Assembly: GCA_016788885.1 (NCBI GenBank)
Contig: JAEURX010000027.1
Location: forward strand, 1-64,000
Direction of reading: 5' to 3'
Length of the DNA stretch: 64,000 bases
Origin: Nitrospira sp.
GTDB taxonomy: Bacteria; Nitrospirota; Nitrospiria; Nitrospirales; Nitrospiraceae
The translations under genes and the position numbers were made by a program. Shown piece after piece: positions 1 through 64,000 of the stretch (positions are counted from its first letter, which is position 1; the number at the start of each line of letters is the position of its first letter). The notes under the pieces are model-generated. The model saw nothing but the letters and a program-made list of their open reading frames with translations, ran no database searches and had not been told where the DNA came from.

Positions 1-608
1 GCGATCATCTTTTCGATCCGCGCCGTGGCATGGCGATAGGCCTCGCGGATGGCGCGATCGGTTGTCGATTCGAGATAGGCGTTCGCGACGACTTTGATCT
101 TCTGCGAGACGTTGTCGAAAATCAGCAGGGTGTCGGTCAGCAGAAAGGCCAGTTCCGGCATCCCGAGACTATCTCTACGAAGGGACGGCAGTTCTTCGAA
201 GGTCCGCACCACGTCATAACTCAAGTACCCGACTGCGCCGCCGACAAACCGGGGCAGGCCGGGTACCGTCACCGGCCGATATTCCTCCATCAACTCGCGC
301 ACACGTTCCAGCGGGTTGCCCCGGCTCTGAATCTTGAGGCGTTTCTTCCCGCGGGTCAGAATCAAATCGCCCTTTTCTTCATGAAGCACGGCTGAAGAGC
401 CGCTTCCCAGGAAAGAATAGCGCGCCCAATTTTCCCCGCCGGCGACACTTTCCAGGAGATAGGCGGTCGGCCCCTGGTCGATTTTGGCGAACGCCGACAC
501 CGGCGTCTCATAGTCCGCCAGGATCTCCCGATAAAGCGGAATCAGATTACCTTCCGTCGCGAGACCACGAAACTCGTCCAGGGTCAGTGAATAGTGCTGC
601 TTGGTCAT
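1..608 (-). CDS. trpE: Anthranilate synthase component I, N-terminal part (cut by window edge)
   Basis: The first about 202 residues of anthranilate synthase component I, which makes anthranilate from chorismate in tryptophan synthesis. The N-terminal TrpE regulatory domain is visible: LLESVAGGENWARYSFLG at residues 51-68 carries the LLES motif of the tryptophan-binding pocket, and PGLPRFVGGAVGYLSYD follows at 116-132. The catalytic chorismate-binding half lies beyond the left edge. The ATG at 606-608 starts 21 bp after the stop of the LysM lipoprotein gene and has no strong ribosome-binding site, so co-transcription with that gene is likely. PabB is the main alternative; the LLES segment favours TrpE. 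Confidence 0.93.
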   Translation of the reverse strand, partial: MTKQHYSLTLDEFRGLATEGNLIPLYREILADYETPVSAFAKIDQGPTAYLLESVAGGENWARYSFLGSGSSAVLHEEKGDLILTRGKKRLKIQSRGNPLERVRELMEEYRPVTVPGLPRFVGGAVGYLSYDVVRTFEELPSLRRDSLGMPELAFLLTDTLLIFDNVSQKIKVVANAYLESTTDRAIREAYRHATARIEKMI

Positions 609-629
609 ACCGATGTCCGGCTGATCGCG

Positions 630-1313
630 TTACGGCTGGCTGACGATCAGCTTTTGCCCGACTCCGACGGTGTTATCTTTCAAATTGTTCCACTTGCGCA
701 ATTGATCCGGCGCGACATGGTATTTCTGACCGATGCGATACAAGGTTTCACCGGGTCGCACCGTGTGCGTCGTGCCGGTCGCCGAGGCGGCAGTCGCGCC
801 CACGCTTTCCATCAGGTCACTTTGACCCAACGCATCCTTGGCCGTGCCGGTTGCTGACCCCAGGCCCAGATCCGATGGCACATCCGTCTTCAACGCTTCA
901 TCCACAGCCGCGGCAAAGTCTTTCTTCGGCGCCGCTTTTTTGGCTTTCGGGATGGTCGTCAGGCGCTTCATGTCCTCTTGAGCCCGTTTCTCCAGCAGGC
1001 TGGCCTCTTTCATGGCCTGCGCCTCCTCCTGAATCTGGGCTGCCTGCTGACGCACCGCTTCCACCTGGGCGCTCAGTTCACGATTGCGGGCCTCGTAGTC
1101 GCTCAGCTCACGCTTGCCTCGTTTGACTTCGCTGTCCAATTCCGCGCTGCGTTTTTCTTCCTGCGCCAGAAGACGCTGAAAGTTGAGGCTGCGCGCCTTC
1201 TCCGCCTCATATTTTTCCGACATCACGCATCCGCTCAACCCCAGACCACATAGGACCAGCAGCCCAAGGGACCGTACTGCCGTGCGCCTCATGGATCCAT
1301 CTCGCTCAGTCAT
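630..1313 (-). CDS. LysM-domain lipoprotein with coiled coil
   Basis: A predicted envelope lipoprotein of 227 residues. A basic start is followed by a hydrophobic stretch and the lipobox LSGC (Cys 29). A charged, coiled-coil-like region spans about 30-120, and an Ala/Gly-rich linker leads to a C-terminal LysM motif ([19 protein letters not shown] and onward, about 183-225). LysM domains bind peptidoglycan, so the protein probably links the outer or inner membrane to the cell wall. AAGGAG lies upstream of two adjacent ATGs at 1316 and 1313; the second has the better spacing. A longer frame reaching 1448 has no ribosome site and was not used. trpE follows 21 bp downstream. The specific role is unknown. 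Confidence 0.85.
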
Positions 1314-1554
1314 CATATCGCTCCTTCGTTGCGGCCATCTGAATGGTCGGCAATCGATTACCCCGGGGGAGAGTGGTCCTGCCGCATCCGCTCCCGGTTC
1401 GCAGTCGGCGAAAGGGGGTAGAATACGGTCCAAGGCAGCGAAAGTCAAAGTGAAATGGGCCAGTCAGGCGTTTGACCCCCTCCCTGCCCCTATGCTACGG
1501 TTCGCTCAAGAATTCCGATCCGCCTATTCTATCCAATCACCGACACAGAAGACC

Positions 1555-2507
1555 ATGGCATCCAGTCCGCACCAGGCCGCAGCACGCACCATTTCGATCG
1601 ACGGGATCACGCTACACCTGGCCCAACCGATGACGATGGCCCAGGAGTGGATCGGCAATCGGGAAATTCTGAAGCAACTGCTGGCCTGCTGGCTCGTGAT
1701 CGATGAACGCGACCTCCCGCTCTCACCTCGCATCACCGGGCAACCAGGCATCGGCAAAACCACGTTGGCCATGGCGGGCGCCCGAGAGCGTAAGCAGGAC
1801 CTCTACGTCTTCCAATGCACCGCGGACACCCGCCCCGAAGACCTGCTGATCACGCCGGTGCTGGCAGAATCCGGAACGATCACGTACCACGCGTCGCCGC
1901 TCGTCACGGCAGTGCTCACCGGCAGCATCTGCGTGCTCGACGAGGGCAACCGGATGAATGAAAAAAGCTGGGCCTCTCTGGCTCCGCTGCTCGATCACCG
2001 GCGCTGCGTGGAATCGATCATTGCAGGCCTGCTCATCCGGGCGCATGCGGACTTTCGCTGCTGCGTGACCATGAACGAAGACGCCTCGACGTATGAAGTG
2101 CCGGACTACATTCTGTCCCGCTTGCAACCGACACTCGGCATGGGCTTTCCCACACGCGACGACGAACTGGCGATTCTGCGGTATCACTTGCCCTTCGCCC
2201 CGGCCGACATGCTAGCCCTCACGGTAGAATTCCTGCAGGAGGCCCATCAACTCAGCCTCGAATACTCCGTACGCGACGGCATCCATCTCCTGCAATATGC
2301 CTTGAAACGACGCGCCCAGGATCCTGCCCATCCCTTGGCCGCCGATGCCGCCTGGAGAGAATCGCTCATCAAAGTCTTGGGCGAAGAGGCCCTCGATCTG
2401 CCGACCCAGTCTCGCAAACGCAAGCGCGCGTTGGGCGATCAGGCCCTCCCGCGCGGACTCGGTGATTTCTTTTTCGAAAGTGATGACCCTTTACACCCCG
2501 GCCGATA

Positions 2508-2508
<1 letters not shown>
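1555..2508 (+). CDS. MoxR-like AAA+ ATPase
   Basis: A 317-residue AAA+ ATPase of the MoxR/dynein-like (AAA_5) type. Walker A is GQPGIGKTT at residues 62-70 and Walker B is ICVLDE, ending at 130. Downstream, [10 protein letters not shown] resembles sensor 1 and a [11 protein letters not shown] segment follows. MoxR ATPases act as chaperones that remodel or activate a partner protein, often encoded next door. Here the TAA stop overlaps the ATG of the next gene by one base (TAATG), which suggests translational coupling. The start is taken at 1555 because homology-like sequence begins there and an AGAAG precedes it; the frame is open far upstream. The C-terminus is rich in Lys/Arg. The target is unknown, but the coupled 632-residue protein is the obvious candidate. 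Confidence 0.85.
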
Positions 2509-7714
<5,206 letters not shown>

Positions 7715-7875
7715 AAGACCTATCGAGGCTAGAGAACCCGAATGAGGTTGTGTGTGTGAATGTTGAGTGCGTGGATCAGTTCGAAGCGCTGGGTCCGAAC
7801 TGCAAGACTTGCCGTATGTCGTGAGAAGACGACCAGAACTGGTCCTCTCGGATCACTTTCATCCATTGCGTATTA

Positions 7876-7904
7876 CAATTAGCACAGGCAGGCAGTCGCA
7901 TCAA
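7876..7904 (-). promoter_or_regulatory. Possible sigma-70-type promoter for the CNNM gene
   Basis: On the minus strand TTGATG (7899-7904) and TAATTG (7876-7881) are 17 bp apart, with TG one base before the -10 hexamer. It lies in the AT-richer 7715-7981 gap, 162 bp before the CNNM start. Nothing else was recognised in that gap. Confidence 0.3.
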
Positions 7905-7981
7905 GCGTTACCACAATTCCCTACCCGCCGCCAAACCATCACAATATCAATAATTTGGCTTCGTGGCCCGGATCCGTCATG

Positions 7982-8689
7982 CTAGGGACTCCCTACGAAG
8001 GCCCCCGCACTGTCATCCCGTATGATAAACGGGTCGGTATCGAGGGCCCGCCGTAGATGCCCGGCAGCCTGCTCTGCCGAGGCGTCGGTCTGAAACTGTC
8101 CTGCATAGACGCGGTATCGGCGGCCTTCGGGCAAATCGACGGCCACCACCCTGCTGCCTGGGTAGGCTCCGCGCAGGCGTGAAACCAGAGCGGATGCGTT
8201 GGCGGGATCGGCAAAGGAACCGACCTGCACACGGAGGACGCCCATCTCCCCTGCCCCTCCCTGGTAGCTGATGACACGCAGTTCAACTTCATCGGTACCA
8301 CGCCCGACCATGCCCACCGCCTGTGCGCCGGCCAGCGACAGGTCCAAGATTCGCCCACGGGCAAACGGGCCGCGATCATTGATCCGGACGGTGACCTGCC
8401 GGCCGGTCGTCAGTGAACGCACGACCGCCACCGACCCCAACGGCAACGTCCGATGCGCCGCCGTGAGTTTGTGCATATCATACACTTCCCCGTTCGCCGT
8501 GCGATTGCCGTGAAAACCTGGGCCATACCACGAGGCACTTCCGCGTTCAACAAAACCCACCGGGTATCCCGGCGGATAGACAGGACGAGCCGGTGCCCAT
8601 CCCGAGCAACCGTTCAGCCACGTGGTCAGAATCAGTAAGAAGAGAGGGAGAAAGAGACGACGGGTGCCGGTCTGCTTCTCCCTCTGCAT
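7982..8689 (-). CDS. rlpA: RlpA-like septal ring lipoprotein / lytic transglycosylase with SPOR domain
   Basis: An outer-membrane lipoprotein of 235 residues. The signal peptide ends in the lipobox LNGC. A double-psi beta-barrel RlpA domain follows (GSASWYGPGFHGNRTANGE; VRINDRGPFARGRILDLS), then a C-terminal SPOR domain (VLRVQVGSFADPANASAL). RlpA proteins cut glycan strands lacking stem peptides and gather at the septum through SPOR binding. The ATG at 8689 gives a standard 30-residue signal sequence. It lacks a clear Shine-Dalgarno, and a dispersed repeat begins only 14 bp upstream of it. A GTG at 8737 is in frame but lies inside that repeat, so it was not used. Start confidence is moderate; family assignment is firm. 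Confidence 0.9.
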   Translation of the reverse strand: MQREKQTGTRRLFLPLFLLILTTWLNGCSGWAPARPVYPPGYPVGFVERGSASWYGPGFHGNRTANGEVYDMHKLTAAHRTLPLGSVAVVRSLTTGRQVTVRINDRGPFARGRILDLSLAGAQAVGMVGRGTDEVELRVISYQGGAGEMGVLRVQVGSFADPANASALVSRLRGAYPGSRVVAVDLPEGRRYRVYAGQFQTDASAEQAAGHLRRALDTDPFIIRDDSAGAFVGSP

Positions 8690-8702
8690 GGAGGAGATCA
8701 CC

Positions 8703-8823
8703 GGGATGCTGACAAAGCCTCCCAGCGGCGTTCTCACGTCGCAACGAGGCTCCGCGTACCACTCAAGTACGCGTCGCCTCGTTGCTTGCTACGGCCTTGC
8801 TGGAGAGTCTTTTTGAGCATCCT
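8703..8823. repeat. Dispersed repeat copy 1 (AGGATGCT-ended element)
   Basis: About 121 bp with imperfect inverted ends: GGGATGCTGACAAAG at the left and CTTTTTGAGCATCCT at the right, which is AGGATGCTCAAAAAG on the other strand. The interior has C-A-G-C-G-G-C-G-T-T-C-T-C-A-C-G-T-C-G-C and CTCCGCGTACC, shared loosely with the other copies. It sits between the rlpA-like start and the ACT-domain gene stop. No coding sequence is seen inside it. Confidence 0.75.
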
Positions 8824-8901
8824 TCGATATGGATGAACGTGAAACCGCCTATGCAGCGGCGCATGGCCTCCTACGTGAGAAGCATGTAGGAGCGGAGCCT
8901 G

Positions 8902-9312
8902 CTAAAATTCGTCGAGCGAATGAGTGCGCAGCACCCCGAGCGCTTTCGTCGTGTTGGACACCGTCAGGACGACAATGGCGCGTTTGCCTTCCCGCGAGGG
9001 CGTGCAATAACCACATTTGACATTGATACGGGCTCTGGTGAGCGAGTCGGCCACCTGCTTCAAGGCCCCGGGCTTGTTCTCCAGACTGAGAATCAAGGCA
9101 GTCTCCTCGCGGAACTTGATCTTAGATTTTCTGAGTGCGATCCGCGCGGCGTCGACATCTGCCACAATCAACCGCAGTTTGCCGGGCCCCGTGACTTCTG
9201 GCGCGGAAAAGGCTTTGATGTTGACTCCGGCAGCGCCGAGTACGGCCGCCACCTCCGCCAGCACACCCGGTTTGCTCTGTCCACTCACCACAAATTGCGT
9301 CGTTGTCGGCAT
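8902..9312 (-). CDS. Tandem ACT-domain protein
   Basis: A 136-residue protein made of two ACT domains: FVVSGQSKPGVLAEVAAVLG and on from residue 7, then ALILSLENKPGALKQVADSL from about 72. ACT domains bind small ligands, usually amino acids. Stand-alone pairs like this are generally thought to be regulatory and not enzymatic. The ATG has a strong GGGAGAGGAG site. The gene starts 29 bp after the cupin stop, so the two are probably one transcript. The ligand and the partner enzyme cannot be told from sequence. Confidence 0.88.
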   Translation of the reverse strand: MPTTTQFVVSGQSKPGVLAEVAAVLGAAGVNIKAFSAPEVTGPGKLRLIVADVDAARIALRKSKIKFREETALILSLENKPGALKQVADSLTRARINVKCGYCTPSREGKRAIVVLTVSNTTKALGVLRTHSLDEF

Positions 9313-9341
9313 CGGCTCCTCTCCCTCCGTGAGTCAGTCCA

Positions 9342-9632
9342 TCAGCCTGTCTGCATCCGCCTATACCCGTAGAGCCACTGAGCAGTTGTCCCACCGATAT
9401 TTCTCACGGTGTGGGACACACCGGCCGGAATCTGGATTTCTTCACCCACGACGGGCCTCAGACAGCGCCCACCGAATTCCAGTTCCAACCGGCCGACGAT
9501 CAGCATGACCAATTCGTCGGTCGCGTGGCGGTAATCCTCCCATACTTGACCGGGCGGATCAACCCAAAGATCACAACTGAAGCCGCTCGCCAGCCATTCC
9601 CGTGCCACTGCCTCCTGATCGACAGGACTCAT
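9342..9632 (-). CDS. Small cupin-domain protein
   Basis: A 96-residue single cupin barrel: DPPGQVWEDYRHATDELVML in the first motif and GEEIQIPAGVSHTVRNIGGT in the second. The usual metal-binding His/Glu set is partly present (H in YRHATDE; H in GVSHTV). The start is set at ATG 9632, preceded by CGGAGCGTG. The frame stays open to 9809, but its first 24 codons would come from the dispersed repeat at 9738-9928 and the extension does not look like cupin sequence. The gene is probably co-transcribed with the downstream ACT-domain gene. Substrate unknown. Confidence 0.8.
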   Translation of the reverse strand: MSPVDQEAVAREWLASGFSCDLWVDPPGQVWEDYRHATDELVMLIVGRLELEFGGRCLRPVVGEEIQIPAGVSHTVRNIGGTTAQWLYGYRRMQTG

Positions 9633-9737
9633 CACGCTCCGTTGAATGACGACACCAAGGAAGTCGCGGAGCAACTCGTCTCTTGCATCATAGCGCGCAT
9701 TGAACTCCACACACCGTCTCGCGTCAGCATACACTAC

Positions 9738-9928
9738 GGATGTGCCAAAAGGCCGTTCGAGCTCGGTGAACGCCCAGTGGCCTGGGGGCGAATCGTACTC
9801 GTGCGGCACGGTGAGTCGCTGAGGTTCACGACGGGCGGAATAACGCGCGTCACGTTTGTGAACGCCGCCGAGATATGAGGCGGCAGTGTCTTTGCGAGAA
9901 CGCTGCTCGCGGACGTTTTCCTCATCCT
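9738..9928. repeat. Dispersed repeat copy 2 (AGGATGCT-like ends, long form)
   Basis: About 190 bp between AGGATGAGGAAAACGTCC (minus strand, from 9928) and a GGCCTTTTGGCACATCC end near 9738. The interior holds GCGAGCAGCGTTCTCGC, GTGAACCTCAGCGACTCACC and CACTGGGCGTTCACC, the last two matching the long copies at 50943 and 57804. It begins one base beyond the stop codon of the aldolase/phosphatase gene. Confidence 0.72.
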
Positions 9929-9929
9929 G

Positions 9930-11054
9930 CTAGAGCTGAGTCCATCGCCCTTCAAGTTTCTTCATGATCTGCGGCATCGTCGTATATTCCATATCCTCCA
10001 GCGGCAGCCGGTGCGGTTCGAACGGCCCATGCTGACGCAATACGTCGGCGGTGCGATTCGCATCCCGCCTCGCCTCATCGTAAGAAGGATCGTCGAACAT
10101 ATCCCGTGGCCCGATCAATCGGCCATTGGCGAGTTGAAACCCGAGACAGGCGACGCGTGGAGGGCCGTCGAACCGGGTCGGAGTCGCCTGTTTCACCGAG
10201 ACCGGCATGAGCGGACCATAATGCGAGCCTCGCATCCAGCCCTCGATGATCCAAGGATAACGGAACGGATCCAGCACCTCCCCCACCGCCGGAAAGTTCT
10301 GCTGCGCACGGACGATCATGACCGGGTCGTCCTTGCCGACATATTTCCCGGCGATCAACGACAGCCGCTCCGTAGAGGTAGCCGCGGCGATGGTCCCGTC
10401 CGCCCTCGAATACACCGCTTTCACCGTATACTTGCCCGGCGACCCGATGAACATGAGCATGTCGTACACCTCCTCCGGGCAATCGAAGAAAATTTTTGTG
10501 TGCTTGTAGATGTCGTGGACCTCGAAGCGGAACCCCTGATGCAGCGTCGGGGCGATCACCAGGCCGGCGGTCGTGAACGGGTCGGCAAACATCTTATACA
10601 GGGGGAGATTCCACGCCCCGGCAGACGTCTTATCCGCCATGAAAATCAGCACCGGGTCGGATTTCCGCTCGACGAACTCCATCTCGGCGACGCCGGGCCC
10701 CTGTCCACGCACGTTTCCGCTGAACGCATCAGCTAACAAATCCTGCCCCGCACCATACAGATGAAGCTCCTTGGCCACTGCGGTGCCGGACTCAAACGTC
10801 TCCCACGCCACCCGGTGAACCGGTTCATGATCGACGCCGTGGCGATGCGTCATGATCAACTGCAAATCATCCCCACAGGCCGACACGTGATAATCGACCA
10901 GCAACCCCTTGCTCTTCGCTACAGCCAGCTTCTCGTTCGCGCAATTCATGAGGGCCGGGTGGATCGCCGAATGCCCGACAAACCCGCCGATGTCCGCCTT
11001 GATCACACTCAGCGTGATCTGGCCGCTGTCCTCCGCACGCTGTTCAATCGCCAT
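9930..11054 (-). CDS. fbp: Class V fructose-1,6-bisphosphate aldolase/phosphatase
   Basis: A 374-residue bifunctional gluconeogenic enzyme of the archaeal/deep-branching bacterial type. It condenses dihydroxyacetone phosphate with glyceraldehyde-3-phosphate and then removes the 1-phosphate to give fructose-6-phosphate. Family signatures: LSVIKADIGGFVGHSAIHP (15-33), ACGDDLQLIMTH (59-70), LYGAGQDLLADAFSGN (99-114), DKTSAGAWNLPLYKMFADPF (141-160) and MFIGSPGKYTVKAVYS (201-216). Tyr209 and Lys212 have the spacing of the known Tyr/Schiff-base Lys pair. The enzyme directs carbon irreversibly to sugars, which fits an autotroph. A dispersed repeat starts right after the stop. No strong ribosome site is obvious before the ATG. 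Confidence 0.96.
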   Translation of the reverse strand: MAIEQRAEDSGQITLSVIKADIGGFVGHSAIHPALMNCANEKLAVAKSKGLLVDYHVSACGDDLQLIMTHRHGVDHEPVHRVAWETFESGTAVAKELHLYGAGQDLLADAFSGNVRGQGPGVAEMEFVERKSDPVLIFMADKTSAGAWNLPLYKMFADPFTTAGLVIAPTLHQGFRFEVHDIYKHTKIFFDCPEEVYDMLMFIGSPGKYTVKAVYSRADGTIAAATSTERLSLIAGKYVGKDDPVMIVRAQQNFPAVGEVLDPFRYPWIIEGWMRGSHYGPLMPVSVKQATPTRFDGPPRVACLGFQLANGRLIGPRDMFDDPSYDEARRDANRTADVLRQHGPFEPHRLPLEDMEYTTMPQIMKKLEGRWTQL

Positions 11055-11300
11055 GGTGCACCCCCAGGTGAAGAAGGGTTCGAGGTCGTCTCCTGGTCAC
11101 AGAGACACCTGTCCTGACACATCCTCTTTCAGGAATGAGCAAAGGCAATGCCTGGGCAAGGATGGGGCCGGTCCGGCAAATGCGCTGGATTTCCTAGCCG
11201 GCTTGACGCCACACACAAGAGGTCCGTGGACAGACGCGACAGTCAGGCAGCGAAATCTGTAGCAGAAGGCAGCAGGCTCATCGATCACGTACCGGCAAGG

Positions 11301-11696
11301 TCAGATCGTCTTTCTTTTTGATTCTTGCACCGACCTGACACCCGGCGAGACTTCCACCCAAGATTGAACGTTGGCCGCGTTGACCGAGGGTTCACTGAAA
11401 AACCACGCCAGCTCTTTGGATTCACCACGGTTGAAGTGGAGCTTCTGCTCGCGGCTCCATTCTCCCTCTGAACTGGACAATCGGGCCCTCACATGGAGGA
11501 AGCCCTCCTTGCCCTCATTCTTGATCGTCGTCGTGACACGCACACCCGCGTCCAGGACCTCATCGACGAGACCCACATCCCCGAGTTGCTGCACGTCCAC
11601 AATGTGGCCAACCGCTTCGCTTGCCGGGCCCCACCCTCCGACATAGGCAAGCCCCAGCACCGCAACAATCGCTCCGAACAGAAAGTTTCCCACCAC
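11301..11696 (-). CDS. Small secreted or membrane-anchored protein, unknown function
   Basis: A 131-residue protein with an N-terminal hydrophobic segment (FLFGAIVAVLGLAYVGGWG), then a soluble beta-rich domain (VTTTIKNEGKEGFLHVRARL; AWFFSEPSVNAANVQSWVEV) that reads like an Ig/FxLYD-type fold and should face the periplasm. AGGAGG lies just upstream of two consecutive GTG codons at 11696 and 11693, so either could start. The 246-bp gap between it and the aldolase start holds nothing certain. A 34-residue membrane peptide gene lies upstream on the same strand. Function not recognised. Confidence 0.7.
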   Translation of the reverse strand: MVGNFLFGAIVAVLGLAYVGGWGPASEAVGHIVDVQQLGDVGLVDEVLDAGVRVTTTIKNEGKEGFLHVRARLSSSEGEWSREQKLHFNRGESKELAWFFSEPSVNAANVQSWVEVSPGVRSVQESKRKTI

Positions 11697-11732
11697 ACAC
11701 CTCCTGGAATGAACATTCAGACGCGTCCGGCG

Positions 11733-11837
11733 TTATTCATGTTGGAGGGGCCCAGGTCCATGCGCCTCCGACCCCACGTTCAAAAAATCCAGTGCTGCCA
11801 GGATGCTGATCGAGACGATGAGCGCGAGTTCCAACAT
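11733..11837 (-). CDS. Short single-span membrane peptide (34 residues)
   Basis: MLELALIVSISILAALDFLN forms one membrane segment, followed by a short polar Gly/Pro/His tail. A very good GGAGGGTGTC stands directly before ATG 11837, which is the main reason to call it real. It precedes the 131-residue envelope protein by 36 bp on the same strand and may be co-expressed. No function can be assigned. The 11838-12082 stretch upstream holds no recognised gene. Confidence 0.5.
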   Translation of the reverse strand: MLELALIVSISILAALDFLNVGSEAHGPGPLQHE

Positions 11838-12082
11838 GACACCCTCCGTTCCGTAATGGGTTATGCCCATGCGGTATGGCAACCCTGGTGCCAGCGGGCT
11901 CGCAGGCAAGAGCGATGGAGGCAACGAAAGCGAATCATTTTGAATAATCAGAGGTTAGGCGAAAGAGGCAAGAGAACATGAGGGGCCAGGAGCGAGCGCA
12001 ACTCTGTTTGACATCCCCGCATGGCGAAGGGACAGGCCGCGCCATGCAGGGAAGAGAACGCCGGAAAAAGGCTGAACGACCC

Positions 12083-12403
12083 CTAGCGTCGCAGGGCGAT
12101 GGGAAAGTCTGGAACCGTGTTGGGTTTGGTGGTCGTGGGCGTTTGTTTCCCACCGGTGAGTTGATTGACCCGTTCAGACAGATACAGGTCCAGCATATTG
12201 ATGCTGATCGTGCCCTTGCCCGTATAGTCAGCCTGGCCGCCCAGGCCTTCCACCAACGCCTTGGTAAAGGCGCCGTTTCCCCAGGCTTGATCTTCCAGCG
12301 AATATTGCTTGCCGGTGGAGGAGGCAAAGACCACGGGACCGTTCTCCGCGCTGGCCAGCTCGCTGACCACGACGTTAATGTCTGCCGCGCCTGGCGCCGG
12401 CAG
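12083..12403 (-). pseudogene. C-terminal remnant of a caspase-like (peptidase C14) protein
   Basis: About 106 codons encode what looks like the end of a bacterial caspase-family protein: ADINVVVSELASAENGPVVF, ASSTGKQYSLEDQAWGNGAF, TKALVEGLGG and LYLSERVNQLTGGKQTPTTT, ending VPDFPIALRR. In intact proteins this follows the catalytic His/Cys part, which is missing. The frame is closed by TGA at 12404-12406, and no start with a ribosome site is present. The upstream DNA in other frames does not restore the missing half. The gene therefore appears truncated at its 5' end. Confidence 0.65.
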
Positions 12404-12472
12404 TCAGGCCCCTCCCGTTCCAATCGATCGCGAATCTCCGGCGCCACCACATCCCCGCCTTCATGAGTGGAA

Positions 12473-12804
12473 TCACGACGGCCAACGTCTGGAGCAGCAA
12501 CCGTCTTCGGCCTTCGAATTTATCTTCGGATAAACACAGGATGCGAGCGCCTTGACCCGACTTTCAAACGCTGTCAGCTTCGCAACAAGCCTAAGGACCT
12601 GCGTCTCAAGCCAACGCTGGTCAGCGTCTTCTGAGAAAACCTTTGGTGGGTACTTGTATGGTTGGTCAACACCACCGCCAAACTCAGGAACTCTGATTTC
12701 TACTGCTCACATGCTCCCTCATGAACCACGAAGTCCGTGAAAGCCGCCATCACATGCACCATGCCGTACAATGAGAAGCCTGTCACCAATCGTGTAGAAG
12801 GCAT
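12473..12804 (-). pseudogene. Possible small frameshifted gene or remnant
   Basis: Two overlapping minus-strand frames together read like one small protein. ATG 12804, with GGAGAAGACG before it, opens MPSTRLVTGFSLYGMVHVMA and ends at TAG 12700. The next frame, open from 12706 to 12473, continues VEIRVPEFGGGVDQPYKYPP and DADQRWLETQVLRLVAKLTA. The second part has no start codon of its own. This could be a decayed gene with one frameshift or chance open frames between the caspase remnant and the CHASE2 gene. The rest of 12404-12847 holds nothing I recognise. Confidence 0.25.
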
Positions 12805-12847
12805 CGTCTTCTCCACATTTGTGTGAGTACGTTCCTCTATGGTGACC

Positions 12848-15661
12848 CTACTCTCGCTCATCGGACTGAAGACGGATAAGAGTTGCCAGCGCTTCTTGGT
12901 AGCGTTCCGGCAGGTTCTTAAACCGTTTCCGACACCCGACCAATGCGGCCTCGGCGGAGGCATAGGTGGCGACGACCTTCTTCAGATGCTCAACATATTC
13001 CTTGAGCTTGACCTCTACCAGCCTGGTGAGCCCTGGCTGACCAGCCAAGGTCGATGCTGCCGCCCGCTGGTCGCCTTTCGTTTCAACCATCGCCTGGAAA
13101 CACATGCCCTTCAACCGTTGCATCACCGTACTGCGATCCCATCCTAACGTGGTGCCGGTCGCCTGTAAGTCGAAGCTATGGTCGCGCAGCACCCGCAATA
13201 ACGCCTGATCGCTTTTCCTCGGGTCTCCATCCGCTTCTGACGGTAGAGCCGAAGGAACCTCAGTCGTATCGCGTGGAGAGAGAAGCGCCGTTCCGGTCAA
13301 TCGCAAGTCCTGCTCCAAGATCGTGTGGCCCTCTGCCAGTATCACGACGTTTTCAAGACACCGTTTAAGTTCCCGTACGTTGCCCTTCCAAGGCCAGCCC
13401 TCGAGGCGCTCCATCGCCCCTTGTGAAAGGACCATCCTGCTGCGTCCGCTCTTCGCGGTAGCCTCCTCAACAAACGCCATCGCAAGTTCTGCAATATCGT
13501 CGTGCCTTTCCCGCAGCGGCGGCAACTGCAGTTCGATACCATGTAACCGATAATACAGATCTTCCCGAAACCACCCTTCCGCAATGCCCCTTAGAAGGTC
13601 CCGATTCGTCGCGGCCACAACTCGCACATCGACCGCGACAGCGTTCCGATCTCCAAGACGGGTGACAACCCCTTCCTGCAAGACTCGCAGTAATTTCGCC
13701 TGTAGGTCGGGACGAAGATCGCCGATCTCATCAAGAAAAATAGTCCCCTTGTCGGCTTGGATAAAATGTCCCTGGTGATCGTGCACTGCTCCCGTGAATG
13801 AACCTCGGAGGTGGCCGAAAAGCTGGCTCTCGAAGAGGTCCGGAGGCACAGCCGCCATGTTCACCGGCACAAACGGGCGTGCAGACCGCGCGCTAAGCCG
13901 ATGGACGGCCTGAGCAAATAATTCCTTGCCTGTACCGGCTTCGCCGAGTATCAGAATCGGAGTCGAGGTACCTGCCGCTTTTTTCAGATCCTTCCAACAA
14001 CGCAGCATGGTCGGATCTCTGGTGAGGATACCGAATTGGGCGCATTCCTCCGCCAATGTCTGCAGTTCTCCCTGCGCGACAGGCGAGCGATGCAACTCGG
14101 CCGCTTGAATACTTTCTAAACGCGATTCTAGTTGCCTCACCGCTTGCCGGGATTCTGTCGCCTTGCTTTGAGCCACCTTCAAATCTCGCTGCAGGGACTC
14201 CAATACGTCGCGCAGTTGCGCCGTTTGGGTTCCTCCCGACAACGCCTCCGCCCGCGCCTGCTCAAGGTCCTCTTCCAATCGCTCGACTCTTGTCTCACGC
14301 TCCACCAACCGTTCTTGCCTTCCTGCCAATTCACGGTGGAGCGAGAGGCGCTCATCCTCGAGTTCCCGAATTCGCTCGGCACTCGCCCACCTGGTCCAGC
14401 CGAGCGTCAGGCCGGAAGCCCCGACAAGTGCCATCAGGGGGACGACAATCGGCATCACAATTCCGCCAAAGACAAATCCGCCGACCGCGGCAACCACATA
14501 GGCAACGCCGGTTGCCATCACGGCGACGAACCCCATCGCGAGCGAAAGTCCAAGCAGGCACCATGAGGCCCACACACCGGTCACCAACACGAGCCCCCAC
14601 TTCAGCCAGGCAGGACTGCTCCTCAGGGCGTCCTCATTGACGACCGTATTAAATAGGTTGGCGAGAATGAACCCGCCTGGTGCCTTTAATTCGAGTGGCG
14701 TTTGCCGCTTGTCCGAACCCAACGCCGCGTGTAGGATCAACACGGCTTTGCCGGCAACCTGTTCGCGAAGTTCCTCCTCACGGCCTTCTTGAATGGCATC
14801 CCATACATCCACCAACGGTAGATAGGGAAACGGCCCTTCCTCCCAGCGCCCCGCATACTTGACTAAGATGTCGCCCTGTTCATCCACAGGAATGGAGATG
14901 TTGCGTGTGTGGCCGTCAGGAAATGTTGCGCCTTGAAACGTCAGCGAATGACCCTGGCTCAACGTGATCTGCTCCGCCGACACCCGGAGATAGGCAGCCG
15001 CCAGCGCCACTCCCATCGAGGGAATCGCTTGCCCATCGGCATTCACAAACGACGGAATACGTCGGTAGACGCCATCGGCATCTGACATTGCCCCGATGTG
15101 GCCCACGCCGCGGGCAGCACGAAGGAGACCCGGCAGGGGACCGACTATGTGTTCACCGCGGGGGAGTCTCTCAAGAACTCCAGGTTCAAACGTCGGAACG
15201 AATCGCGCCAACTCATTTCGAAGTGGGATGGTTCGCGTCGAGGCCACTCCAGCATGATCCACCAGAAACTCTGGGAGTGGGAATAAGACGTTACCGGCCC
15301 GCGTTGCAGCCTCAATCAACGCACGATCGCTACTCGAACCGCCACGCACTTCCGGTGTCATTTCACCAAAATGAAAATCCAAGGCCACGACCTGAGCACC
15401 AGCACGATGCAACCCGGAAATCATAGTGGCAAACACCGCACGATCCCAAATCCCCACACCGAATCGAGCATCACTCTCGGCATCACGGCCGATGAGGAGA
15501 AGGCGCCCGCTGTCGGGCGTAGCCCGATGCCACTGCGCGCGAAGGTCGAAGGTCTTGGATTCCCAGGATTCAATGAGGTTGGGGGCGACCAATGTGAGCG
15601 CAGCAAGAACGGTCGCAACCGTGAGCCCGATGACAAGACTGGTCACCCAAGAACTTTTCAT
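12848..15661 (-). CDS. Membrane-bound CHASE2 sensor with sigma-54 activator (AAA+) domain and Fis-type HTH
   Basis: A 937-residue one-protein signalling device. It has an N-terminal membrane segment (about 6-28), an extracytoplasmic CHASE2 sensor domain (about 30-335), three membrane spans (about 352-418), a long coiled coil (about 427-520) and a sigma-54-interacting AAA+ domain. In that domain Walker A is GEAGTGKE (573-580), the sigma-54 contact loop is GSFTGA (620-625, the usual form being GAFTGA) and Walker B is GTIFLDEIGDL (639-649). A helix-turn-helix region follows near 830-865 (LQATGTTLGWDRSTVMQRLK) and about 70 more helical residues end the protein. It should turn on sigma-54 promoters in response to a periplasmic signal. 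Being last in the lipoprotein/protease cluster suggests it controls or monitors it. The Gly-Ser change in GAFTGA is tolerated in some activators. Confidence 0.95.
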   Translation of the reverse strand: MKSSWVTSLVIGLTVATVLAALTLVAPNLIESWESKTFDLRAQWHRATPDSGRLLLIGRDAESDARFGVGIWDRAVFATMISGLHRAGAQVVALDFHFGEMTPEVRGGSSSDRALIEAATRAGNVLFPLPEFLVDHAGVASTRTIPLRNELARFVPTFEPGVLERLPRGEHIVGPLPGLLRAARGVGHIGAMSDADGVYRRIPSFVNADGQAIPSMGVALAAAYLRVSAEQITLSQGHSLTFQGATFPDGHTRNISIPVDEQGDILVKYAGRWEEGPFPYLPLVDVWDAIQEGREEELREQVAGKAVLILHAALGSDKRQTPLELKAPGGFILANLFNTVVNEDALRSSPAWLKWGLVLVTGVWASWCLLGLSLAMGFVAVMATGVAYVVAAVGGFVFGGIVMPIVVPLMALVGASGLTLGWTRWASAERIRELEDERLSLHRELAGRQERLVERETRVERLEEDLEQARAEALSGGTQTAQLRDVLESLQRDLKVAQSKATESRQAVRQLESRLESIQAAELHRSPVAQGELQTLAEECAQFGILTRDPTMLRCWKDLKKAAGTSTPILILGEAGTGKELFAQAVHRLSARSARPFVPVNMAAVPPDLFESQLFGHLRGSFTGAVHDHQGHFIQADKGTIFLDEIGDLRPDLQAKLLRVLQEGVVTRLGDRNAVAVDVRVVAATNRDLLRGIAEGWFREDLYYRLHGIELQLPPLRERHDDIAELAMAFVEEATAKSGRSRMVLSQGAMERLEGWPWKGNVRELKRCLENVVILAEGHTILEQDLRLTGTALLSPRDTTEVPSALPSEADGDPRKSDQALLRVLRDHSFDLQATGTTLGWDRSTVMQRLKGMCFQAMVETKGDQRAAASTLAGQPGLTRLVEVKLKEYVEHLKKVVATYASAEAALVGCRKRFKNLPERYQEALATLIRLQSDERE

Positions 15662-15700
15662 GGTTTCCTGAACAATGAGTGAGAGGGCAAGGCCACTTGC

Positions 15701-16345
15701 CTAACAGTTCCGCCCAGGATCCGGATGCGCTCCCGGCGCGCCTAACATGTCCGGTGGCTTGCAAGGAGCCGACGGCTTCAGTGGTTTACCGATAGGGTCC
15801 AGACTCTCCACCTTCTCCGCCAGCGCCCGGACTGATGCCTCCACCTCTGCGGTCTCAGGCTGGCGCTTCGGTTTTCTCCCAAGCGCTTCGTCCATCTCGT
15901 CCCCCGAGGCCTTGGCTCGCTGTCGTGTCGCCGCAAATAGCTTTTCTTCCATGTCTTTGGTTTCTTTATAGAGTGCTTCGATCTCCTTCAATCGCGCGTC
16001 ATATTCGGCCTTATCGACCAAACCAGCGTTGTAGCGATTACAGAGTTCGACATAGCGCGCGATGGTCCCATGGACGACCTTGTCCCAAGCCACCCCCGTC
16101 GTCCGGCTGAAACCGATGGATGGAATGATGTTGAAAATAAACTGGGCGACGGTGAAGGCCGCGGACACATTCATCGATTTGGTCTCGTAGACGGAACAAT
16201 CGAGTTTCGTGGCAGGCGGCTCGACTGCCACGGCGGCCGTCAACCCTGGACCACTTGCGATCAGCACCGTCAACAGGGCTGCACAACAGGCCTGTCCTTT
16301 TCCCCACGCTCGCGCCGACAACCATTTTCGACCTATCGCTTCCAT
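15701..16345 (-). CDS. Secreted protein of unknown function in the lipoprotein/protease cluster
   Basis: A 214-residue protein with a signal peptide (hydrophobic CCAALLTVLIASGPGLTAAV, probable cleavage near AVAVE). The mature part has a short hydrophobic stretch (FTVAQFIFNIIPSIGF), a charged helical region likely to form a coiled coil (about 105-150) and a Pro-rich tail. Cys appears at a few positions after the signal peptide (LDCSVYE, ELCNRY, near the C-terminus), allowing disulphides. AAGGAG lies before the ATG. It starts 9 bp after the protease stop, so the two are co-transcribed. No family recognised. Confidence 0.75.
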   Translation of the reverse strand: MEAIGRKWLSARAWGKGQACCAALLTVLIASGPGLTAAVAVEPPATKLDCSVYETKSMNVSAAFTVAQFIFNIIPSIGFSRTTGVAWDKVVHGTIARYVELCNRYNAGLVDKAEYDARLKEIEALYKETKDMEEKLFAATRQRAKASGDEMDEALGRKPKRQPETAEVEASVRALAEKVESLDPIGKPLKPSAPCKPPDMLGAPGAHPDPGRNC

Positions 16346-16354
16346 GACTGCTCC

Positions 16355-17422
16355 TTACCGACGCTTGCGAATTTCGCCCTGCATTTGCTCCATCTGTGTT
16401 TCCAGATCTTCGCTGACCTGCGTCAACCCGCGCATCAACCGATCCAAACTGAACGGCCGTACCGGCGGTAGCCCAGGACCAGCTTCCGGCTTCGCCTCAG
16501 GTTGATTTTCCAACACCGTCGCCGGTTGCGGCTTGGCACTCGACTGAGTGCGCCCGGAGCCGGCATCATTGCGCGGCGGAACTTTCTCGGCTTCGGTTGA
16601 TGGCGTGGGGTCTTTTCTCACCTCACCAGGCGGTGGAGAAGATTTCGCATAGGCCACCTGCACGCCCTGCTTCGCCAACCAGTCTTTGGCCACACTCGAC
16701 TTCACCGCGAAGCTGATGCTCGTGATAGCCAAGCCGTCTTTCGCCTTTCGCGCCATGGACGTATTGACACCGATTTGTTGCCCATGTTCATCGATGAGTG
16801 GACCCCCGGAGTTGCCGCGATTAAGCCCCGTTTCTGTCTGGAAGACATGCTTCCCCGGCACATTGGTGAAATTCTCCCATTCCGCACTGATCACTCCGGT
16901 CGTCAAACTCCAGAGGCCCCCTTGCTCAGGGTGCCCGATCGCAAGGACACGCGACCCAATGGCGATGACTCCAGGATCGCCCATCGGCAGGACCGGAAGC
17001 GTGGAAGCGGATCCCTCCACTTTCAACAAGGCGAGATCCAATTCCGGATCATGGGCCACCAAGGTCGCCTGCAATCGACGGGTGAGGTCGTTCTTGTCGT
17101 TCCCCGTGACCCGATCGGGTCGCAAAAAAACCCACAGCTTCTGATAGGGAGCCTTGGCCTCTCTGTCGAAAATCACATGCGAATTCGTTAGGACAAGACC
17201 GGATGGATCGATGATGGACCCGGTTCCGGACATTGCACCGTCCTCCGAACTGGCGACGACCAACACCACCGCCGGAGCGGCGCTGGCATAAATTTGAGCC
17301 GGCGTGGAGGCCCCGACCGGAGCGGCAAGACACAGAATGAATCCAACCATCACCCACAAGACACCGGGATGGGTCAGAAGAGCTATGCCCTTGTCGTGTT
17401 TCATGCTGCACTCGTCCATCAT
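16355..17422 (-). CDS. Trypsin-like periplasmic serine protease (HtrA/DegP-type catalytic domain, no PDZ)
   Basis: A 355-residue exported protease. After a signal peptide (about 1-38) comes a chymotrypsin-fold domain with the triad His82 (LVLTNSHVIF), Asp129 (DPELDLALLKV) and Ser205 (NRGNSGGPLI). Unlike DegP/DegS it has no PDZ domain. A Pro/Glu-rich linker leads to a short C-terminal helical segment (RLMRGLTQVSEDLETQMEQM) that may mediate oligomerisation. The start is ATG 17422, because GGAGAAGAAC precedes it; the frame extends to 17476 without a ribosome site. Cluster position suggests quality control or processing of the neighbouring lipoproteins, an inference. Confidence 0.9.
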   Translation of the reverse strand: MMDECSMKHDKGIALLTHPGVLWVMVGFILCLAAPVGASTPAQIYASAAPAVVLVVASSEDGAMSGTGSIIDPSGLVLTNSHVIFDREAKAPYQKLWVFLRPDRVTGNDKNDLTRRLQATLVAHDPELDLALLKVEGSASTLPVLPMGDPGVIAIGSRVLAIGHPEQGGLWSLTTGVISAEWENFTNVPGKHVFQTETGLNRGNSGGPLIDEHGQQIGVNTSMARKAKDGLAITSISFAVKSSVAKDWLAKQGVQVAYAKSSPPPGEVRKDPTPSTEAEKVPPRNDAGSGRTQSSAKPQPATVLENQPEAKPEAGPGLPPVRPFSLDRLMRGLTQVSEDLETQMEQMQGEIRKRR

Positions 17423-17472
17423 GTTCTTCTCCATTGCCGGGTGGCCCCCCAGGAGGGAAGTCCCCCCGTTCC

Positions 17473-17976
17473 TCACAACACCTCGAATTCGATCTCTTTG
17501 ATGCTTCGCGCTCCCTGTGTATCCGCCACACTGATGCGCACGATGTGTTTCCCCGCCGGAATTTTCGCTCCTTTGATTTGAATGCCCTCCGCTGTGGCAT
17601 AGTCTCGGAGCCGGTCGGTGATGTCGAATGGGAACAACTTCACCACGGTCACTTTCAGGCTACTTACATCGACCGTGCCTGTTTTCGGCACAAAGTTGAT
17701 CTGAATTTCGACCGGACCCTCCCCTTTCCCGCCGGCGTCGGGCTTGAGGATTTCGATGGTCGGCCCAAGGTTGCTTTCCTGCTTCCCCACATCGAGAAGT
17801 GTCCCCCCAGGCGCCTCAGCCCGAGGCGCCAACGCCGCCTCCTGTGGTGTGATGAGCCACTCGTCCGTCGATGACGTCGCCTCCACAGCTCCGACACAGA
17901 CCAGCCCGATGGACAGTACAACCCCAGCCACTCTCATTCGCATGCTGACAGAAGCACTTGGATTCATCTGTGTCAT
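17473..17976 (-). CDS. Secreted beta-rich (Ig/cadherin-like) protein, unknown function
   Basis: A 167-residue protein with a signal peptide (MRMRVAGVVLSIGLVCVGAV) and a mature domain that reads as a beta sandwich: GPTIEILKPDAGGKGEGPVE, VSSLKVTVVKL, DITDRLRDYA, IPAGKHIVRISVADTQGARS. The last segment is typical of the final strands of an Ig-like domain. ATG 17976 follows GGAGAACATC, the same leader pattern as the protease gene; the frame is open to 18162 without support. It may be a structural or adaptor subunit of the envelope system. Confidence 0.75.
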   Translation of the reverse strand: MTQMNPSASVSMRMRVAGVVLSIGLVCVGAVEATSSTDEWLITPQEAALAPRAEAPGGTLLDVGKQESNLGPTIEILKPDAGGKGEGPVEIQINFVPKTGTVDVSSLKVTVVKLFPFDITDRLRDYATAEGIQIKGAKIPAGKHIVRISVADTQGARSIKEIEFEVL

Positions 17977-18187
17977 GATGTTCTCCATTCGACTCATAGT
18001 GGAGATATGTTCATCCACGCGGATAGAGACGCCTGTTTTTCCGCGCTCTATCCGCTTGCATCCCGTTCTACCCTGCGCCCCTTTGCGGGCTAGCGAACTA
18101 ACCGGCTCCTCACAGACACCCATCAGTCGCGACCAGCCGTCTGATACATTTCGAGGCATCACGTTACGCGGTCATGGCCGAGACGTA

Positions 18188-18820
18188 TTAACTGCGCTTC
18201 CGTCGATCAAGTTCCTGATTCAGTTCCTCATGAGCTTTGTCCGCATTTTTCCTCACGAACTCTCGCATGTTGGCATCCAATTCTTTGAACTGTCCGCTGG
18301 CCGCGGCATAGCTTTTCATGATCTCCATAAATTGTTCGATATCGAGCCGCGCCAAGGCATAGGCTTCATTTCGCTGCGGATTTTCCCAATACTGCACAAT
18401 CTGCGCGCCGACCAGGGTCGCTTCTGTCACCTGTTTGAACGTGTCCTGAATATGCTGCTCCACACTCGTCTTATCCATGCTGCCTGCGGTCGTTTCAGCC
18501 AGGTATTGCTTCTGGAGCCCCGCGACATAGACCTGTAAGGTTGCCGCAAGGTCATTCCGAGATTGGCCTTCCGCCGCCTTCCGACGCAACGCCGGGTTAT
18601 AGACGCCCGCACTGTTGCCGACCCCATACAACACCCGACGCTCGCCGCTGAACGCCGCCCCCTTCTCGGTCACCCACTTCGGCAGATCCTTGACCTCTTG
18701 AATCGGCGTATCCGTCCTGGCCAGAGGGCCACCTTGCTGGGGCTTTTGGCCCGCACATCCCACAACCAAAGTTGCCATCGCGAGTGTCCCCGTAATCACT
18801 ACCGTCTGTAATCGCGTCAT
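18188..18820 (-). CDS. LPP20-like lipoprotein
   Basis: A 210-residue lipoprotein. The signal peptide ends in the lipobox VVGC, followed by a short linker and an LPP20-type domain. Its marks are DLPKWVTEKGAAFSGERRVL, YGVGNSAG, then a long amphipathic helix of the R-N-D-L-A-A-T-L-Q-V-Y-V type and a YALARLDIEQFMEIM strand-helix. The C-terminus is a charged helix. AGGAGGAG precedes ATG 18820. Function of the family is poorly known; members occur in flagellar or outer-membrane settings. It is one of three LPP20-like proteins in this cluster. The 18821-19082 gap contains no gene. Confidence 0.82.
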   Translation of the reverse strand: MTRLQTVVITGTLAMATLVVGCAGQKPQQGGPLARTDTPIQEVKDLPKWVTEKGAAFSGERRVLYGVGNSAGVYNPALRRKAAEGQSRNDLAATLQVYVAGLQKQYLAETTAGSMDKTSVEQHIQDTFKQVTEATLVGAQIVQYWENPQRNEAYALARLDIEQFMEIMKSYAAASGQFKELDANMREFVRKNADKAHEELNQELDRRKRS

Positions 18821-19082
18821 GTTTCGACTCCTCCTGTAAGAATGATTGCCCATCTCCGACTCCCTTCGTCTCTGATCACTCCAGATCGTGATGCAGGAAC
18901 TTCTGAGCAACGTTCGTTCCTGCGCCATTTATCACGCTAACGCTCTGATTGATAAGCGAATTCATGCATCCACCGACTCGAAACCCCGCTCGACCAAAAC
19001 TTCGCTCCCCGCACAATTCGGGGATCATTCCGCTGTCGCGTGGGGGAATTCCTGGTTTCTGCCACGTGTCACTCCCTCCGCG

Positions 19083-20420
19083 CTAGGGCGCGGCGATGGT
19101 CGGCGCACTGATCCGATTCACGAACAGGTCATCATAGGGTTGGCTTTCCTTATCCAGCACATTGGATTCACTTGCGAGCAGCGCAAGATTCGGTTTCAGC
19201 AGCGAGAGGTTCACGACAATGCGCTTCATACGTGCAACTGCAGGATCGCCGCCCATACTGGCGATCTGCCTCAATTCTTGCCCGACTCTCGGGATCGCCC
19301 TCGGCAGATGCACTCCAACAATGACCGAGAGGAAGCGCGTTCCCCCTAGCAGCCCCTGTGCGGTGTCAACCACGGCTTGGACATTGATGGCCAATGCCCG
19401 TTGTTCGACGGTGAAGGCGCCGGCTTGGTTCTTGATTTGCCCCAAAGCGATGCTTAATTGCTGTAAAGACACCTGGTACGCGCTGACCGCTTCGTCATAT
19501 TCTTTCTTCTCCGCCTCGAACTGCGTTTCCAACTCCTGAAGGTCTTTGCCTGATGCACCATCATTTCCCTTTTGTACGGCTTCTTCTGCCGTCGACGGAT
19601 TTCCGAACGATTGGCCTTTGAGCTGGCGAATTCTTTGGGCAGACTCCTCCACATCCCGATAGGCCCGTTCACACGTTTCCTCTCCCTGTAACACCGCCGC
19701 TCGAAATTCCTGAAGGTCCTCGCGATTCTCCGCCAGCGCCAATACCGCCTCCATCACATTGGGATGGAACTCGGCTGCCTTTCCATCGAACTGAGCACTA
19801 AAAATTTCCCGTTTCGGGATGAAGCCTGGATGATAGTGAAGCAGGCGAAAGAAATTCTTGTCGAACATGGGGTCGTACCCCTTCCCGAGGACCTTCTCTC
19901 CGATCGCATGCACATCGTCCTCGGCCGGGGCCTTCGAACGATAACTTCGCTCGTAATAGAGATCTGGTGGTGAGGTAAACAGCCGTCGTTGCAACTCCAG
20001 CGCACGGCCTGTCCAGGGCGATGGCTGGAACCCACGAGCCGACGCATACACGACTCGCTGCTGATAGGTTTCTTGGAAGGCGCGATTAAAATTTTCCGCG
20101 TTCAAGGTAAGCGTCCCCTTCATCTCCTGCGGCCACAATGATCCGGCAGACAAGGGCAGCCCTTGAAGCATGAGTTCCCCCAACTCGATCAATCGGGCTG
20201 CGGTATTGACTCTCTCCAGAGACGCTTCCACGGTAGGCGTCTCCTGACTCGCGGTCCAGGCCTCATGCCAGCAGGGCATTCCACATTTATGCACCTGCCA
20301 AGGTTTCATATCCATAAACATCCTGGTGCTTTCACAGCCCACCACAGTACTCATGAGGCCAAGTGCCAACACTCCTGATGACCCGATTCTTCTGATTCGT
20401 CCCCATTTGGCTCGCATCAT
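19083..20420 (-). CDS. Large lipoprotein of unknown function
   Basis: A 445-residue lipoprotein: signal peptide with lipobox VVGC (MSTVVGCES). The mature part has a compact N-terminal region containing CGMPCWHEAW, a helical central region (residues about 230-345, with QLKGQSFGNP and QELETQFEAEKKEYDEAVSA likely coiled coil) and a C-terminal helical part (LSVIVGVHLPRAIPRVGQEL). The ATG pair at 20420/20417 follows GGAGGAAGA. It lies 44 bp after the next LPP20-like gene's stop. No known family recognised. Size and anchoring suggest a scaffold in the periplasm. Confidence 0.8.
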   Translation of the reverse strand: MMRAKWGRIRRIGSSGVLALGLMSTVVGCESTRMFMDMKPWQVHKCGMPCWHEAWTASQETPTVEASLERVNTAARLIELGELMLQGLPLSAGSLWPQEMKGTLTLNAENFNRAFQETYQQRVVYASARGFQPSPWTGRALELQRRLFTSPPDLYYERSYRSKAPAEDDVHAIGEKVLGKGYDPMFDKNFFRLLHYHPGFIPKREIFSAQFDGKAAEFHPNVMEAVLALAENREDLQEFRAAVLQGEETCERAYRDVEESAQRIRQLKGQSFGNPSTAEEAVQKGNDGASGKDLQELETQFEAEKKEYDEAVSAYQVSLQQLSIALGQIKNQAGAFTVEQRALAINVQAVVDTAQGLLGGTRFLSVIVGVHLPRAIPRVGQELRQIASMGGDPAVARMKRIVVNLSLLKPNLALLASESNVLDKESQPYDDLFVNRISAPTIAAP

Positions 20421-20464
20421 TCTTCCTCCGTGTTATGTGGAAGCCGCCAGAGACAACGGCGCCC

Positions 20465-21439
20465 TCAATCCATCATTTCCAAGTCCTTTTTCATGGTCAG
20501 TTGCACCTTGTTTCGACAGTCTTCAGCCGCTGCGCGATCGATCGTTTGCACCTCCGCCCTGGCTTCGGCTCTGGCTTTGCATCGAACGTCGAAGGACGAC
20601 ACCTCTCGATCCTGAAAGCGTAGTCTTCCTGTCACACGAAAGTTGCGCTGACGAAATTGCCTATCGCCCGATAGCTGCTCCTTTTCCAGTGATACCGTCA
20701 TCGCCCCGAAGATCGTGTTGGCGCGAGTTTGGCACTCAGCCTTGGTACTGTCGGCCGCGCACACTTCCAACCGCGCGTCGACCGGTACGACAATGAGATC
20801 CTCGCGGAGCACCTTCTCGAGATGCCCCACGAGCAGGCCCGCCATCTCGATGGAGGGAGGAGACAGGTTGAACATCATGACCCGCCGGAACTCAACTTTA
20901 TCCGGCGATAACGTCAGCAACACCCAGACCATGCAGCTACCGCGATCGAGCCATCGTTGCTGGACCCTTGCCCCTTTGAGCGTTTGTTTGGTTTTTAGTT
21001 CTGTCTTTTGGCGAATTTGTGTTTGTTCTTCTTCTCCACACTGTCCTTCGCAGAGATTGTGGGTCAACTCATCAAAAATCTTCACGCTGATTTCGGAAGC
21101 AAGACTGCTCCGAGCACCATCCTCCGCCGCACGAATCTGTTTTTCAGGACTCTCACTCGGACCGGCCTGCCCCACCCCGACATAGTCTGGCGTGTCCGGA
21201 CGGATGGTTATCCATGGAGGCCTCGGACTCTCGGGAAGAAACTCGCATTTGCCCGCACCGGTCTCGTTCCTTTCCACAACAAGATCCGCCCGACTGGCCG
21301 ATCCACCAGCCGTCGTCTGGCATCCGGCCAACACACCGCATACCACAAGCACGATCACGCCTTTCAGCGCGCTGATAGAACGATCCAACCATAGAAGAGA
21401 GCCCATCGGCCCGTATGACGTTCGTAATATAGGCATCAT
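20465..21439 (-). CDS. LPP20-like lipoprotein, 324 residues
   Basis: A lipoprotein with lipobox LAGC (VCGVLAGCQTT) and an extended LPP20-like domain: PDYVGVGQAGPSESPEKQIR, then ARSSLASEISVKIFDEL and a WVLLTLSPDKVEF strand. A second domain (about 200-324) has several Cys residues and ends in a helical, charged tail. GGAGTGAGAG before ATG 21439 overlaps the stop of the upstream gene (3 bp gap), so the genes are translationally close. Function unknown; probably a partner of the other cluster lipoproteins. Confidence 0.8.
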   Translation of the reverse strand: MMPILRTSYGPMGSLLWLDRSISALKGVIVLVVCGVLAGCQTTAGGSASRADLVVERNETGAGKCEFLPESPRPPWITIRPDTPDYVGVGQAGPSESPEKQIRAAEDGARSSLASEISVKIFDELTHNLCEGQCGEEEQTQIRQKTELKTKQTLKGARVQQRWLDRGSCMVWVLLTLSPDKVEFRRVMMFNLSPPSIEMAGLLVGHLEKVLREDLIVVPVDARLEVCAADSTKAECQTRANTIFGAMTVSLEKEQLSGDRQFRQRNFRVTGRLRFQDREVSSFDVRCKARAEARAEVQTIDRAAAEDCRNKVQLTMKKDLEMMD

Positions 21440-21442
21440 CTC

Positions 21443-22282
21443 TCACTCCGGATTCTTCTTGAGATCCTCAATGCTCTTCTGGTTTTGCATTCCCCGATCC
21501 ACGCGTGCGAGGGCTTCGACATACAGATCAGACCGTTTCAGATCGATGGCTTTCCGAAGATCATTCAGCGCCAGTTTGAACTGGCCGGTGACTTCATACG
21601 CAATCGCCCGGTTGTACCAAGCGCGATGTTCAGAGGGCTTCTCCTTCACCTGTTTGCCGAAGCTCTCGACGGCCAGTGCCCAATTGCCGGCTCCGGCAGC
21701 CGTCACCCCAGAGTCGTTGTCTCCGTCGACGGGAAGAAACATGCGGATTTCTGTCCGTTTCACTGGAAGGATGGCCTTCGCTGTGCGATTCATGACACGG
21801 TCGATCAAGACGTCGCGGACTTCGTTCGGAGGGGCGCCTGGCCTGTTGGTGTGTTCACTCACTACTTCCTGATGAATTTGGTTCCCCATGTACCAGGCCG
21901 ACACGTCGGCATTCAGCGTACCGGAACCCAGACTAAGTGCGCAGGTCGTCACGCTTCCCTTGATCGTGAGCGTCTCCTCCGGTTCTGAAAGGCCAGGAAC
22001 GGCAACCGTATATACTCCCGACTCAGTTACCTTCGTGATGAGTTTTGGCTTCAGTGGCTTCGCACACTCCACAGAACCTTGAAATTCTTCAACGTCTATA
22101 TCCTTCACCTTCACGGGGATCTGAACTTTTGGCGGATGCATCACCTTCACCAACAACTGCTTTCCCTGACAGGCCGTCAACAGAAGCGCCAACCCAACCA
22201 TTCCAATGACAGCCGGAATGGCACGGCTGATACCAGCCAGTGTTCCCTTCTGCTTTTTCACCGGCCCTGACCCTATGGACAT
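21443..22282 (-). CDS. TPR-like lipoprotein
   Basis: A 279-residue lipoprotein. The signal peptide ends in LTAC (ALLLTACQGK). A beta-rich N-terminal half (VKVKDIDVEEFQGSVECAKP; TLTIKGSVTTCALSLGSGTL) is followed by a C-terminal tetratricopeptide-like unit (NWALAVESFGKQVKEKPSEH; AWYNRAIAYEVTGQFKLALN). TPR units bind proteins, so it may be an assembly factor. AAAGGAGG stands before ATG 22282; the frame extends to 22396 without support. Gap to the first cluster gene is 32 bp. Confidence 0.82.
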   Translation of the reverse strand: MSIGSGPVKKQKGTLAGISRAIPAVIGMVGLALLLTACQGKQLLVKVMHPPKVQIPVKVKDIDVEEFQGSVECAKPLKPKLITKVTESGVYTVAVPGLSEPEETLTIKGSVTTCALSLGSGTLNADVSAWYMGNQIHQEVVSEHTNRPGAPPNEVRDVLIDRVMNRTAKAILPVKRTEIRMFLPVDGDNDSGVTAAGAGNWALAVESFGKQVKEKPSEHRAWYNRAIAYEVTGQFKLALNDLRKAIDLKRSDLYVEALARVDRGMQNQKSIEDLKKNPE

Positions 22283-22314
22283 CGTTTCCTCCTTTCCACG
22301 TTTCCTACGTGCGT

Positions 22315-22722
22315 TCAACGCACCACCGGCATACAGACAAGTGTGTACACAGTGCCTGGTTCGCCAACTTGGTGTTCCTTGCTGGTCTGAACCCATTGTT
22401 CGCGGACCTGAGCCTGCCTCAGCACCACATCGCTCCCAAAGCCTGCTGTTTCATCCAGCCTGGTCTCGACGCTTCGACCGTCCCCCTCACTCCTGAGCAC
22501 CAAGTCTGTCTTGATCCGGACTTCGACGGCTCGCGACAACTCGGCCATGGCCGACGCCTGACTTCTGGCGCGAGCATCCTCCTGGTAGTACGTAGGCCCG
22601 CTGATGCCGATCGCACAGATCTCTTGACTGGAGACGGGAACAGCACTCAGCCACATCGGCACCTTCTGTTCAGCTGCGCATCCCGCCAGCCACAGGAGGA
22701 ACGTCACCACCATAACCCGCAT
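22315..22722 (-). CDS. Small LPP20-like lipoprotein, first gene of the cluster
   Basis: A 135-residue lipoprotein: MRVMVVTFLLWLAGC gives a very short signal peptide with lipobox LAGC. The mature part is an LPP20-like domain: EICAIGISGPTYYQEDARAR, SQASAMAELSRAVEVRIKTD, then WVQTSKEH and TVYTLVCMPVV strands. GGAAGGACGGCT precedes ATG 22722; longer frames upstream have no ribosome site. It is the 5' gene of the same-strand run that ends with the CHASE2 regulator. No sigma-54 element was found upstream. Confidence 0.8.
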   Translation of the reverse strand: MRVMVVTFLLWLAGCAAEQKVPMWLSAVPVSSQEICAIGISGPTYYQEDARARSQASAMAELSRAVEVRIKTDLVLRSEGDGRSVETRLDETAGFGSDVVLRQAQVREQWVQTSKEHQVGEPGTVYTLVCMPVVR

Positions 22723-23529
22723 AGCCGTCCTTCCAGGCAGACCAGATTGGCCTCCCGTCGCTGGCATAACGTCGGATGTCCTGCTTCGAATTCGGTCTAC
22801 TGTCGAAAATCTGCGGAAACGCCCGAACAGGTCACTCGATACACGAGCAGAACAACCAGCAAGGTCCATTCCCTAGTGACCGGCGCGTGGAAATTGAGTG
22901 TATTACGCATATATATGGTCCATCGCCCAGCGTCTCGTGTGGACGCTGGCAGTTCACGCCCCGCAGCGTGCGGGGAACATCCCCGCATGACTCTTGGAAA
23001 CGACGCAAACAGCCTCGGCGGGAGTGATTGCCGAAGACGCCTGCTCGGTAGCGGACGAACGGCTGAATCACATAGGCGTGTGGTGCAATCGGCGATGAGA
23101 AAGGGGAAGAATAGGCAGTCCATCGATCAATCAATTACAATTTTAGACCTACGTAGTCTCCGAAAGTCGGGCGGGATAATACGCCGGGAACCCTGAGAAC
23201 TCAAGGCCTTGGAGCCAGCCACCACATATTTCTTCGACAATTATTTTCGTGCGTTGTCAGATTTCAGGTAAGGCGGGAGGATGCGGGAGAGGGTGATAAG
23301 AAATACAACCATTACGCAACATACTGATAAGCCGTGAGTGATCGATCAGAGGCTGACTTGAGATTCCTCCTTACATGGAACCCTGCATTGATCCAAGAAT
23401 CGTCTCTGGGGTGGAGTGCACTGCTGCATCCACAGCACGTTCGCACAACCATTGAGACGCGAAAATGCAACCAATCTTTCGCGGTTACCAAAGTCCCTCG
23501 AGGACCCGGTCTCATGAAAAACGTACATA
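22723..23529. other. Long intergenic region without a recognised gene
   Basis: About 800 bp between the lipoprotein cluster and the nrdJ terminator. Open frames here lack ribosome sites and protein-like sequence. A small G/C hairpin (CCCCGC-N5-GCGGGG) lies at 22959-22975, with a further CCCCGC at 22981. Around 23100-23330 the DNA is noticeably richer in A and T and could hold promoters for the minus-strand cluster, but no convincing -35/-10 pair was identified. Confidence 0.5.
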
Positions 23530-23578
23530 AAAAAGCCGTTCCGGCCTTCGTTTCGTCAGAAGGCCGGAACGGCTTTTT
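23530..23578. terminator. Perfect bidirectional intrinsic terminator
   Basis: A perfect 19-bp stem: AAAAAGCCGTTCCGGCCTT at 23530-23548 pairs with 23560-23578 around an 11-base loop. It has an A-run on one side and a T-run on the other, so it works on either strand. It lies 68 bp downstream of the nrdJ stop. Confidence 0.93.
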
Positions 23579-23645
23579 CGGATACGGCGGTGACTCTTTC
23601 TACAACCTGACTGTCACCATGCCACCGGATACATTTTTCTCCACA

Positions 23646-26600
23646 CTACGAACACCCGCTGGTCTCGCCGCAGGTCATGCACTTGAGGCATGTCCCGTTG
23701 CGCACGAGCGTGAACTGTTTGCAATTCTGGCACGGGTCGCCCTCGTAGCCCTTCTCCCTCGCTTCCTGTCTCACGGAGGTCACGGTCAATGTCTCCCGCT
23801 TCAATTCCAATTTGTGGGCGACACTGCCATTGCCGGCTCTCTGAGTGTGACCATTGCCGCCGTTCATCCCATTCCGTCGAACAGGCAAATGTTCGGTGAG
23901 GATCGAGGCTTTCTTCAGCGCCGTCATGTCGACCTCTTCCTCGTCACATTCGGGATCCTGATCATCCTTCTTCATCGAGTCCATCCGTAGGTCGTCTTCT
24001 TGAACCTGCGCGAGATCCTTCCGCTCGAGGTAGGTGATCGCCAGTTCACGGAAAATGTAGTCGATGATCGAGGTGGCCATCTTAATGCGATCGTTCAGTT
24101 TCACCGGCCCGTTCGGCTCGAATCGGGTAAAGACGAAGGCTTCGACGAATTCCTCCAACGGCACACCGTGCTGCAGGCCGAGCGAAATGGCGATAGCGAA
24201 ATTGTTCATCAAGCTGCGGAAGGCGGCGCCCTCCTTGTGCATGTCGAGGAAAATTTCGCCGAGCGTCCCGTCTTCATACTCACCGGTACGGAGATACAAC
24301 TTGTGTCCGCCGATGATGGCCTTCTGCGTATACCCGCCGCGGCGCGCCGGAAGAGACCGGCGTTTGTGGAGGTACCGGACCAATACCCGTTCGGCGACTT
24401 TTTCCGCCACCTGTGCGACACTGGGCATGGCTTCCGTAGCCTTCCCGCTGTCGGACGACGCGTTCAACGGCTGGCTCAACTTTGATCCGTCGCGATAGAG
24501 CGCCACCGCCTTCACCATGCTCTTCCAGGCAAAGAGATACGCCGCTTTGACATCCTCCAACGTGGCGTCGGAGGGCATGTTGATGGTCTTGCTGATCGCA
24601 CCGCTGATGAAGGGCTGAGCCGCCGCCATCATGCGAATGTGCGCATCGACCGCAATGTAGCGCTGCCCGATCCTGCCGCAACGATTGGCGCAATCAAAGA
24701 TAGGCAGATGTTCGAGCTTGAGGTGCGGCGCACCTTCCACCGTCATCGTGCCGCAGCAATAGTCGTTTGCCGCCGACACGTCTTCCTGCGTGAAGCCCAG
24801 GGCCTTCAGCATGTTGAAAGCCGGATCCGCCAGCTGCGCCTCAGTAAAATTCAGGTTCTGGCGGCTAAATTCCTCGCCCAACGTATACTTGTTGAACGCG
24901 AATTGAATTTCGAACGCCTGTGCCAACGACCCTTCCAGCCGTTCCAAGGCCGCATCGTCGAATCCCTTTTGCCGCAACACCTCGTGGTTAATGAAGGGCG
25001 CGCCCTTGAGGGTTTGATGCCCCGCGCAATAGGCCACGATGTCCCGGATCTGGGCCTCGGTATACCCGAGGGCCTGCAGCGCCGGCGGCAGGCTCTGGTT
25101 GATGATCTTGAAGTAGCCGCCGCCCGCCAGTTTCTTAAACTTCACGAGGGCGAAATCCGGCTCGATCCCGGTGGTATCGCAATCCATGACCAGACCGATG
25201 GTTCCCGTCGGCGCAATGACGGTCACCTGCGCATTCCGGAATCCATAGGCCGTCCCCAGTTCCAAGGCGCGATCCCAGGCGCGTCTGGCCGCCAGCAACA
25301 TGGCAGGCGGACAATGCTCCGGCTGAATCGACGTCGGCAGAATCGTGAGCCCCTCGTACTCTGCCTGCGGGGCGCTGTACGCAGCCCGCCGATGATTTCG
25401 CATCACACGCAACATCGATTCACGGTTCCGGCTGTAACAAGGGAACGGACCGATCTCCGCCGCCATTTCCGCCGAAGTCGCATAGGACTCGCCGGTCATG
25501 ATGGCCGTGATCGCGCCGCAAATCGACGTTGCCTTCGGGGAATCGTACGGAATGCTTTGCTTCATGAGGATGGTGCCGAGGTTGGCATAGCCCAATCCGA
25601 GCGTCCGATAATCGTAACTCTTCTGCGCGATCGCGCGGCTGGGAAACGACGCCATCAGCACGCTGATCTCCAGCGCCACGGTCCACAAGCGAACGGCGTG
25701 GCGGAACGAGTCCAGATCGAACTCCCCTTCCTCGTTGAAGAACTTCGCCAGGTTCAACGACGCCAGGTTGCAGGCCGTATCGTCCAGGAACATGTACTCC
25801 GAACAGGGATTGGAGGCGTTGATCCGACCGTCTTCCGGGCAGGTGTGCCACTCGTTGATCGTCGTATCGTACTGGGTCCCGGGATCCGCACAAATCCAGG
25901 CAGCCCAGGCAATTTTGTCCCACAGGTCGCGCGCCTTGAGCGTCTTACTGACCTTGCCGTCGATCCGGCGGCGCAGTTCCCACTCGCCGTCCCGCTCCAA
26001 GGCGTCGAAAAACGCGTTCGGAATGCGGACGCTGTTGTTGGAGTTCTGTCCCGACACGGTCTGGTAGGCCTTGCCGTCCCAGTTCGTGTCGTACTCGTGG
26101 AACACGAAATGGGTATAGCCCTGCTTCGCGTAGTCAAACATCCGGTGGATGTACGCTTCGGGCACCATGTCGCGCCGGGCCGCCGTCACGGCCTCGCGCA
26201 ACCCTTGGTTCTTCTTCATGTCGAGTTCGAGATGCGCCGCCCCCTGCGCATCCGTGGATTGGCAGGCCTGGAGCACGGCATTCAGCCGTTGCGCACAAAT
26301 CTTGGAACCGGTCACCATGGCGGCGACCTTTTGCTCTTCGATGACTTTCCAATCAATGAACTCTTCGATGTCGGGATGGTCGAGATCCAGGCAGACCATC
26401 TTGGCCGCGCGCCTCGTCGTCCCGCCTGACTTAATGGCCCCGGCGGCACGATCGCCGATTTTCAAGAAGGACATGAGCCCGGAAGAGCGCCCGCCGCCCG
26501 ACAGGGATTCGCCGTCGCCGCGCAGGCGCGAGAAATTGGTGCCGGTGCCGGATCCATACTTGAACAGCCGCGCCTCACGCACCCACAGGTCCATGATGCC

Positions 26601-27188
26601 GTTCTCATTGACGAGATCGTCTTCGATCGATTGAATGAAACAGGCGTGCGGCTGCGGATGTTCAAAGGCGTTTGTCGCCCGCACCACTTCCCCCAACTTA
26701 GGCTCGACATAGAAGTGGCCTTGCGCCGGTCCCGATAGCCCATAGGCATAATGCAGCCCGGTGTTGAACCACTGGGGGCTGTTGGGCGCAGCCATCTGAT
26801 GGGCCAGCATGTAGCACATTTCATCGTGGAAGGCGGTGGCGTCTTCCGGCGTCTTGAAGTAGCCGTGATTTTTCCCCCAGAAGGTCCAGCAACCGGCCAG
26901 CCGCTCGAACACCTGCCGGGCATCGCGCTCGCCGCCCAGCACGGGTTTGCCTGCGGCATCCACCACCGGCGTGCCGTCCTCATGCACTTGCGGGACCCCG
27001 GCCTTCCGGAAATATTTCTGGGCCAGAATATCGATCGCGAGTTGCGTCCAATGTTCCGGAATATCGATATGCTCCAACTTGAACACGGTCGATCCGTCTG
27101 GATTCCGGATCTCCGAGGAACGTTGTACGAACGCAAGACCCTCATAGGGGCTCTGCCCACGCTTGGTGAATCTTCGTTCAATCCTCAC
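23646..27188 (-). CDS. nrdJ: Adenosylcobalamin-dependent (class II) ribonucleotide reductase
   Basis: Reduces ribonucleotides to deoxyribonucleotides using a coenzyme-B12-generated thiyl radical, so it works with or without oxygen. Its 1180 residues are typical of the long bacterial form. Recognisable blocks include [80 protein letters not shown] (active-site cysteine region) and [13 protein letters not shown]-like [20 protein letters not shown]. The C-terminus carries a zinc-ribbon-like redox tail with CQNC, CLKC and CGETSGC. GTG 27188 follows TAAGGAGG. Paired NrdR boxes overlap the promoter and a perfect terminator follows. Confidence 0.98.
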
Positions 27189-27320
27189 TGGTTCCTCCTT
27201 AACAGATGCCTAACGTTCGGTGCAGGGGCCGGGCGGCATGTGGTGTATTGGGTGTGACTGGAAAAGAGGCTTGCCCATCAGGGTCGATCTCTTCAGCAAA
27301 CTCGCACTCAACTGCTATGC

Positions 27321-27367
27321 CTACTAGATATAGTGATCCCATTTTTTTGTCAAACAAAATGTTGTGG
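27321..27367 (-). promoter_or_regulatory. nrdJ promoter with paired NrdR boxes
   Basis: Two NrdR-type boxes: CTACTAGATATAGTGA at 27321-27336 and AAACAAAATGTTGTGG at 27352-27367. Their cores (CTAGATATAG and CAAAATGTTG) fit the known CwAtATaTwG consensus, and their centres are 31 bp apart, three helical turns. On the minus strand TTGACA (27348-27353) pairs with TATCTA (27325-27330, 17-bp spacer) or TATATC (27327-27332), so the boxes cover the -10 and the edge of the -35. NrdR is the nucleotide-sensing repressor of reductase genes. The rest of the 27189-27517 gap shows no riboswitch. Confidence 0.85.
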
Positions 27368-27517
27368 CACACCTGTGAGTAATGGGGATAAGCTGGTGAT
27401 AGCGTGGCCGCTAGAATTGATGCAGGTTTTCTTCATTTTCCGACCAGTTATCCACAGCAAGTCAGGGGCTGTGGAGGAGGGGTTTTCACCGCGAGGCGAG
27501 AAATTTCATGGCACAGG

Positions 27518-27889
27518 TTAAAAGGCGAGCCGACCGACCCTCAAGGTCGCCTCTTCCACCCCTCGTAACGGGACAAATTGACCGGCCACGCCCAGCACCA
27601 ACACCGGTTGATCCAGTACGTTGGTTTCAAAGAGACTCAGCAAACCCCAGTTGTTTCGCGTCGTGTTCGGCCGTACGACGCCTTCTACCAGTTTGGGGCC
27701 TTGCGCGCGGAAGATGGCCTTGATCAGGTCACGATCGCGGCGCGGCCCAGACTGGTCCATCTTCTCGATCTCGGCAGTCAGGCGGGCTTCGACGAATTGC
27801 ACATAGGCCTCCATCGTCGGATTGGTCGCCGCCAACCACACGGCAATCATCAAGCTCGCCACCACACCGGTCAACGTCAGGTTACTCAT
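27518..27889 (-). CDS. Small membrane-anchored protein, DUF4359-like
   Basis: A 123-residue protein with one N-terminal membrane segment (LTGVVASLMIAVWLAATNP) followed by TMEAYVQFVEARLTAEIEKM. The T-N-P-x-x-E-A-Y pattern directly after the span resembles DUF4359 proteins. The C-terminal half contains beta strands (NNWGLLSLFETNV; PVLVLGVAGQFVPL). Ribosome site is weak (ACGGGA). It is divergent from the next plus-strand gene. Function unknown. Confidence 0.7.
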   Translation of the reverse strand: MSNLTLTGVVASLMIAVWLAATNPTMEAYVQFVEARLTAEIEKMDQSGPRRDRDLIKAIFRAQGPKLVEGVVRPNTTRNNWGLLSLFETNVLDQPVLVLGVAGQFVPLRGVEEATLRVGRLAF

Positions 27890-27942
27890 TCCCGTGCGTT
27901 ATCTGGGTCCATTGCGCATGATCGGAGCAGCGTCCGGATGGT

Positions 27943-27971
27943 TTGACAAATACACCGGCTCTGTTTAGCTT
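27943..27971 (+). promoter_or_regulatory. Probable sigma-70-type promoter for the 96-residue membrane protein
   Basis: TTGACA at 27943-27948 and TAGCTT at 27966-27971 with a 17-bp spacer, 74 bp before the ATG at 28045. The -35 is perfect; the -10 is weak. Confidence 0.5.
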
Positions 27972-28044
27972 ACGCCCGATTTCCACGGAATGGAATCCCG
28001 AGGCGTGTGGTGCCGTCGGTTCGACGACAACGGAAGGAGTGCCT

Positions 28045-28335
28045 ATGTTTGTGTGGAGTAAACGCCTCGTCACGGGTCTGTTAGCTGGATTCGTCCTGCT
28101 CATCGGCCTATTTCTGATTCAGGGAGAGGCGGAATCGATCAGCGGCCTGAAGATCCATACTACCCGCTGGATGGCCGTGAACTATATCGGCCTGCTCATC
28201 TGGGTGTTCGTCTGGATGTTCGATCAAGCCCGGGTACGCGGGAAAAATGTCCTGTTGTGGCTGGTACCGTTCGCTCTGGCGCCGTTGCCGACCTTGATGC
28301 TGTTTGTGCTGTTTTTGCAGCGTAAGGTGAAATAG
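28045..28335 (+). CDS. Small three-span membrane protein, unknown function
   Basis: A 96-residue protein with three hydrophobic segments (LVTGLLAGFVLLIGLFLI; MAVNYIGLLIWVFVWMF; VLLWLVPFALAPLPTLMLFV). These are joined by short basic loops, with a basic end (FLQRKVK). GGAAGGAG lies before ATG 28045, and a TTGACA-type promoter is upstream, which supports expression. Dispersed repeat copy 3 starts 7 bp after its stop. No family recognised. Confidence 0.75.
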   Translation: MFVWSKRLVTGLLAGFVLLIGLFLIQGEAESISGLKIHTTRWMAVNYIGLLIWVFVWMFDQARVRGKNVLLWLVPFALAPLPTLMLFVLFLQRKVK

Positions 28336-28342
28336 CAGCAGC

Positions 28343-28462
28343 TGATGCTGAAACAGGCCGCCAACGACGTCCGCGCTTCATTCAGACGCTCAACGTAACC
28401 CAAGGGCACGCCTCCCCCCTTCATGTCCTGCGCCCTTGCCGGACAGCCTGGTTGAGCATCCT
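28343..28462. repeat. Dispersed repeat copy 3 (short form)
   Basis: About 120 bp from TGATGCTGAAACAGGCCGCC to CCTGGTTGAGCATCCT, with the same end pattern as the other copies. Interior CGCTCAACGTAACC corresponds to the CTCAACGTA segment of copy 5. It starts 7 bp after the stop of the small membrane protein. Confidence 0.72.
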
Positions 28463-28497
28463 GACCAAGGCTGACGGAAAACGTGTTTCGTGACCGA

Positions 28498-29763
28498 CTA
28501 ACAAGACACCTCAGCCTCACCCCTCCCCACATTCGCCTCGGCATGATCCGCCACCGGCTTGCGCAGGTACCACAACAGCCAGAGGCCCGGCAATGCGGCC
28601 AGGAAGGTGACAAAGAAAAACGGTCCCCACCCGGCCACCCCCACCAGCTTCGCCGCAGGCCAGCCGAGAAAGACACGGCCGAGCGCTTCGACCGAAGACA
28701 GCAACGCAAACTGGGTCGCCGTGTAGCGATGGTTACAGAGCGACATGACCAGCGCCACGAACGCCGCAGTGCCCATGCCGCCGGTGAGATTTTCGACTCC
28801 GACGGCCACCGCCATCACAGGGTAACTCTTCCCCACCCAGGCCAGCCATAAGAACGACAGGTTTGAGAGCGCCTGCAGGACCCCAAAGAGAAACAGCGCC
28901 CGGAAGAGTCCCATACGCGGCAACAGACCACCGCCGATGAATGCGCCAAGAATGGTCGCGCCGATCCCAAAGGCACGGACCACCCCGATATCCTCCGACG
29001 AGAATTGCATGCCGCGCAGGAGAAACGATGTCGTGAGTGCACCGGCAAAGGCATCGCCGAGTTTATAGAGCACGATCAGCGCCAATAACGCCACCGCCAT
29101 CGGACGGGAGAGGAATTCCGTCAACGGCCCCCACACCGCCTCCGCCATGGATTTCGGCGCGGCCTGCGCATCTTCCGGCTCAGGGCTCAGGAAAATGGTG
29201 AGGACTCCCAACGCCATCAGACCGGCCATGCACAAATACGCCACCGACCAGCCCATGCGGGATGCGAGGATCAGCGCCAGAGACCCGGATGCGATCATCG
29301 CGATCCGGTACCCCATCACCCACGTGGCAGCACCCAACCCCCGCTCCTCCGGTTTCAACACATCGGTCCGATAGGCGTCGTACACAATGTCTTGCGAAGC
29401 GGAAAGGAAGGCGACCCCCAACGCCAACACGGCGAAGATCTGCGCCCCGCTGGAAGGCCCGATCATCGCCATGAGCGCCAGCGCGAGAGCCAGACCGGTC
29501 TGGGTCACGACCATCCACCCGCGACGGCGCCCAAGCCACGGCGGCACGATCCGGTCCATCACCGGAGCCCAGAGGAACTTCAACGTATAGGGAAGTCCTA
29601 CGTAGGCGAAGAGGCCGATCGTGGTCAGGTCCAAACCCGCTTCGGTCAACCAGGCTTGCAACGTCGCGCCGGTCAGGGCAAGCGGCAGCCCGGAGGCAAA
29701 GCCCAGGGGCAGCATGATGCCGAGGCGAGGTGTCAGCAGTGTATAAATGGAAGAGTGGTTCAT
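28498..29763 (-). CDS. ampG: AmpG-like MFS permease
   Basis: A 421-residue major facilitator with about twelve membrane segments. The start (LTPRLGIMLPLGFASGLPLA, then LQAWLTEAGLDLTTIGLFAY and YTLKFLWAPVMDR) is typical of AmpG, which imports GlcNAc-anhydro-muropeptides for cell-wall recycling. The middle (SQDIVYDAYRTDVLKPEERG) also fits the family. Start set at ATG 29763, where AmpG-like sequence begins; ribosome site is weak and the frame is open to 29910. Some AmpG relatives carry other substrates, so function is probable and not certain. Confidence 0.88.
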   Translation of the reverse strand: MNHSSIYTLLTPRLGIMLPLGFASGLPLALTGATLQAWLTEAGLDLTTIGLFAYVGLPYTLKFLWAPVMDRIVPPWLGRRRGWMVVTQTGLALALALMAMIGPSSGAQIFAVLALGVAFLSASQDIVYDAYRTDVLKPEERGLGAATWVMGYRIAMIASGSLALILASRMGWSVAYLCMAGLMALGVLTIFLSPEPEDAQAAPKSMAEAVWGPLTEFLSRPMAVALLALIVLYKLGDAFAGALTTSFLLRGMQFSSEDIGVVRAFGIGATILGAFIGGGLLPRMGLFRALFLFGVLQALSNLSFLWLAWVGKSYPVMAVAVGVENLTGGMGTAAFVALVMSLCNHRYTATQFALLSSVEALGRVFLGWPAAKLVGVAGWGPFFFVTFLAALPGLWLLWYLRKPVADHAEANVGRGEAEVSC

Positions 29764-30000
29764 GGAATGCACGTCAATCGTATCGATGGGCAGCATACCA
29801 CTGCCGGAGGCTCTTGCGGGATCAGAATCGTGAATCGCTCTGAATCGACCCGAACGCTCGAGACCGGCACATGCGACGCCGCACAAACCGGACAACAGAA
29901 GAACGTGCACTCCTCCCTCCAGCGAAATTCCTCCGGCGTGAATCAGGGGAGGCTTTTATCGAACTGAACTGGTATAAGTAGCCAAAGGGAGAGGGATGAG

Positions 30001-30405
30001 ATGAACGTGACCAACTTAGGCCTCTCATGGAACTCCCGCTACTTCGAACTGTCGCCGACGGAAATGGCGCTGGCCGCAGTGGCGGCGCTCCTGGTGGGCG
30101 GAGCTGTCCTGTATGTCCTCCTCAAGGTGCTCCGCAGCAAACCCGTCAAGATGCTCGGTATGGCCCTGCTGCTCGCCACAGTTGCACTGATCGGTTGGCT
30201 GGCGATCGATCGGCATCAGCAAGACGAACGCACGCGCGTTGCTGAAATCTGGAGTCGCACTTTCGAAAACACTGCGATCAAAGATTTCGAATCCTGCGTG
30301 GCCAATCGCACCCCGCGCAGCCCAGGCCCTCAGTATCGCGTGGAAGTCGTGACGGAATGCGGTGATGTCGCCAAGGCGATCAAGGAGGGGCTGGAGGCCC
30401 GTTGA
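30001..30405 (+). CDS. Two-span membrane protein, unknown function
   Basis: A 134-residue protein with two membrane spans (MALAAVAALLVGGAVLYVLL; LGMALLLATVALIGWLAI) and a C-terminal soluble tail containing two cysteines (DFESCVANRTP; VVTECGDVAKAI) that could pair. The start follows GGGAGAGGGATGAG; TATAAG lies at 29973-29978 as a possible -10. It is convergent with the FNT channel gene, 47 bp apart. No family recognised. Confidence 0.72.
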   Translation: MNVTNLGLSWNSRYFELSPTEMALAAVAALLVGGAVLYVLLKVLRSKPVKMLGMALLLATVALIGWLAIDRHQQDERTRVAEIWSRTFENTAIKDFESCVANRTPRSPGPQYRVEVVTECGDVAKAIKEGLEAR

Positions 30406-30452
30406 ACTGACCCGGCTTCCGGCAAGGTCACGTCAGACACTCGATCCCCGCA

Positions 30453-31298
30453 CTATCGTGGCTCAGGATTGGTCCTAAGGTAGATGAACCAATAGACCAG
30501 CGCGACCAGGACCGTCCCCCCGATGATGTTGCCCAGGGTGACCAGCGCCAGATTGCTCAGCGCGTCCAGGATCGAGAAGGACGCCGAGCGTCCCGCAGTC
30601 AACGCAAACCCCAGCGGCAGGAAAAACATGTTCGCCACGGAATGCTCAAACCCGCAGGCCACGAACGCGCTGATAGGAAATAGGATGGCGAGCACTTTAT
30701 CCGCCACCGTCCGCGCCCCCATGCACAGCCACACGGCGAGGCACACCAATACGTTGCACAAGATCCCCCGGGCAAACGCCGCCAGCGGATCGAGCGCGAC
30801 CTTGCCGCGTGCGATGCGCACCATGGTCTCGCCGACCGCTCCGTCCCCCAACGTGTGCACCCCGGCGAGGAGCACCAACACCGCCGTTCCACCGGCGCCC
30901 AACAGATTCCCGAGATAGACCCATACCCAATTACGCACGACCTGCCGCGTCTGGACGCATCGGGCAGCCCAAGCCATCGCAATCAGATTGTTTCCCGTAA
31001 AGAGTTCCGCCCCGCCGACCACCACAAGAATCAGCCCCAAACTGAACGTCATCCCGCCGACCAGGCGCAGCACCCCGAACGGCAGCGCCGGGCTCTCGTT
31101 CCCCACCGTGATCGTGACCGTATAAAACAAAGCGCCCAGGGAAATGAACGCGCCGGCGAGCACGGCCAGCGCGACCATCGTCGGCACCGCCGTGTTCACC
31201 TTCGCCAGGCCGAGCTGACACACGCGCGCTGCGATCTCCGGCGGCGGATAAGCATCGGCAATGGACCCGGAGGCGGGAGTGACAGGCTCCGTCGTCAC
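30453..31298 (-). CDS. Formate/nitrite transporter (FNT family channel)
   Basis: A 281-residue inner-membrane pentameric channel with six spans. FNT hallmarks are present: AGAFISLGALFYT, GGAELFTGNNLIAMAW and HSVANMFFLPLG, which line the pore. FNT proteins pass formate, nitrite or related anions. Its place as the last gene of the formate dehydrogenase operon, with GTG overlapping the FdhA stop by 4 bp, argues for formate, although nitrite is possible. The gene starts with GTG at 31298. Confidence 0.93.
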   Translation of the reverse strand: MTTEPVTPASGSIADAYPPPEIAARVCQLGLAKVNTAVPTMVALAVLAGAFISLGALFYTVTITVGNESPALPFGVLRLVGGMTFSLGLILVVVGGAELFTGNNLIAMAWAARCVQTRQVVRNWVWVYLGNLLGAGGTAVLVLLAGVHTLGDGAVGETMVRIARGKVALDPLAAFARGILCNVLVCLAVWLCMGARTVADKVLAILFPISAFVACGFEHSVANMFFLPLGFALTAGRSASFSILDALSNLALVTLGNIIGGTVLVALVYWFIYLRTNPEPR

Positions 31299-34018
31299 GT
31301 GATCAACATCACATGTATGGGAGGAGCAGGCGCAGCGGACGGCGTCACTTTTTCCACCCTCACCGTCGAGACTTTATACTCGGGACACTTGGAACTTTCA
31401 TCGGCGCTGGAGGACAGCAACACGTTCACATCCGTGTCGGGAAAGTGAAAACTCGTGAACAGTTCGCCCGGCTGCACACGGTCGCTCACCACAATGGGCA
31501 ACCGTGCCTCCCCGCGAGCGCTGATGAGCCGGACCAGTTCGCCGTCGCGGAGCGCCAACCGAGCCGCGTCGCCGGCATGCACCTCCAACACATCGGTATC
31601 GACGACCTGCATGATGTCGGTGCGCCTGGTCTGCGCGCCACAATTGTAATGCTGCAAGATGCGGCCGGTGATCAGCACCAGCGGGTAGGATTCGCTGGGC
31701 GCCTCGCCGGGCGGGAGATACTCCACCGGAATAAACCGTGCTCTCCCCTTCGGAAACGACTGTTCGTGCATCAACGAAGTGCCCGGATGTGCGGTCGAAG
31801 GCACGGGCCACTGCAATCCCTCCGGCATGTCAAGCCGATCGTACGAGACCCCCGCAAATAACGGTGCGAGTTGCGCAATCTCATCCATGATGGCCGAGGG
31901 GTGGGAGTACTGCATCGCATACCCCATCCGCGCGGACACTTCGCAAACCACCTGCCAGTCCGGCAGCACGCCGGTCGGCGGCTCCACCGCTTTCCTGATA
32001 CGCTGGATACGTCGTTCGAGATTTGTAAAAGTCCCGTCCTTTTCCAGAAATGAGGCGCCGGGGATGACGAGATGCGCCAGTTTGGCCGTCTCGCTGAGGA
32101 AGAGATCCTGGACGATGAGGAACTCCAGACTCTTCAGCGCCGCATGGACCTTCTTCAGATTTGGATCGGTCTGAGCGACGTCATACCCGACGATCCAGAG
32201 CGTCTTGAGCCGACCAGCGAGCGCCGCGTCCCACATGTCGGGAGTTTTCATCCCCTTCGCCGTCGGCAACGGGCGACCGGTCACGGCCAGATGTGCGGCG
32301 CCAAGGGTGGAATCAGTCAGCGGCTGATACCCGGCAAAGAAGGTCGGTAAACAACCGACATCCGATGCGCCCTGTACATTGTTTTGCCCACGCAACGGAT
32401 TGATCCCGGTGCCGGGTTTTCCGATGTTCCCGGTCGCGAGGGCAAGGTCCACCAGGGCCATCACCCCGTGGCTGCCCCAACGATGTTCGGTCATGCCCAA
32501 CCCGTGCACCGCCATCGAGCCACCGCTGCGAGCGTATCGTCGCGCCGCCTCGGTGATGAGAGGCACCGGCACGCCGGTCGCGTTCGACGTCACTTCAGGC
32601 GTGCAGTCCTTCACCAGTGCCAACCAGTCATCGAAGCCTTCCGTCCGGTCACGCACGAACACCGCGTCGGTGAGATGTTCTTTGGCAATGACATGCCCCA
32701 TACCGTTCAACAATGCGACGTTGGTCCCCGGGTGCAGTTGCAGATGCAGATCAGCGAGCCGAGCCAGTTCCGTGCGGCGTGGGTCGATGACGATCAACGG
32801 CACTCCATTGCGCGCCGCCCGTTTGATACGCGCGCCCAACACCGGATGGGATTCAGTGGGATTTGCACCGACCACGAGGATCAGCTTCGCCAAGTCCAGA
32901 TCGTGGATCGAATTGGTCGCGGCCGACGCGCCGAGAGTTTCCATCATCCCGGTCACGGTCGCGCTGTGACAGACCCGCGCGCAGTTGTCGATGTGATTGG
33001 TGCCGATCACGCACCGCATGAACTTGCCGAATAGATAGTTTTCTTCGTTCGTGCCGCGGCTCGATGAAATCGTGGCCAACGCATCCGAACCATGGGCGGC
33101 CTTGATCCTGCTCCATTCCTCAGCGATCCGATCGAGGGCGGCAGACCAGGAAATTTCAACCCACTGCGTTCCCTGCCGGAGTAAGGGTACACGTAACCGA
33201 TCCGGCGCGTAGTTGTAGGTCCAGCCAAATCGTCCCTTCATACAGGCATGGCCGTGATTGGAGGGGCCGTCGTCTGCCGGCACCATGCACACCACTCGCT
33301 CATGCCGTACGCCGGCCTCAAAACTACAACCGACGCCGCAATAGGCGCAGGTCGTCCGGACGGAATGCATCGGCGGGCCTTCCTCCAGTACGGATTTTTC
33401 GATCAAGGCTCCCGTCGGACATTCCTTCACGCAAGCCCCGCAGGAGACACAGTTGGAGGAGGCAAACCCGGCCGACTCTCCGGTCAGCGCCGAGCCGCCT
33501 GCCGTCGGTCTGCTTTCAAACCCCCGGTGCAGCATCGTCAGCGCATGGGTGCCTTGTATGTCATCGCAGGCTCGCACACAGCGGGCGCAGGAGATACAGA
33601 CGGCATTGTCGAACAGGAAGAAGGGATTTGAGCGATCGACCGTCTGCGCCCTGGTGGCCGGCTGTTGGTACCGGACGTGACGAAGACCCAGCGATTGCGC
33701 CAATCGTTGCAACGGCTCCGGCGCCAGATCTCCCGACGGTTGCTCTGATAGGTAAAGTTCGAGGAGGTGTTTTCGCAGCCGTCGCACACGGTCGCTCTCG
33801 GTATGGACGACCATCCCCTCACGCACCGGCGTCGTGCAGGAGGCCGGGGTCCCTCCCTGTCCTTCCACCTCACAGAGACACATTCGGCAAGAGCCGAAGG
33901 GAGCCAGGTGGTCGGAGGTACAGAGTGCCGGAATGGCGATTCCGGCCTTCTTTGCCGCGACGTAAATCGTGTCGCCCGGCGACGCCTCAATCGGTCGCCC
34001 ATTAATGGAGAGTTTCAT
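31295..34018 (-). CDS. fdhA: Formate dehydrogenase catalytic (molybdopterin) subunit
   Basis: The 907-residue catalytic subunit of a soluble NAD+-linked formate dehydrogenase. An N-terminal [2Fe-2S] domain uses Cys33, 44, 47 and 61. A ferredoxin part has two [4Fe-4S] sets (Cys141/144/147/151 and 190/193/196/200), and the molybdopterin domain has its own cluster (Cys224/227/231/259). The predicted metal ligand is Cys350 in CARVCHSATV, so no selenocysteine is needed; the Mo/W-bis-MGD domain runs to the end. It should oxidise formate to CO2 and pass electrons to the adjacent NuoF- and NuoE-like subunits. It starts 12 bp after the NuoF-like stop. Confidence 0.97.
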   Translation of the reverse strand: MKLSINGRPIEASPGDTIYVAAKKAGIAIPALCTSDHLAPFGSCRMCLCEVEGQGGTPASCTTPVREGMVVHTESDRVRRLRKHLLELYLSEQPSGDLAPEPLQRLAQSLGLRHVRYQQPATRAQTVDRSNPFFLFDNAVCISCARCVRACDDIQGTHALTMLHRGFESRPTAGGSALTGESAGFASSNCVSCGACVKECPTGALIEKSVLEEGPPMHSVRTTCAYCGVGCSFEAGVRHERVVCMVPADDGPSNHGHACMKGRFGWTYNYAPDRLRVPLLRQGTQWVEISWSAALDRIAEEWSRIKAAHGSDALATISSSRGTNEENYLFGKFMRCVIGTNHIDNCARVCHSATVTGMMETLGASAATNSIHDLDLAKLILVVGANPTESHPVLGARIKRAARNGVPLIVIDPRRTELARLADLHLQLHPGTNVALLNGMGHVIAKEHLTDAVFVRDRTEGFDDWLALVKDCTPEVTSNATGVPVPLITEAARRYARSGGSMAVHGLGMTEHRWGSHGVMALVDLALATGNIGKPGTGINPLRGQNNVQGASDVGCLPTFFAGYQPLTDSTLGAAHLAVTGRPLPTAKGMKTPDMWDAALAGRLKTLWIVGYDVAQTDPNLKKVHAALKSLEFLIVQDLFLSETAKLAHLVIPGASFLEKDGTFTNLERRIQRIRKAVEPPTGVLPDWQVVCEVSARMGYAMQYSHPSAIMDEIAQLAPLFAGVSYDRLDMPEGLQWPVPSTAHPGTSLMHEQSFPKGRARFIPVEYLPPGEAPSESYPLVLITGRILQHYNCGAQTRRTDIMQVVDTDVLEVHAGDAARLALRDGELVRLISARGEARLPIVVSDRVQPGELFTSFHFPDTDVNVLLSSSADESSKCPEYKVSTVRVEKVTPSAAPAPPIHVMLIT

Positions 34019-34030
34019 CGTGATGCGCTC

Positions 34031-35548
34031 TCAGCCATCAGCATTCAGCTCATTGCTGACCGCTGACAGCTTATTTCTAAACTCTGCGGGAAAATGTTCG
34101 ATGGCCGTGAGCACCGGATAGGGCGCTCGCCCGCCCAGCGCACAAAGGCTGGCGAGTTTCATGGTTTCGCCCAGGTCGTCCAGTAAGCGGAGGTCATCCA
34201 TGGTTCCACTCCCCGCCTGAATTCGTTCGAGAATCTCACGCCCCCGCACCGAACCGATCCGACAGGGCGTACATTTCCCGCAGGACTCGTCGGCGGTGAA
34301 CGCCATGAAGTGTCGCGCCAAATCCACCATGTCGGTCTCATGGTCATAGACCACGATCCCGCCGTGCCCCAACACTGCGCCGGCCTTGGCGAACGCGTCG
34401 TAACAAATGGCAATATCCAAGCCGGTGCTCGGGAAGAGACTGCCCAACGGCCCGCCGACCTGCACGGCCTTGAATCGTGAGCCGGGGGCCATTCCTCCCC
34501 CGAACTGCTCCAGCACCTGATGCAAGCTCAGCCCGAATGGAACTTCGACCAGCCCTGGATGCTTCACACGCCCGCCCAACTGTAACGCGATGGTTCCACG
34601 AGACTGTTCGGTGCCGAGCCCCGCGTGCCATGCGCCACCACGCGACAGAATATTGGGAATGCTCGCAAAGGTCAGGACATTGCTGACGATGGTCGGGCAA
34701 CCGTACAACCCAGACTGGGCCGGATACGGCGGACGGGCACGCACCACACCCCGCTTTCCTTCAAGGGATTCCAGCAGGGCCGTCTCTTCTCCGCAAACGT
34801 AGGACCCGGCCCCCTCCACCACCTCGATCGGAAACGGTTCTCCATGCAACTCCAGCAACTCCGCTTCATCGGCTTTGTGAATGGCCGCTCGCAGAGTGGC
34901 CGCCGCGGCCGGATATTCCTGGCGGCAGTAGACATAGCCTTGACCGGCCCCGATGGCCCTGGCACAAATCAACATCCCTTCCAACAACCGGAATGGATCG
35001 CCCTCCAGAATCATCCGGTCGCAGTAGGTCCCTGCATCTCCTTCATCGGCGTTCGCCACGACATATTTCTGCTTACCCGTTGCCTGTTGAGCGACCTTCC
35101 ACTTGTTCCATACCGGAAATGCCGCGCCGCCGCGCCCGCGTAACTGCGAGACACGCAGTTCTTCGATGATGGCATCGGGCGTCAGCCTGAACGCCGCCTC
35201 CAATCCGGACAATCCGCCGCGCGCCTGGTACTCGTCCAAGGCCAGAGGTTCCGTCTCACCGAAGCTGGCAAAGGTGCATCTCGTCTGGTGCGCGAGGAAA
35301 GGGATCGTCTCGACCGGCGTGGCCCCCGTTCCGGCCAAAATCGAGGGCAAGTCCTGTGGAGACACATTGAACCAGGCGATCCGGCCCTGAGGACTGTCGC
35401 GCTCCACCATCGGCTCAAGATAGAACGCCCCGCGTGAAGAGGTTCGGATGAGTTGCACGTCGGGACGGTCGCACCAGGCCTCGGCCAGCGCACCGGCGCC
35501 GGCTGCACGCGCTGACGTATCGTTGGACAGGTAGAGTCGTGTGGCCAT
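34031..35548 (-). CDS. fdhB: Formate dehydrogenase diaphorase subunit (NuoF-like)
   Basis: A 505-residue flavoprotein that reduces NAD+. It has an N-terminal thioredoxin-like extension (about 1-120) and then the NuoF core: FMN/NADH-binding GRGGAAFPVWNKWK, NADEGDAGTYCDR, EGAGSYVCGEETALLESLEG, GCPTIVSNVLT. A [4Fe-4S] site uses ESCGKCTPCRIGS and the later SLCALG. Together with the FdhA and NuoE-like proteins it would form an FdsABG-type complex. Its gene lies 90 bp downstream of the NuoE-like gene and 12 bp upstream of fdhA. Confidence 0.95.
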   Translation of the reverse strand: MATRLYLSNDTSARAAGAGALAEAWCDRPDVQLIRTSSRGAFYLEPMVERDSPQGRIAWFNVSPQDLPSILAGTGATPVETIPFLAHQTRCTFASFGETEPLALDEYQARGGLSGLEAAFRLTPDAIIEELRVSQLRGRGGAAFPVWNKWKVAQQATGKQKYVVANADEGDAGTYCDRMILEGDPFRLLEGMLICARAIGAGQGYVYCRQEYPAAAATLRAAIHKADEAELLELHGEPFPIEVVEGAGSYVCGEETALLESLEGKRGVVRARPPYPAQSGLYGCPTIVSNVLTFASIPNILSRGGAWHAGLGTEQSRGTIALQLGGRVKHPGLVEVPFGLSLHQVLEQFGGGMAPGSRFKAVQVGGPLGSLFPSTGLDIAICYDAFAKAGAVLGHGGIVVYDHETDMVDLARHFMAFTADESCGKCTPCRIGSVRGREILERIQAGSGTMDDLRLLDDLGETMKLASLCALGGRAPYPVLTAIEHFPAEFRNKLSAVSNELNADG

Positions 35549-35638
35549 GGTGGTCAGTCGTATGTCCGGACACTGAACAACGCTGAAGCCTCTGTGCAGG
35601 CCAGGAGTGCGCAGAGGACGTACGCCGATAGGAGTCGC

Positions 35639-36088
35639 CTACGTATACCGTTCCAGGATCTTCTCCAGCTGTGACGGCAGCACGCGACCGTACAGGTCAC
35701 GATCGATGATCACAGTGGGGGACACTGCGCAGTTTCCCGCGCAGGACATCGTGTCGAGCGTGAACCGTCCTCCCGGTGTGGTTTCATGGACGTCGGCTCG
35801 CAGCCGTTCCTGCAATTCACGCAGCACGCGGCCGCAGCCGTTGGCGTAACACGATTCACCCATGCACACCCGAATGACATGACGCCCCGGCGCCGATGTG
35901 CGGAGATCCGGATAGTAGGACAGGACGCCAGCGACCTCGGCATCGGTGGCGCCAAGCTCACGCGCAATGCTCGGCACCCTCTCCGCCGGCACTGCGCCGA
36001 ATTGTTCCTGTAGCGCAAGGAGCGCCTTCAGGATGTTGGGAGGCTCGCTCCGTACGCGATCCAGGATGTCTTTCATCTGGTCATGCAT
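35639..36088 (-). CDS. Formate dehydrogenase gamma subunit (NuoE-like, [2Fe-2S])
   Basis: A 149-residue thioredoxin-like ferredoxin. The N-terminal helical part contains ILKALLALQEQFGAVPAERV. The four [2Fe-2S] cysteines are in RVCMGESCYANGC and SCAGNCAVSP. It hands electrons within the diaphorase part of the formate dehydrogenase. ATG 36088 and a second ATG at 36076 are both possible; ribosome sites are weak. It follows the 456-residue unknown gene by 38 bp. Confidence 0.94.
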   Translation of the reverse strand: MHDQMKDILDRVRSEPPNILKALLALQEQFGAVPAERVPSIARELGATDAEVAGVLSYYPDLRTSAPGRHVIRVCMGESCYANGCGRVLRELQERLRADVHETTPGGRFTLDTMSCAGNCAVSPTVIIDRDLYGRVLPSQLEKILERYT

Positions 36089-36126
36089 ATCAAGCCCGTC
36101 TCTCGCACCTCGTCGTTCGTCTCACA

Positions 36127-37497
36127 TCAGCAAAGTCCCACGTGAGCCCGCAGTTTGTTATAGTCGAAAGCCGCGACGCCACTCCGAAGCAGGCCGAAAT
36201 CACACCGTTCCATGTCATCGATCAGCCCTGCGACCTGGGCCTGGCCGGCCGATGTCTTCACGGCATGTCTGGGTGTCTCACCGCCGAGTACAGGCGACTC
36301 GCGGTCGGCCCATTCGAGATACACGGTTTCCAGGAAGGCGTTGAGCAACGCCCGGTCTTCCTCGTGACTCACCACGACGGTCAGCGGCTCTTGGGTGGAC
36401 AACTCCTCCGTCGTGACCTGACGAGCCGGAGGCTGCATGACTTCCCCCCTGAAATGAAGTGAAAATCCGAAGGCGGCTGCCAGACTGTGCTTGATCGCAT
36501 CCAGCCGTTCCCGTGAATCACACTCCACATACAGCTCTGTGGCCGTGACCGTGATTCGTGCCTGCTCGGCCCCCTCCGCCGCGTCTCCTTTCGCGGGGAA
36601 GAGGAACCGGCGCAGTTTCTTCGAGCCGGCGGTCACGTTGATGCGGAGCGGCGACTCCTCCCTCCACCCTTCCAGCTCGGCCATGCCGCCGGCGATGAAG
36701 GTATACTCGTGATGTTCGTACAACGCCATGACGTAAAAATGGGGCAGACCCTCGGGCGTCCGATACCGGATTTCCCCCACCGCTTCGACGAGAGCCGCGA
36801 AACGCATCCGAGCAAAATTTCTCAGCAGAATATGGCCGAACCGTTTCGCGAATTCCGGCCAGTCGCCGAGTTCGAAGGAACCGCCGACGACCTCCATCTC
36901 CCGACGTTCGTCACCGGTCTCTTCATACAACGTCCGCGCATCCTCAGCCGACAAGAGCAGCAGGGGGCCGGCCAGGACGGCCAGCGGGCTTTCCGGATCG
37001 CCGGGCTCACGAACGAGGCGGGTCAGCAACATCTGCCCCGTTTCGATGCTGCGGTCCAGGCTGTCGCCCGGGATCTCATATACCCGCCCGTTGCCGATCG
37101 ACCGAAGCTGACGGCGTCGCGAACCCGGCTGGCTCGGCCGGACCTCGACCAGATCGATGTAGGAATGTTTGAGCGGATCAAGCCAGACCCGCTCTTCCTC
37201 AGGGATGTGTTCGGTGATGACGTCGCGCAGTTGCTCTATCAGCGTCAACTGCCCGTCCTCGGGATAAAAATCTGCGTACAGCAGGAGGTCCGCCAGCGCG
37301 ACCTCTTCAGGCAGCGGCGCCAAGGGAGACTGCGGCCCTAGTTCGGCATACACCTGCAACGCCCTGGCAAATGCGAGGCGACGCTGAGGCGCGAACCCCG
37401 GGGCCATGGCCAGGCGATCAAGCCGCGACAGCAGGGAATCCAATTCCTTGACGATCGGGACCGACCGTGCGGCAACGCGCTCATTCGCGAGCTTCAT
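36127..37497 (-). CDS. Uncharacterised 456-residue protein in the formate dehydrogenase operon
   Basis: A soluble protein without signal peptide or membrane span. Readable blocks: an N-terminal helical region (VPIVKELDSLLSRLDRLAMA), ADLLLYADFYPEDGQLTLIE with ERVWLDPLKHSYIDLVEV, a middle part with EFAKRFGHILLRNFARMRFA and LPHFYVMALYEHHEYTFIAG, and a C-terminal domain ending CDFGLLRSGVAAFDYNKLRA. I recognise no family. GGAGG before ATG 37497 lies inside the end of the DUF2934 gene, so the genes are coupled. Its constant-strand position suggests a maturation or accessory role for formate dehydrogenase or stress response, an inference. Confidence 0.8.
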   Translation of the reverse strand: MKLANERVAARSVPIVKELDSLLSRLDRLAMAPGFAPQRRLAFARALQVYAELGPQSPLAPLPEEVALADLLLYADFYPEDGQLTLIEQLRDVITEHIPEEERVWLDPLKHSYIDLVEVRPSQPGSRRRQLRSIGNGRVYEIPGDSLDRSIETGQMLLTRLVREPGDPESPLAVLAGPLLLLSAEDARTLYEETGDERREMEVVGGSFELGDWPEFAKRFGHILLRNFARMRFAALVEAVGEIRYRTPEGLPHFYVMALYEHHEYTFIAGGMAELEGWREESPLRINVTAGSKKLRRFLFPAKGDAAEGAEQARITVTATELYVECDSRERLDAIKHSLAAAFGFSLHFRGEVMQPPARQVTTEELSTQEPLTVVVSHEEDRALLNAFLETVYLEWADRESPVLGGETPRHAVKTSAGQAQVAGLIDDMERCDFGLLRSGVAAFDYNKLRAHVGLC

Positions 37498-37705
37498 GGA
37501 TTTCCTCCATGACGACCGCTTCCGCATCCAGCCAATCCTGCAGGGCGTATCCTTCGCGGCAGCCCCGCTCCTTCCAGAGCTCGTAGGCTTTCTGCGAGAT
37601 CCGCTCCCACATGCCGTCAGGCAGCTCGATCGTTGCGCCCGACAGCCTAGACGCGACCGTCGGTTTCGAATTCACCGCTGACCGTTTCCTCACGTTGGGT
37701 TTCAT
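37481..37705 (-). CDS. DUF2934 small protein
   Basis: A 74-residue protein. A basic, Ser/Lys-rich start is followed by the DUF2934 signature WERISQKAYELWKERGCREG and ALQDWLDAEAVVMEE. DUF2934 proteins are small, acidic-helical and common in environmental bacteria; function unknown. AAAGGAG lies before ATG 37705. Its last 17 bases overlap the start of the 456-residue gene, and the tandem universal stress gene lies 30 bp upstream. Confidence 0.85.
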   Translation of the reverse strand: MKPNVRKRSAVNSKPTVASRLSGATIELPDGMWERISQKAYELWKERGCREGYALQDWLDAEAVVMEEIHEARE

Positions 37706-37735
37706 GGACGGACTCCTTTGCAAGAGGCGCGAAGA

Positions 37736-38674
37736 TCATGACTCTCCCAGCGGAACAACACGTTGATAGTCTGCGCCGACCGTGAGCCGGCGAACGGTGA
37801 GAACCGGGCATGGCGCGTACCGCAGCATGGCGCCGGCGATACTCCCGACAAGCACATGCGAGAGGCCGCGCCTCCCGTGTGTGCCCATGACCATCAGGTC
37901 GTACCCCTGCCCGGTCACATAGGAGGCAATCGAGTCGGCCGGCAACCCCGGCTTCAGCGCGAAGTCGGTCTGAATCCCATGGGCAGCCACACAGGCCGTG
38001 AGCACGGTCAGACGCTTTTCCAGATAGGCCCGCTGCTCCCTCCACTCCTTCGCGTGACTCAGGCTGAAATCCAACCCGTACGCAACCGGCTCCAGGGCGT
38101 GGAGAATTGTGATGGAGGCCCCGAGAGGCTTGGCAAACTGCACGGCATATTCCAACGCATCCAGTGAACAAGTCGACAGATCGATCGGGACCACAATCCG
38201 CTTGATCGTTGGACTCTGCGCGGCCGGAGCTGCGCCCTTGTCGGCCTTCACCGCGAGCACCGGACACGGTGCGATGCGAACCACCCGCTCCGCCGTGCTG
38301 CCCACCAACACGTGATCGAGCCCCGTGCGCCCATGCGTCCCGACCACCAGCAGGTCGGCCCCGATCTCCTCCGCCACGGTCTGCACGCATTGGCTGGGAA
38401 TGCCGGTTTCAATACGGCTCGTCATCGTCTGACCCGCCGCCTTGACCTTCCCCTCCAGAACGGCCAGCTGGCGATTCGCGTCGTCCCGCAAATGATCCAG
38501 ATACATTTTATTGACGGTGTACTCCGGATCCATTCCCGGATACAGTTCGAGGACGGTCATCACCGAGAGAGCTGATTTCCACACATTCGCCACGGCCAGG
38601 GCATACCCCAGTGCCCGGTCGGCGCAGGCCGAAAAATCCGTCGCAAACAAGACCCGCTTCATCAGCGCCGTCAT
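37736..38674 (-). CDS. Tandem universal stress protein (two UspA domains)
   Basis: A 312-residue protein with two Usp domains, each with an ATP-binding G-x2-G-x9-G-S loop: GTHGRTGLDHVLVGSTAE in the first half and GTHGRRGLSHVLVGSIAG in the second. Usp proteins bind ATP and support survival under starvation or redox stress. ATG 38674 begins 3 bp after the cupredoxin stop; GGAGG is 11 bases upstream. It sits within the putative sigma-54 operon together with formate dehydrogenase. Confidence 0.94.
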   Translation of the reverse strand: MTALMKRVLFATDFSACADRALGYALAVANVWKSALSVMTVLELYPGMDPEYTVNKMYLDHLRDDANRQLAVLEGKVKAAGQTMTSRIETGIPSQCVQTVAEEIGADLLVVGTHGRTGLDHVLVGSTAERVVRIAPCPVLAVKADKGAAPAAQSPTIKRIVVPIDLSTCSLDALEYAVQFAKPLGASITILHALEPVAYGLDFSLSHAKEWREQRAYLEKRLTVLTACVAAHGIQTDFALKPGLPADSIASYVTGQGYDLMVMGTHGRRGLSHVLVGSIAGAMLRYAPCPVLTVRRLTVGADYQRVVPLGES

Positions 38675-38677
38675 GAC

Positions 38678-39106
38678 TTAGGCCGCCTCCACACTCAAGA
38701 GAAGGAGTTCGCCCTTCATGTTCTGGTGAATCGAACAACGAAATTCATGACGACCCGGCCGTTCCATATTGAACCGGATCACCGCCTCCTTCTTGGCATC
38801 CAAGAAGACCCCGCTGATGCCTTTCCCGTACGACACCACCCCGTTGGACGTGACACGCGTCGGAATCCCCTCGAACATCGTGGAACCGAAATCGTGGCGC
38901 TCCTCATCTTCATTGGTGATGGCAATCACCGTCGGGACCCCCGGATGAAGCGGCACCTGCTTGGTCAGGAACGCAAAGCCCTTGATGGTTACTTCGATCC
39001 GTTGCTCCGCCTGGCCCCCCCCCTGCGAACAGAGCGCGAGCACAAACCCGGCCGCCAACAGGATCTGCTTTCCGCTCATCGCCGCTCTCCTCCACGTCAC
39101 ACCCAT
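38678..39106 (-). CDS. Exported cupredoxin (type 1 copper protein)
   Basis: A 142-residue blue-copper-like protein. It has a signal peptide (about 1-33, ILLAAGFVLALCSQGG) and a cupredoxin fold with the expected ligands His71 (ERHDFGS), Cys124, His127 and Met130 (EFRCSIHQNMKG). It probably carries electrons or copper in the periplasm. Two in-frame starts at 39106 and 39079 both have good ribosome sites; the upstream one was chosen. Being between two universal stress genes is unusual. Confidence 0.88.
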   Translation of the reverse strand: MGVTWRRAAMSGKQILLAAGFVLALCSQGGGQAEQRIEVTIKGFAFLTKQVPLHPGVPTVIAITNEDEERHDFGSTMFEGIPTRVTSNGVVSYGKGISGVFLDAKKEAVIRFNMERPGRHEFRCSIHQNMKGELLLLSVEAA

Positions 39107-39136
39107 AACGCTGCCTCCTTCTGATGTCTGATCTGT

Positions 39137-39637
39137 TTATGCGTTTTTCGCCGCGCGTGGTTTTCCTCGTTTGATCGGCAGGGGCACCGTGAGCACCGGA
39201 CAACCGGCGGTCCGGACGACTTTTTCCGCGGTGCTGCCGAAAAAAATCTTGTCGACGCCGCCAAACGCTCCTCCATAACTCCCCATCACCACGAGATCCA
39301 CGCCTTCCACCCGCGCCGTCTTGGCAATTTCTTCGAACGGACAACCGTCGGCAAGGATGCGCTTCACCGTCACACCCTTCGCTTCGTCCCAGGCCAACAG
39401 GTGCCTGGCATTCAACCGCGCAACGTGATGCAGCTGCTTCTTCTGCTGAGCCACCCCCGAGGCCGGTGCCAAACCGAGTCGGTTCAGCGCCTCGAGGCTT
39501 TTCGTATCGACCACGTGTAATAGCAGGACTTCCGCTTGATAGGACTTGGCAAACGACAGCGCGATCCGAAATGCCTCTTCTGAGCAGGGGGAAAAGTCCA
39601 CGGGGACCAGAATTTTTGTGAAGAGCCGATCCGCCAT
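39137..39637 (-). CDS. Universal stress protein, first gene of the putative formate dehydrogenase operon
   Basis: A 166-residue single UspA domain: start FTKILVPVDFSPCSEEAFRI, with ATP-loop GSYGGAFGGVDKIFFGSTAE and end AGCPVLTVPLPI. ATG 39637 is preceded by GGAGATGTG; longer frames are unsupported. A sigma-54 element lies 35 bp upstream of the ATG, so this should be the 5' gene of a nine-gene transcript. Confidence 0.92.
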   Translation of the reverse strand: MADRLFTKILVPVDFSPCSEEAFRIALSFAKSYQAEVLLLHVVDTKSLEALNRLGLAPASGVAQQKKQLHHVARLNARHLLAWDEAKGVTVKRILADGCPFEEIAKTARVEGVDLVVMGSYGGAFGGVDKIFFGSTAEKVVRTAGCPVLTVPLPIKRGKPRAAKNA

Positions 39638-39671
39638 CACATCTCCACAGAGGGCGTCATCCATACAGCTC

Positions 39672-39687
39672 AGCAAGGCCAATGCCA
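39672..39687 (-). promoter_or_regulatory. Sigma-54 promoter for the stress/formate dehydrogenase operon
   Basis: On the minus strand TGGCATTGGCCTTGCT has the GG (-24) and GC (-12) at correct spacing and matches TGGCAC-N5-TTGCT with one change. Transcription would begin near 39660, leaving a short leader with the ribosome site of the universal stress gene. Confidence 0.72.
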
Positions 39688-39788
39688 CTGAGATGGCGCG
39701 GAAGGCGTCGAAAATTCTTCCGGAATCTCTGCATTTCCTGGATTCTGTTCGTCTCGCCGACACCCGCCGACTTTGGCCGGTGGTGTCC

Positions 39789-39818
39789 TGCTACAGCCGC
39801 ACTACGCATCCTGTAGCA
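39789..39818. promoter_or_regulatory. Inverted repeat, candidate shared enhancer (UAS)
   Basis: TGCTACAG at 39789-39796 and CTGTAGCA at 39811-39818 form an 8-bp perfect inverted repeat with 14 bases between. Its centre is about 118 bp from the minus-strand -24 element and about 152 bp from the plus-strand one, a normal distance for a sigma-54 enhancer-binding protein acting on both promoters. Confidence 0.6.
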
Positions 39819-39954
39819 CAAAGCCACAGAGTGATGAAAGCTGACGCCGGACGCGACAGGTCATGGGTCGAGCGTGGTGACCTTCCCCCGGAATAGTCAC
39901 GGCATCCGGCTGTGGTGCCAGCAGAGCCTGTGTAAGCCAGACTCCATGCCTCGA

Positions 39955-39970
39955 TGGCACCTGTCTTGCT
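39955..39970 (+). promoter_or_regulatory. Sigma-54 promoter for the peptide/hydrolase/Usp operon
   Basis: TGGCACCTGTCTTGCT matches the sigma-54 consensus TGGCAC-N5-TTGCT exactly. Transcription would start near 39982, just before the ribosome site (AAAGGA) of the 31-residue peptide gene at 39997. Confidence 0.8.
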
Positions 39971-39996
39971 CAGAAAGCAGCTGAAAGGACGACACG

Positions 39997-40092
39997 ATGT
40001 CGCGAACACAGTGGCTGTTCCTGGGGGCGGTGTTGATCGGGATCGCCGTCGCACTCTACCTGATCTTCTTCTGCCCGGCAGACTGTCATTGA
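39997..40092 (+). CDS. 31-residue single-span membrane peptide
   Basis: MSRTQWLFLGAVLIGIAVAL then YLIFFCPADCH: one membrane helix with two Cys and a His at the C-terminal end (CPADCH), which might bind metal or form a disulphide. AAAGGACGACACG precedes the ATG, and a consensus sigma-54 promoter ends 26 bp upstream. Too short for standard ORF searches. Function unknown; its regulation links it to the stress/formate region. Confidence 0.7.
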   Translation: MSRTQWLFLGAVLIGIAVALYLIFFCPADCH

Positions 40093-40130
40093 CCGGACGT
40101 TCCATTCGAACGGAGTCAGGCACGTCAATC

Positions 40131-40170
40131 TATGCACCAGGACAACATCCTATGCACCAGGACAACATCT
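40131..40170. repeat. 20-bp tandem duplication at the hydrolase start
   Basis: TATGCACCAGGACAACATCC at 40131-40150 is repeated at 40151-40170 with only the last base changed. Each copy contains an ATG-CAC-CAG-GAC-AAC start-like sequence. Because the unit is 20 bp, the two ATGs are in different frames; only the second opens the hydrolase. Confidence 0.9.
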
Positions 40171-40808
40171 ATCAGATCACCGCCACCGGCGACGGGATCA
40201 GCCTCGACGGATTTTTGCGAATTCCCGATCATCCCAAAGGGGTGGTGGCCTTTGCCCATGGCAGCGGAAGCGGGCGCTTCAGTCCCCGCAATCAATACGT
40301 GGCCCGTGTGCTCGAAACCGGCGGTTTCGCTACCCTGCTGCTGGACCTGCTCACTCCCGACGAGGCTGACGATCGCCGGAAAGTGTTCGACATCGATCTG
40401 CTTGCCGACCGCCTGCTGCTCGCCCAGACGTGGCTTGCCACGCATCGGCCGACCAGCGGACTACAGACCGGGTATTTCGGTGCGAGCACAGGAGCCGGGG
40501 CAGCCCTGCAGGCAGCCGCACGCCGTCCCGAGGCCGTGAATGCTGTCGTGTCACGCGGCGGGCGCCCCGATCTGGCCGAGGCCTACCTGCGTCGGGTTAC
40601 TGCACCGACTCTCCTGCTGGTAGGCGGAGACGACGGCCCCGTGATTGAAATGAATGAAACGGCGCTCGCGCAGCTCACGTGCCGAAAACAGCTCATCGTC
40701 ATCCCTGGCGCGAGTCACCTTTTTGAAGAACCAGGCACCCTCGAACAGGTGGCTCGGGAAGCCTTGCAGTGGTTTGAACGGTATCTGAATCCTGCATCAT
40801 CCGCGTAA
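40152..40808 (+). CDS. Alpha/beta hydrolase, dienelactone-hydrolase-like
   Basis: A 218-residue cytoplasmic alpha/beta hydrolase. Features: GVVAFAHGSGSGRFSPRNQY (oxyanion-hole HG region), nucleophile elbow GYFGASTGAGAAL (G-x-S-x-G), acidic residue in LLVGGDDGPV and His in VIPGASHLF. Substrate unknown; relatives are often labelled phosphoribosyltransferase-linked or dienelactone hydrolases. ATG 40152 lies in the second copy of the tandem duplication, with CCAGGA nine bases upstream. The upstream ATG at 40132 is out of frame. Second gene of the plus-strand sigma-54 unit. Confidence 0.87.
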   Translation: MHQDNIYQITATGDGISLDGFLRIPDHPKGVVAFAHGSGSGRFSPRNQYVARVLETGGFATLLLDLLTPDEADDRRKVFDIDLLADRLLLAQTWLATHRPTSGLQTGYFGASTGAGAALQAAARRPEAVNAVVSRGGRPDLAEAYLRRVTAPTLLLVGGDDGPVIEMNETALAQLTCRKQLIVIPGASHLFEEPGTLEQVAREALQWFERYLNPASSA

Positions 40809-40818
40809 AGGAGTCCCC

Positions 40819-41682
40819 ATGAAGACCCTGCTGGCAGTCGATGGATCGGACCATTCTTACGAGGCCGTGCGAGCCCTCAAGTATCTCCGCCACGCCGACG
40901 AATTGCTCCTGCTCCATGTGGTGGATGCGCCGAAACCGGCCTACCCCATGATGGTACCCGAAGTCGCGCAGGAGCTGTATGCGCAATTGGAGCGCAGCCT
41001 GAGAGAAGACGGCGAACAATTGCTGACCCGCGTGCAGTCCCTACTTCCACTCCACGGTGGGCCAGTCACCAAACTGCTGGAGGTTGGATCCCCCGCGGAA
41101 CATATCGTGTCGGCGGCTGAGTCGCGCCACGCCGACCTCATTGTCATGGGAGCCAGGGGACTCGGGCCGGTGAGGGAGCGACTACTAGGCAGTGTCTCTC
41201 ATCGCGTCTTGAGCATGGCCCCTTGCGCCAAACTGATCCTGCAGGGTTCCCTGCGCGCCTTGAAGGAAGTGCTCCTGCCCATCCAAGGCCCCTCGGATGC
41301 CGAGGCGGCTGTGCGATTTCTCGCGAAACAGCCCTTTCACGAGCCCGTGAACGTAAACCTACTCACCGTCCTCCCGTCGACCCGCCCTCCCTGGCCGGTG
41401 GACACCACGGCTGTGGAACAACTGGAAACACAGGCCCTCCGTCATGCCCGCGACTTCGTCGAAGATGTTGCGGGAAAGCTTCGTGCGCTCGGGTATACGA
41501 CCCGCACCGCAAGCCGGCTGGGTACGCCCCTCACCATGATCCTCCATGAAGCGGAAGGCCTGCGTGTCGACCTCATTCTGGTGGGCTCGCACGCGAGACG
41601 CGGCCTCACCAGGTTCGTCCTGGGAAGCGTGTCCCACGCGGTGCTGCACCGAGCCCCCTGTCAGGTTCTGGTGTTTGAGTAA
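40819..41682 (+). CDS. Tandem universal stress protein (two UspA domains)
   Basis: A 287-residue protein with two Usp domains. The loops GARGLGPVRERLLGSVSH and GSHARRGLTRFVLGSVSH keep the G-x2-G-like and final G-S pattern, though the second has A in place of one Gly. TAAAGGAGTCCCC precedes the ATG, 10 bp after the hydrolase stop. It closes the divergent sigma-54 unit. With the two minus-strand genes this makes five Usp domains within 4 kb. Confidence 0.93.
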   Translation: MKTLLAVDGSDHSYEAVRALKYLRHADELLLLHVVDAPKPAYPMMVPEVAQELYAQLERSLREDGEQLLTRVQSLLPLHGGPVTKLLEVGSPAEHIVSAAESRHADLIVMGARGLGPVRERLLGSVSHRVLSMAPCAKLILQGSLRALKEVLLPIQGPSDAEAAVRFLAKQPFHEPVNVNLLTVLPSTRPPWPVDTTAVEQLETQALRHARDFVEDVAGKLRALGYTTRTASRLGTPLTMILHEAEGLRVDLILVGSHARRGLTRFVLGSVSHAVLHRAPCQVLVFE

Positions 41683-41768
41683 CGCAAGGGAATCAGCGGT
41701 AGGAGAACGGTCGGTAGTGATCGACAGGCACCGTGAAACCCCTCAGGCGGAGGCGCCACTCACGACAG

Positions 41769-42176
41769 TCAACAGGGCTGACCATTGAAGAGGCAGGGCT
41801 TGTACCGTGCGATGTCGAATTCAATGTTTTCCTGGTAGACCTGTTCGTTCCCGTTGACCCCGTCCTGATCGGGATCGTTGAACATGGTGTGGTTCCACCA
41901 GTAAAAGAGCGGGTGTTGTTCGGTGTAGTAAACCGGATTCCCGTAGTTGCTCCTCGTGTATTCCTGGACCAACCGGCCCGTCACGTAGTCGACCTTTCCA
42001 TCGCCATGCAACGAATAGAGCATGATGAACATGCGCGACTCATGGTCGTAGAGTTCATCCAGGCGGCTGTTGATGTCGGGCTCCAGCGGGAGTGGGTCCA
42101 TGGACCATCCGGGGACGGCCGGGAACAACAGCAGAAGAGCGAGGAGGAAACCGACGGCGAGGCGGTGGTTCGTCAT
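41769..42176 (-). CDS. Secreted protein with a Ca2+-type Asp-rich loop, unknown function
   Basis: A 135-residue exported protein. Signal peptide MTNHRLAVGFLLALLLLFPA with cleavage near PGWS. The mature part has ELYDHESRMFIMLYSLHGDG and a DPDQDGVNGNEQ loop of the EF-hand/thrombospondin-3 type, then two Cys near the end (KPCLFNGQPC). Start chosen at ATG 42176 for the signal peptide; GGAG is close (2-base spacing), and a GTG at 42233 remains possible. It is convergent with the tandem Usp gene. Confidence 0.72.
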   Translation of the reverse strand: MTNHRLAVGFLLALLLLFPAVPGWSMDPLPLEPDINSRLDELYDHESRMFIMLYSLHGDGKVDYVTGRLVQEYTRSNYGNPVYYTEQHPLFYWWNHTMFNDPDQDGVNGNEQVYQENIEFDIARYKPCLFNGQPC

Positions 42177-42249
42177 AACTCCAACATCCGGCCGACACTG
42201 AGGCTCGGGCACGTCGTTCATGCTACCATTCACCTATAGCCTGTTCAAG

Positions 42250-42278
42250 TTGACGGGTTCAAGCACGAGACGCATATT
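42250..42278 (+). promoter_or_regulatory. Probable promoter for mtaB-miaB
   Basis: TTGACG at 42250-42255 and CATATT at 42273-42278 with a 17-bp spacer, 55 bp before the mtaB ATG. Confidence 0.45.
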
Positions 42279-42333
42279 TTCGCCACATCCTCACCTTGCC
42301 GATCGAACACCTGCCCTCTTATAATCGCGCACG

Positions 42334-43677
42334 ATGTCCACCAGCACGCCGCGCGCCTCACTCCATACATTGGGCTGCCGCCTCAGTCAGTCGGAAACCG
42401 CCATGTTGGCCGATACCCTGACTCGTCAAGGGTATCGCTTGGTCGAGTTCGGAAAAGAAACCGACCTTCTGGTTCTCAACACCTGTTCGGTCACGGAACA
42501 CGCGGAAAAGGATTGCCGGTATGCCATCCGCAAAACTCTGCGCCACTCCCCCCACGCCTTCGTGGCCGTGACCGGTTGCTACGCCCAGACCGGAGCTGCA
42601 GAATTACAAACCGTGCCGGGCATCGATCTCATCGTCGGCACCCAGTACAAAATGCACCTGCCCGAGTATCTCCCGGCCCCGGATAAGCTCCGGAAACAGG
42701 CGGAGCCGGAACTCCGTCACAGCCGCACGATCGACCGTGAAGACTTCGTCCTCCCCGGCACCGCCTATTCGGACTCGACTCGGGCGCTGTTGAAAATCCA
42801 GGATGGATGCGACTTCATGTGCAGCTTTTGCCTCATTCCTTTCGCCCGGGGACGTGAACGCAGCCGCGTGGCGGAGGATGTCTTGCGGGAGGCCCGCGAG
42901 CTGGCCGGCCACGGCTACAAAGAACTCGTGCTGACCGGCGTGAACATCGGCCGCTATGCCTACAACGGAATGGAATTGGTCGACCTCATCCGCGAAATTG
43001 AAGCTATCCCGGACGTAGTTCGAATCCGCATCTCGTCCATCGAACCGACAACAATCCCTCCCGCGTTGCTGCACCACATGGCTGCGTCGACGAAACTCTG
43101 CCGCTATCTCCATATCCCCCTGCAAAGCGGCGACGATGGCATTCTGCAGGCAATGAACCGACGGTATTCGGTCCGCGACTATGAAGACCTGATCGGCCAA
43201 GCCCTGGCGCTCATGCCTGATCTCGGCCTGGGCACAGACATCATGGTCGGTTTCCCCGGTGAAGACGAGCAGGCCTTCGCAAACACGAGGCAGACTGCCG
43301 AACGCCTGCCCTTCTCCTATTGTCACGTGTTCAGTTACTCAACCAGACCCGGAACGGCCGCCACGCGACTGGAGGACAGATTGCCCCCTGACGTGATCCG
43401 GAACCGCAGCAGGACGCTGGCGGAATTGTCCCGCACGAAGGCGCTGGCGTTTTACCAACGCCACATCGGCCGAACTGAATCCGTCCTGTTCGAACAGGGT
43501 GACCGTGATGGCTTTCGCACCGGCACAACGGGGAATTTCACTCGCGTCGCCGTCCCGGCCGGGTCGGCTGCAGCCGGCACCATCCATCCCGTCACCATTA
43601 CCGGGGTCATGGACGGATTAGCCTACGGCCACCTTGCCGCTCCATCCGCCGAATCCGCACGTAGGTCACTTCTATGA
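42334..43677 (+). CDS. mtaB: tRNA t6A37 methylthiotransferase MtaB
   Basis: A 447-residue radical-SAM enzyme that methylthiolates t6A37 in tRNAs reading ANN codons. In order: N-terminal UPF0004 domain (LHTLGCRLSQSETAML; LVLNTCSVTEHAEKD; AVTGCYAQT) whose three cysteines bind the auxiliary [4Fe-4S] cluster, the radical-SAM motif CDFMCSFC, and a C-terminal TRAM-like part. The MtaB subfamily is inferred from CSVTEHAEKDCRYAIRK-type sequence. The miaB ATG overlaps its TGA by 4 bp. Confidence 0.92.
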   Translation: MSTSTPRASLHTLGCRLSQSETAMLADTLTRQGYRLVEFGKETDLLVLNTCSVTEHAEKDCRYAIRKTLRHSPHAFVAVTGCYAQTGAAELQTVPGIDLIVGTQYKMHLPEYLPAPDKLRKQAEPELRHSRTIDREDFVLPGTAYSDSTRALLKIQDGCDFMCSFCLIPFARGRERSRVAEDVLREARELAGHGYKELVLTGVNIGRYAYNGMELVDLIREIEAIPDVVRIRISSIEPTTIPPALLHHMAASTKLCRYLHIPLQSGDDGILQAMNRRYSVRDYEDLIGQALALMPDLGLGTDIMVGFPGEDEQAFANTRQTAERLPFSYCHVFSYSTRPGTAATRLEDRLPPDVIRNRSRTLAELSRTKALAFYQRHIGRTESVLFEQGDRDGFRTGTTGNFTRVAVPAGSAAAGTIHPVTITGVMDGLAYGHLAAPSAESARRSLL

Positions 43678-45032
43678 CTCAACCCAACAAACCCCACACC
43701 GTTCATATTGAGACCTTCGGCTGCCAGATGAACGAGTATGACTCGGAACTCGTCCGCAGCTTGCTGCGCAAAGCGGGCTTTGAGTTTACCGAAGACCGCG
43801 AATGCGCCGATGTCATGCTCATGAACACCTGCGCCATTCGGGAAAATGCCCACAACAAGGTCTACGGGCACCTGGCGGAGTTGAAGGCCGTCAAGGCGCA
43901 GCGCCCACTGGTGGTCGGCGTGCTTGGCTGCATGGCGCAAAATCTGAAGGAGGAGCTCACGGAGAAGCAACCGCTGGTGGACGTGTTGGTCGGCCCGGAC
44001 GGCTACCGGCAACTGCCCGGCCTGTTGGCAAAGGCCCTCACCACGGAAGAAGAACAGTTGACTCGCCGTGGGTTGGCGGTGGACCTGTCGGAGTACGAAA
44101 CTTACGACGACATCCTGCCCGAGCGAGACGGCGGGGTGAACGCCTGGATCGCCATCATGCGCGGCTGCGACAACTTCTGCAGCTTCTGCGTGGTTCCGTA
44201 CACGCGTGGGCGCGAACGTTCACGCAATCCCGAGGGGATCCTGCGCGAAGTGGAAGCCTCGGTGGCATCCGGCCATACCCAAATCACGCTGCTCGGACAA
44301 AATGTGAACTCCTATCACAACGATGACTGGGATTTTGCCCGCCTGATCCTGGCCGTGGCAGAGGTACCGGGTGTACAACGTGTCCGCTTTACCTCTCCGC
44401 ATCCGAAGGATTTTCCCCCGGCTCTGCTCGACGCCGTCGCCGGTCATCCGAACATCTGTAAACATATCCATTTGCCGCTGCAGTCCGGCAATGACCGTAT
44501 TCTTGAGCTCATGAATCGCACCTACAGCCGGAAGGAATACCTCGACTTGGCCGCGACGATCCGGCACAAGCATCCCGGCATCGCCCTGACGACCGACATT
44601 ATCTGCGGATTTTCCTCTGAGACCGAAGCAGAGTTCCTGGATACCTACCGCGTCGTCGACGAAGTGCAGTATCACTCCGCCTATGTGTTCAAGTATTCGG
44701 AACGTAAGAACACCATCGCGGCGCGCAAGTTTGCAGACGATGTGCCGGAAACCGTGAAAGGGGAGCGGGTCAGCCGCCTGGTCGATCTCCAACGTCCGAT
44801 CACCGCGCGATTGAATCGTGACCTGATCGGCCTGACGCTTCCTGTGATGGTGGAAGGCGACTCGAAACGATCGACCGACCAGTGGATGGGGCGCACTGAT
44901 TCAGGGATCTACGTAATTTGGAACAAAAGCGATGCGCCGGCAACACTGGGCAGCATTCAACCCATCACCATTCTGGATGGTAGCGCCGCGGTACTCATGG
45001 GGCGCCGGGAGGCTGGTGCGATCCTCTCGTGA
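43674..45032 (+). CDS. miaB: tRNA i6A37 methylthiotransferase MiaB
   Basis: A 452-residue radical-SAM enzyme that converts i6A37 to ms2i6A37 in tRNAs reading UNN codons. UPF0004 domain: IETFGCQMNEYDSELV, MLMNTCAIRENAHNKV, VLGCMAQNLKE. Radical-SAM motif: GCDNFCSFCVVPYTRGRERS. A TRAM domain ends the protein. Typical MiaB length. Translational overlap with mtaB suggests balanced expression of two related tRNA modifiers. Confidence 0.96.
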   Translation: MTQPNKPHTVHIETFGCQMNEYDSELVRSLLRKAGFEFTEDRECADVMLMNTCAIRENAHNKVYGHLAELKAVKAQRPLVVGVLGCMAQNLKEELTEKQPLVDVLVGPDGYRQLPGLLAKALTTEEEQLTRRGLAVDLSEYETYDDILPERDGGVNAWIAIMRGCDNFCSFCVVPYTRGRERSRNPEGILREVEASVASGHTQITLLGQNVNSYHNDDWDFARLILAVAEVPGVQRVRFTSPHPKDFPPALLDAVAGHPNICKHIHLPLQSGNDRILELMNRTYSRKEYLDLAATIRHKHPGIALTTDIICGFSSETEAEFLDTYRVVDEVQYHSAYVFKYSERKNTIAARKFADDVPETVKGERVSRLVDLQRPITARLNRDLIGLTLPVMVEGDSKRSTDQWMGRTDSGIYVIWNKSDAPATLGSIQPITILDGSAAVLMGRREAGAILS

Positions 45033-45486
45033 ATGCCTCCTGCTTGGCCGACGCTGTTCCTGACCACTTCAGCTTCCCCGACGGCGAAATCGCGCAAGTA
45101 CCGGGCACATGTTGCAGCCTACGGTGGACAATGGTTGCCCACTCGTGAACAATTTTTGCCAAATTTTAGACGCCACTTGCGTCAGACTGACGAAGGCTCC
45201 TGGAGCCGGTCCCGCTCCCGTTTCCGGGCCGCGTCGCAGTCTGACTCTGACGTGCCTGCCGATGGAGCGCTCGTGCCACCTTGAAACTTCAATAGCTTAG
45301 ACGACCATTCTTGCTGCGTCGCGCCACGCAGCACGCACCATACCATCGTAGTCATCGGTGCCATACCATCGACGATTCGCACTCCTCACGCTCATGGAAA
45401 CAGGGCATAGGCCTTGCTTGGTCCACTCTGGCGACCAACAGCAAGCGAACACAATAATCACCGATCCGGCCAGAGGACGTCCCGCC
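45033..45486. other. Intergenic region without a recognised gene
   Basis: About 450 bp after miaB. Short direct repeats of the type GCCATACCATCG occur near 45340-45372 (CACCATACCATCGTAGTC and GTGCCATACCATCGACG). No open frame here has a ribosome site and protein-like sequence, and no clear terminator was found. Confidence 0.45.
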
Positions 45487-45618
45487 ATGAAGAAAGAGGT
45501 CACCAAGAGTCACGTAGAAGAAGTCCCTACGGGGATCAGCCTGGAAACCATTATCGCCGTCGGGGTCTTCGGATGGATGGCTCTCGGCGTCGTGATGATG
45601 GGCCTGGGGATCTGGTAG
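45487..45618 (+). CDS. 43-residue single-span membrane protein
   Basis: A charged N-terminus (MKKEVTKSHVEEVPTG) is followed by one membrane helix (LETIIAVGVFGWMALGVVMM and GLGIW). AGAGGACG lies upstream of ATG 45487. The layout, charged head then a Gly-rich helix ending at the C-terminus, looks deliberate and not random. It precedes a lipoprotein gene by 85 bp. Function unknown. Confidence 0.55.
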   Translation: MKKEVTKSHVEEVPTGISLETIIAVGVFGWMALGVVMMGLGIW

Positions 45619-45703
45619 GCCCGATCCGTCTCCTCGCGACTTCGCCATGAAGCCGCGCCGCCCTGTTCCTGAGCGCATCAACCAGCCGAGAAGGACGACC
45701 GTT

Positions 45704-46747
45704 ATGCTGACCTACGGCTCCCACTCCCCCCTGAGAAAGACCGTGAATGCCGCACTCCTCGGGTTGACCTTCCTGGGAGCGGCCGGCACCGGGTGCTCAT
45801 CAACGGCTGCCTCCGTTCAACAGCAAGCATGGCACCCACAGGCCTCTGTCCGGCTGGAAGAAGTCGCCGATTGGGAGTTTGAAGCCTCCCACCCCAGTTC
45901 CCTTGAAATCGCCACCCTGCGGGACCTGCTGCGGGCTGTCGTGATTTCGGATGCACCTACGGATTTGTCGAATCTGCCCGTGGATGGCAGCAAGCCGATG
46001 ACAGTGTTCAGCGATGAGGATGCGCAGTCTCTTGCTCCCCTGCTAGCCCAAGCTTTGTCCCAAGCGCAACCCGAATACGTGGTCGCTTTCCGGCTCTCCT
46101 CATCGGCAGGGTCAGGCGTTGAACCCACCGCGGGCACCCTTTACGTTCAAAACGACCGGTTGTACCTCACCCTGACCGAACACCACGGCAGCCTCCAGAA
46201 AGTGGAATCGACGTGGTTCGGGAGCGGTCGACCGGCGCGCATTGTCAGCATTTCCCCGGCCTCGGCCGGCCGAATCGAACAGGCTGTGCCTTCCACCGTC
46301 CAGGGCAAGCAGCAACTCAAATCCGTGGCGATCGATTACAGCCTGTTCGCTAAGAAAGCCGATCCCAGCCCGACCACTGCCACGAATGTGGTCGCCGCAA
46401 CGGTCACACCGGTTCAGACAATACCTGCACCGGCGATGGCAAGCGCGCTTCCTGAGGAACGTCCGGCGATCGTTCGTCCCGTCATGCCGATACCGCCCGC
46501 AGAAAACGTCGCTGCCAACAGCCACTTGGTCGGTGATGAGCGGATGAGTGACACCCTGCAGGAACTGCAGGAGGCCAGAGACGCCATGGCTCGTAAGGAC
46601 GCCAAGATCAACGCCCTGCGACGGGATTTGGAATCCATGCGTGTACAGCTGGAAACGAAGGACAAGGAACTACGGGCGGTCAAAAACACTCAGCTGACAC
46701 AGCCCAAACGCGACAACCGGAACAAGGCGGAACTCACCATTCGCTGA
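45704..46747 (+). CDS. Lipoprotein with C-terminal coiled coil, unknown function
   Basis: A 347-residue lipoprotein: ATG 45704 (with AAGGACG upstream) opens a signal peptide ending in AAGTGC. The mature N-terminal domain (about 40-215) is mixed alpha/beta (VSDDAP-like VVISDAPTDLSNLPVDGSKP; YVVAFRLSSSAGSG; RLYLTLTEHHGSL). A Pro/Ala/Thr linker (about 215-285) leads to a coiled coil (TLQELQEARDAMARKDAKIN and on). No family recognised. Convergent with the exonuclease gene, 22 bp apart. Confidence 0.78.
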   Translation: MLTYGSHSPLRKTVNAALLGLTFLGAAGTGCSSTAASVQQQAWHPQASVRLEEVADWEFEASHPSSLEIATLRDLLRAVVISDAPTDLSNLPVDGSKPMTVFSDEDAQSLAPLLAQALSQAQPEYVVAFRLSSSAGSGVEPTAGTLYVQNDRLYLTLTEHHGSLQKVESTWFGSGRPARIVSISPASAGRIEQAVPSTVQGKQQLKSVAIDYSLFAKKADPSPTTATNVVAATVTPVQTIPAPAMASALPEERPAIVRPVMPIPPAENVAANSHLVGDERMSDTLQELQEARDAMARKDAKINALRRDLESMRVQLETKDKELRAVKNTQLTQPKRDNRNKAELTIR

Positions 46748-46769
46748 CCGGTCCCTACCCAACCGTCAG

Positions 46770-47486
46770 TCACCCGACATCGATCAGCTCCGGCCTCAAG
46801 AGCACCACTTCGCGCGAATTCGGCTGTTTGAAATTCATCCGGCAATAGCAGCCATACGTGACATAGGTATCCTGTAGGCAGTAGAGGGCAATCTCCCGCC
46901 CCTGCCCGGCCGCCCACATCTGCGCCACCTGCGATCCACTTCCGGACTTGTTCTCCACATTCAACGCCCGGGCCAACACGTCTAATTTGACCCACCCACG
47001 GTTGTCCCAATTGCTCCAGATCGCCATGGTGTCATAGACTGGCTCCGTCCGAAACTTGGCCAGATTGATCTCCATGCTCGGTTTGACCTGGTGGATGATC
47101 GATCGTTTCTTGATGAAGGGCAGATCGAAGTTGAGTCCGTTATGGGTGATGAACAACGAAGGACGAACCTGTCCCAGATGAGCCCAGAAACGTCGCAAAA
47201 GCTCCTGCTCGTTCCCGCCGTACCAGGAGGTGGCGCCGCGCGGTTCGAGGTTGTCGGAAAACTCCAGGAGGCCGATGCAGACGATCCTACTGAACGTCCC
47301 GTCGAAGGACGACTTCTCGTACAACTCATCCTCGAGACGCTGCTGAGCCTGCGCCTCTCCGACCGCAAACAGGTCGCCGCCCGTTTCATCAAAGGTAGCC
47401 TCTCCGGAGGTCAGCTGACGTCCGGCAATGCGGGCCCATTCATCCTTGGGCGACTGCACCGTTTCGATATCCAGTACGACCTTCAT
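46770..47486 (-). CDS. Predicted 3'-5' exonuclease (PolB-type DEDD fold)
   Basis: A 238-residue stand-alone exonuclease related to the proofreading domain of family B DNA polymerases. Exo motifs: Exo I KVVLDIETVQ (Asp6, Glu8), Exo II FITHNGLNFDLPFIKKR and Exo III YCLQDTYVTYG. It should remove nucleotides from 3' ends in repair. It lies 6 bp downstream of the MutT-like Nudix gene and after MutY, forming a DNA-repair group. Confidence 0.9.
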   Translation of the reverse strand: MKVVLDIETVQSPKDEWARIAGRQLTSGEATFDETGGDLFAVGEAQAQQRLEDELYEKSSFDGTFSRIVCIGLLEFSDNLEPRGATSWYGGNEQELLRRFWAHLGQVRPSLFITHNGLNFDLPFIKKRSIIHQVKPSMEINLAKFRTEPVYDTMAIWSNWDNRGWVKLDVLARALNVENKSGSGSQVAQMWAAGQGREIALYCLQDTYVTYGCYCRMNFKQPNSREVVLLRPELIDVG

Positions 47487-47492
47487 CGGGAA

Positions 47493-47885
47493 TTACGCCT
47501 TCCCCGCTCGAAGCGCGGCGATCACCGGCTGGTCGGCCGGAGGAAACTCGAACGTCGCCATTTCATCAGGAGAGACCCATCGAACTTCCGCACAATCCAA
47601 CGCCACCGCGGTCCCGGTCTCGATCCGGCAACAAAAAAAATGCAGCTCCACCACCTTCTCCGGATACTCGTGCCTGACGATCTGAAACGGCGTCGGCGTC
47701 CCGATACGAATGTTCAGCTCTTCCCACAATTCCCGGTGTAAACATTCCTCGAGTGTTTCTCCGACTTCCCGCTTTCCGCCGGGAAACTCCCAGAACCCGC
47801 CAAGATGAGCGCCCGCCTTCCGGCGCGCGATCAGGTAGCGCCCTTCGTGTGCGATGATTCCTGCCGCCACTTCGATGACTTTCAT
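47493..47885 (-). CDS. MutT-like Nudix hydrolase
   Basis: A 130-residue Nudix enzyme with an intact box: GGKREVGETLEECLHRELWE, then EL. The start KVIEVAAGIIAHEGRYLIAR and F-W-E-F-P-G-G are typical of MutT/8-oxo-dGTPase proteins. GGGAGCGTG precedes ATG 47885; the frame extends to 47978 without support. Located between mutY and an exonuclease gene, it probably cleanses oxidised nucleotides. Confidence 0.9.
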   Translation of the reverse strand: MKVIEVAAGIIAHEGRYLIARRKAGAHLGGFWEFPGGKREVGETLEECLHRELWEELNIRIGTPTPFQIVRHEYPEKVVELHFFCCRIETGTAVALDCAEVRWVSPDEMATFEFPPADQPVIAALRAGKA

Positions 47886-47964
47886 CACGCTCCCTGACGC
47901 GTGGGCCACGAATCCGCCGCGACCAACACCTCGTCGCGGGACGAGCACGGTCCCGGTGCCCCGG

Positions 47965-48690
47965 TTACTTGGTCCCATCGAAGGGATACGTTTTACAAAA
48001 CGTCTTCATGGGACAGAGCAGGCAATAGGGATTGCGAGCCGTGCAGATCGTGGCGCCGAAATCCATAATGGCTTGATTGAAATCATAGCCTTTGCCGCGA
48101 GGAATCAGCGCTTCGGAGAGTTCCCAGAGCGCCGATTTTTGCGCCTTCGGGTCTCCTTCGGCAATGAACACCCGGTGTAACACGCGGATCACGTTGGTAT
48201 CGAGAATCGGCGCGTCCTCGTTGAACGCGAAGGAGCGGATTGCGCCGGCGGTGTATCGTCCAATCCCCTTGAAGGACAAGAGTTCATCCGCATCACTCGG
48301 CAATTGCCCACCATAGCGGGCGACTGTTTCACGCGCAATGCTGTGCAGCCGTTCCGGGCGAATGTTGTAGCCCAACGGATACCAGGTCTGCTTCACTTCG
48401 GCGACCGGGGCATCGGCCAGCTCTGCAAAGGAAGGGTACCGCTCCAGAAACTCATGGTACTTGGGAATGACACGATCCACCTGCGTCTGCTGAAGCATCA
48501 CCTCCGAGACCAGAATATGGTAGGGATCGGAGGTCTTTCGCCAGGGCAGGTCTCGGCCGTGCTCCTTGTACCACTTCAGCAACCGGTTCTGAAAACGCTG
48601 TTTCGGCCCGCGCAGGAGCGGAACGGAGGATTTCGATGGTTGCTTCTTGCGCCGCGAAGCTGATTTGGACGCGCGAGTCTTGGTCGGCAT
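47965..48690 (-). CDS. mutY: A/G-specific adenine glycosylase, short MutY form
   Basis: A 241-residue base-excision glycosylase. After a basic tail (1-30) comes the helix-hairpin-helix catalytic core: Glu63 in LVSEVMLQQTQVDRV, HhH LLSFKGIGRYTAGAI and Asp164 in ILDTNV. A [4Fe-4S] loop uses Cys216, 223, 226 and 232. The C-terminal Nudix-like 8-oxoG recognition domain of classical MutY (about 350 residues) is absent. The neighbouring MutT-like gene might compensate, although that is inference. No strong ribosome site. Confidence 0.92.
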   Translation of the reverse strand: MPTKTRASKSASRRKKQPSKSSVPLLRGPKQRFQNRLLKWYKEHGRDLPWRKTSDPYHILVSEVMLQQTQVDRVIPKYHEFLERYPSFAELADAPVAEVKQTWYPLGYNIRPERLHSIARETVARYGGQLPSDADELLSFKGIGRYTAGAIRSFAFNEDAPILDTNVIRVLHRVFIAEGDPKAQKSALWELSEALIPRGKGYDFNQAIMDFGATICTARNPYCLLCPMKTFCKTYPFDGTK

Positions 48691-48844
48691 AACGTTTCGT
48701 GATGAGTGGCGGCATTCTAAAAGGCAGGGAACTGAAAATCAAATTACAGGAAGGGACTGGAGGAAACCGCAAGACATGGGCTCCAGCGGTGGTCACCTGG
48801 CATGCCTTGCGGCACCTCACAGCATCCCGCACCCATCGATTCGA

Positions 48845-49210
48845 CTACTTGGGCGAGGCCTGCACTTTCGTCGCTTCCTTCACCGGTGGGTCGATGACGA
48901 TATTCGGCCCCTGCACTTTCGGCAACACACCGGCGCCCGGTTTCTCCAGGACACGGAGATTCTGGTCGTTGCTCGGAAGTTTTTGCGAGACATGGCGTTC
49001 ATCGGATGCGGCGGCCCCGGCTAACGCCGACTCCCCGCTCGCGTTGGTCCGCCCCGGGTCGTTGGCGAGGGACTGACCGTTGACCGGATCGCTCGCCTTG
49101 CCCATCGGGTAGCCCGGATGTTGCGGCAGCAGTGCCGGATTCGCGAACGCCGGAGCAACGGCAAACACCAGGCCGAGCACTCCTGTGTATATGAAAGATG
49201 AGGCTTTCAT
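48845..49210 (-). CDS. Small secreted protein, unknown function
   Basis: A 121-residue exported protein: MKASSFIYTGVLGLVFAVAP with cleavage after AFA, then a polar Pro/Gly/Asn-rich chain without Cys (PALLPQHPGYPMGKASDPVN; VSQKLPSNDQNLRVLEKPGA). It looks largely disordered. GGGAGG lies before ATG 49210; an open frame upstream is not credible. Nothing indicates a function. Confidence 0.68.
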   Translation of the reverse strand: MKASSFIYTGVLGLVFAVAPAFANPALLPQHPGYPMGKASDPVNGQSLANDPGRTNASGESALAGAAASDERHVSQKLPSNDQNLRVLEKPGAGVLPKVQGPNIVIDPPVKEATKVQASPK

Positions 49211-49778
49211 AACGACACCTCCCTGTTGATCGGTGAAACAGCGACGCCTCCAACACAAACAGCTGAAAGACGTACCCACGGATTCCGATAGAGGACATGC
49301 CGGAAAACACTCGACGGGAAGGGATTGCCCCGGCTGCCTGTTCACCGCCGGGACCCTACTAGCTTGTGCCGGAGCTACAGCCCAGTCAAGCGGAAGAAAC
49401 CCGGCCACGCAGGCGGGCTGACAGACAGCACCATCGAGAACCAGCCGGTTCCTATACAATATTCCCCTGTCTTACAGCGACACCTCACCGTCACGGCCTT
49501 TAGTGACTGCCGTCATTCCGGCTGGTCAGAGACCTAGGGATTTCCCCAACGCCGAATGGTCGGAGACATTATCCTGATCGCACCTGAACAGCCGGCGTGG
49601 TATGTCATTCTTCCGGAACAATGAATGCCCGCACGCGCTCCTCGTCTCTCACGACAGCGTCACGCGACAGGCCTCCAATATTGATAGCACTTCTAGGCGA
49701 TTGGCATTCGTGTCGCCGGCACGCCAGGCGCCGCAGCGCTACGCAGCCACAGTTTGTAGCAAGGATAGACACGCCCGC
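49211..49778. other. Divergent intergenic region without a recognised gene
   Basis: About 570 bp between the small secreted protein (minus) and the PilZ gene (plus). Neither a c-di-GMP riboswitch nor any other RNA motif could be matched. TATAGG with TATTGT near 49456-49467 on the minus strand could be a weak promoter. The frame of the PilZ gene is open back to 49602, but that part does not resemble a protein domain. Confidence 0.4.
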
Positions 49779-50105
49779 ATGTCCATGATGGTTCACTATC
49801 GAGTGTCTCTCTCTCCCAGTTCGATCACCAACGGCGAAGGCCGGCTCCTGGATCTCTCTGCGGAGGGCTGCCGGATCGAGACGAAAGATGCGTTACCGGT
49901 CAACACCTACCTCTCGCTCAGATTGATGATTTCGCCTCAGGAGTTGCCGGTTTTAGTGGATCTTGCCGCGGTGCGTTGGTCCCGCGGGACTAACTGCGGA
50001 GTGCACTTTCTGGCCGTCCAACCACTCCAGGCGCAGCGGTTGCGAACATTTTTGGCTTCGGCCCGCTCAATACAGCCACCGCCGCTTCCGCCGCACGACG
50101 ACTGA
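49779..50105 (+). CDS. PilZ-domain protein (degenerate c-di-GMP motif)
   Basis: A protein of about 108 residues with one PilZ barrel: VHYRVSLSPSSITNGEGRLL, then DLSAEGCRIET (the D-x-S-x-x-G motif) and VRWSRGTNCGVHFL. The RxxxR motif that grips c-di-GMP should lie just before the barrel; here only RHAR, upstream of ATG 49779, is seen. Binding may be weakened, or the true start lies further upstream. A weak AAGGA is 13 bases before the ATG. Role unknown. Confidence 0.72.
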   Translation: MSMMVHYRVSLSPSSITNGEGRLLDLSAEGCRIETKDALPVNTYLSLRLMISPQELPVLVDLAAVRWSRGTNCGVHFLAVQPLQAQRLRTFLASARSIQPPPLPPHDD

Positions 50106-50243
50106 CTTCTCGGCCGCACCCGACCGGCCCTAGACATTTCCCTTGTATTTTTCCCGCGGCTCTCGCATGCTGCGTCCGTTTATTCCCCCGGGACGAGGCA
50201 GGTGTGCCCCGGGCCTCTTTCACCATCAACAGAGGACCAGCCC

Positions 50244-50861
50244 ATGAATGAGGACAATCAAAGCCGGCGCATCGACGTGTTGGCCATCGGACTCTTTGGC
50301 TTGGCAGTGGGCGCGCTGACGCTCGGAGTGGCGCAATTAGGATGGATTCAACACAAGAACATGGTCGGAGCGCTGGTTATCGCCCTGATCTTCGGCGGGG
50401 TGGTACAGGTCCTGGCCGGCATTACCGACATTCGTTACAACGAACAGTTAGGCGGCACCGCGCTGACGATGTACGGTTTCCTATGGATCACGCTCTGCAC
50501 CGTGAAGCTCGTGAGCGCGAGTACCACCTTTCAGTTTGATGCCGTGCTCTATGCCCCGATCAATCTGGTTTATGCGGTCTTTTCCGGGGTCATGATCTTT
50601 CTCACGGCCTATCGAAACCTCACGCTCAGTGCGCTCCACGTCGTCATTACCCTGACGTTCCTTGCCACCACCTTTGCCCGGCTCGATTTCATCAGCGAAC
50701 TGCTGCCTGGGTGGGGACATATCATCGTTGGATTGATGGCCTTTTATCATGCCGTCGGGAGTTTGACCCAGGCTTTCACGGGTCACGCCATTCTTCCGCT
50801 GGGCCCCCCGCTCCTGTTCCACAAGCCGAAATCGCTGCACTCGATCGCCAAGGTGGTATAG
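50244..50861 (+). CDS. SatP/YaaH-like (GPR1/FUN34) membrane protein
   Basis: A 205-residue integral membrane protein with six hydrophobic segments (VLAIGLFGLAVGALTLGVAQ; MVGALVIALIFGGVVQVLAG; LTMYGFLWITLCTVKLV; and others). Order and loops (GGVVQVLAGI, YGFLW) resemble acetate/succinate transporters of the SatP family. The N-P-A-P-L-G-L hallmark before the first span is missing, so substrate and even family are uncertain. GAGGACC lies before ATG 50244. Dispersed repeat copy 4 follows. Confidence 0.75.
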   Translation: MNEDNQSRRIDVLAIGLFGLAVGALTLGVAQLGWIQHKNMVGALVIALIFGGVVQVLAGITDIRYNEQLGGTALTMYGFLWITLCTVKLVSASTTFQFDAVLYAPINLVYAVFSGVMIFLTAYRNLTLSALHVVITLTFLATTFARLDFISELLPGWGHIIVGLMAFYHAVGSLTQAFTGHAILPLGPPLLFHKPKSLHSIAKVV

Positions 50862-50942
50862 CGCAGGGTGACGACAATCAGCCGTCACCCTGGCACGGTT
50901 CAATGATGGTTGCGATGATGTGTTTCGGTGCGAGTTCTTCGT

Positions 50943-51118
50943 AGGCTGTTCAAAAAAGCAGCAGAGAGGTTCACGACGCGAAGAAGCATAAGCGTCATGT
51001 CTGCGGACGGGCGCGAGTCAGTGAGCGCCCAATGTCCTAGAGGAGAATCGTACGCTGCTCGCACGGTGAGCCTCTGAACGAAGCGACAAGGTCGCTAGCG
51101 GACTTTTTCAACAGCCGA
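50943..51118. repeat. Dispersed repeat copy 4 (long form)
   Basis: About 176 bp with inverted ends AGGCTGTTCAAAAAAGC and CGGACTTTTTCAACAGCC. Interior segments GAGTCAGTGAGCGCCCAATG and CACGGTGAGCCTCTGAACGA match copies 2 and 5 in outline. It ends directly against the stop codon of the SDR gene. Confidence 0.85.
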
Positions 51119-51838
51119 CTACCAGTCCGCGCCGAGACGATCAACCACAATCTGGTGCACGACCGCTTGCGGGCCGAGGCAGGCCAGGTACAGCGCGGTT
51201 TCTGCGATATCGAAGGGGTCGATCTTCTCACTCTCCGCACGTGCCCTCGCCGTCGCATCCACCAATTCGTCCGCCACACCCCCTGGACAAATGGCACTGA
51301 CTTTGATGCGGTGCTCTCGCCCCTCGTCCGCCAGCGACTTCGTCAGCGCCATGACAGCATGTTTCGAGGCACTGTACGTTCCGGTGCCTCTCCAGGCCTG
51401 CACCCCGGCCACGCTCGACATGTTGAGGATCGTTCCGCCTCCCTGCGTTTTCATCTGGGCAAACCCCGCCCGGCAGCAGAGGAAGGTGCCGCGCACATTG
51501 GTCCGCATGACCTCGTCGAACGCGTCAGGGGTGGTCTCTGCGATCCGCCGCCCGCCGAAAATTCCGGCATTGTTCACGAGAATATCCAACCGTCCATAAC
51601 GGCGAACGGTTTCAGTCACCAGGTGTTCGACCTGGGATTCTTCGGCCACATCGGTTTGCAACGCCAGCGCGTTCCCGCCGGCCGCGTTGATCTGCGCGAC
51701 GGTGTCTTCACACTCAGGCAATCGCCTCGCCGCCACTACGACCGTGGCCCCCTCTTGAGCGAAGCGTAACGCGATCGCCTTCCCAATACCGCTGCTGCCG
51801 CCGGTGACGATCGCAATCTTGCCCTTCAACCGTTGCAT
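51119..51838 (-). CDS. Short-chain dehydrogenase/reductase
   Basis: A 239-residue NAD(P)-dependent oxidoreductase of the classical SDR family. It has cofactor motif IVTGGSSGIGKAIAL, DVAEE, NNAG (ILVNNAGIFGG), Ser in ILNMSSVAGV and the catalytic pair Tyr-x3-Lys (YSASKHAVMAL). The Arg pair in VVVAARRLPE favours NADP. GGGAGGAGCAAGG precedes ATG 51838. Substrate not predictable. Its stop abuts repeat copy 4. Confidence 0.93.
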   Translation of the reverse strand: MQRLKGKIAIVTGGSSGIGKAIALRFAQEGATVVVAARRLPECEDTVAQINAAGGNALALQTDVAEESQVEHLVTETVRRYGRLDILVNNAGIFGGRRIAETTPDAFDEVMRTNVRGTFLCCRAGFAQMKTQGGGTILNMSSVAGVQAWRGTGTYSASKHAVMALTKSLADEGREHRIKVSAICPGGVADELVDATARARAESEKIDPFDIAETALYLACLGPQAVVHQIVVDRLGADW

Positions 51839-51916
51839 CCTTGCTCCTCCCTCACCGCTACGATTCACAGGCCCTGCGGTCATACTCCGCACGGCCCGCC
51901 GAACGCCCATCTACCC

Positions 51917-54900
51917 TTACAACGTATGCGCGACAAACGCGTGCTCCCCGATTGCCTCGCGCGCCACCTCCAGCAAATGGCGATGGTGGGTAAAGACCAG
52001 CACCTGGTTGTTCTCCGCAAACCTCGCCAAGGCCCGCAGGATGTGCGCCGCACGGCGGTCATCCGAGGTGATGAGCGCATCATCGAGCACCAGCGGCATC
52101 TGCGGATGCGCCGAACGCCGGACATCGAGGGCTGCCAGTCTGAGTGCGAGATACAGTTGATCCGCCGTCCCCTCGCTCATTTCATCGAGCGTGACGCGTG
52201 CGCCGCCGGCCCGCACCGCGCACAACATCGAGTGGGCCTCGCTCTCGTCGGTCATGACCCGTTCATAGTCGCCCCCAGTGACCAGTGAAAAATACGCGGA
52301 GGCTTTCATCATCATGGGGGCCTGCGCCCGTTCTCGGAACCGGCGTACAGCCTGTTGAAGTAATGCGCGAGCCAGCTTCAGCCTCATCCACGGTCTGATG
52401 GCTGAACGGTACCGGGCCGCAGCGGATTCCATGGCTTCCCTCGCCAATGCGGCGCGATCGGACGCATCAATGGCTTCCACTGCCCGGCGGGTCTGCTCCT
52501 CGGTCTGCCGGGCGACAGCCTGCGCTTCCTCGCTCGTTTTGATGTCAGCGCGGCATCGCTCCCGCTCGCTCTCAATGGTCACGGCGTCACGACCCGCCAG
52601 GCACTGACGCAGGTCCTCTTCCGAACGGGAAGAGGCTTGCGCCAGCTGCTGCCGCGCCTGAGCCAGCGATCTGGCCGCCTCACGTTTGCGCCACGCCGCC
52701 TCCTCGCTCTGCGGCAACGATTCGGCGGAGGTGACGCCGGCTGCGGCACAGAGTCGTGCTAACGTCCCCCGCTGCCCGGCCAGCTCCGATGCCGCACGCC
52801 GGCGCAGATCCTGAGCCTTGCGTTGATCGCGGACGAGGGTCCCGTGCTCTTGTTCTGAGGCCCGGGCTGCAATCATCCGGGTCCGCAACCGATCTGCAAA
52901 GTCGTCGACAACGTGAGGAGCCGCTTCCCCCAGCAAGGCGGCAACCTGATTGGCTTGCATCACTACATCATCGAGAATAGCCTGCGCTTGCGCCTGCCGT
53001 TGCCGCGCCTCACTCAACGCCGCCGCCTGACGCGCCAGACCGTCCAATTCATCAAGCCGCACCTTGAAGGCATCCGGAACCGTTTCAGGAGAGAGACACA
53101 ACCGCACATGCCACTCCCCCAGCGCCGCACGATGACGCTGTAAGGCTGCCTCCGTCTCGGCAATCGATCGGATCACCTGTTCACGCTCAACCCGTTGGGC
53201 CTCCGCCGCCTGATTCTTCGCACTCCAGGCCGCATCCGCTCCCACCGCCTGCCGTTCCCATCTCATCGCCTCGTCGATCAGCGACGGCAGCGCGTGCACG
53301 GCGGACCCATTCACCTCGCCAACGGCATATCCAAGCTCGGACAACGCGCTCGCGAGTGTCGCTACGCCTTCGCGCGCCTCTTGCCGCAATCGCTCTCGAT
53401 CATCCTGCATCGCGCTCACCCGCTCCGCCAACCGTAAGGCATCGATCCGTCGCCCCTGCCATTCCCGTAACGGTTCCGGAGCGAGGTCAGGCAGCCCCGC
53501 CTGTTTCAGGCGGCCTGCCCACGCGATCAGGATATCTTCGCGGCTTGTCCTCAGCGTGGTGATCTGGCGATCGATGTCCGTGCCTCGCGTTTCCATCAGC
53601 TCGATGCGCCCCGAGCATTCTTCAAGGCCGGCGGCACGTTTCGCGTCGGCTCGCAGCAGATCGGCCTGCCGATCCGCCTCACCCACCGCGGCCTCGAAGG
53701 CCTCCGGAGCAACCCTGGTCGCATTGAATCCCAGCGGCAGTTGATCCCGATCACGCACCTGGTCGATGTACGCCCTGCGGATGGACATCCAACCATCGTC
53801 TCGTCTGGCACGAGCCTGACGCAAGGTTTCGGCTGTCACCACTTCCCCTTCGGCAGCCAGTTGCCTGAGTCGCAATCGTTGTCCATCCAGGTCACGCTCC
53901 AGCAACTTCTGCTCTTCCTGCAGCGTACTGATGGCAGCGTCCACGTCCGCCAGTTCTTTCCTCGTCTCGGCAATCTGCGCGTCCAGGAGCGGCTGAGTGG
54001 CCCGCAGCGCTCGATCGGAGGCGAGACCGACATCAGCCAACGCCCGTTCCAGCATCGACTCCAGTTCGCGGAGCTGACGTTCTCCCTCACTCTGCCGGCG
54101 GACCACATCGCCCAGCGACTGCGCGCCTCGAAGGGCAGAGGTGAGACGCTGTCTGGCAGCAGGATCACCCGGTGGGGCGATGACCTCCCGATCGGTGTGC
54201 ACCGCCGCATCGAGCACCGCGGCACGCTCACGATACTGCTCAAGGCGGTCGCTCAATCGACTCACCTGCGCCAGATGCTCGTCCAACGCAAGCCGATCAG
54301 CGGCGGCAGGCACGGCTTCCAGTACCTGCCGTACCTCCCGTCCCGGAGCCAGCCGTGCAACGGACAAGGCAAGGTCGCTCTCAAGCCTGGTGATCACCGC
54401 ATGGCCCTGTTGCACCTCAGTCCGGACACCACCCACGGCAGCCGCCGCCGTCACCACGCGTTCGATGGCTCCCGCATGTTCGATCAGCAACGGCTCCAAC
54501 ACCAGGTCCTTGAGCGCGACGATGCATCGTTCCTTCTCGCTCTCCGCCTCTCTCAGATTCCGTTGCGCATGCTCGAGCGCCTGCAACGCCGCCAACCGTT
54601 CTTCTCTCGCCTGCTCGGGCAAATCGGGCACGCCGGCCAGCGAGACCAACAAGGTCGACGCCGCAGCAGATTCCCGCAACAGGGGTTCGACCGTCCGCAG
54701 TTCGGTCAACTCATGCTCTCGCCGACGCAATGTCTCCAACGTTCGAGTGACCTCGGACACCGCCGCCACCGCGGCATCATGCGCCCGATTCAGGGTCTGC
54801 CATTCCGCCGGTTTCGTTTGCGCATCGCGCCAGACCTGCCGTTGCTCATCCAGGCGCCGACGCGCGTCATTGATCACCGCGTTCTGCGCCCGGCCATGCG

Positions 54901-55447
54901 AGCTGTAGAGTGTTTTGGCGTCGACCTCCAACGCTTCCAACAGGGCCGCGATTCCGCTTGTTCCCGCGCTGGCTTCAAACAGAGCCACCCCCACATCTCC
55001 CTCGCCGCGCAGCAGGATCTTCCCCCCTTCGCGCAACCGGGCGTGGTTGAGGCCAAACATGGCTTCGAATTCGCCTCGCTCCATCCCGCCGGTCAACTCC
55101 CGTTCAAGCCCGGCTGCAAGGGGGTGCGCCGCATCCGGCTGCTCCGTGTCGACATTGAGCCGCGAGAGGGTGACACCCTTGCCCTTGCGCCGCACACATC
55201 CGACCCGTTCCCCAGTTTGCGTGAGGAAAATCCCGCCGATGCGCAGATCGCTTGCCGCGTGGACGAAATCATCCGGGCTGCGCAGGGGAATGCCGAATCG
55301 CAGGTCCATCATGGCGCGTAATGCCGACGACTTTCCCGCTTCGTTGGGTCCGTACACCAGATGCAGATCGGTGCGGCCGTCCGACACATCCAGCGTCTTG
55401 TCGGTGAAGGGGCCGAAGGCCTGAAGCAGGAGTTTGAGGAGCTTCAT
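51917..55447 (-). CDS. YhaN-like AAA ATPase (SbcC/Rad50-related)
   Basis: A 1176-residue ATPase of the SMC/Rad50 type. The N-terminal head has Walker A YGPNEAGKSSALRAM (GPNEAGKS at 33-40) and EFEAMFGLNHARLREGG as in YhaN. The large middle is coiled coil (about 190-1020), without an obvious CxxC zinc hook. The C-terminal head carries signature LDEMSEGTADQLYLALRLAA and Walker B MPLVLDDALITSDDRRA. With the Mre11-like partner, whose end overlaps its ATG by 4 bp, it should form an SbcCD-like DNA-end processing complex. Confidence 0.93.
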   Translation of the reverse strand: MKLLKLLLQAFGPFTDKTLDVSDGRTDLHLVYGPNEAGKSSALRAMMDLRFGIPLRSPDDFVHAASDLRIGGIFLTQTGERVGCVRRKGKGVTLSRLNVDTEQPDAAHPLAAGLERELTGGMERGEFEAMFGLNHARLREGGKILLRGEGDVGVALFEASAGTSGIAALLEALEVDAKTLYSSHGRAQNAVINDARRRLDEQRQVWRDAQTKPAEWQTLNRAHDAAVAAVSEVTRTLETLRRREHELTELRTVEPLLRESAAASTLLVSLAGVPDLPEQAREERLAALQALEHAQRNLREAESEKERCIVALKDLVLEPLLIEHAGAIERVVTAAAAVGGVRTEVQQGHAVITRLESDLALSVARLAPGREVRQVLEAVPAAADRLALDEHLAQVSRLSDRLEQYRERAAVLDAAVHTDREVIAPPGDPAARQRLTSALRGAQSLGDVVRRQSEGERQLRELESMLERALADVGLASDRALRATQPLLDAQIAETRKELADVDAAISTLQEEQKLLERDLDGQRLRLRQLAAEGEVVTAETLRQARARRDDGWMSIRRAYIDQVRDRDQLPLGFNATRVAPEAFEAAVGEADRQADLLRADAKRAAGLEECSGRIELMETRGTDIDRQITTLRTSREDILIAWAGRLKQAGLPDLAPEPLREWQGRRIDALRLAERVSAMQDDRERLRQEAREGVATLASALSELGYAVGEVNGSAVHALPSLIDEAMRWERQAVGADAAWSAKNQAAEAQRVEREQVIRSIAETEAALQRHRAALGEWHVRLCLSPETVPDAFKVRLDELDGLARQAAALSEARQRQAQAQAILDDVVMQANQVAALLGEAAPHVVDDFADRLRTRMIAARASEQEHGTLVRDQRKAQDLRRRAASELAGQRGTLARLCAAAGVTSAESLPQSEEAAWRKREAARSLAQARQQLAQASSRSEEDLRQCLAGRDAVTIESERERCRADIKTSEEAQAVARQTEEQTRRAVEAIDASDRAALAREAMESAAARYRSAIRPWMRLKLARALLQQAVRRFRERAQAPMMMKASAYFSLVTGGDYERVMTDESEAHSMLCAVRAGGARVTLDEMSEGTADQLYLALRLAALDVRRSAHPQMPLVLDDALITSDDRRAAHILRALARFAENNQVLVFTHHRHLLEVAREAIGEHAFVAHTL

Positions 55448-56703
55448 CGCTCTGTTCCGGAATTGGTCAGGCGCGCCAGAACGGTCGCCTCGGCATCCAT
55501 CACGAGGGTCTTCAATTCGGTCAGGTCGTCGAGCCTCGGCACATCGCCGGCCGCCACCTCTTGCGGGATGGAACCCAGCAGATTCCCGACTTCGTCCTGT
55601 ACCAGCCGAAGCAATTCCGCCTCATCCCCGACGATCGAGTCCACGAGCCGCACCAATTCACCCACGGCATCCTGGCGCTCCGCGGTTCTGGCGCGATCCA
55701 GCGGCGCGGCCAATTCCAGCCGCACCTGTTCGATCCATATTTCCGCCTCACCGATATCCTGGGCCGCGCCATACATGGCCGCAGCCAGGGTGCCGGGTTG
55801 GTTCGCTTCCACCCGATGCAGTTCCGTGGATCCCGTCAAGGTCACACGCACGGCATGCAAGCGATCCCGAGACCCGGCAAGCGCCGGTTCGAGCGCGCGC
55901 CGAAACGCCTCGCCCAAGCCATCGAGCCTGTGAATGCCATCCAGCGACACGGCCACCTGACTCCACCGAACGACATCAAGCGCCAGGAACTCACTCTCGA
56001 TCCGCCCCGCCTCCACCGTGACCAACTCACAGCCCTTCGCACCGGTTTCCTTCGCATGGCGGCCTTGCAGGTTTCCCGGAAACAGAACACGCGGCCGCTC
56101 GCACAGAAGTTCCCGCGCATGCACATGGCCCAGGGCCCAATAGTCGTACCCTTTGTTCAGCAAGGTCGGCAGGTCGGTCGGCGCATAGGTATCGTGGCCG
56201 GCCCGCCCGGTCAGACTCGTATGCAAGAGACCGATGTTGAAGAAGCCAGGCACGGGAGCGGGATAGGATGGAACCAGGTCTTCATCGACCGCCCGTTCCG
56301 GAAAGCTGCGCCCGTGAATCGCCGTCGACAGGTCGTCGAGTCGAACCGTCTGCGCGGTGCGTGAGGAGAACACCGTCACATGCGGCGGCAGGGCCAACTG
56401 TTTCGAAATCACGCCCTGCGCATCATGATTGCCCTGGACGATGAACACTCGAATCCCGGCCCGCCCGAGGCGCACCAGTTGCTCACGAAAAAACAGGCCC
56501 GTGTGGAAATCCTGCCAATCGCAGTCGTAGATGTCTCCGACGATCAGGACGAAATCCACCCGTTCAGCCAACGCCCGGTCCACCAACCGCTCGAACGCGC
56601 TCCGGGTCGCGGACCGTAGCCGCGCAACGGGCGCACCGTCGTACCGATCGAGGCCGCGCAGGGGACTGTCGATATGGAGATCAGCCGCGTGAATGAAGCG
56701 CAT
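55444..56703 (-). CDS. YhaO-like metallophosphoesterase (SbcD/Mre11-related nuclease)
   Basis: A 419-residue calcineurin-type nuclease subunit. Metal-binding motifs in order: HAADLHIDSPL (D8, H10), VGDIYDCDW, VQGNHDAQG, LLHTSLTG and WALGHVHAREL. The C-terminal part (about 250-419) would bind the ATPase. The Arg/Leu-rich ending matches YhaO-type proteins. It is first in the two-gene unit and shares ATGA with the ATPase gene. Likely repairs broken or hairpin DNA ends. Confidence 0.93.
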   Translation of the reverse strand: MRFIHAADLHIDSPLRGLDRYDGAPVARLRSATRSAFERLVDRALAERVDFVLIVGDIYDCDWQDFHTGLFFREQLVRLGRAGIRVFIVQGNHDAQGVISKQLALPPHVTVFSSRTAQTVRLDDLSTAIHGRSFPERAVDEDLVPSYPAPVPGFFNIGLLHTSLTGRAGHDTYAPTDLPTLLNKGYDYWALGHVHARELLCERPRVLFPGNLQGRHAKETGAKGCELVTVEAGRIESEFLALDVVRWSQVAVSLDGIHRLDGLGEAFRRALEPALAGSRDRLHAVRVTLTGSTELHRVEANQPGTLAAAMYGAAQDIGEAEIWIEQVRLELAAPLDRARTAERQDAVGELVRLVDSIVGDEAELLRLVQDEVGNLLGSIPQEVAAGDVPRLDDLTELKTLVMDAEATVLARLTNSGTER

Positions 56704-56943
56704 CGAGCATCAACACCCCACTTCCTGTCAGCACATGCCGCCGCCGCGGAGCCTACCATACCGAGAAAGAACTTTCGAACCGGACAGTAGGCCATGGAAG
56801 CCCGTTACTACACACGGGTCGACAGCACATCCGTCGGTCGCCGCCAGGTCGAGCAAGGGCTCATTCCAGCATCTCCCCGTGACATCGCAGGTCATGGTGT
56901 AGATCATAGTGCAATAGACTTTCCCGACGATCGAGGGTGATTC

Positions 56944-56973
56944 TTGCATTTAACGCAACCGCACCCGTATGCT
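56944..56973 (+). promoter_or_regulatory. Possible promoter for the toxin-antitoxin unit
   Basis: TTGCAT at 56944-56949 and TATGCT at 56968-56973 with an 18-bp spacer, 21 bp before the antitoxin ATG. The remaining 56704-56943 gap shows no gene. Confidence 0.35.
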
Positions 56974-56994
56974 CGACCCATTACTGGAGATGCG

Positions 56995-57213
56995 ATGTCG
57001 GAAACAGCCCGCGAACTTTCCACTCTGAGCGTGACGGAATTAAAAGACCTGGTGCAGAGTTTGGTCGATGACCGGCTGCGCACATTGCTCGGCGACCCCG
57101 ATCTTGGCGCGCCGCTCGGAGAATCCGTCCGCGACCGCCTCAAGCAATCCCTCGCCTCAGCAGAACGGATCACCGGTGACGAAGTGGCCGACAAGCTCGG
57201 CCTACGGTGGTAA
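56995..57213 (+). CDS. Putative antitoxin of a RelE/ParE-type pair
   Basis: A 72-residue acidic-helical protein (ELSTLSVTELKDLVQSLVDD; SVRDRLKQSLASAERITGDE). Size and position directly before a RelE/ParE-like gene fit a type II antitoxin. No classical DNA-binding fold can be seen by eye. GGAGATGCG precedes ATG 56995. Stop is 2 bp before the toxin ATG. Confidence 0.72.
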   Translation: MSETARELSTLSVTELKDLVQSLVDDRLRTLLGDPDLGAPLGESVRDRLKQSLASAERITGDEVADKLGLRW

Positions 57214-57215
57214 CC

Positions 57216-57500
57216 ATGCCCTGGTACCGCCTCGCGTTTCGCCCCGATGTGATCGGCGATCTCAGCGCTGCCGAGACGGCCATGGCGCAACGGTTGTTCG
57301 ACAAAACAAAGTGGCTGGCTTCCAACGTCGACAATTTACGGCATGAACCGGTGGCGGCGGATTTGCCCGGCGTCCACAAATACGCGGTGGGCGACTGGCG
57401 CATTTTTTACTCGATCGACCGCGCCGAGCAACTGGTCGACATTCTCTACATTCAGCACCGGCCTCCCGGCGCTCGAGCAGCCGGTGCAGAACGATGCTGA
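57216..57500 (+). CDS. RelE/ParE-superfamily toxin-like protein
   Basis: A 94-residue protein with the RelE/ParE pattern: YRLAFRPDVIGDL at the start, DNLRHEPVAADLPGVHKYAV in the middle, then the diagnostic strands GDWRIFYSID and LVDILYIQHR. Such toxins cut mRNA on ribosomes (RelE) or block gyrase (ParE); which applies is unclear. ATG 57216 follows the antitoxin stop. The next gene's ATG lies inside its last codons (7-bp overlap). Confidence 0.82.
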   Translation: MPWYRLAFRPDVIGDLSAAETAMAQRLFDKTKWLASNVDNLRHEPVAADLPGVHKYAVGDWRIFYSIDRAEQLVDILYIQHRPPGARAAGAERC

Positions 57501-57802
57501 ACCTCACTCGCACGGCCCTCGAACGCTTGCGGGCCTTGATCCGGGAACATCCTGATGATCCGGTCGTACGGATTGCGGTGCGCGACGTCACCGCGCAACG
57601 GCTTTCGCTTTCCATTACCTTGGAGGCGACGACCCGTGACGATGACGCGGTGGAACAGATTGACGGGGTCACGGTGGCATTGGACCGGGCCAGCGCGCAC
57701 CGCACCAGCGGGATGACCGTGGATTATCGGGAACCCGGAGGGTTCAGCTTCGTCCATCCCCCGGCGGAAGAGTTGGGACTCATCATGCCCAGCCGCAACT
57801 AG
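57494..57802 (+). CDS. HesB/IscA-like protein lacking cysteines
   Basis: A 102-residue protein whose layout follows the A-type Fe-S carrier fold: LNLTRTALERLRALIREHPD, VVRIAVRDVTAQRLSLSI, VEQIDGVTVALDRASAHRTS, GMTVDYREPGGFSFVHP. All three cysteines that bind Fe-S in IscA/HesB are missing; the protein has none at all. It overlaps the toxin gene by 7 bp. It could be a structural relative with another role, or a third component of the toxin-antitoxin unit. Repeat copy 5 begins 1 bp after its stop. Confidence 0.68.
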   Translation: MLNLTRTALERLRALIREHPDDPVVRIAVRDVTAQRLSLSITLEATTRDDDAVEQIDGVTVALDRASAHRTSGMTVDYREPGGFSFVHPPAEELGLIMPSRN

Positions 57803-57803
57803 C

Positions 57804-57988
57804 CAGGATGCTGAAAAAGAGCGCCGGCTTGGTGAAGACACTGGGCGCTCACCGGCTCGCGCCCGTGCGCAAACTTGCCGCTCCGTATTCGTCGCGGCGC
57901 GCACCTCGCAGGCTCAACGTATCGCAAGGGTCCGCCTCGCCCACTCGCATGGCTGCGGCCTCGCCGGACGGCCTTTTTGAGCATCCTG
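57804..57988. repeat. Dispersed repeat copy 5 (long form)
   Basis: About 185 bp from CCAGGATGCTGAAAAAGAG to GGCCTTTTTGAGCATCCTG, the best-preserved pair of inverted ends in the window. Interior CACTGGGCGCTCACCGGCTC and CAGGCTCAACGTATCGC correspond to segments of copies 2, 3 and 4. Confidence 0.88.
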
Positions 57989-58005
57989 TGAGTGCTTGAA
58001 CATGC

Positions 58006-58548
58006 CTACGATTTCATCCGAGGAAAGACGCTGCCGAAATGCATGGAGAACGCGCCGCGAGCCACATCCGCCACGTACCGTTCGAGCGCTTCATGAATGA
58101 CGGGAAACGCGAGATCGTCCCAGGGAATTTCGTCCAATCCGAACAGCCGAACATCCAAACTCTCGGTGCCGGGTTTGAATTCCGGCTTCCGGAGGACACC
58201 GCGAAACACCATGTGCACCTGGCTGATGCGGGGCAGGCTCAGCACGGCATACAGCGATGTGATTTCCACGTCGGCATGCGCCTCCTCGAGCGTTTCGCGG
58301 ATGGCCGCCTGCTCAGTACTCTCCCCGATTTCCATGAATCCGGCAGGAAAGGTCCAATGACCGATGCGCGGCTCGATCGCCCGCCGGCAGAGCAGAATTT
58401 TGTCTTCCCACTCGGGAATGCACCCGGCGACGATTTTCGGATTGACGTAATGGACGACCTGACAGGTATCGCAGACGAACCGCGGCAAATTATCGCCGGG
58501 GGGAATTCGTTTCGACAGCCCGGCCCCACACTCGCTGCAAAACTTCAT
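58006..58548 (-). CDS. Nudix hydrolase with N-terminal zinc ribbon
   Basis: A 180-residue Nudix protein. It starts with a zinc-ribbon-like FCSECG and CDTCQ, then YVNPKIVAGCIPEWEDKILL and the Nudix box GFMEIGESTEQAAIRETLEE. The ribbon plus NPKIV layout resembles NudC/NADH-pyrophosphatase-like and ADP-ribose pyrophosphatase relatives. Substrate uncertain. Ribosome site weak. It is divergent from the methyltransferase gene, 34 bp apart. Confidence 0.9.
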   Translation of the reverse strand: MKFCSECGAGLSKRIPPGDNLPRFVCDTCQVVHYVNPKIVAGCIPEWEDKILLCRRAIEPRIGHWTFPAGFMEIGESTEQAAIRETLEEAHADVEITSLYAVLSLPRISQVHMVFRGVLRKPEFKPGTESLDVRLFGLDEIPWDDLAFPVIHEALERYVADVARGAFSMHFGSVFPRMKS

Positions 58549-58582
58549 GAAGGCCCCCGATTAGGACGACGGAACGACAGAA

Positions 58583-59767
58583 ATGGATAACACACTTCAC
58601 ATTTTTTTTACACCCTGCCCTCGTGGCCTCGAAGCCGTGCTGGCTCAGGAACTCACGGACCTGGGCGCCGCCGACGTGAAGCCGACGGCAGGGGGCGTCG
58701 CGTTTGCCGGCCCCCTCGCGCTCTGCTATCGCGTGAACCTGGAAAGTCGCATTGCCAGCCGCGTCCTTCTGCGTATTGCCGAAGGCAGTTATCGCGATGA
58801 ACGGGACGTGTATGACGCCGCCCACGCCGTCCGTTGGCAAGACTGGTTCACCCCACAACAGCGAATCAAAGTGAAGGTGAGCGCGCACCACTGTCCGCTG
58901 AGAAGCCTGGACTTCGTCACCCTGCGCGTGAAAGACGCCGTGTGCGACCGGTTCCAGTCTGCCAGGGGCAAACGTCCCTCCGTAGACACCCATGCGCCGG
59001 ACATCCTCATCGCCGTCTACTTGGATCGCACCCAATGCACGTTCTACCTGGACACCTCCGGTGAGCCGCTCTTCAAACGTGGTTGGCGGAAGTCGGCCGG
59101 AGAGGCGCCGATTCGGGAAAATCTTGCAGCCGGAATCCTGCGCCTTGCGCACTGGACCCCGGATACCATCCTCTACGACCCCATGTGCGGCAGCGGGACC
59201 TTTGTAGTAGAAGCCGCGTTGATGGCCCGCCGGGTTGCCCCCGGCATCGGCCGCCGGTTCGCGTTCGAGAAGTTTCTCTCCTACGATCCCCGCACCGCCA
59301 GTGCACTGCGTGACGAACTCAAGGCCGGGGAGCTCAGCGCCGGGATGGAATTGATTCACGCCGCCGACCAGAGCGCCCAGGCCCTCACGTCGCTCAGAGC
59401 CAATCTGACCATCGCCGGCTGCAGCGAATTCGTCACCGTGCGGCAGGGCGACGCGCGGGAACTCCCCGCTCCGGCTGAAACCGGACTCCTTGTCACCAAC
59501 CCTCCGTATGGCCATCGAATGGGAGAATCGGCATCACTCCAAGCCTTTTATCCGCAATTCGGCGACCACCTGAAACAGCACTTTTGCGGTTGGACGGTGC
59601 AGATTTTCACCGCCGACATGAATTTGCCCGGTATGCTTCGCCTCGCTCCGTCCCGCCGCATTCCCCTGTTCAATGGCGCCATCGAATGCCGGCTGTTCGA
59701 ATTCCGCATGGTCGCCGGCAGCCTCAGAAAACCAAAACCGCAGGACAGACACTCTCCTCCACGTTAG
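58583..59767 (+). CDS. RlmL-like THUMP-domain RNA methyltransferase
   Basis: A 394-residue SAM-dependent enzyme. The N-terminus (IFFTPCPRGLEAVLAQELTD) and THUMP region (about 40-155) bind RNA. The methyltransferase domain carries DPMCGSGTFVVEAALMARRV and the catalytic NPPYG motif (LVTNPPYGHRM). It matches the N-terminal half of E. coli RlmL, which makes m2G2445 in 23S rRNA; the exact target here is inferred. The C-terminus lacks the second RlmK-like half. Confidence 0.92.
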   Translation: MDNTLHIFFTPCPRGLEAVLAQELTDLGAADVKPTAGGVAFAGPLALCYRVNLESRIASRVLLRIAEGSYRDERDVYDAAHAVRWQDWFTPQQRIKVKVSAHHCPLRSLDFVTLRVKDAVCDRFQSARGKRPSVDTHAPDILIAVYLDRTQCTFYLDTSGEPLFKRGWRKSAGEAPIRENLAAGILRLAHWTPDTILYDPMCGSGTFVVEAALMARRVAPGIGRRFAFEKFLSYDPRTASALRDELKAGELSAGMELIHAADQSAQALTSLRANLTIAGCSEFVTVRQGDARELPAPAETGLLVTNPPYGHRMGESASLQAFYPQFGDHLKQHFCGWTVQIFTADMNLPGMLRLAPSRRIPLFNGAIECRLFEFRMVAGSLRKPKPQDRHSPPR

Positions 59768-59768
59768 T

Positions 59769-59887
59769 CCACAGTATTCATGAGCATTTCTGCTGCAATC
59801 GCCGCGTCCCTGCGGAGACGGGCCTTCGGCCGGCGGGCTCGCAATCTAGTTCGGCAAGTTCGCAACGACCCCTCATGAATACTGCGG
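59769..59887. repeat. Second repeat type with near-perfect 16-bp inverted ends
   Basis: CCACAGTATTCATGAG at 59769-59784 and CTCATGAATACTGCGG at 59872-59887 are reverse complements with one mismatch. The 119-bp unit contains a GC-rich hairpin (GGGCCTTCGGCCGGCGGG). No gene inside. It looks like a small non-autonomous element, unrelated to the AGGATGCT family. Confidence 0.75.
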
Positions 59888-59974
59888 ACGAATACTCTTC
59901 GCTGGTCCCTCGTACCGTCTCGTTCGAGACAGACGTGTTACGTTTCACTTGTCACATCCCCCGACCATGGCGGC

Positions 59975-60003
59975 TTGACAGCACCGCGAAAGGCTCCTAT
60001 TTT
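59975..60003 (+). promoter_or_regulatory. Probable promoter for otsA
   Basis: TTGACA at 59975-59980 and TATTTT at 59998-60003, 17-bp spacer, 57 bp before the otsA ATG. Confidence 0.65.
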
Positions 60004-60059
60004 CAATCCATGACGAGGAAGCAACCGGTACCGAATACCCGGGCGATGGAGGGCGGCCC

Positions 60060-61586
60060 ATGAATGCGTCTCAGGCTCCCCTCGAAGCCGCACAGCGGGA
60101 CAGCGACATCTCCCTTGCGCGCCTCATCGTTGTCTCCAATCGCGAGCCCTACGAACATCGCTTGGTGAAGAATCACCTCATTTGGGAACGCACCTCCGGA
60201 GGCCTGGTCTCGGCGCTTGATCCGATGATGCGGCGGCTCGGCGGAACTTGGATCGCCTGGGGCAGCGGCAAGGCCGACCGCGACGTGGTGGACGAGGATA
60301 TGACCGTTGAAGTGCCACCGGACGCGCCGACCTACAGGCTCCGCCGCGTCTGGTTGGAATCCGCTGAGATCAAGGGCGGTTATCAGGGCTATGCGAACCA
60401 GGTGCTCTGGCCCCTGTGCCACCTGACCTTGGACCGCGTCGACTACCGGAAAGCCTATTGGCATGCGTATCAAGCCATGAACGCCCGCTTCGCCGAAGTG
60501 GTGCTGGGCGAACTGCACACAAAGGCAGGGTTCGTCTGGGTGCACGATTTTCACCTGGCGCTGCTGCCTGGCATGGTGAAGGCCTCGCGCCCGAAACAGC
60601 CGGTCGCAATGTTCTGGCATATCCCGTGGCCTGGCCCCGATGCCTTCCGCATTCTGCCGGAGCGGCGAGAACTGCTCGAGTCCCTGCTCACCTGCGACCT
60701 GCTCATGTTCCAGACACAAAGTTTCCTGCATGGATTCGTCGAATGCGCGAAAGAGTTCCTCGGTGCAGATGTCCAGGCAGACGATTGCCATCTCGACTAT
60801 AAAGGGCATACGACCCGGGTCGTCTCCCGCCCGATCAGCATTGGTTTTCAGACCTGGGCCGAGCGGGCACAATCACCGCAGGTCACCCGCTCCATGGATG
60901 TCCTGCGCAATCTCCACGTGTTTCAACCGGGGGTGCGCATCGGGCTTGGCGTGGACCGGCTCGATTATACGAAGGGCCTGCTCAAACGCCTCTGGGCCAT
61001 CGACGCATTTTTTCAGCAGTTCCCGCAATACCGTGGCCAGTTCACCTTTATTCAGATTGCCGTGCCGACCAGAGGTGACCTCGAGGCCTATCGACAGTAC
61101 CGCGAGTTGATCCGTGAAACGGTGAACGACATCAACATGCGATACGGGAGTATCTCCCATTCCGGTACCCCCCGCGCCACACGGTGGCGCCCGATCGAGC
61201 TTCGCGAAGGGCGGATCGGCATGGACACCCTGGCGGCATACTACCGGATGGCGGACCTGGCCCTGGTCAGTTCAGTCTATGACGGAATGAATTTGGTCGC
61301 GAAGGAATACGTGGCCAGCCAAGTGGATGAGAAGGGCGTGTTGTTGGTCAGCCATATGGCCGGCGCAGCGGAAGAAATGACCGATGCGTTGGTGATCAAC
61401 CCCTACGACCCGGAAGGTGTGGCCGACTCGATTCGACAGGCGTTGGAAATGCCCCTGGAACAACGCCGAGATCGGATGCATCGGATGCGGACCTACCTGG
61501 CGGCGCACGATATTCGAACCTGGGCGGACGATTGCTTGCGCGATGCGGGAATCCTTCCCCCTCATGATAGTCCCTCCCTTGACTAA
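60060..61586 (+). CDS. otsA: Trehalose-6-phosphate synthase
   Basis: A 508-residue GT20 glycosyltransferase that joins UDP-glucose (or ADP/GDP-glucose) to glucose-6-phosphate, giving trehalose-6-phosphate for osmotic and desiccation protection. Family marks: LIVVSNREPYEH at the start, the ERTSGGLVSALDPMM loop, VWVHDFHLALLP, FWHIPWPGPDAFRILPERRE, LGVDRLDYTKGLLKRLWAID and VYDGMNLVAKEYVASQ. GGAGGGCGGCCC precedes ATG 60060. No otsB phosphatase gene is in the window. Confidence 0.96.
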   Translation: MNASQAPLEAAQRDSDISLARLIVVSNREPYEHRLVKNHLIWERTSGGLVSALDPMMRRLGGTWIAWGSGKADRDVVDEDMTVEVPPDAPTYRLRRVWLESAEIKGGYQGYANQVLWPLCHLTLDRVDYRKAYWHAYQAMNARFAEVVLGELHTKAGFVWVHDFHLALLPGMVKASRPKQPVAMFWHIPWPGPDAFRILPERRELLESLLTCDLLMFQTQSFLHGFVECAKEFLGADVQADDCHLDYKGHTTRVVSRPISIGFQTWAERAQSPQVTRSMDVLRNLHVFQPGVRIGLGVDRLDYTKGLLKRLWAIDAFFQQFPQYRGQFTFIQIAVPTRGDLEAYRQYRELIRETVNDINMRYGSISHSGTPRATRWRPIELREGRIGMDTLAAYYRMADLALVSSVYDGMNLVAKEYVASQVDEKGVLLVSHMAGAAEEMTDALVINPYDPEGVADSIRQALEMPLEQRRDRMHRMRTYLAAHDIRTWADDCLRDAGILPPHDSPSLD

Positions 61587-61616
61587 CCAACGCCAGACCA
61601 CCCTCGGAGTGCGCCT

Positions 61617-63728
61617 GTGATCGCCTCAGCCTCACGGGCCGGTTTCCACTCGCCATTGATGCAGCCCCACGACTCTCCGCCCGTCATCGTTCCGAGGAGG
61701 CATTGCCGCAAGGCTTTCGATCGGCGACTCGCGGTTCTCATGGTCGTGGTTGTATCGTTCATGATGAGCGGCTGTGTCCAGCTGTCGAAACTGTTTGCCG
61801 TCACGCCGCCACCGGATCAACAGATCGATCGGCAGCAACAGGCGACGGTCGCACGCCTCAAGAGCATCGTCGAGCCGGAATTGAGGGACAACCTGACCGT
61901 CACCCTCCCCGCCGTGCGAAAGAGCCTGGCCGATCAATCCAACAAGGTGGCGAAGTTCAAGCGAAGCCTCGTCCTGGGCACACTGGCTGATCCTTGGGCA
62001 GGGCTTGCCGCGATCGAACAGGCCGGGTTGTTGGCCGCCACAGCCGCCGAATCTGGCGTCGAAGGTCTGCCCGCGGTAATCGACATTCTCGAAGGTCGGA
62101 TGGATCGCGCAGGCACCTCCTTCGCACCACTCACCTTTCCCGTCAGTCTCGCCAGCGAGGAGTTGCTGACCTTTCTCACCGATGTGCTCGAACATGCCTA
62201 TCAAGATCGCGAACAGGCGCTGCGTCATTTGTCGCCACAGGACCGGGAGTTTCTCTTCACGCAGGCGAGGCCTCTGGTCGAACAGTACACACCCCAAATC
62301 ACGCCGCCGGCCCGACTCGCTGAAGCTGAAGCGGCGGCCACCTATGCCACCCTGCTCATGCAGCAGGTCGATTACGGCGCATTGGTCACCGGCGCCCAGC
62401 GACTGGCGCGGCTCGGCAATAGGAAATTCCTCCAGCAACTGGAGATCGCCTTGCACAATCGCAAACCAGTGGCACAGAGCGTCCCCGGCATTACCGGCGA
62501 TCTCCTGCTGGTGCAGCAGACCTCGTACGGTTTGCTCGTCATCGGCGGGTATGGTCCCAACACCTACGACCTCGACAAGGGCGCGGCCCTGATCATCGAC
62601 CTGGGAGGCAACGACAGTTATCGCGGACTCGTCGGCGCTAGCCCGAGCAGCGATCTCGGCAACAGCATGGTGATCGACTTGAGCGGCAATGACACCTATC
62701 AACCGGCTGCGCTGGGATTGGCGACAGGGCGCGCGGGTATCGGCCTCGTGATCGACCAGGGCGGCGACGACACCTATCGGCTGGCGCCCGGCACAGGCGG
62801 AGTCGGCCTCGCAGGCCTCGGCATCCTGTATGATGGAGACGGGCAGGATATTTACGAAGGAAGCCGATTTACCCAGGGTGCGGCGTTCGGCGGATTCGGC
62901 CTCCTGGTGGATCATGCCGGCGACGATCGGTATACGAGCTACGGGTACGCGCTCGGGTTTGGGGGACCGCTGGGTGTTGGCGCCCTGATCGATGTGGCCG
63001 GCAACGATGCGTACGATTGCGGCGGACGTTATCCCAGCGCCTACAATGACAGCGACACGCCTCAGGCTCGCCCCCAAGACCCCTCGTTTCAGTATGATTG
63101 TTTTGGACTGGGAACCGGAGCGGGGCTTCGCGTCTTCAGCAAACAACCGGCGCAACGGGCGCAGAGCCTGGCCGGAGGATGGGGCCTGCTGATAGACATG
63201 GCAGGCCGGGACCGGTATCGCAGTGCGAATTTTTCCCAAGGCCATGGGTACTTTTTCGGCCTGGGCGTCAAACTCGACCTCGCCGGCGACGACGAGCATC
63301 AAGCGGCACGCTATGGTCACGGCAGTGCGGCCCATTTCGGAGTCGGTCTGACGATCGATTATCAAGGCAAGGACCGCTATGGTTCGAAAGGTCCGTTCTA
63401 CAACGGCGGCACCGCCTGGGACGGGAGTGTGGCACTCGCCGTCGACGGCGGGCCGGATAGCGACTTCTACGACCTGCCTGCCACGACCGGCTTGGGCATG
63501 GCCGACCTGGGTGGATGGGGGCTCTTCGTCGAAGAAGGGGGCGCGGACCAATACGCCGTCAATCGAGGACTGGGCGTGGGGACCGATACGAGCGTCGGGG
63601 CATTTCTGGACCTCGAAGGTAGAGACGACTACTCCTCTGTTCCTCCCGCACGTGCGGGCGTTCGCCCGGAACGGCTCAATCGACGAACCTACCTCGAAAA
63701 TGCCGGCAGCCTGTTCATCGACCGCTGA
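61617..63728 (+). CDS. Lipoprotein with about twelve G-D-rich repeats
   Basis: A 703-residue predicted lipoprotein, start GTG 61617 with GGAG upstream. A long N-terminal tail precedes a hydrophobic segment and lipobox MSGC (Cys53). Residues 60-320 are helical. From about 322 to 675 run about twelve repeats of the type G-x-G-L-x-I-D-x-x-G-x-D-x-Y: IDLGGNDSYR, IDLSGNDTYQ, IDQGGDDTYR, YDGDGQDIYE, VDHAGDDRYT, IDVAGNDAYD, IDMAGRDRYR, LDLAGDDEHQ, IDYQGKDRYG, VDGGPDSDFY, VEEGGADQYA, LDLEGRDDYS. Spacing is about 25-40 residues. They suggest a beta-helix or beta-propeller-like cell-surface structure, perhaps binding calcium through Asp. It follows otsA by 30 bp. No known family recognised. Confidence 0.85.
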   Translation: MIASASRAGFHSPLMQPHDSPPVIVPRRHCRKAFDRRLAVLMVVVVSFMMSGCVQLSKLFAVTPPPDQQIDRQQQATVARLKSIVEPELRDNLTVTLPAVRKSLADQSNKVAKFKRSLVLGTLADPWAGLAAIEQAGLLAATAAESGVEGLPAVIDILEGRMDRAGTSFAPLTFPVSLASEELLTFLTDVLEHAYQDREQALRHLSPQDREFLFTQARPLVEQYTPQITPPARLAEAEAAATYATLLMQQVDYGALVTGAQRLARLGNRKFLQQLEIALHNRKPVAQSVPGITGDLLLVQQTSYGLLVIGGYGPNTYDLDKGAALIIDLGGNDSYRGLVGASPSSDLGNSMVIDLSGNDTYQPAALGLATGRAGIGLVIDQGGDDTYRLAPGTGGVGLAGLGILYDGDGQDIYEGSRFTQGAAFGGFGLLVDHAGDDRYTSYGYALGFGGPLGVGALIDVAGNDAYDCGGRYPSAYNDSDTPQARPQDPSFQYDCFGLGTGAGLRVFSKQPAQRAQSLAGGWGLLIDMAGRDRYRSANFSQGHGYFFGLGVKLDLAGDDEHQAARYGHGSAAHFGVGLTIDYQGKDRYGSKGPFYNGGTAWDGSVALAVDGGPDSDFYDLPATTGLGMADLGGWGLFVEEGGADQYAVNRGLGVGTDTSVGAFLDLEGRDDYSSVPPARAGVRPERLNRRTYLENAGSLFIDR

Positions 63729-63879
63729 CCCTCACCGAGCTCCCTGCAGCCTCGTCGCCGCACGCGCAACGACCGTCACCCACATGGCCAGCACCCGTCG
63801 CTCACACGCGACGGGAATTTCGCTCGTCGCCGCCGTGCTTTATCCGGCCAGCGCTTCTCACACGGTTGAGGCCATCGGT

Positions 63880-63985
63880 GCTTGACTCACCCCCGCCCGT
63901 GGCTATCTGGAAGGACGGTGATCGGCGTGAGAGCGGGTATACCGCAAGTCTCCCCGCTGTGACGCGAAGATCTTCCGAGAACCTT
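63880..63985 (+). promoter_or_regulatory. Possible cobalamin-riboswitch-like leader
   Basis: Between the repeat lipoprotein and the gene starting at the edge, the strand contains ACCGCAAGTC, then CCCCGCTGTGACGCG, similar to the B12-box region of cobalamin riboswitches (usual pattern GCAAGTCC...CCCGC-ACTGTGA). Other conserved parts, such as the long GGTGCC-GGGAA stretch, are not clearly present. The 63729-63879 stretch shows nothing else. Confidence 0.3.
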
Positions 63986-63995
63986 GGAGGTTGAC

Positions 63996-64000
63996 ATGAC
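63996..64000 (+). CDS. Start of a gene cut by the window edge
   Basis: ATG at 63996-63998 with GGAGG at 63986-63990 and a 5-base spacer. Only two bases of coding sequence beyond the start codon remain, so nothing can be said of the product. Confidence 0.4.

Follow-up and report, generated by a model that had tools for sequence, protein, structure and literature searches.

Hypoxia programs rich in universal stress proteins (Usps) include the low-oxygen-activated (lxa) locus of Burkholderia and the mycobacterial DosR regulon; we know of no report that a sigma-54 enhancer drives either of them. In E. coli glnAp2, two strong NtrC sites are located about 32 bp apart. These tandem sites lie upstream of a sigma-54 promoter, and the system involves DNA looping (PMC7408454). 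In M. xanthus, NmpR is an NtrC-type hypoxia response regulator with Usp and CBS-domain targets and sigma-54 promoters; its dyads are N5-centred and, in five of seven bound promoters, paired at a distance of 14-15 nt (PMC11841059). Closer to the genome analyzed here, N. marina at ~5.6 uM oxygen showed raised levels of several Usps, formate dehydrogenase, a four-subunit POR and N-ATPase, and its authors proposed a regulatory role for UspA proteins from proteomics only, with no cis element described (PMC8115632). The functions that respond to low oxygen in N. marina (Usps, formate dehydrogenase) are the same as those encoded at the locus described below, whereas the formate dehydrogenases are not closely related; according to that study, the N. 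marina enzyme diverges from its counterparts in N. moscoviensis and N. defluvii (PMC8115632).

The regulation of alternative energy metabolism and low-oxygen survival in Nitrospira is barely known, and the literature that we found gives no cis-regulatory element. Nitrospira are the most widespread nitrite oxidizers, and an enhancer sequence valid for the whole family would make it possible to test the published low-oxygen proteome as a regulon, with predictions of the genes that respond. In the open-access literature searched, we found no paper linking Nitrospira, sigma-54 and these genes, and no description of such a motif or regulon in Nitrospiraceae. The type of system, i.e., an NtrC-type paired-dyad enhancer with divergent sigma-54 promoters, is well known, and its Nitrospiraceae motif and regulon are apparently undescribed.

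The window (the whole stretch of Nitrospira DNA that was analyzed, 64 kb in length) contains two divergent operons with a 360-bp intergenic region, in which an earlier note had placed two sigma-54 promoters and one inverted repeat. Both -24/-12 elements were located exactly at the positions claimed, and both have correctly spaced -24 GG and -12 GC elements. The minus-strand promoter TGGCATTGGCCTTGCT (39672-39687) is expected to drive the Usp/cupredoxin/formate dehydrogenase operon from a predicted start at ~39661, and the plus-strand promoter TGGCACCTGTCTTGCT (39955-39970) is expected to drive the peptide/hydrolase/Usp operon from a predicted start at ~39981. The pattern TGGCAYN5TTGCW has two matches in the window, which are these two promoters, compared to 0.10 expected, and none of 100 shuffles of the window contained two matches; genome-wide, there are 18 matches versus seven for the reversed control. 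A search of the intergenic region for a sigma-70-type promoter found none. Downstream of both predicted starts, the leaders are ~16-25 nt long and contain a Shine-Dalgarno-like sequence before the start codons of Usp1 (39637, minus strand) and of the 31-aa peptide (39997, plus strand). The inverted repeat TGCTACAG-N14-CTGTAGCA (39789-39818; 30 bp, without strand) also has exactly the sequence and coordinates claimed. Its distances of 118 and 152 bp from the promoters are valid when measured from the repeat centre to the -24 GG, and correspond to ~142 and ~177 bp to the predicted starts.

Lack of conservation in relatives had been named beforehand as the result that would speak against these elements; the comparison was run, and the idea survived it. 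Homologous regions were collected by a DNA search across the family and, with the cupredoxin as the starting point, from named genomes, almost all of which carry the label Nitrospira, Nitrospiraceae or Nitrospirota; 87 of the regions were non-redundant. Two cultured species, N. defluvii and N. moscoviensis, both possess the locus. The minus-strand -24/-12 element is kept in 83 of these regions (shuffled control, 0.7%), the plus-strand element in 76 (0.6%), and the repeat, with at most one core mismatch, in 73 (0.06%); both promoters and the repeat occur in order in 69 regions, compared to zero in the shuffled control. Among family genomes, the repeat with at most one mismatch was detected in 121 of 175, versus one of 175 for the reversed pattern. 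Across the phylum, the repeat accompanied by a -24/-12 element 76-106 nt away was found in 38 of 396 genomes, all but one of them within the family, versus one of 396 in the control. The observation of the promoters and the repeat is correct and far beyond chance. The proposal that two divergent sigma-54 promoters share an enhancer is strongly supported by the conservation, the presence of rpoN and the NtrC-type spacing; it had to be amended in that the enhancer consists of two dyads, the regulon is wider, and formate dehydrogenase is a passenger. We therefore consider it probable that the locus is a sigma-54 control unit, in which divergent promoters share one paired-dyad enhancer and an NtrC-type activator that also controls a gene for fructose-1,6-bisphosphate (FBP) aldolase/phosphatase.

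Each operon is taken to be one transcript, as inferred from gene spacing. The minus operon (30453-39637), with intergenic gaps from overlap to 90 bp, begins with the single-domain Usp1 (39137-39637; PF00582, 3.1e-32), followed by a cupredoxin-like protein (38678-39106; PF13473), a two-domain Usp recognized by domain search (37736-38674), a small DUF2934 protein (37481-37723; PF11154) and a conserved 466-aa protein of unassigned function (36127-37527). The remaining genes on the same strand encode NuoE-like [2Fe-2S] (35639-36088), NuoF-like (34031-35548) and alpha (31295-34018; TIGR01591, above cut-off) subunits of formate dehydrogenase, and a formate/nitrite transporter of the FocA/NirC family (30453-31298; PF01226). 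The plus operon (39997-41682) includes the 31-aa single-TM peptide MSRTQWLFLGAVLIGIAVALYLIFFCPADCH (39997-40092), an alpha/beta hydrolase of the dienelactone hydrolase type (40152-40808) and a two-domain Usp (40819-41682). Thus, the five Usp domains that had been counted are present (one plus two on the minus side, two on the plus side), as are the cupredoxin and the membrane peptide.

The formate dehydrogenase genes do not accompany the element everywhere: they are found in 39 of 53 informative loci and are absent from 14. Conversely, across 62 loci, Usp1 is kept in 60, the two-domain Usp in 57, the 466-aa protein, a member of this constant core, in 54, and DUF2934 in 52; on the plus side, the Usp is kept in 56 and homologues of the 31-aa peptide in 47. 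The three loci without formate dehydrogenase that were inspected (L131, L138, L147) all contain a further Usp, and in L138 and L147 a phosphofructokinase-like gene continues the operon region. A MarR-like gene was also noted in this region among these relatives. Because formate dehydrogenase is optional while the Usp-type cargo persists, formate oxidation is best seen as a replaceable module within a stress programme, in which the Usp/cupredoxin set is the constant cargo. For the same reason, FhlA-type formate-responsive control was rejected.

The element occurs a second time as TGCTACAG-N14-CTGTCGCG (11235-11264, minus strand), 28 kb from the first copy and with two mismatches to the repeat. 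This second copy consists of the inner halves of dyads at 11257-11275 and 11224-11242, and it lies 82 bp, measured from the element core, from the -24/-12 promoter AGGCATTGCCTTTGCT (11137-11152, minus strand). The next gene is that of FBP aldolase/phosphatase (9930-11054, minus strand; NF041126, above cut-off; PF01950). In the entire 3.9 Mb genome, the perfect inverted repeat TGCTACAG-N14-CTGTAGCA occurs once, and the core GCNACAG-N14-CTGTNGC occurs without mismatch at two sites only, i.e., those before Usp1 and the FBP gene. The same arrangement at the FBP gene was found in at least 10 relatives (L161, L162, L181-L183, L186-L189, L279). Control by this element therefore seems to extend beyond the intergenic region, because the window has this further copy before the gene for FBP aldolase/phosphatase.

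Other targets were detected in relatives, where gene names come from reading of translated sequences and not from family searches. The motif with a linked -24/-12 element precedes cytochrome c/MlaC-like genes (L195, L255, L258, L263, L265), a response regulator (L266), a hemerythrin (L273), a POR gene (L280), a Usp plus Hsp20 (L190) and, in another genus, a divergent CBS-domain locus (L272, L275, L276). It is also found before an operon of glycosyltransferase, glycogen phosphorylase, acetate kinase and phosphoketolase genes (L192, L193, L248, L254), where the only promoter of some copies is non-canonical. Near the motif at TolC-, FtsH- and N-ATPase-beta-like genes (L242-L246, L250, L264, L274, L277), no clear -24/-12 element was found. 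Many of these copies have GCGACAG arms, and some lie ~8-9 kb apart on one contig (G103:C94). Some motif matches inside genes are probably due to chance.

Low oxygen is likely to be the signal, because the functions found here are those of the N. marina low-oxygen proteome and the architecture resembles that of the M. xanthus NmpR hypoxia regulon. It should be noted that, in relatives, the motif precedes POR, N-ATPase and phosphoketolase/acetate kinase genes, and that POR and N-ATPase are among the proteins raised in N. marina. A broader reading, which we judge to be evenly balanced between right and wrong, is that of a Nitrospiraceae-wide sigma-54 regulon, in which one NtrC-type activator acting at paired dyads would shift the cell from aerobic growth to low-oxygen survival. 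The stress proteins would be constant in such a regulon, and the energy module would be exchanged between species, being represented by formate dehydrogenase, phosphofructokinase, phosphoketolase/acetate kinase, POR or N-ATPase. It is possible, although we regard it as rather unlikely, that the regulon responds instead to a shortage of energy or carbon, to formate or to the redox state. A response to energy starvation would suit the Usps, FBP aldolase/phosphatase, glycogen phosphorylase and phosphoketolase/acetate kinase, and a formate signal would agree with the presence of formate dehydrogenase and a formate channel in the operon, and with the FhlA-like GAF-domain activators encoded in this genome. 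However, the loci without formate dehydrogenase mostly retain the element, which makes formate unlikely as the common signal, and the published induction of the same functions by low oxygen in N. marina speaks for oxygen (PMC8115632).

The anatomy of the enhancer bears on how the repeat is to be read. The sequence and position given for one inverted repeat were exact; as a single palindrome, the description does not hold, and the repeat is best read as the inner halves of two tandem 19-bp dyads, CTGTNGC-N5-GCNACAG, in NtrC-type paired-enhancer geometry. Dyad 1, CGGTGGTGTCCTGCTACAG (39778-39796), on the Usp/formate dehydrogenase side, has a degenerate outer half and two mismatches, whereas dyad 2, CTGTAGCACAAAGCCACAG (39811-39829), on the hydrolase side, is exact. 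The dyads are separated by a 14-bp gap, so that their centres are 33 bp, or about three helical turns, apart. In the alignment on the repeat, the information per column is 1.83 bits in the arms, 0.25 in the 14-bp spacer, and 1.18 (left, dyad 1) and 1.38 in the outer flanks, compared to a background of 0.22; conservation outside the arms reaches ~11-13 bp and then ends. Dyad 2 is exact in 40 of 69 relatives and has at most two mismatches in 64, while the degenerate dyad 1 has at most two mismatches in 12. The spacer is 14 bp in 62 relatives, 15 bp in five and 13 bp in one. Several regions initially scored as lacking the repeat turned out to have it with a spacer of 13 or 15 bp, and most Usp1-bearing genomes initially counted as repeat-less likewise contain a relaxed repeat or a 13- or 15-bp spacer. 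The variable spacer and the conserved outer flanks are as predicted for a pair of dimer sites at a distance of three helical turns, and not for one dimer on a rigid palindrome, and a single-palindrome operator was rejected on these grounds. A possible third dyad, CTGACGCCGGACGCGACAG (39841-39859), with one mismatch, is weak and unconserved (two of 69 relatives).

We consider it improbable, for these reasons, that the promoters are of the sigma-54 type while a separate repressor or activator uses the repeat as its operator, with one dimer on a long palindrome. Such an operator would fit the perfect inverted repeat being the most conserved part of the alignment, and some motif copies in relatives that have no -24/-12 element nearby; however, the outer half-sites that complete the N5-centred dyads are conserved over spacers of 13, 14 or 15 bp, and the element lies 80-145 bp from a -24/-12 element both at the Usp1 operon and at unrelated FBP, cytochrome c/MlaC-like and response-regulator genes. 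On the Usp side, the gap between enhancer and promoter is mostly 82-145 bp, which, like the 82 bp at the second site, falls within the range of ~80-200 bp upstream that is expected of an activator site. The promoter on the side of the degenerate dyad is that of Usp1 and, at the second site, that of the FBP gene, which is why these two promoters look like the primary targets. This polarity in dyad quality could also mean that only one operon is under sigma-54 control and that the facing promoter is incidental, which is very improbable given the retention of the plus promoter in 76 of the 87 relatives.

The paired-dyad enhancer resembles the sites of NmpR in its N5-centred dyads with a 14-bp gap (range 13-15), sigma-54 promoters and Usp and, in relatives, CBS-domain targets, and differs from them in sequence (CTGTNGC-N5-GCNACAG here, GCGCA-N5-TGCGC for NmpR) and in phylum. 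With glnAp2 it shares paired activator sites; it differs in that glnAp2 belongs to nitrogen regulation and has one promoter, versus two divergent ones here. NtrC half-sites are also different from those of the Nitrospira dyads. The control unit that we favour builds on what the sequence shows, namely both promoters, the pairing of the dyads, their conservation, the second site, and the rpoN and activator genes of the genome. In it, an NtrC-type activator would bind both dyads as dimers and oligomerize, then loop the DNA and open the sigma-54 polymerase with ATP at either promoter. Activation of the minus operon would yield stress proteins and the cupredoxin, to which this genome adds formate dehydrogenase and the formate channel, whereas the plus operon would yield the membrane micropeptide, the hydrolase and a stress protein. 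From the element at 11.2 kb, the same activator would drive FBP aldolase/phosphatase.

The genome has a single rpoN, and its sigma-54-activator domains comprise 31 strong matches and two weak ones. In a co-occurrence search for the activator gene, none tracked the motif cleanly. One candidate, L020 (G000:C1, 459 aa), is common to all five small genomes taken as element-bearing and is missing from three without the element. Across the family it is near-universal (164 of 175 genomes) and is kept by several genomes without Usp1; co-occurrence therefore does not single it out as the activator, and it is retained as a weak lead. The NtrX-like L010 and L011 are likewise near-universal. Another candidate, L006, belongs to an activator-kinase-receiver cluster, and a homologue of the receiver elsewhere carries the element and a -24/-12 promoter; the element-bearing genome G080 lacks L006. 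Thus, the leads are L020, L010 and L011 by co-occurrence and L006 by linkage, none of them decisive. The enhancer, as defined here, can serve as bait for the regulator, and the stress proteins are suggested to be co-regulated cargo and not regulators. In L279, an activator gene adjoins the FBP gene, and its product is not an orthologue of any activator of this genome (best 47%). A CHASE2-domain sigma-54 activator (12848-15661, minus strand) was rejected as well, with no reciprocal best match in the nine genomes compared. It adjoins a series of lipoprotein-like genes, is close to the FBP gene both in this genome and in L183 and L186, and has a central helix-turn-helix followed by an unusual C-terminal extension.

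Several features of individual genes were also observed. The 466-aa protein, kept in nearly all loci, has a mean column identity of 65%; it has no match in NCBIfam and, in Pfam, only a sub-threshold match to an Xre/MbcA/ParS C-terminal domain, and its AlphaFold2 model is of moderate confidence (pLDDT 68). The C-terminus of the 31-aa micropeptide is conserved as FFCP-x-[DE]-C-[HQ], and its two cysteines suggest a possible role in metal or redox chemistry. At the start of the hydrolase gene, a 20-bp tandem duplication, CTATGCACCAGGACAACATC (40130-40169), creates two ATG codons in different frames.
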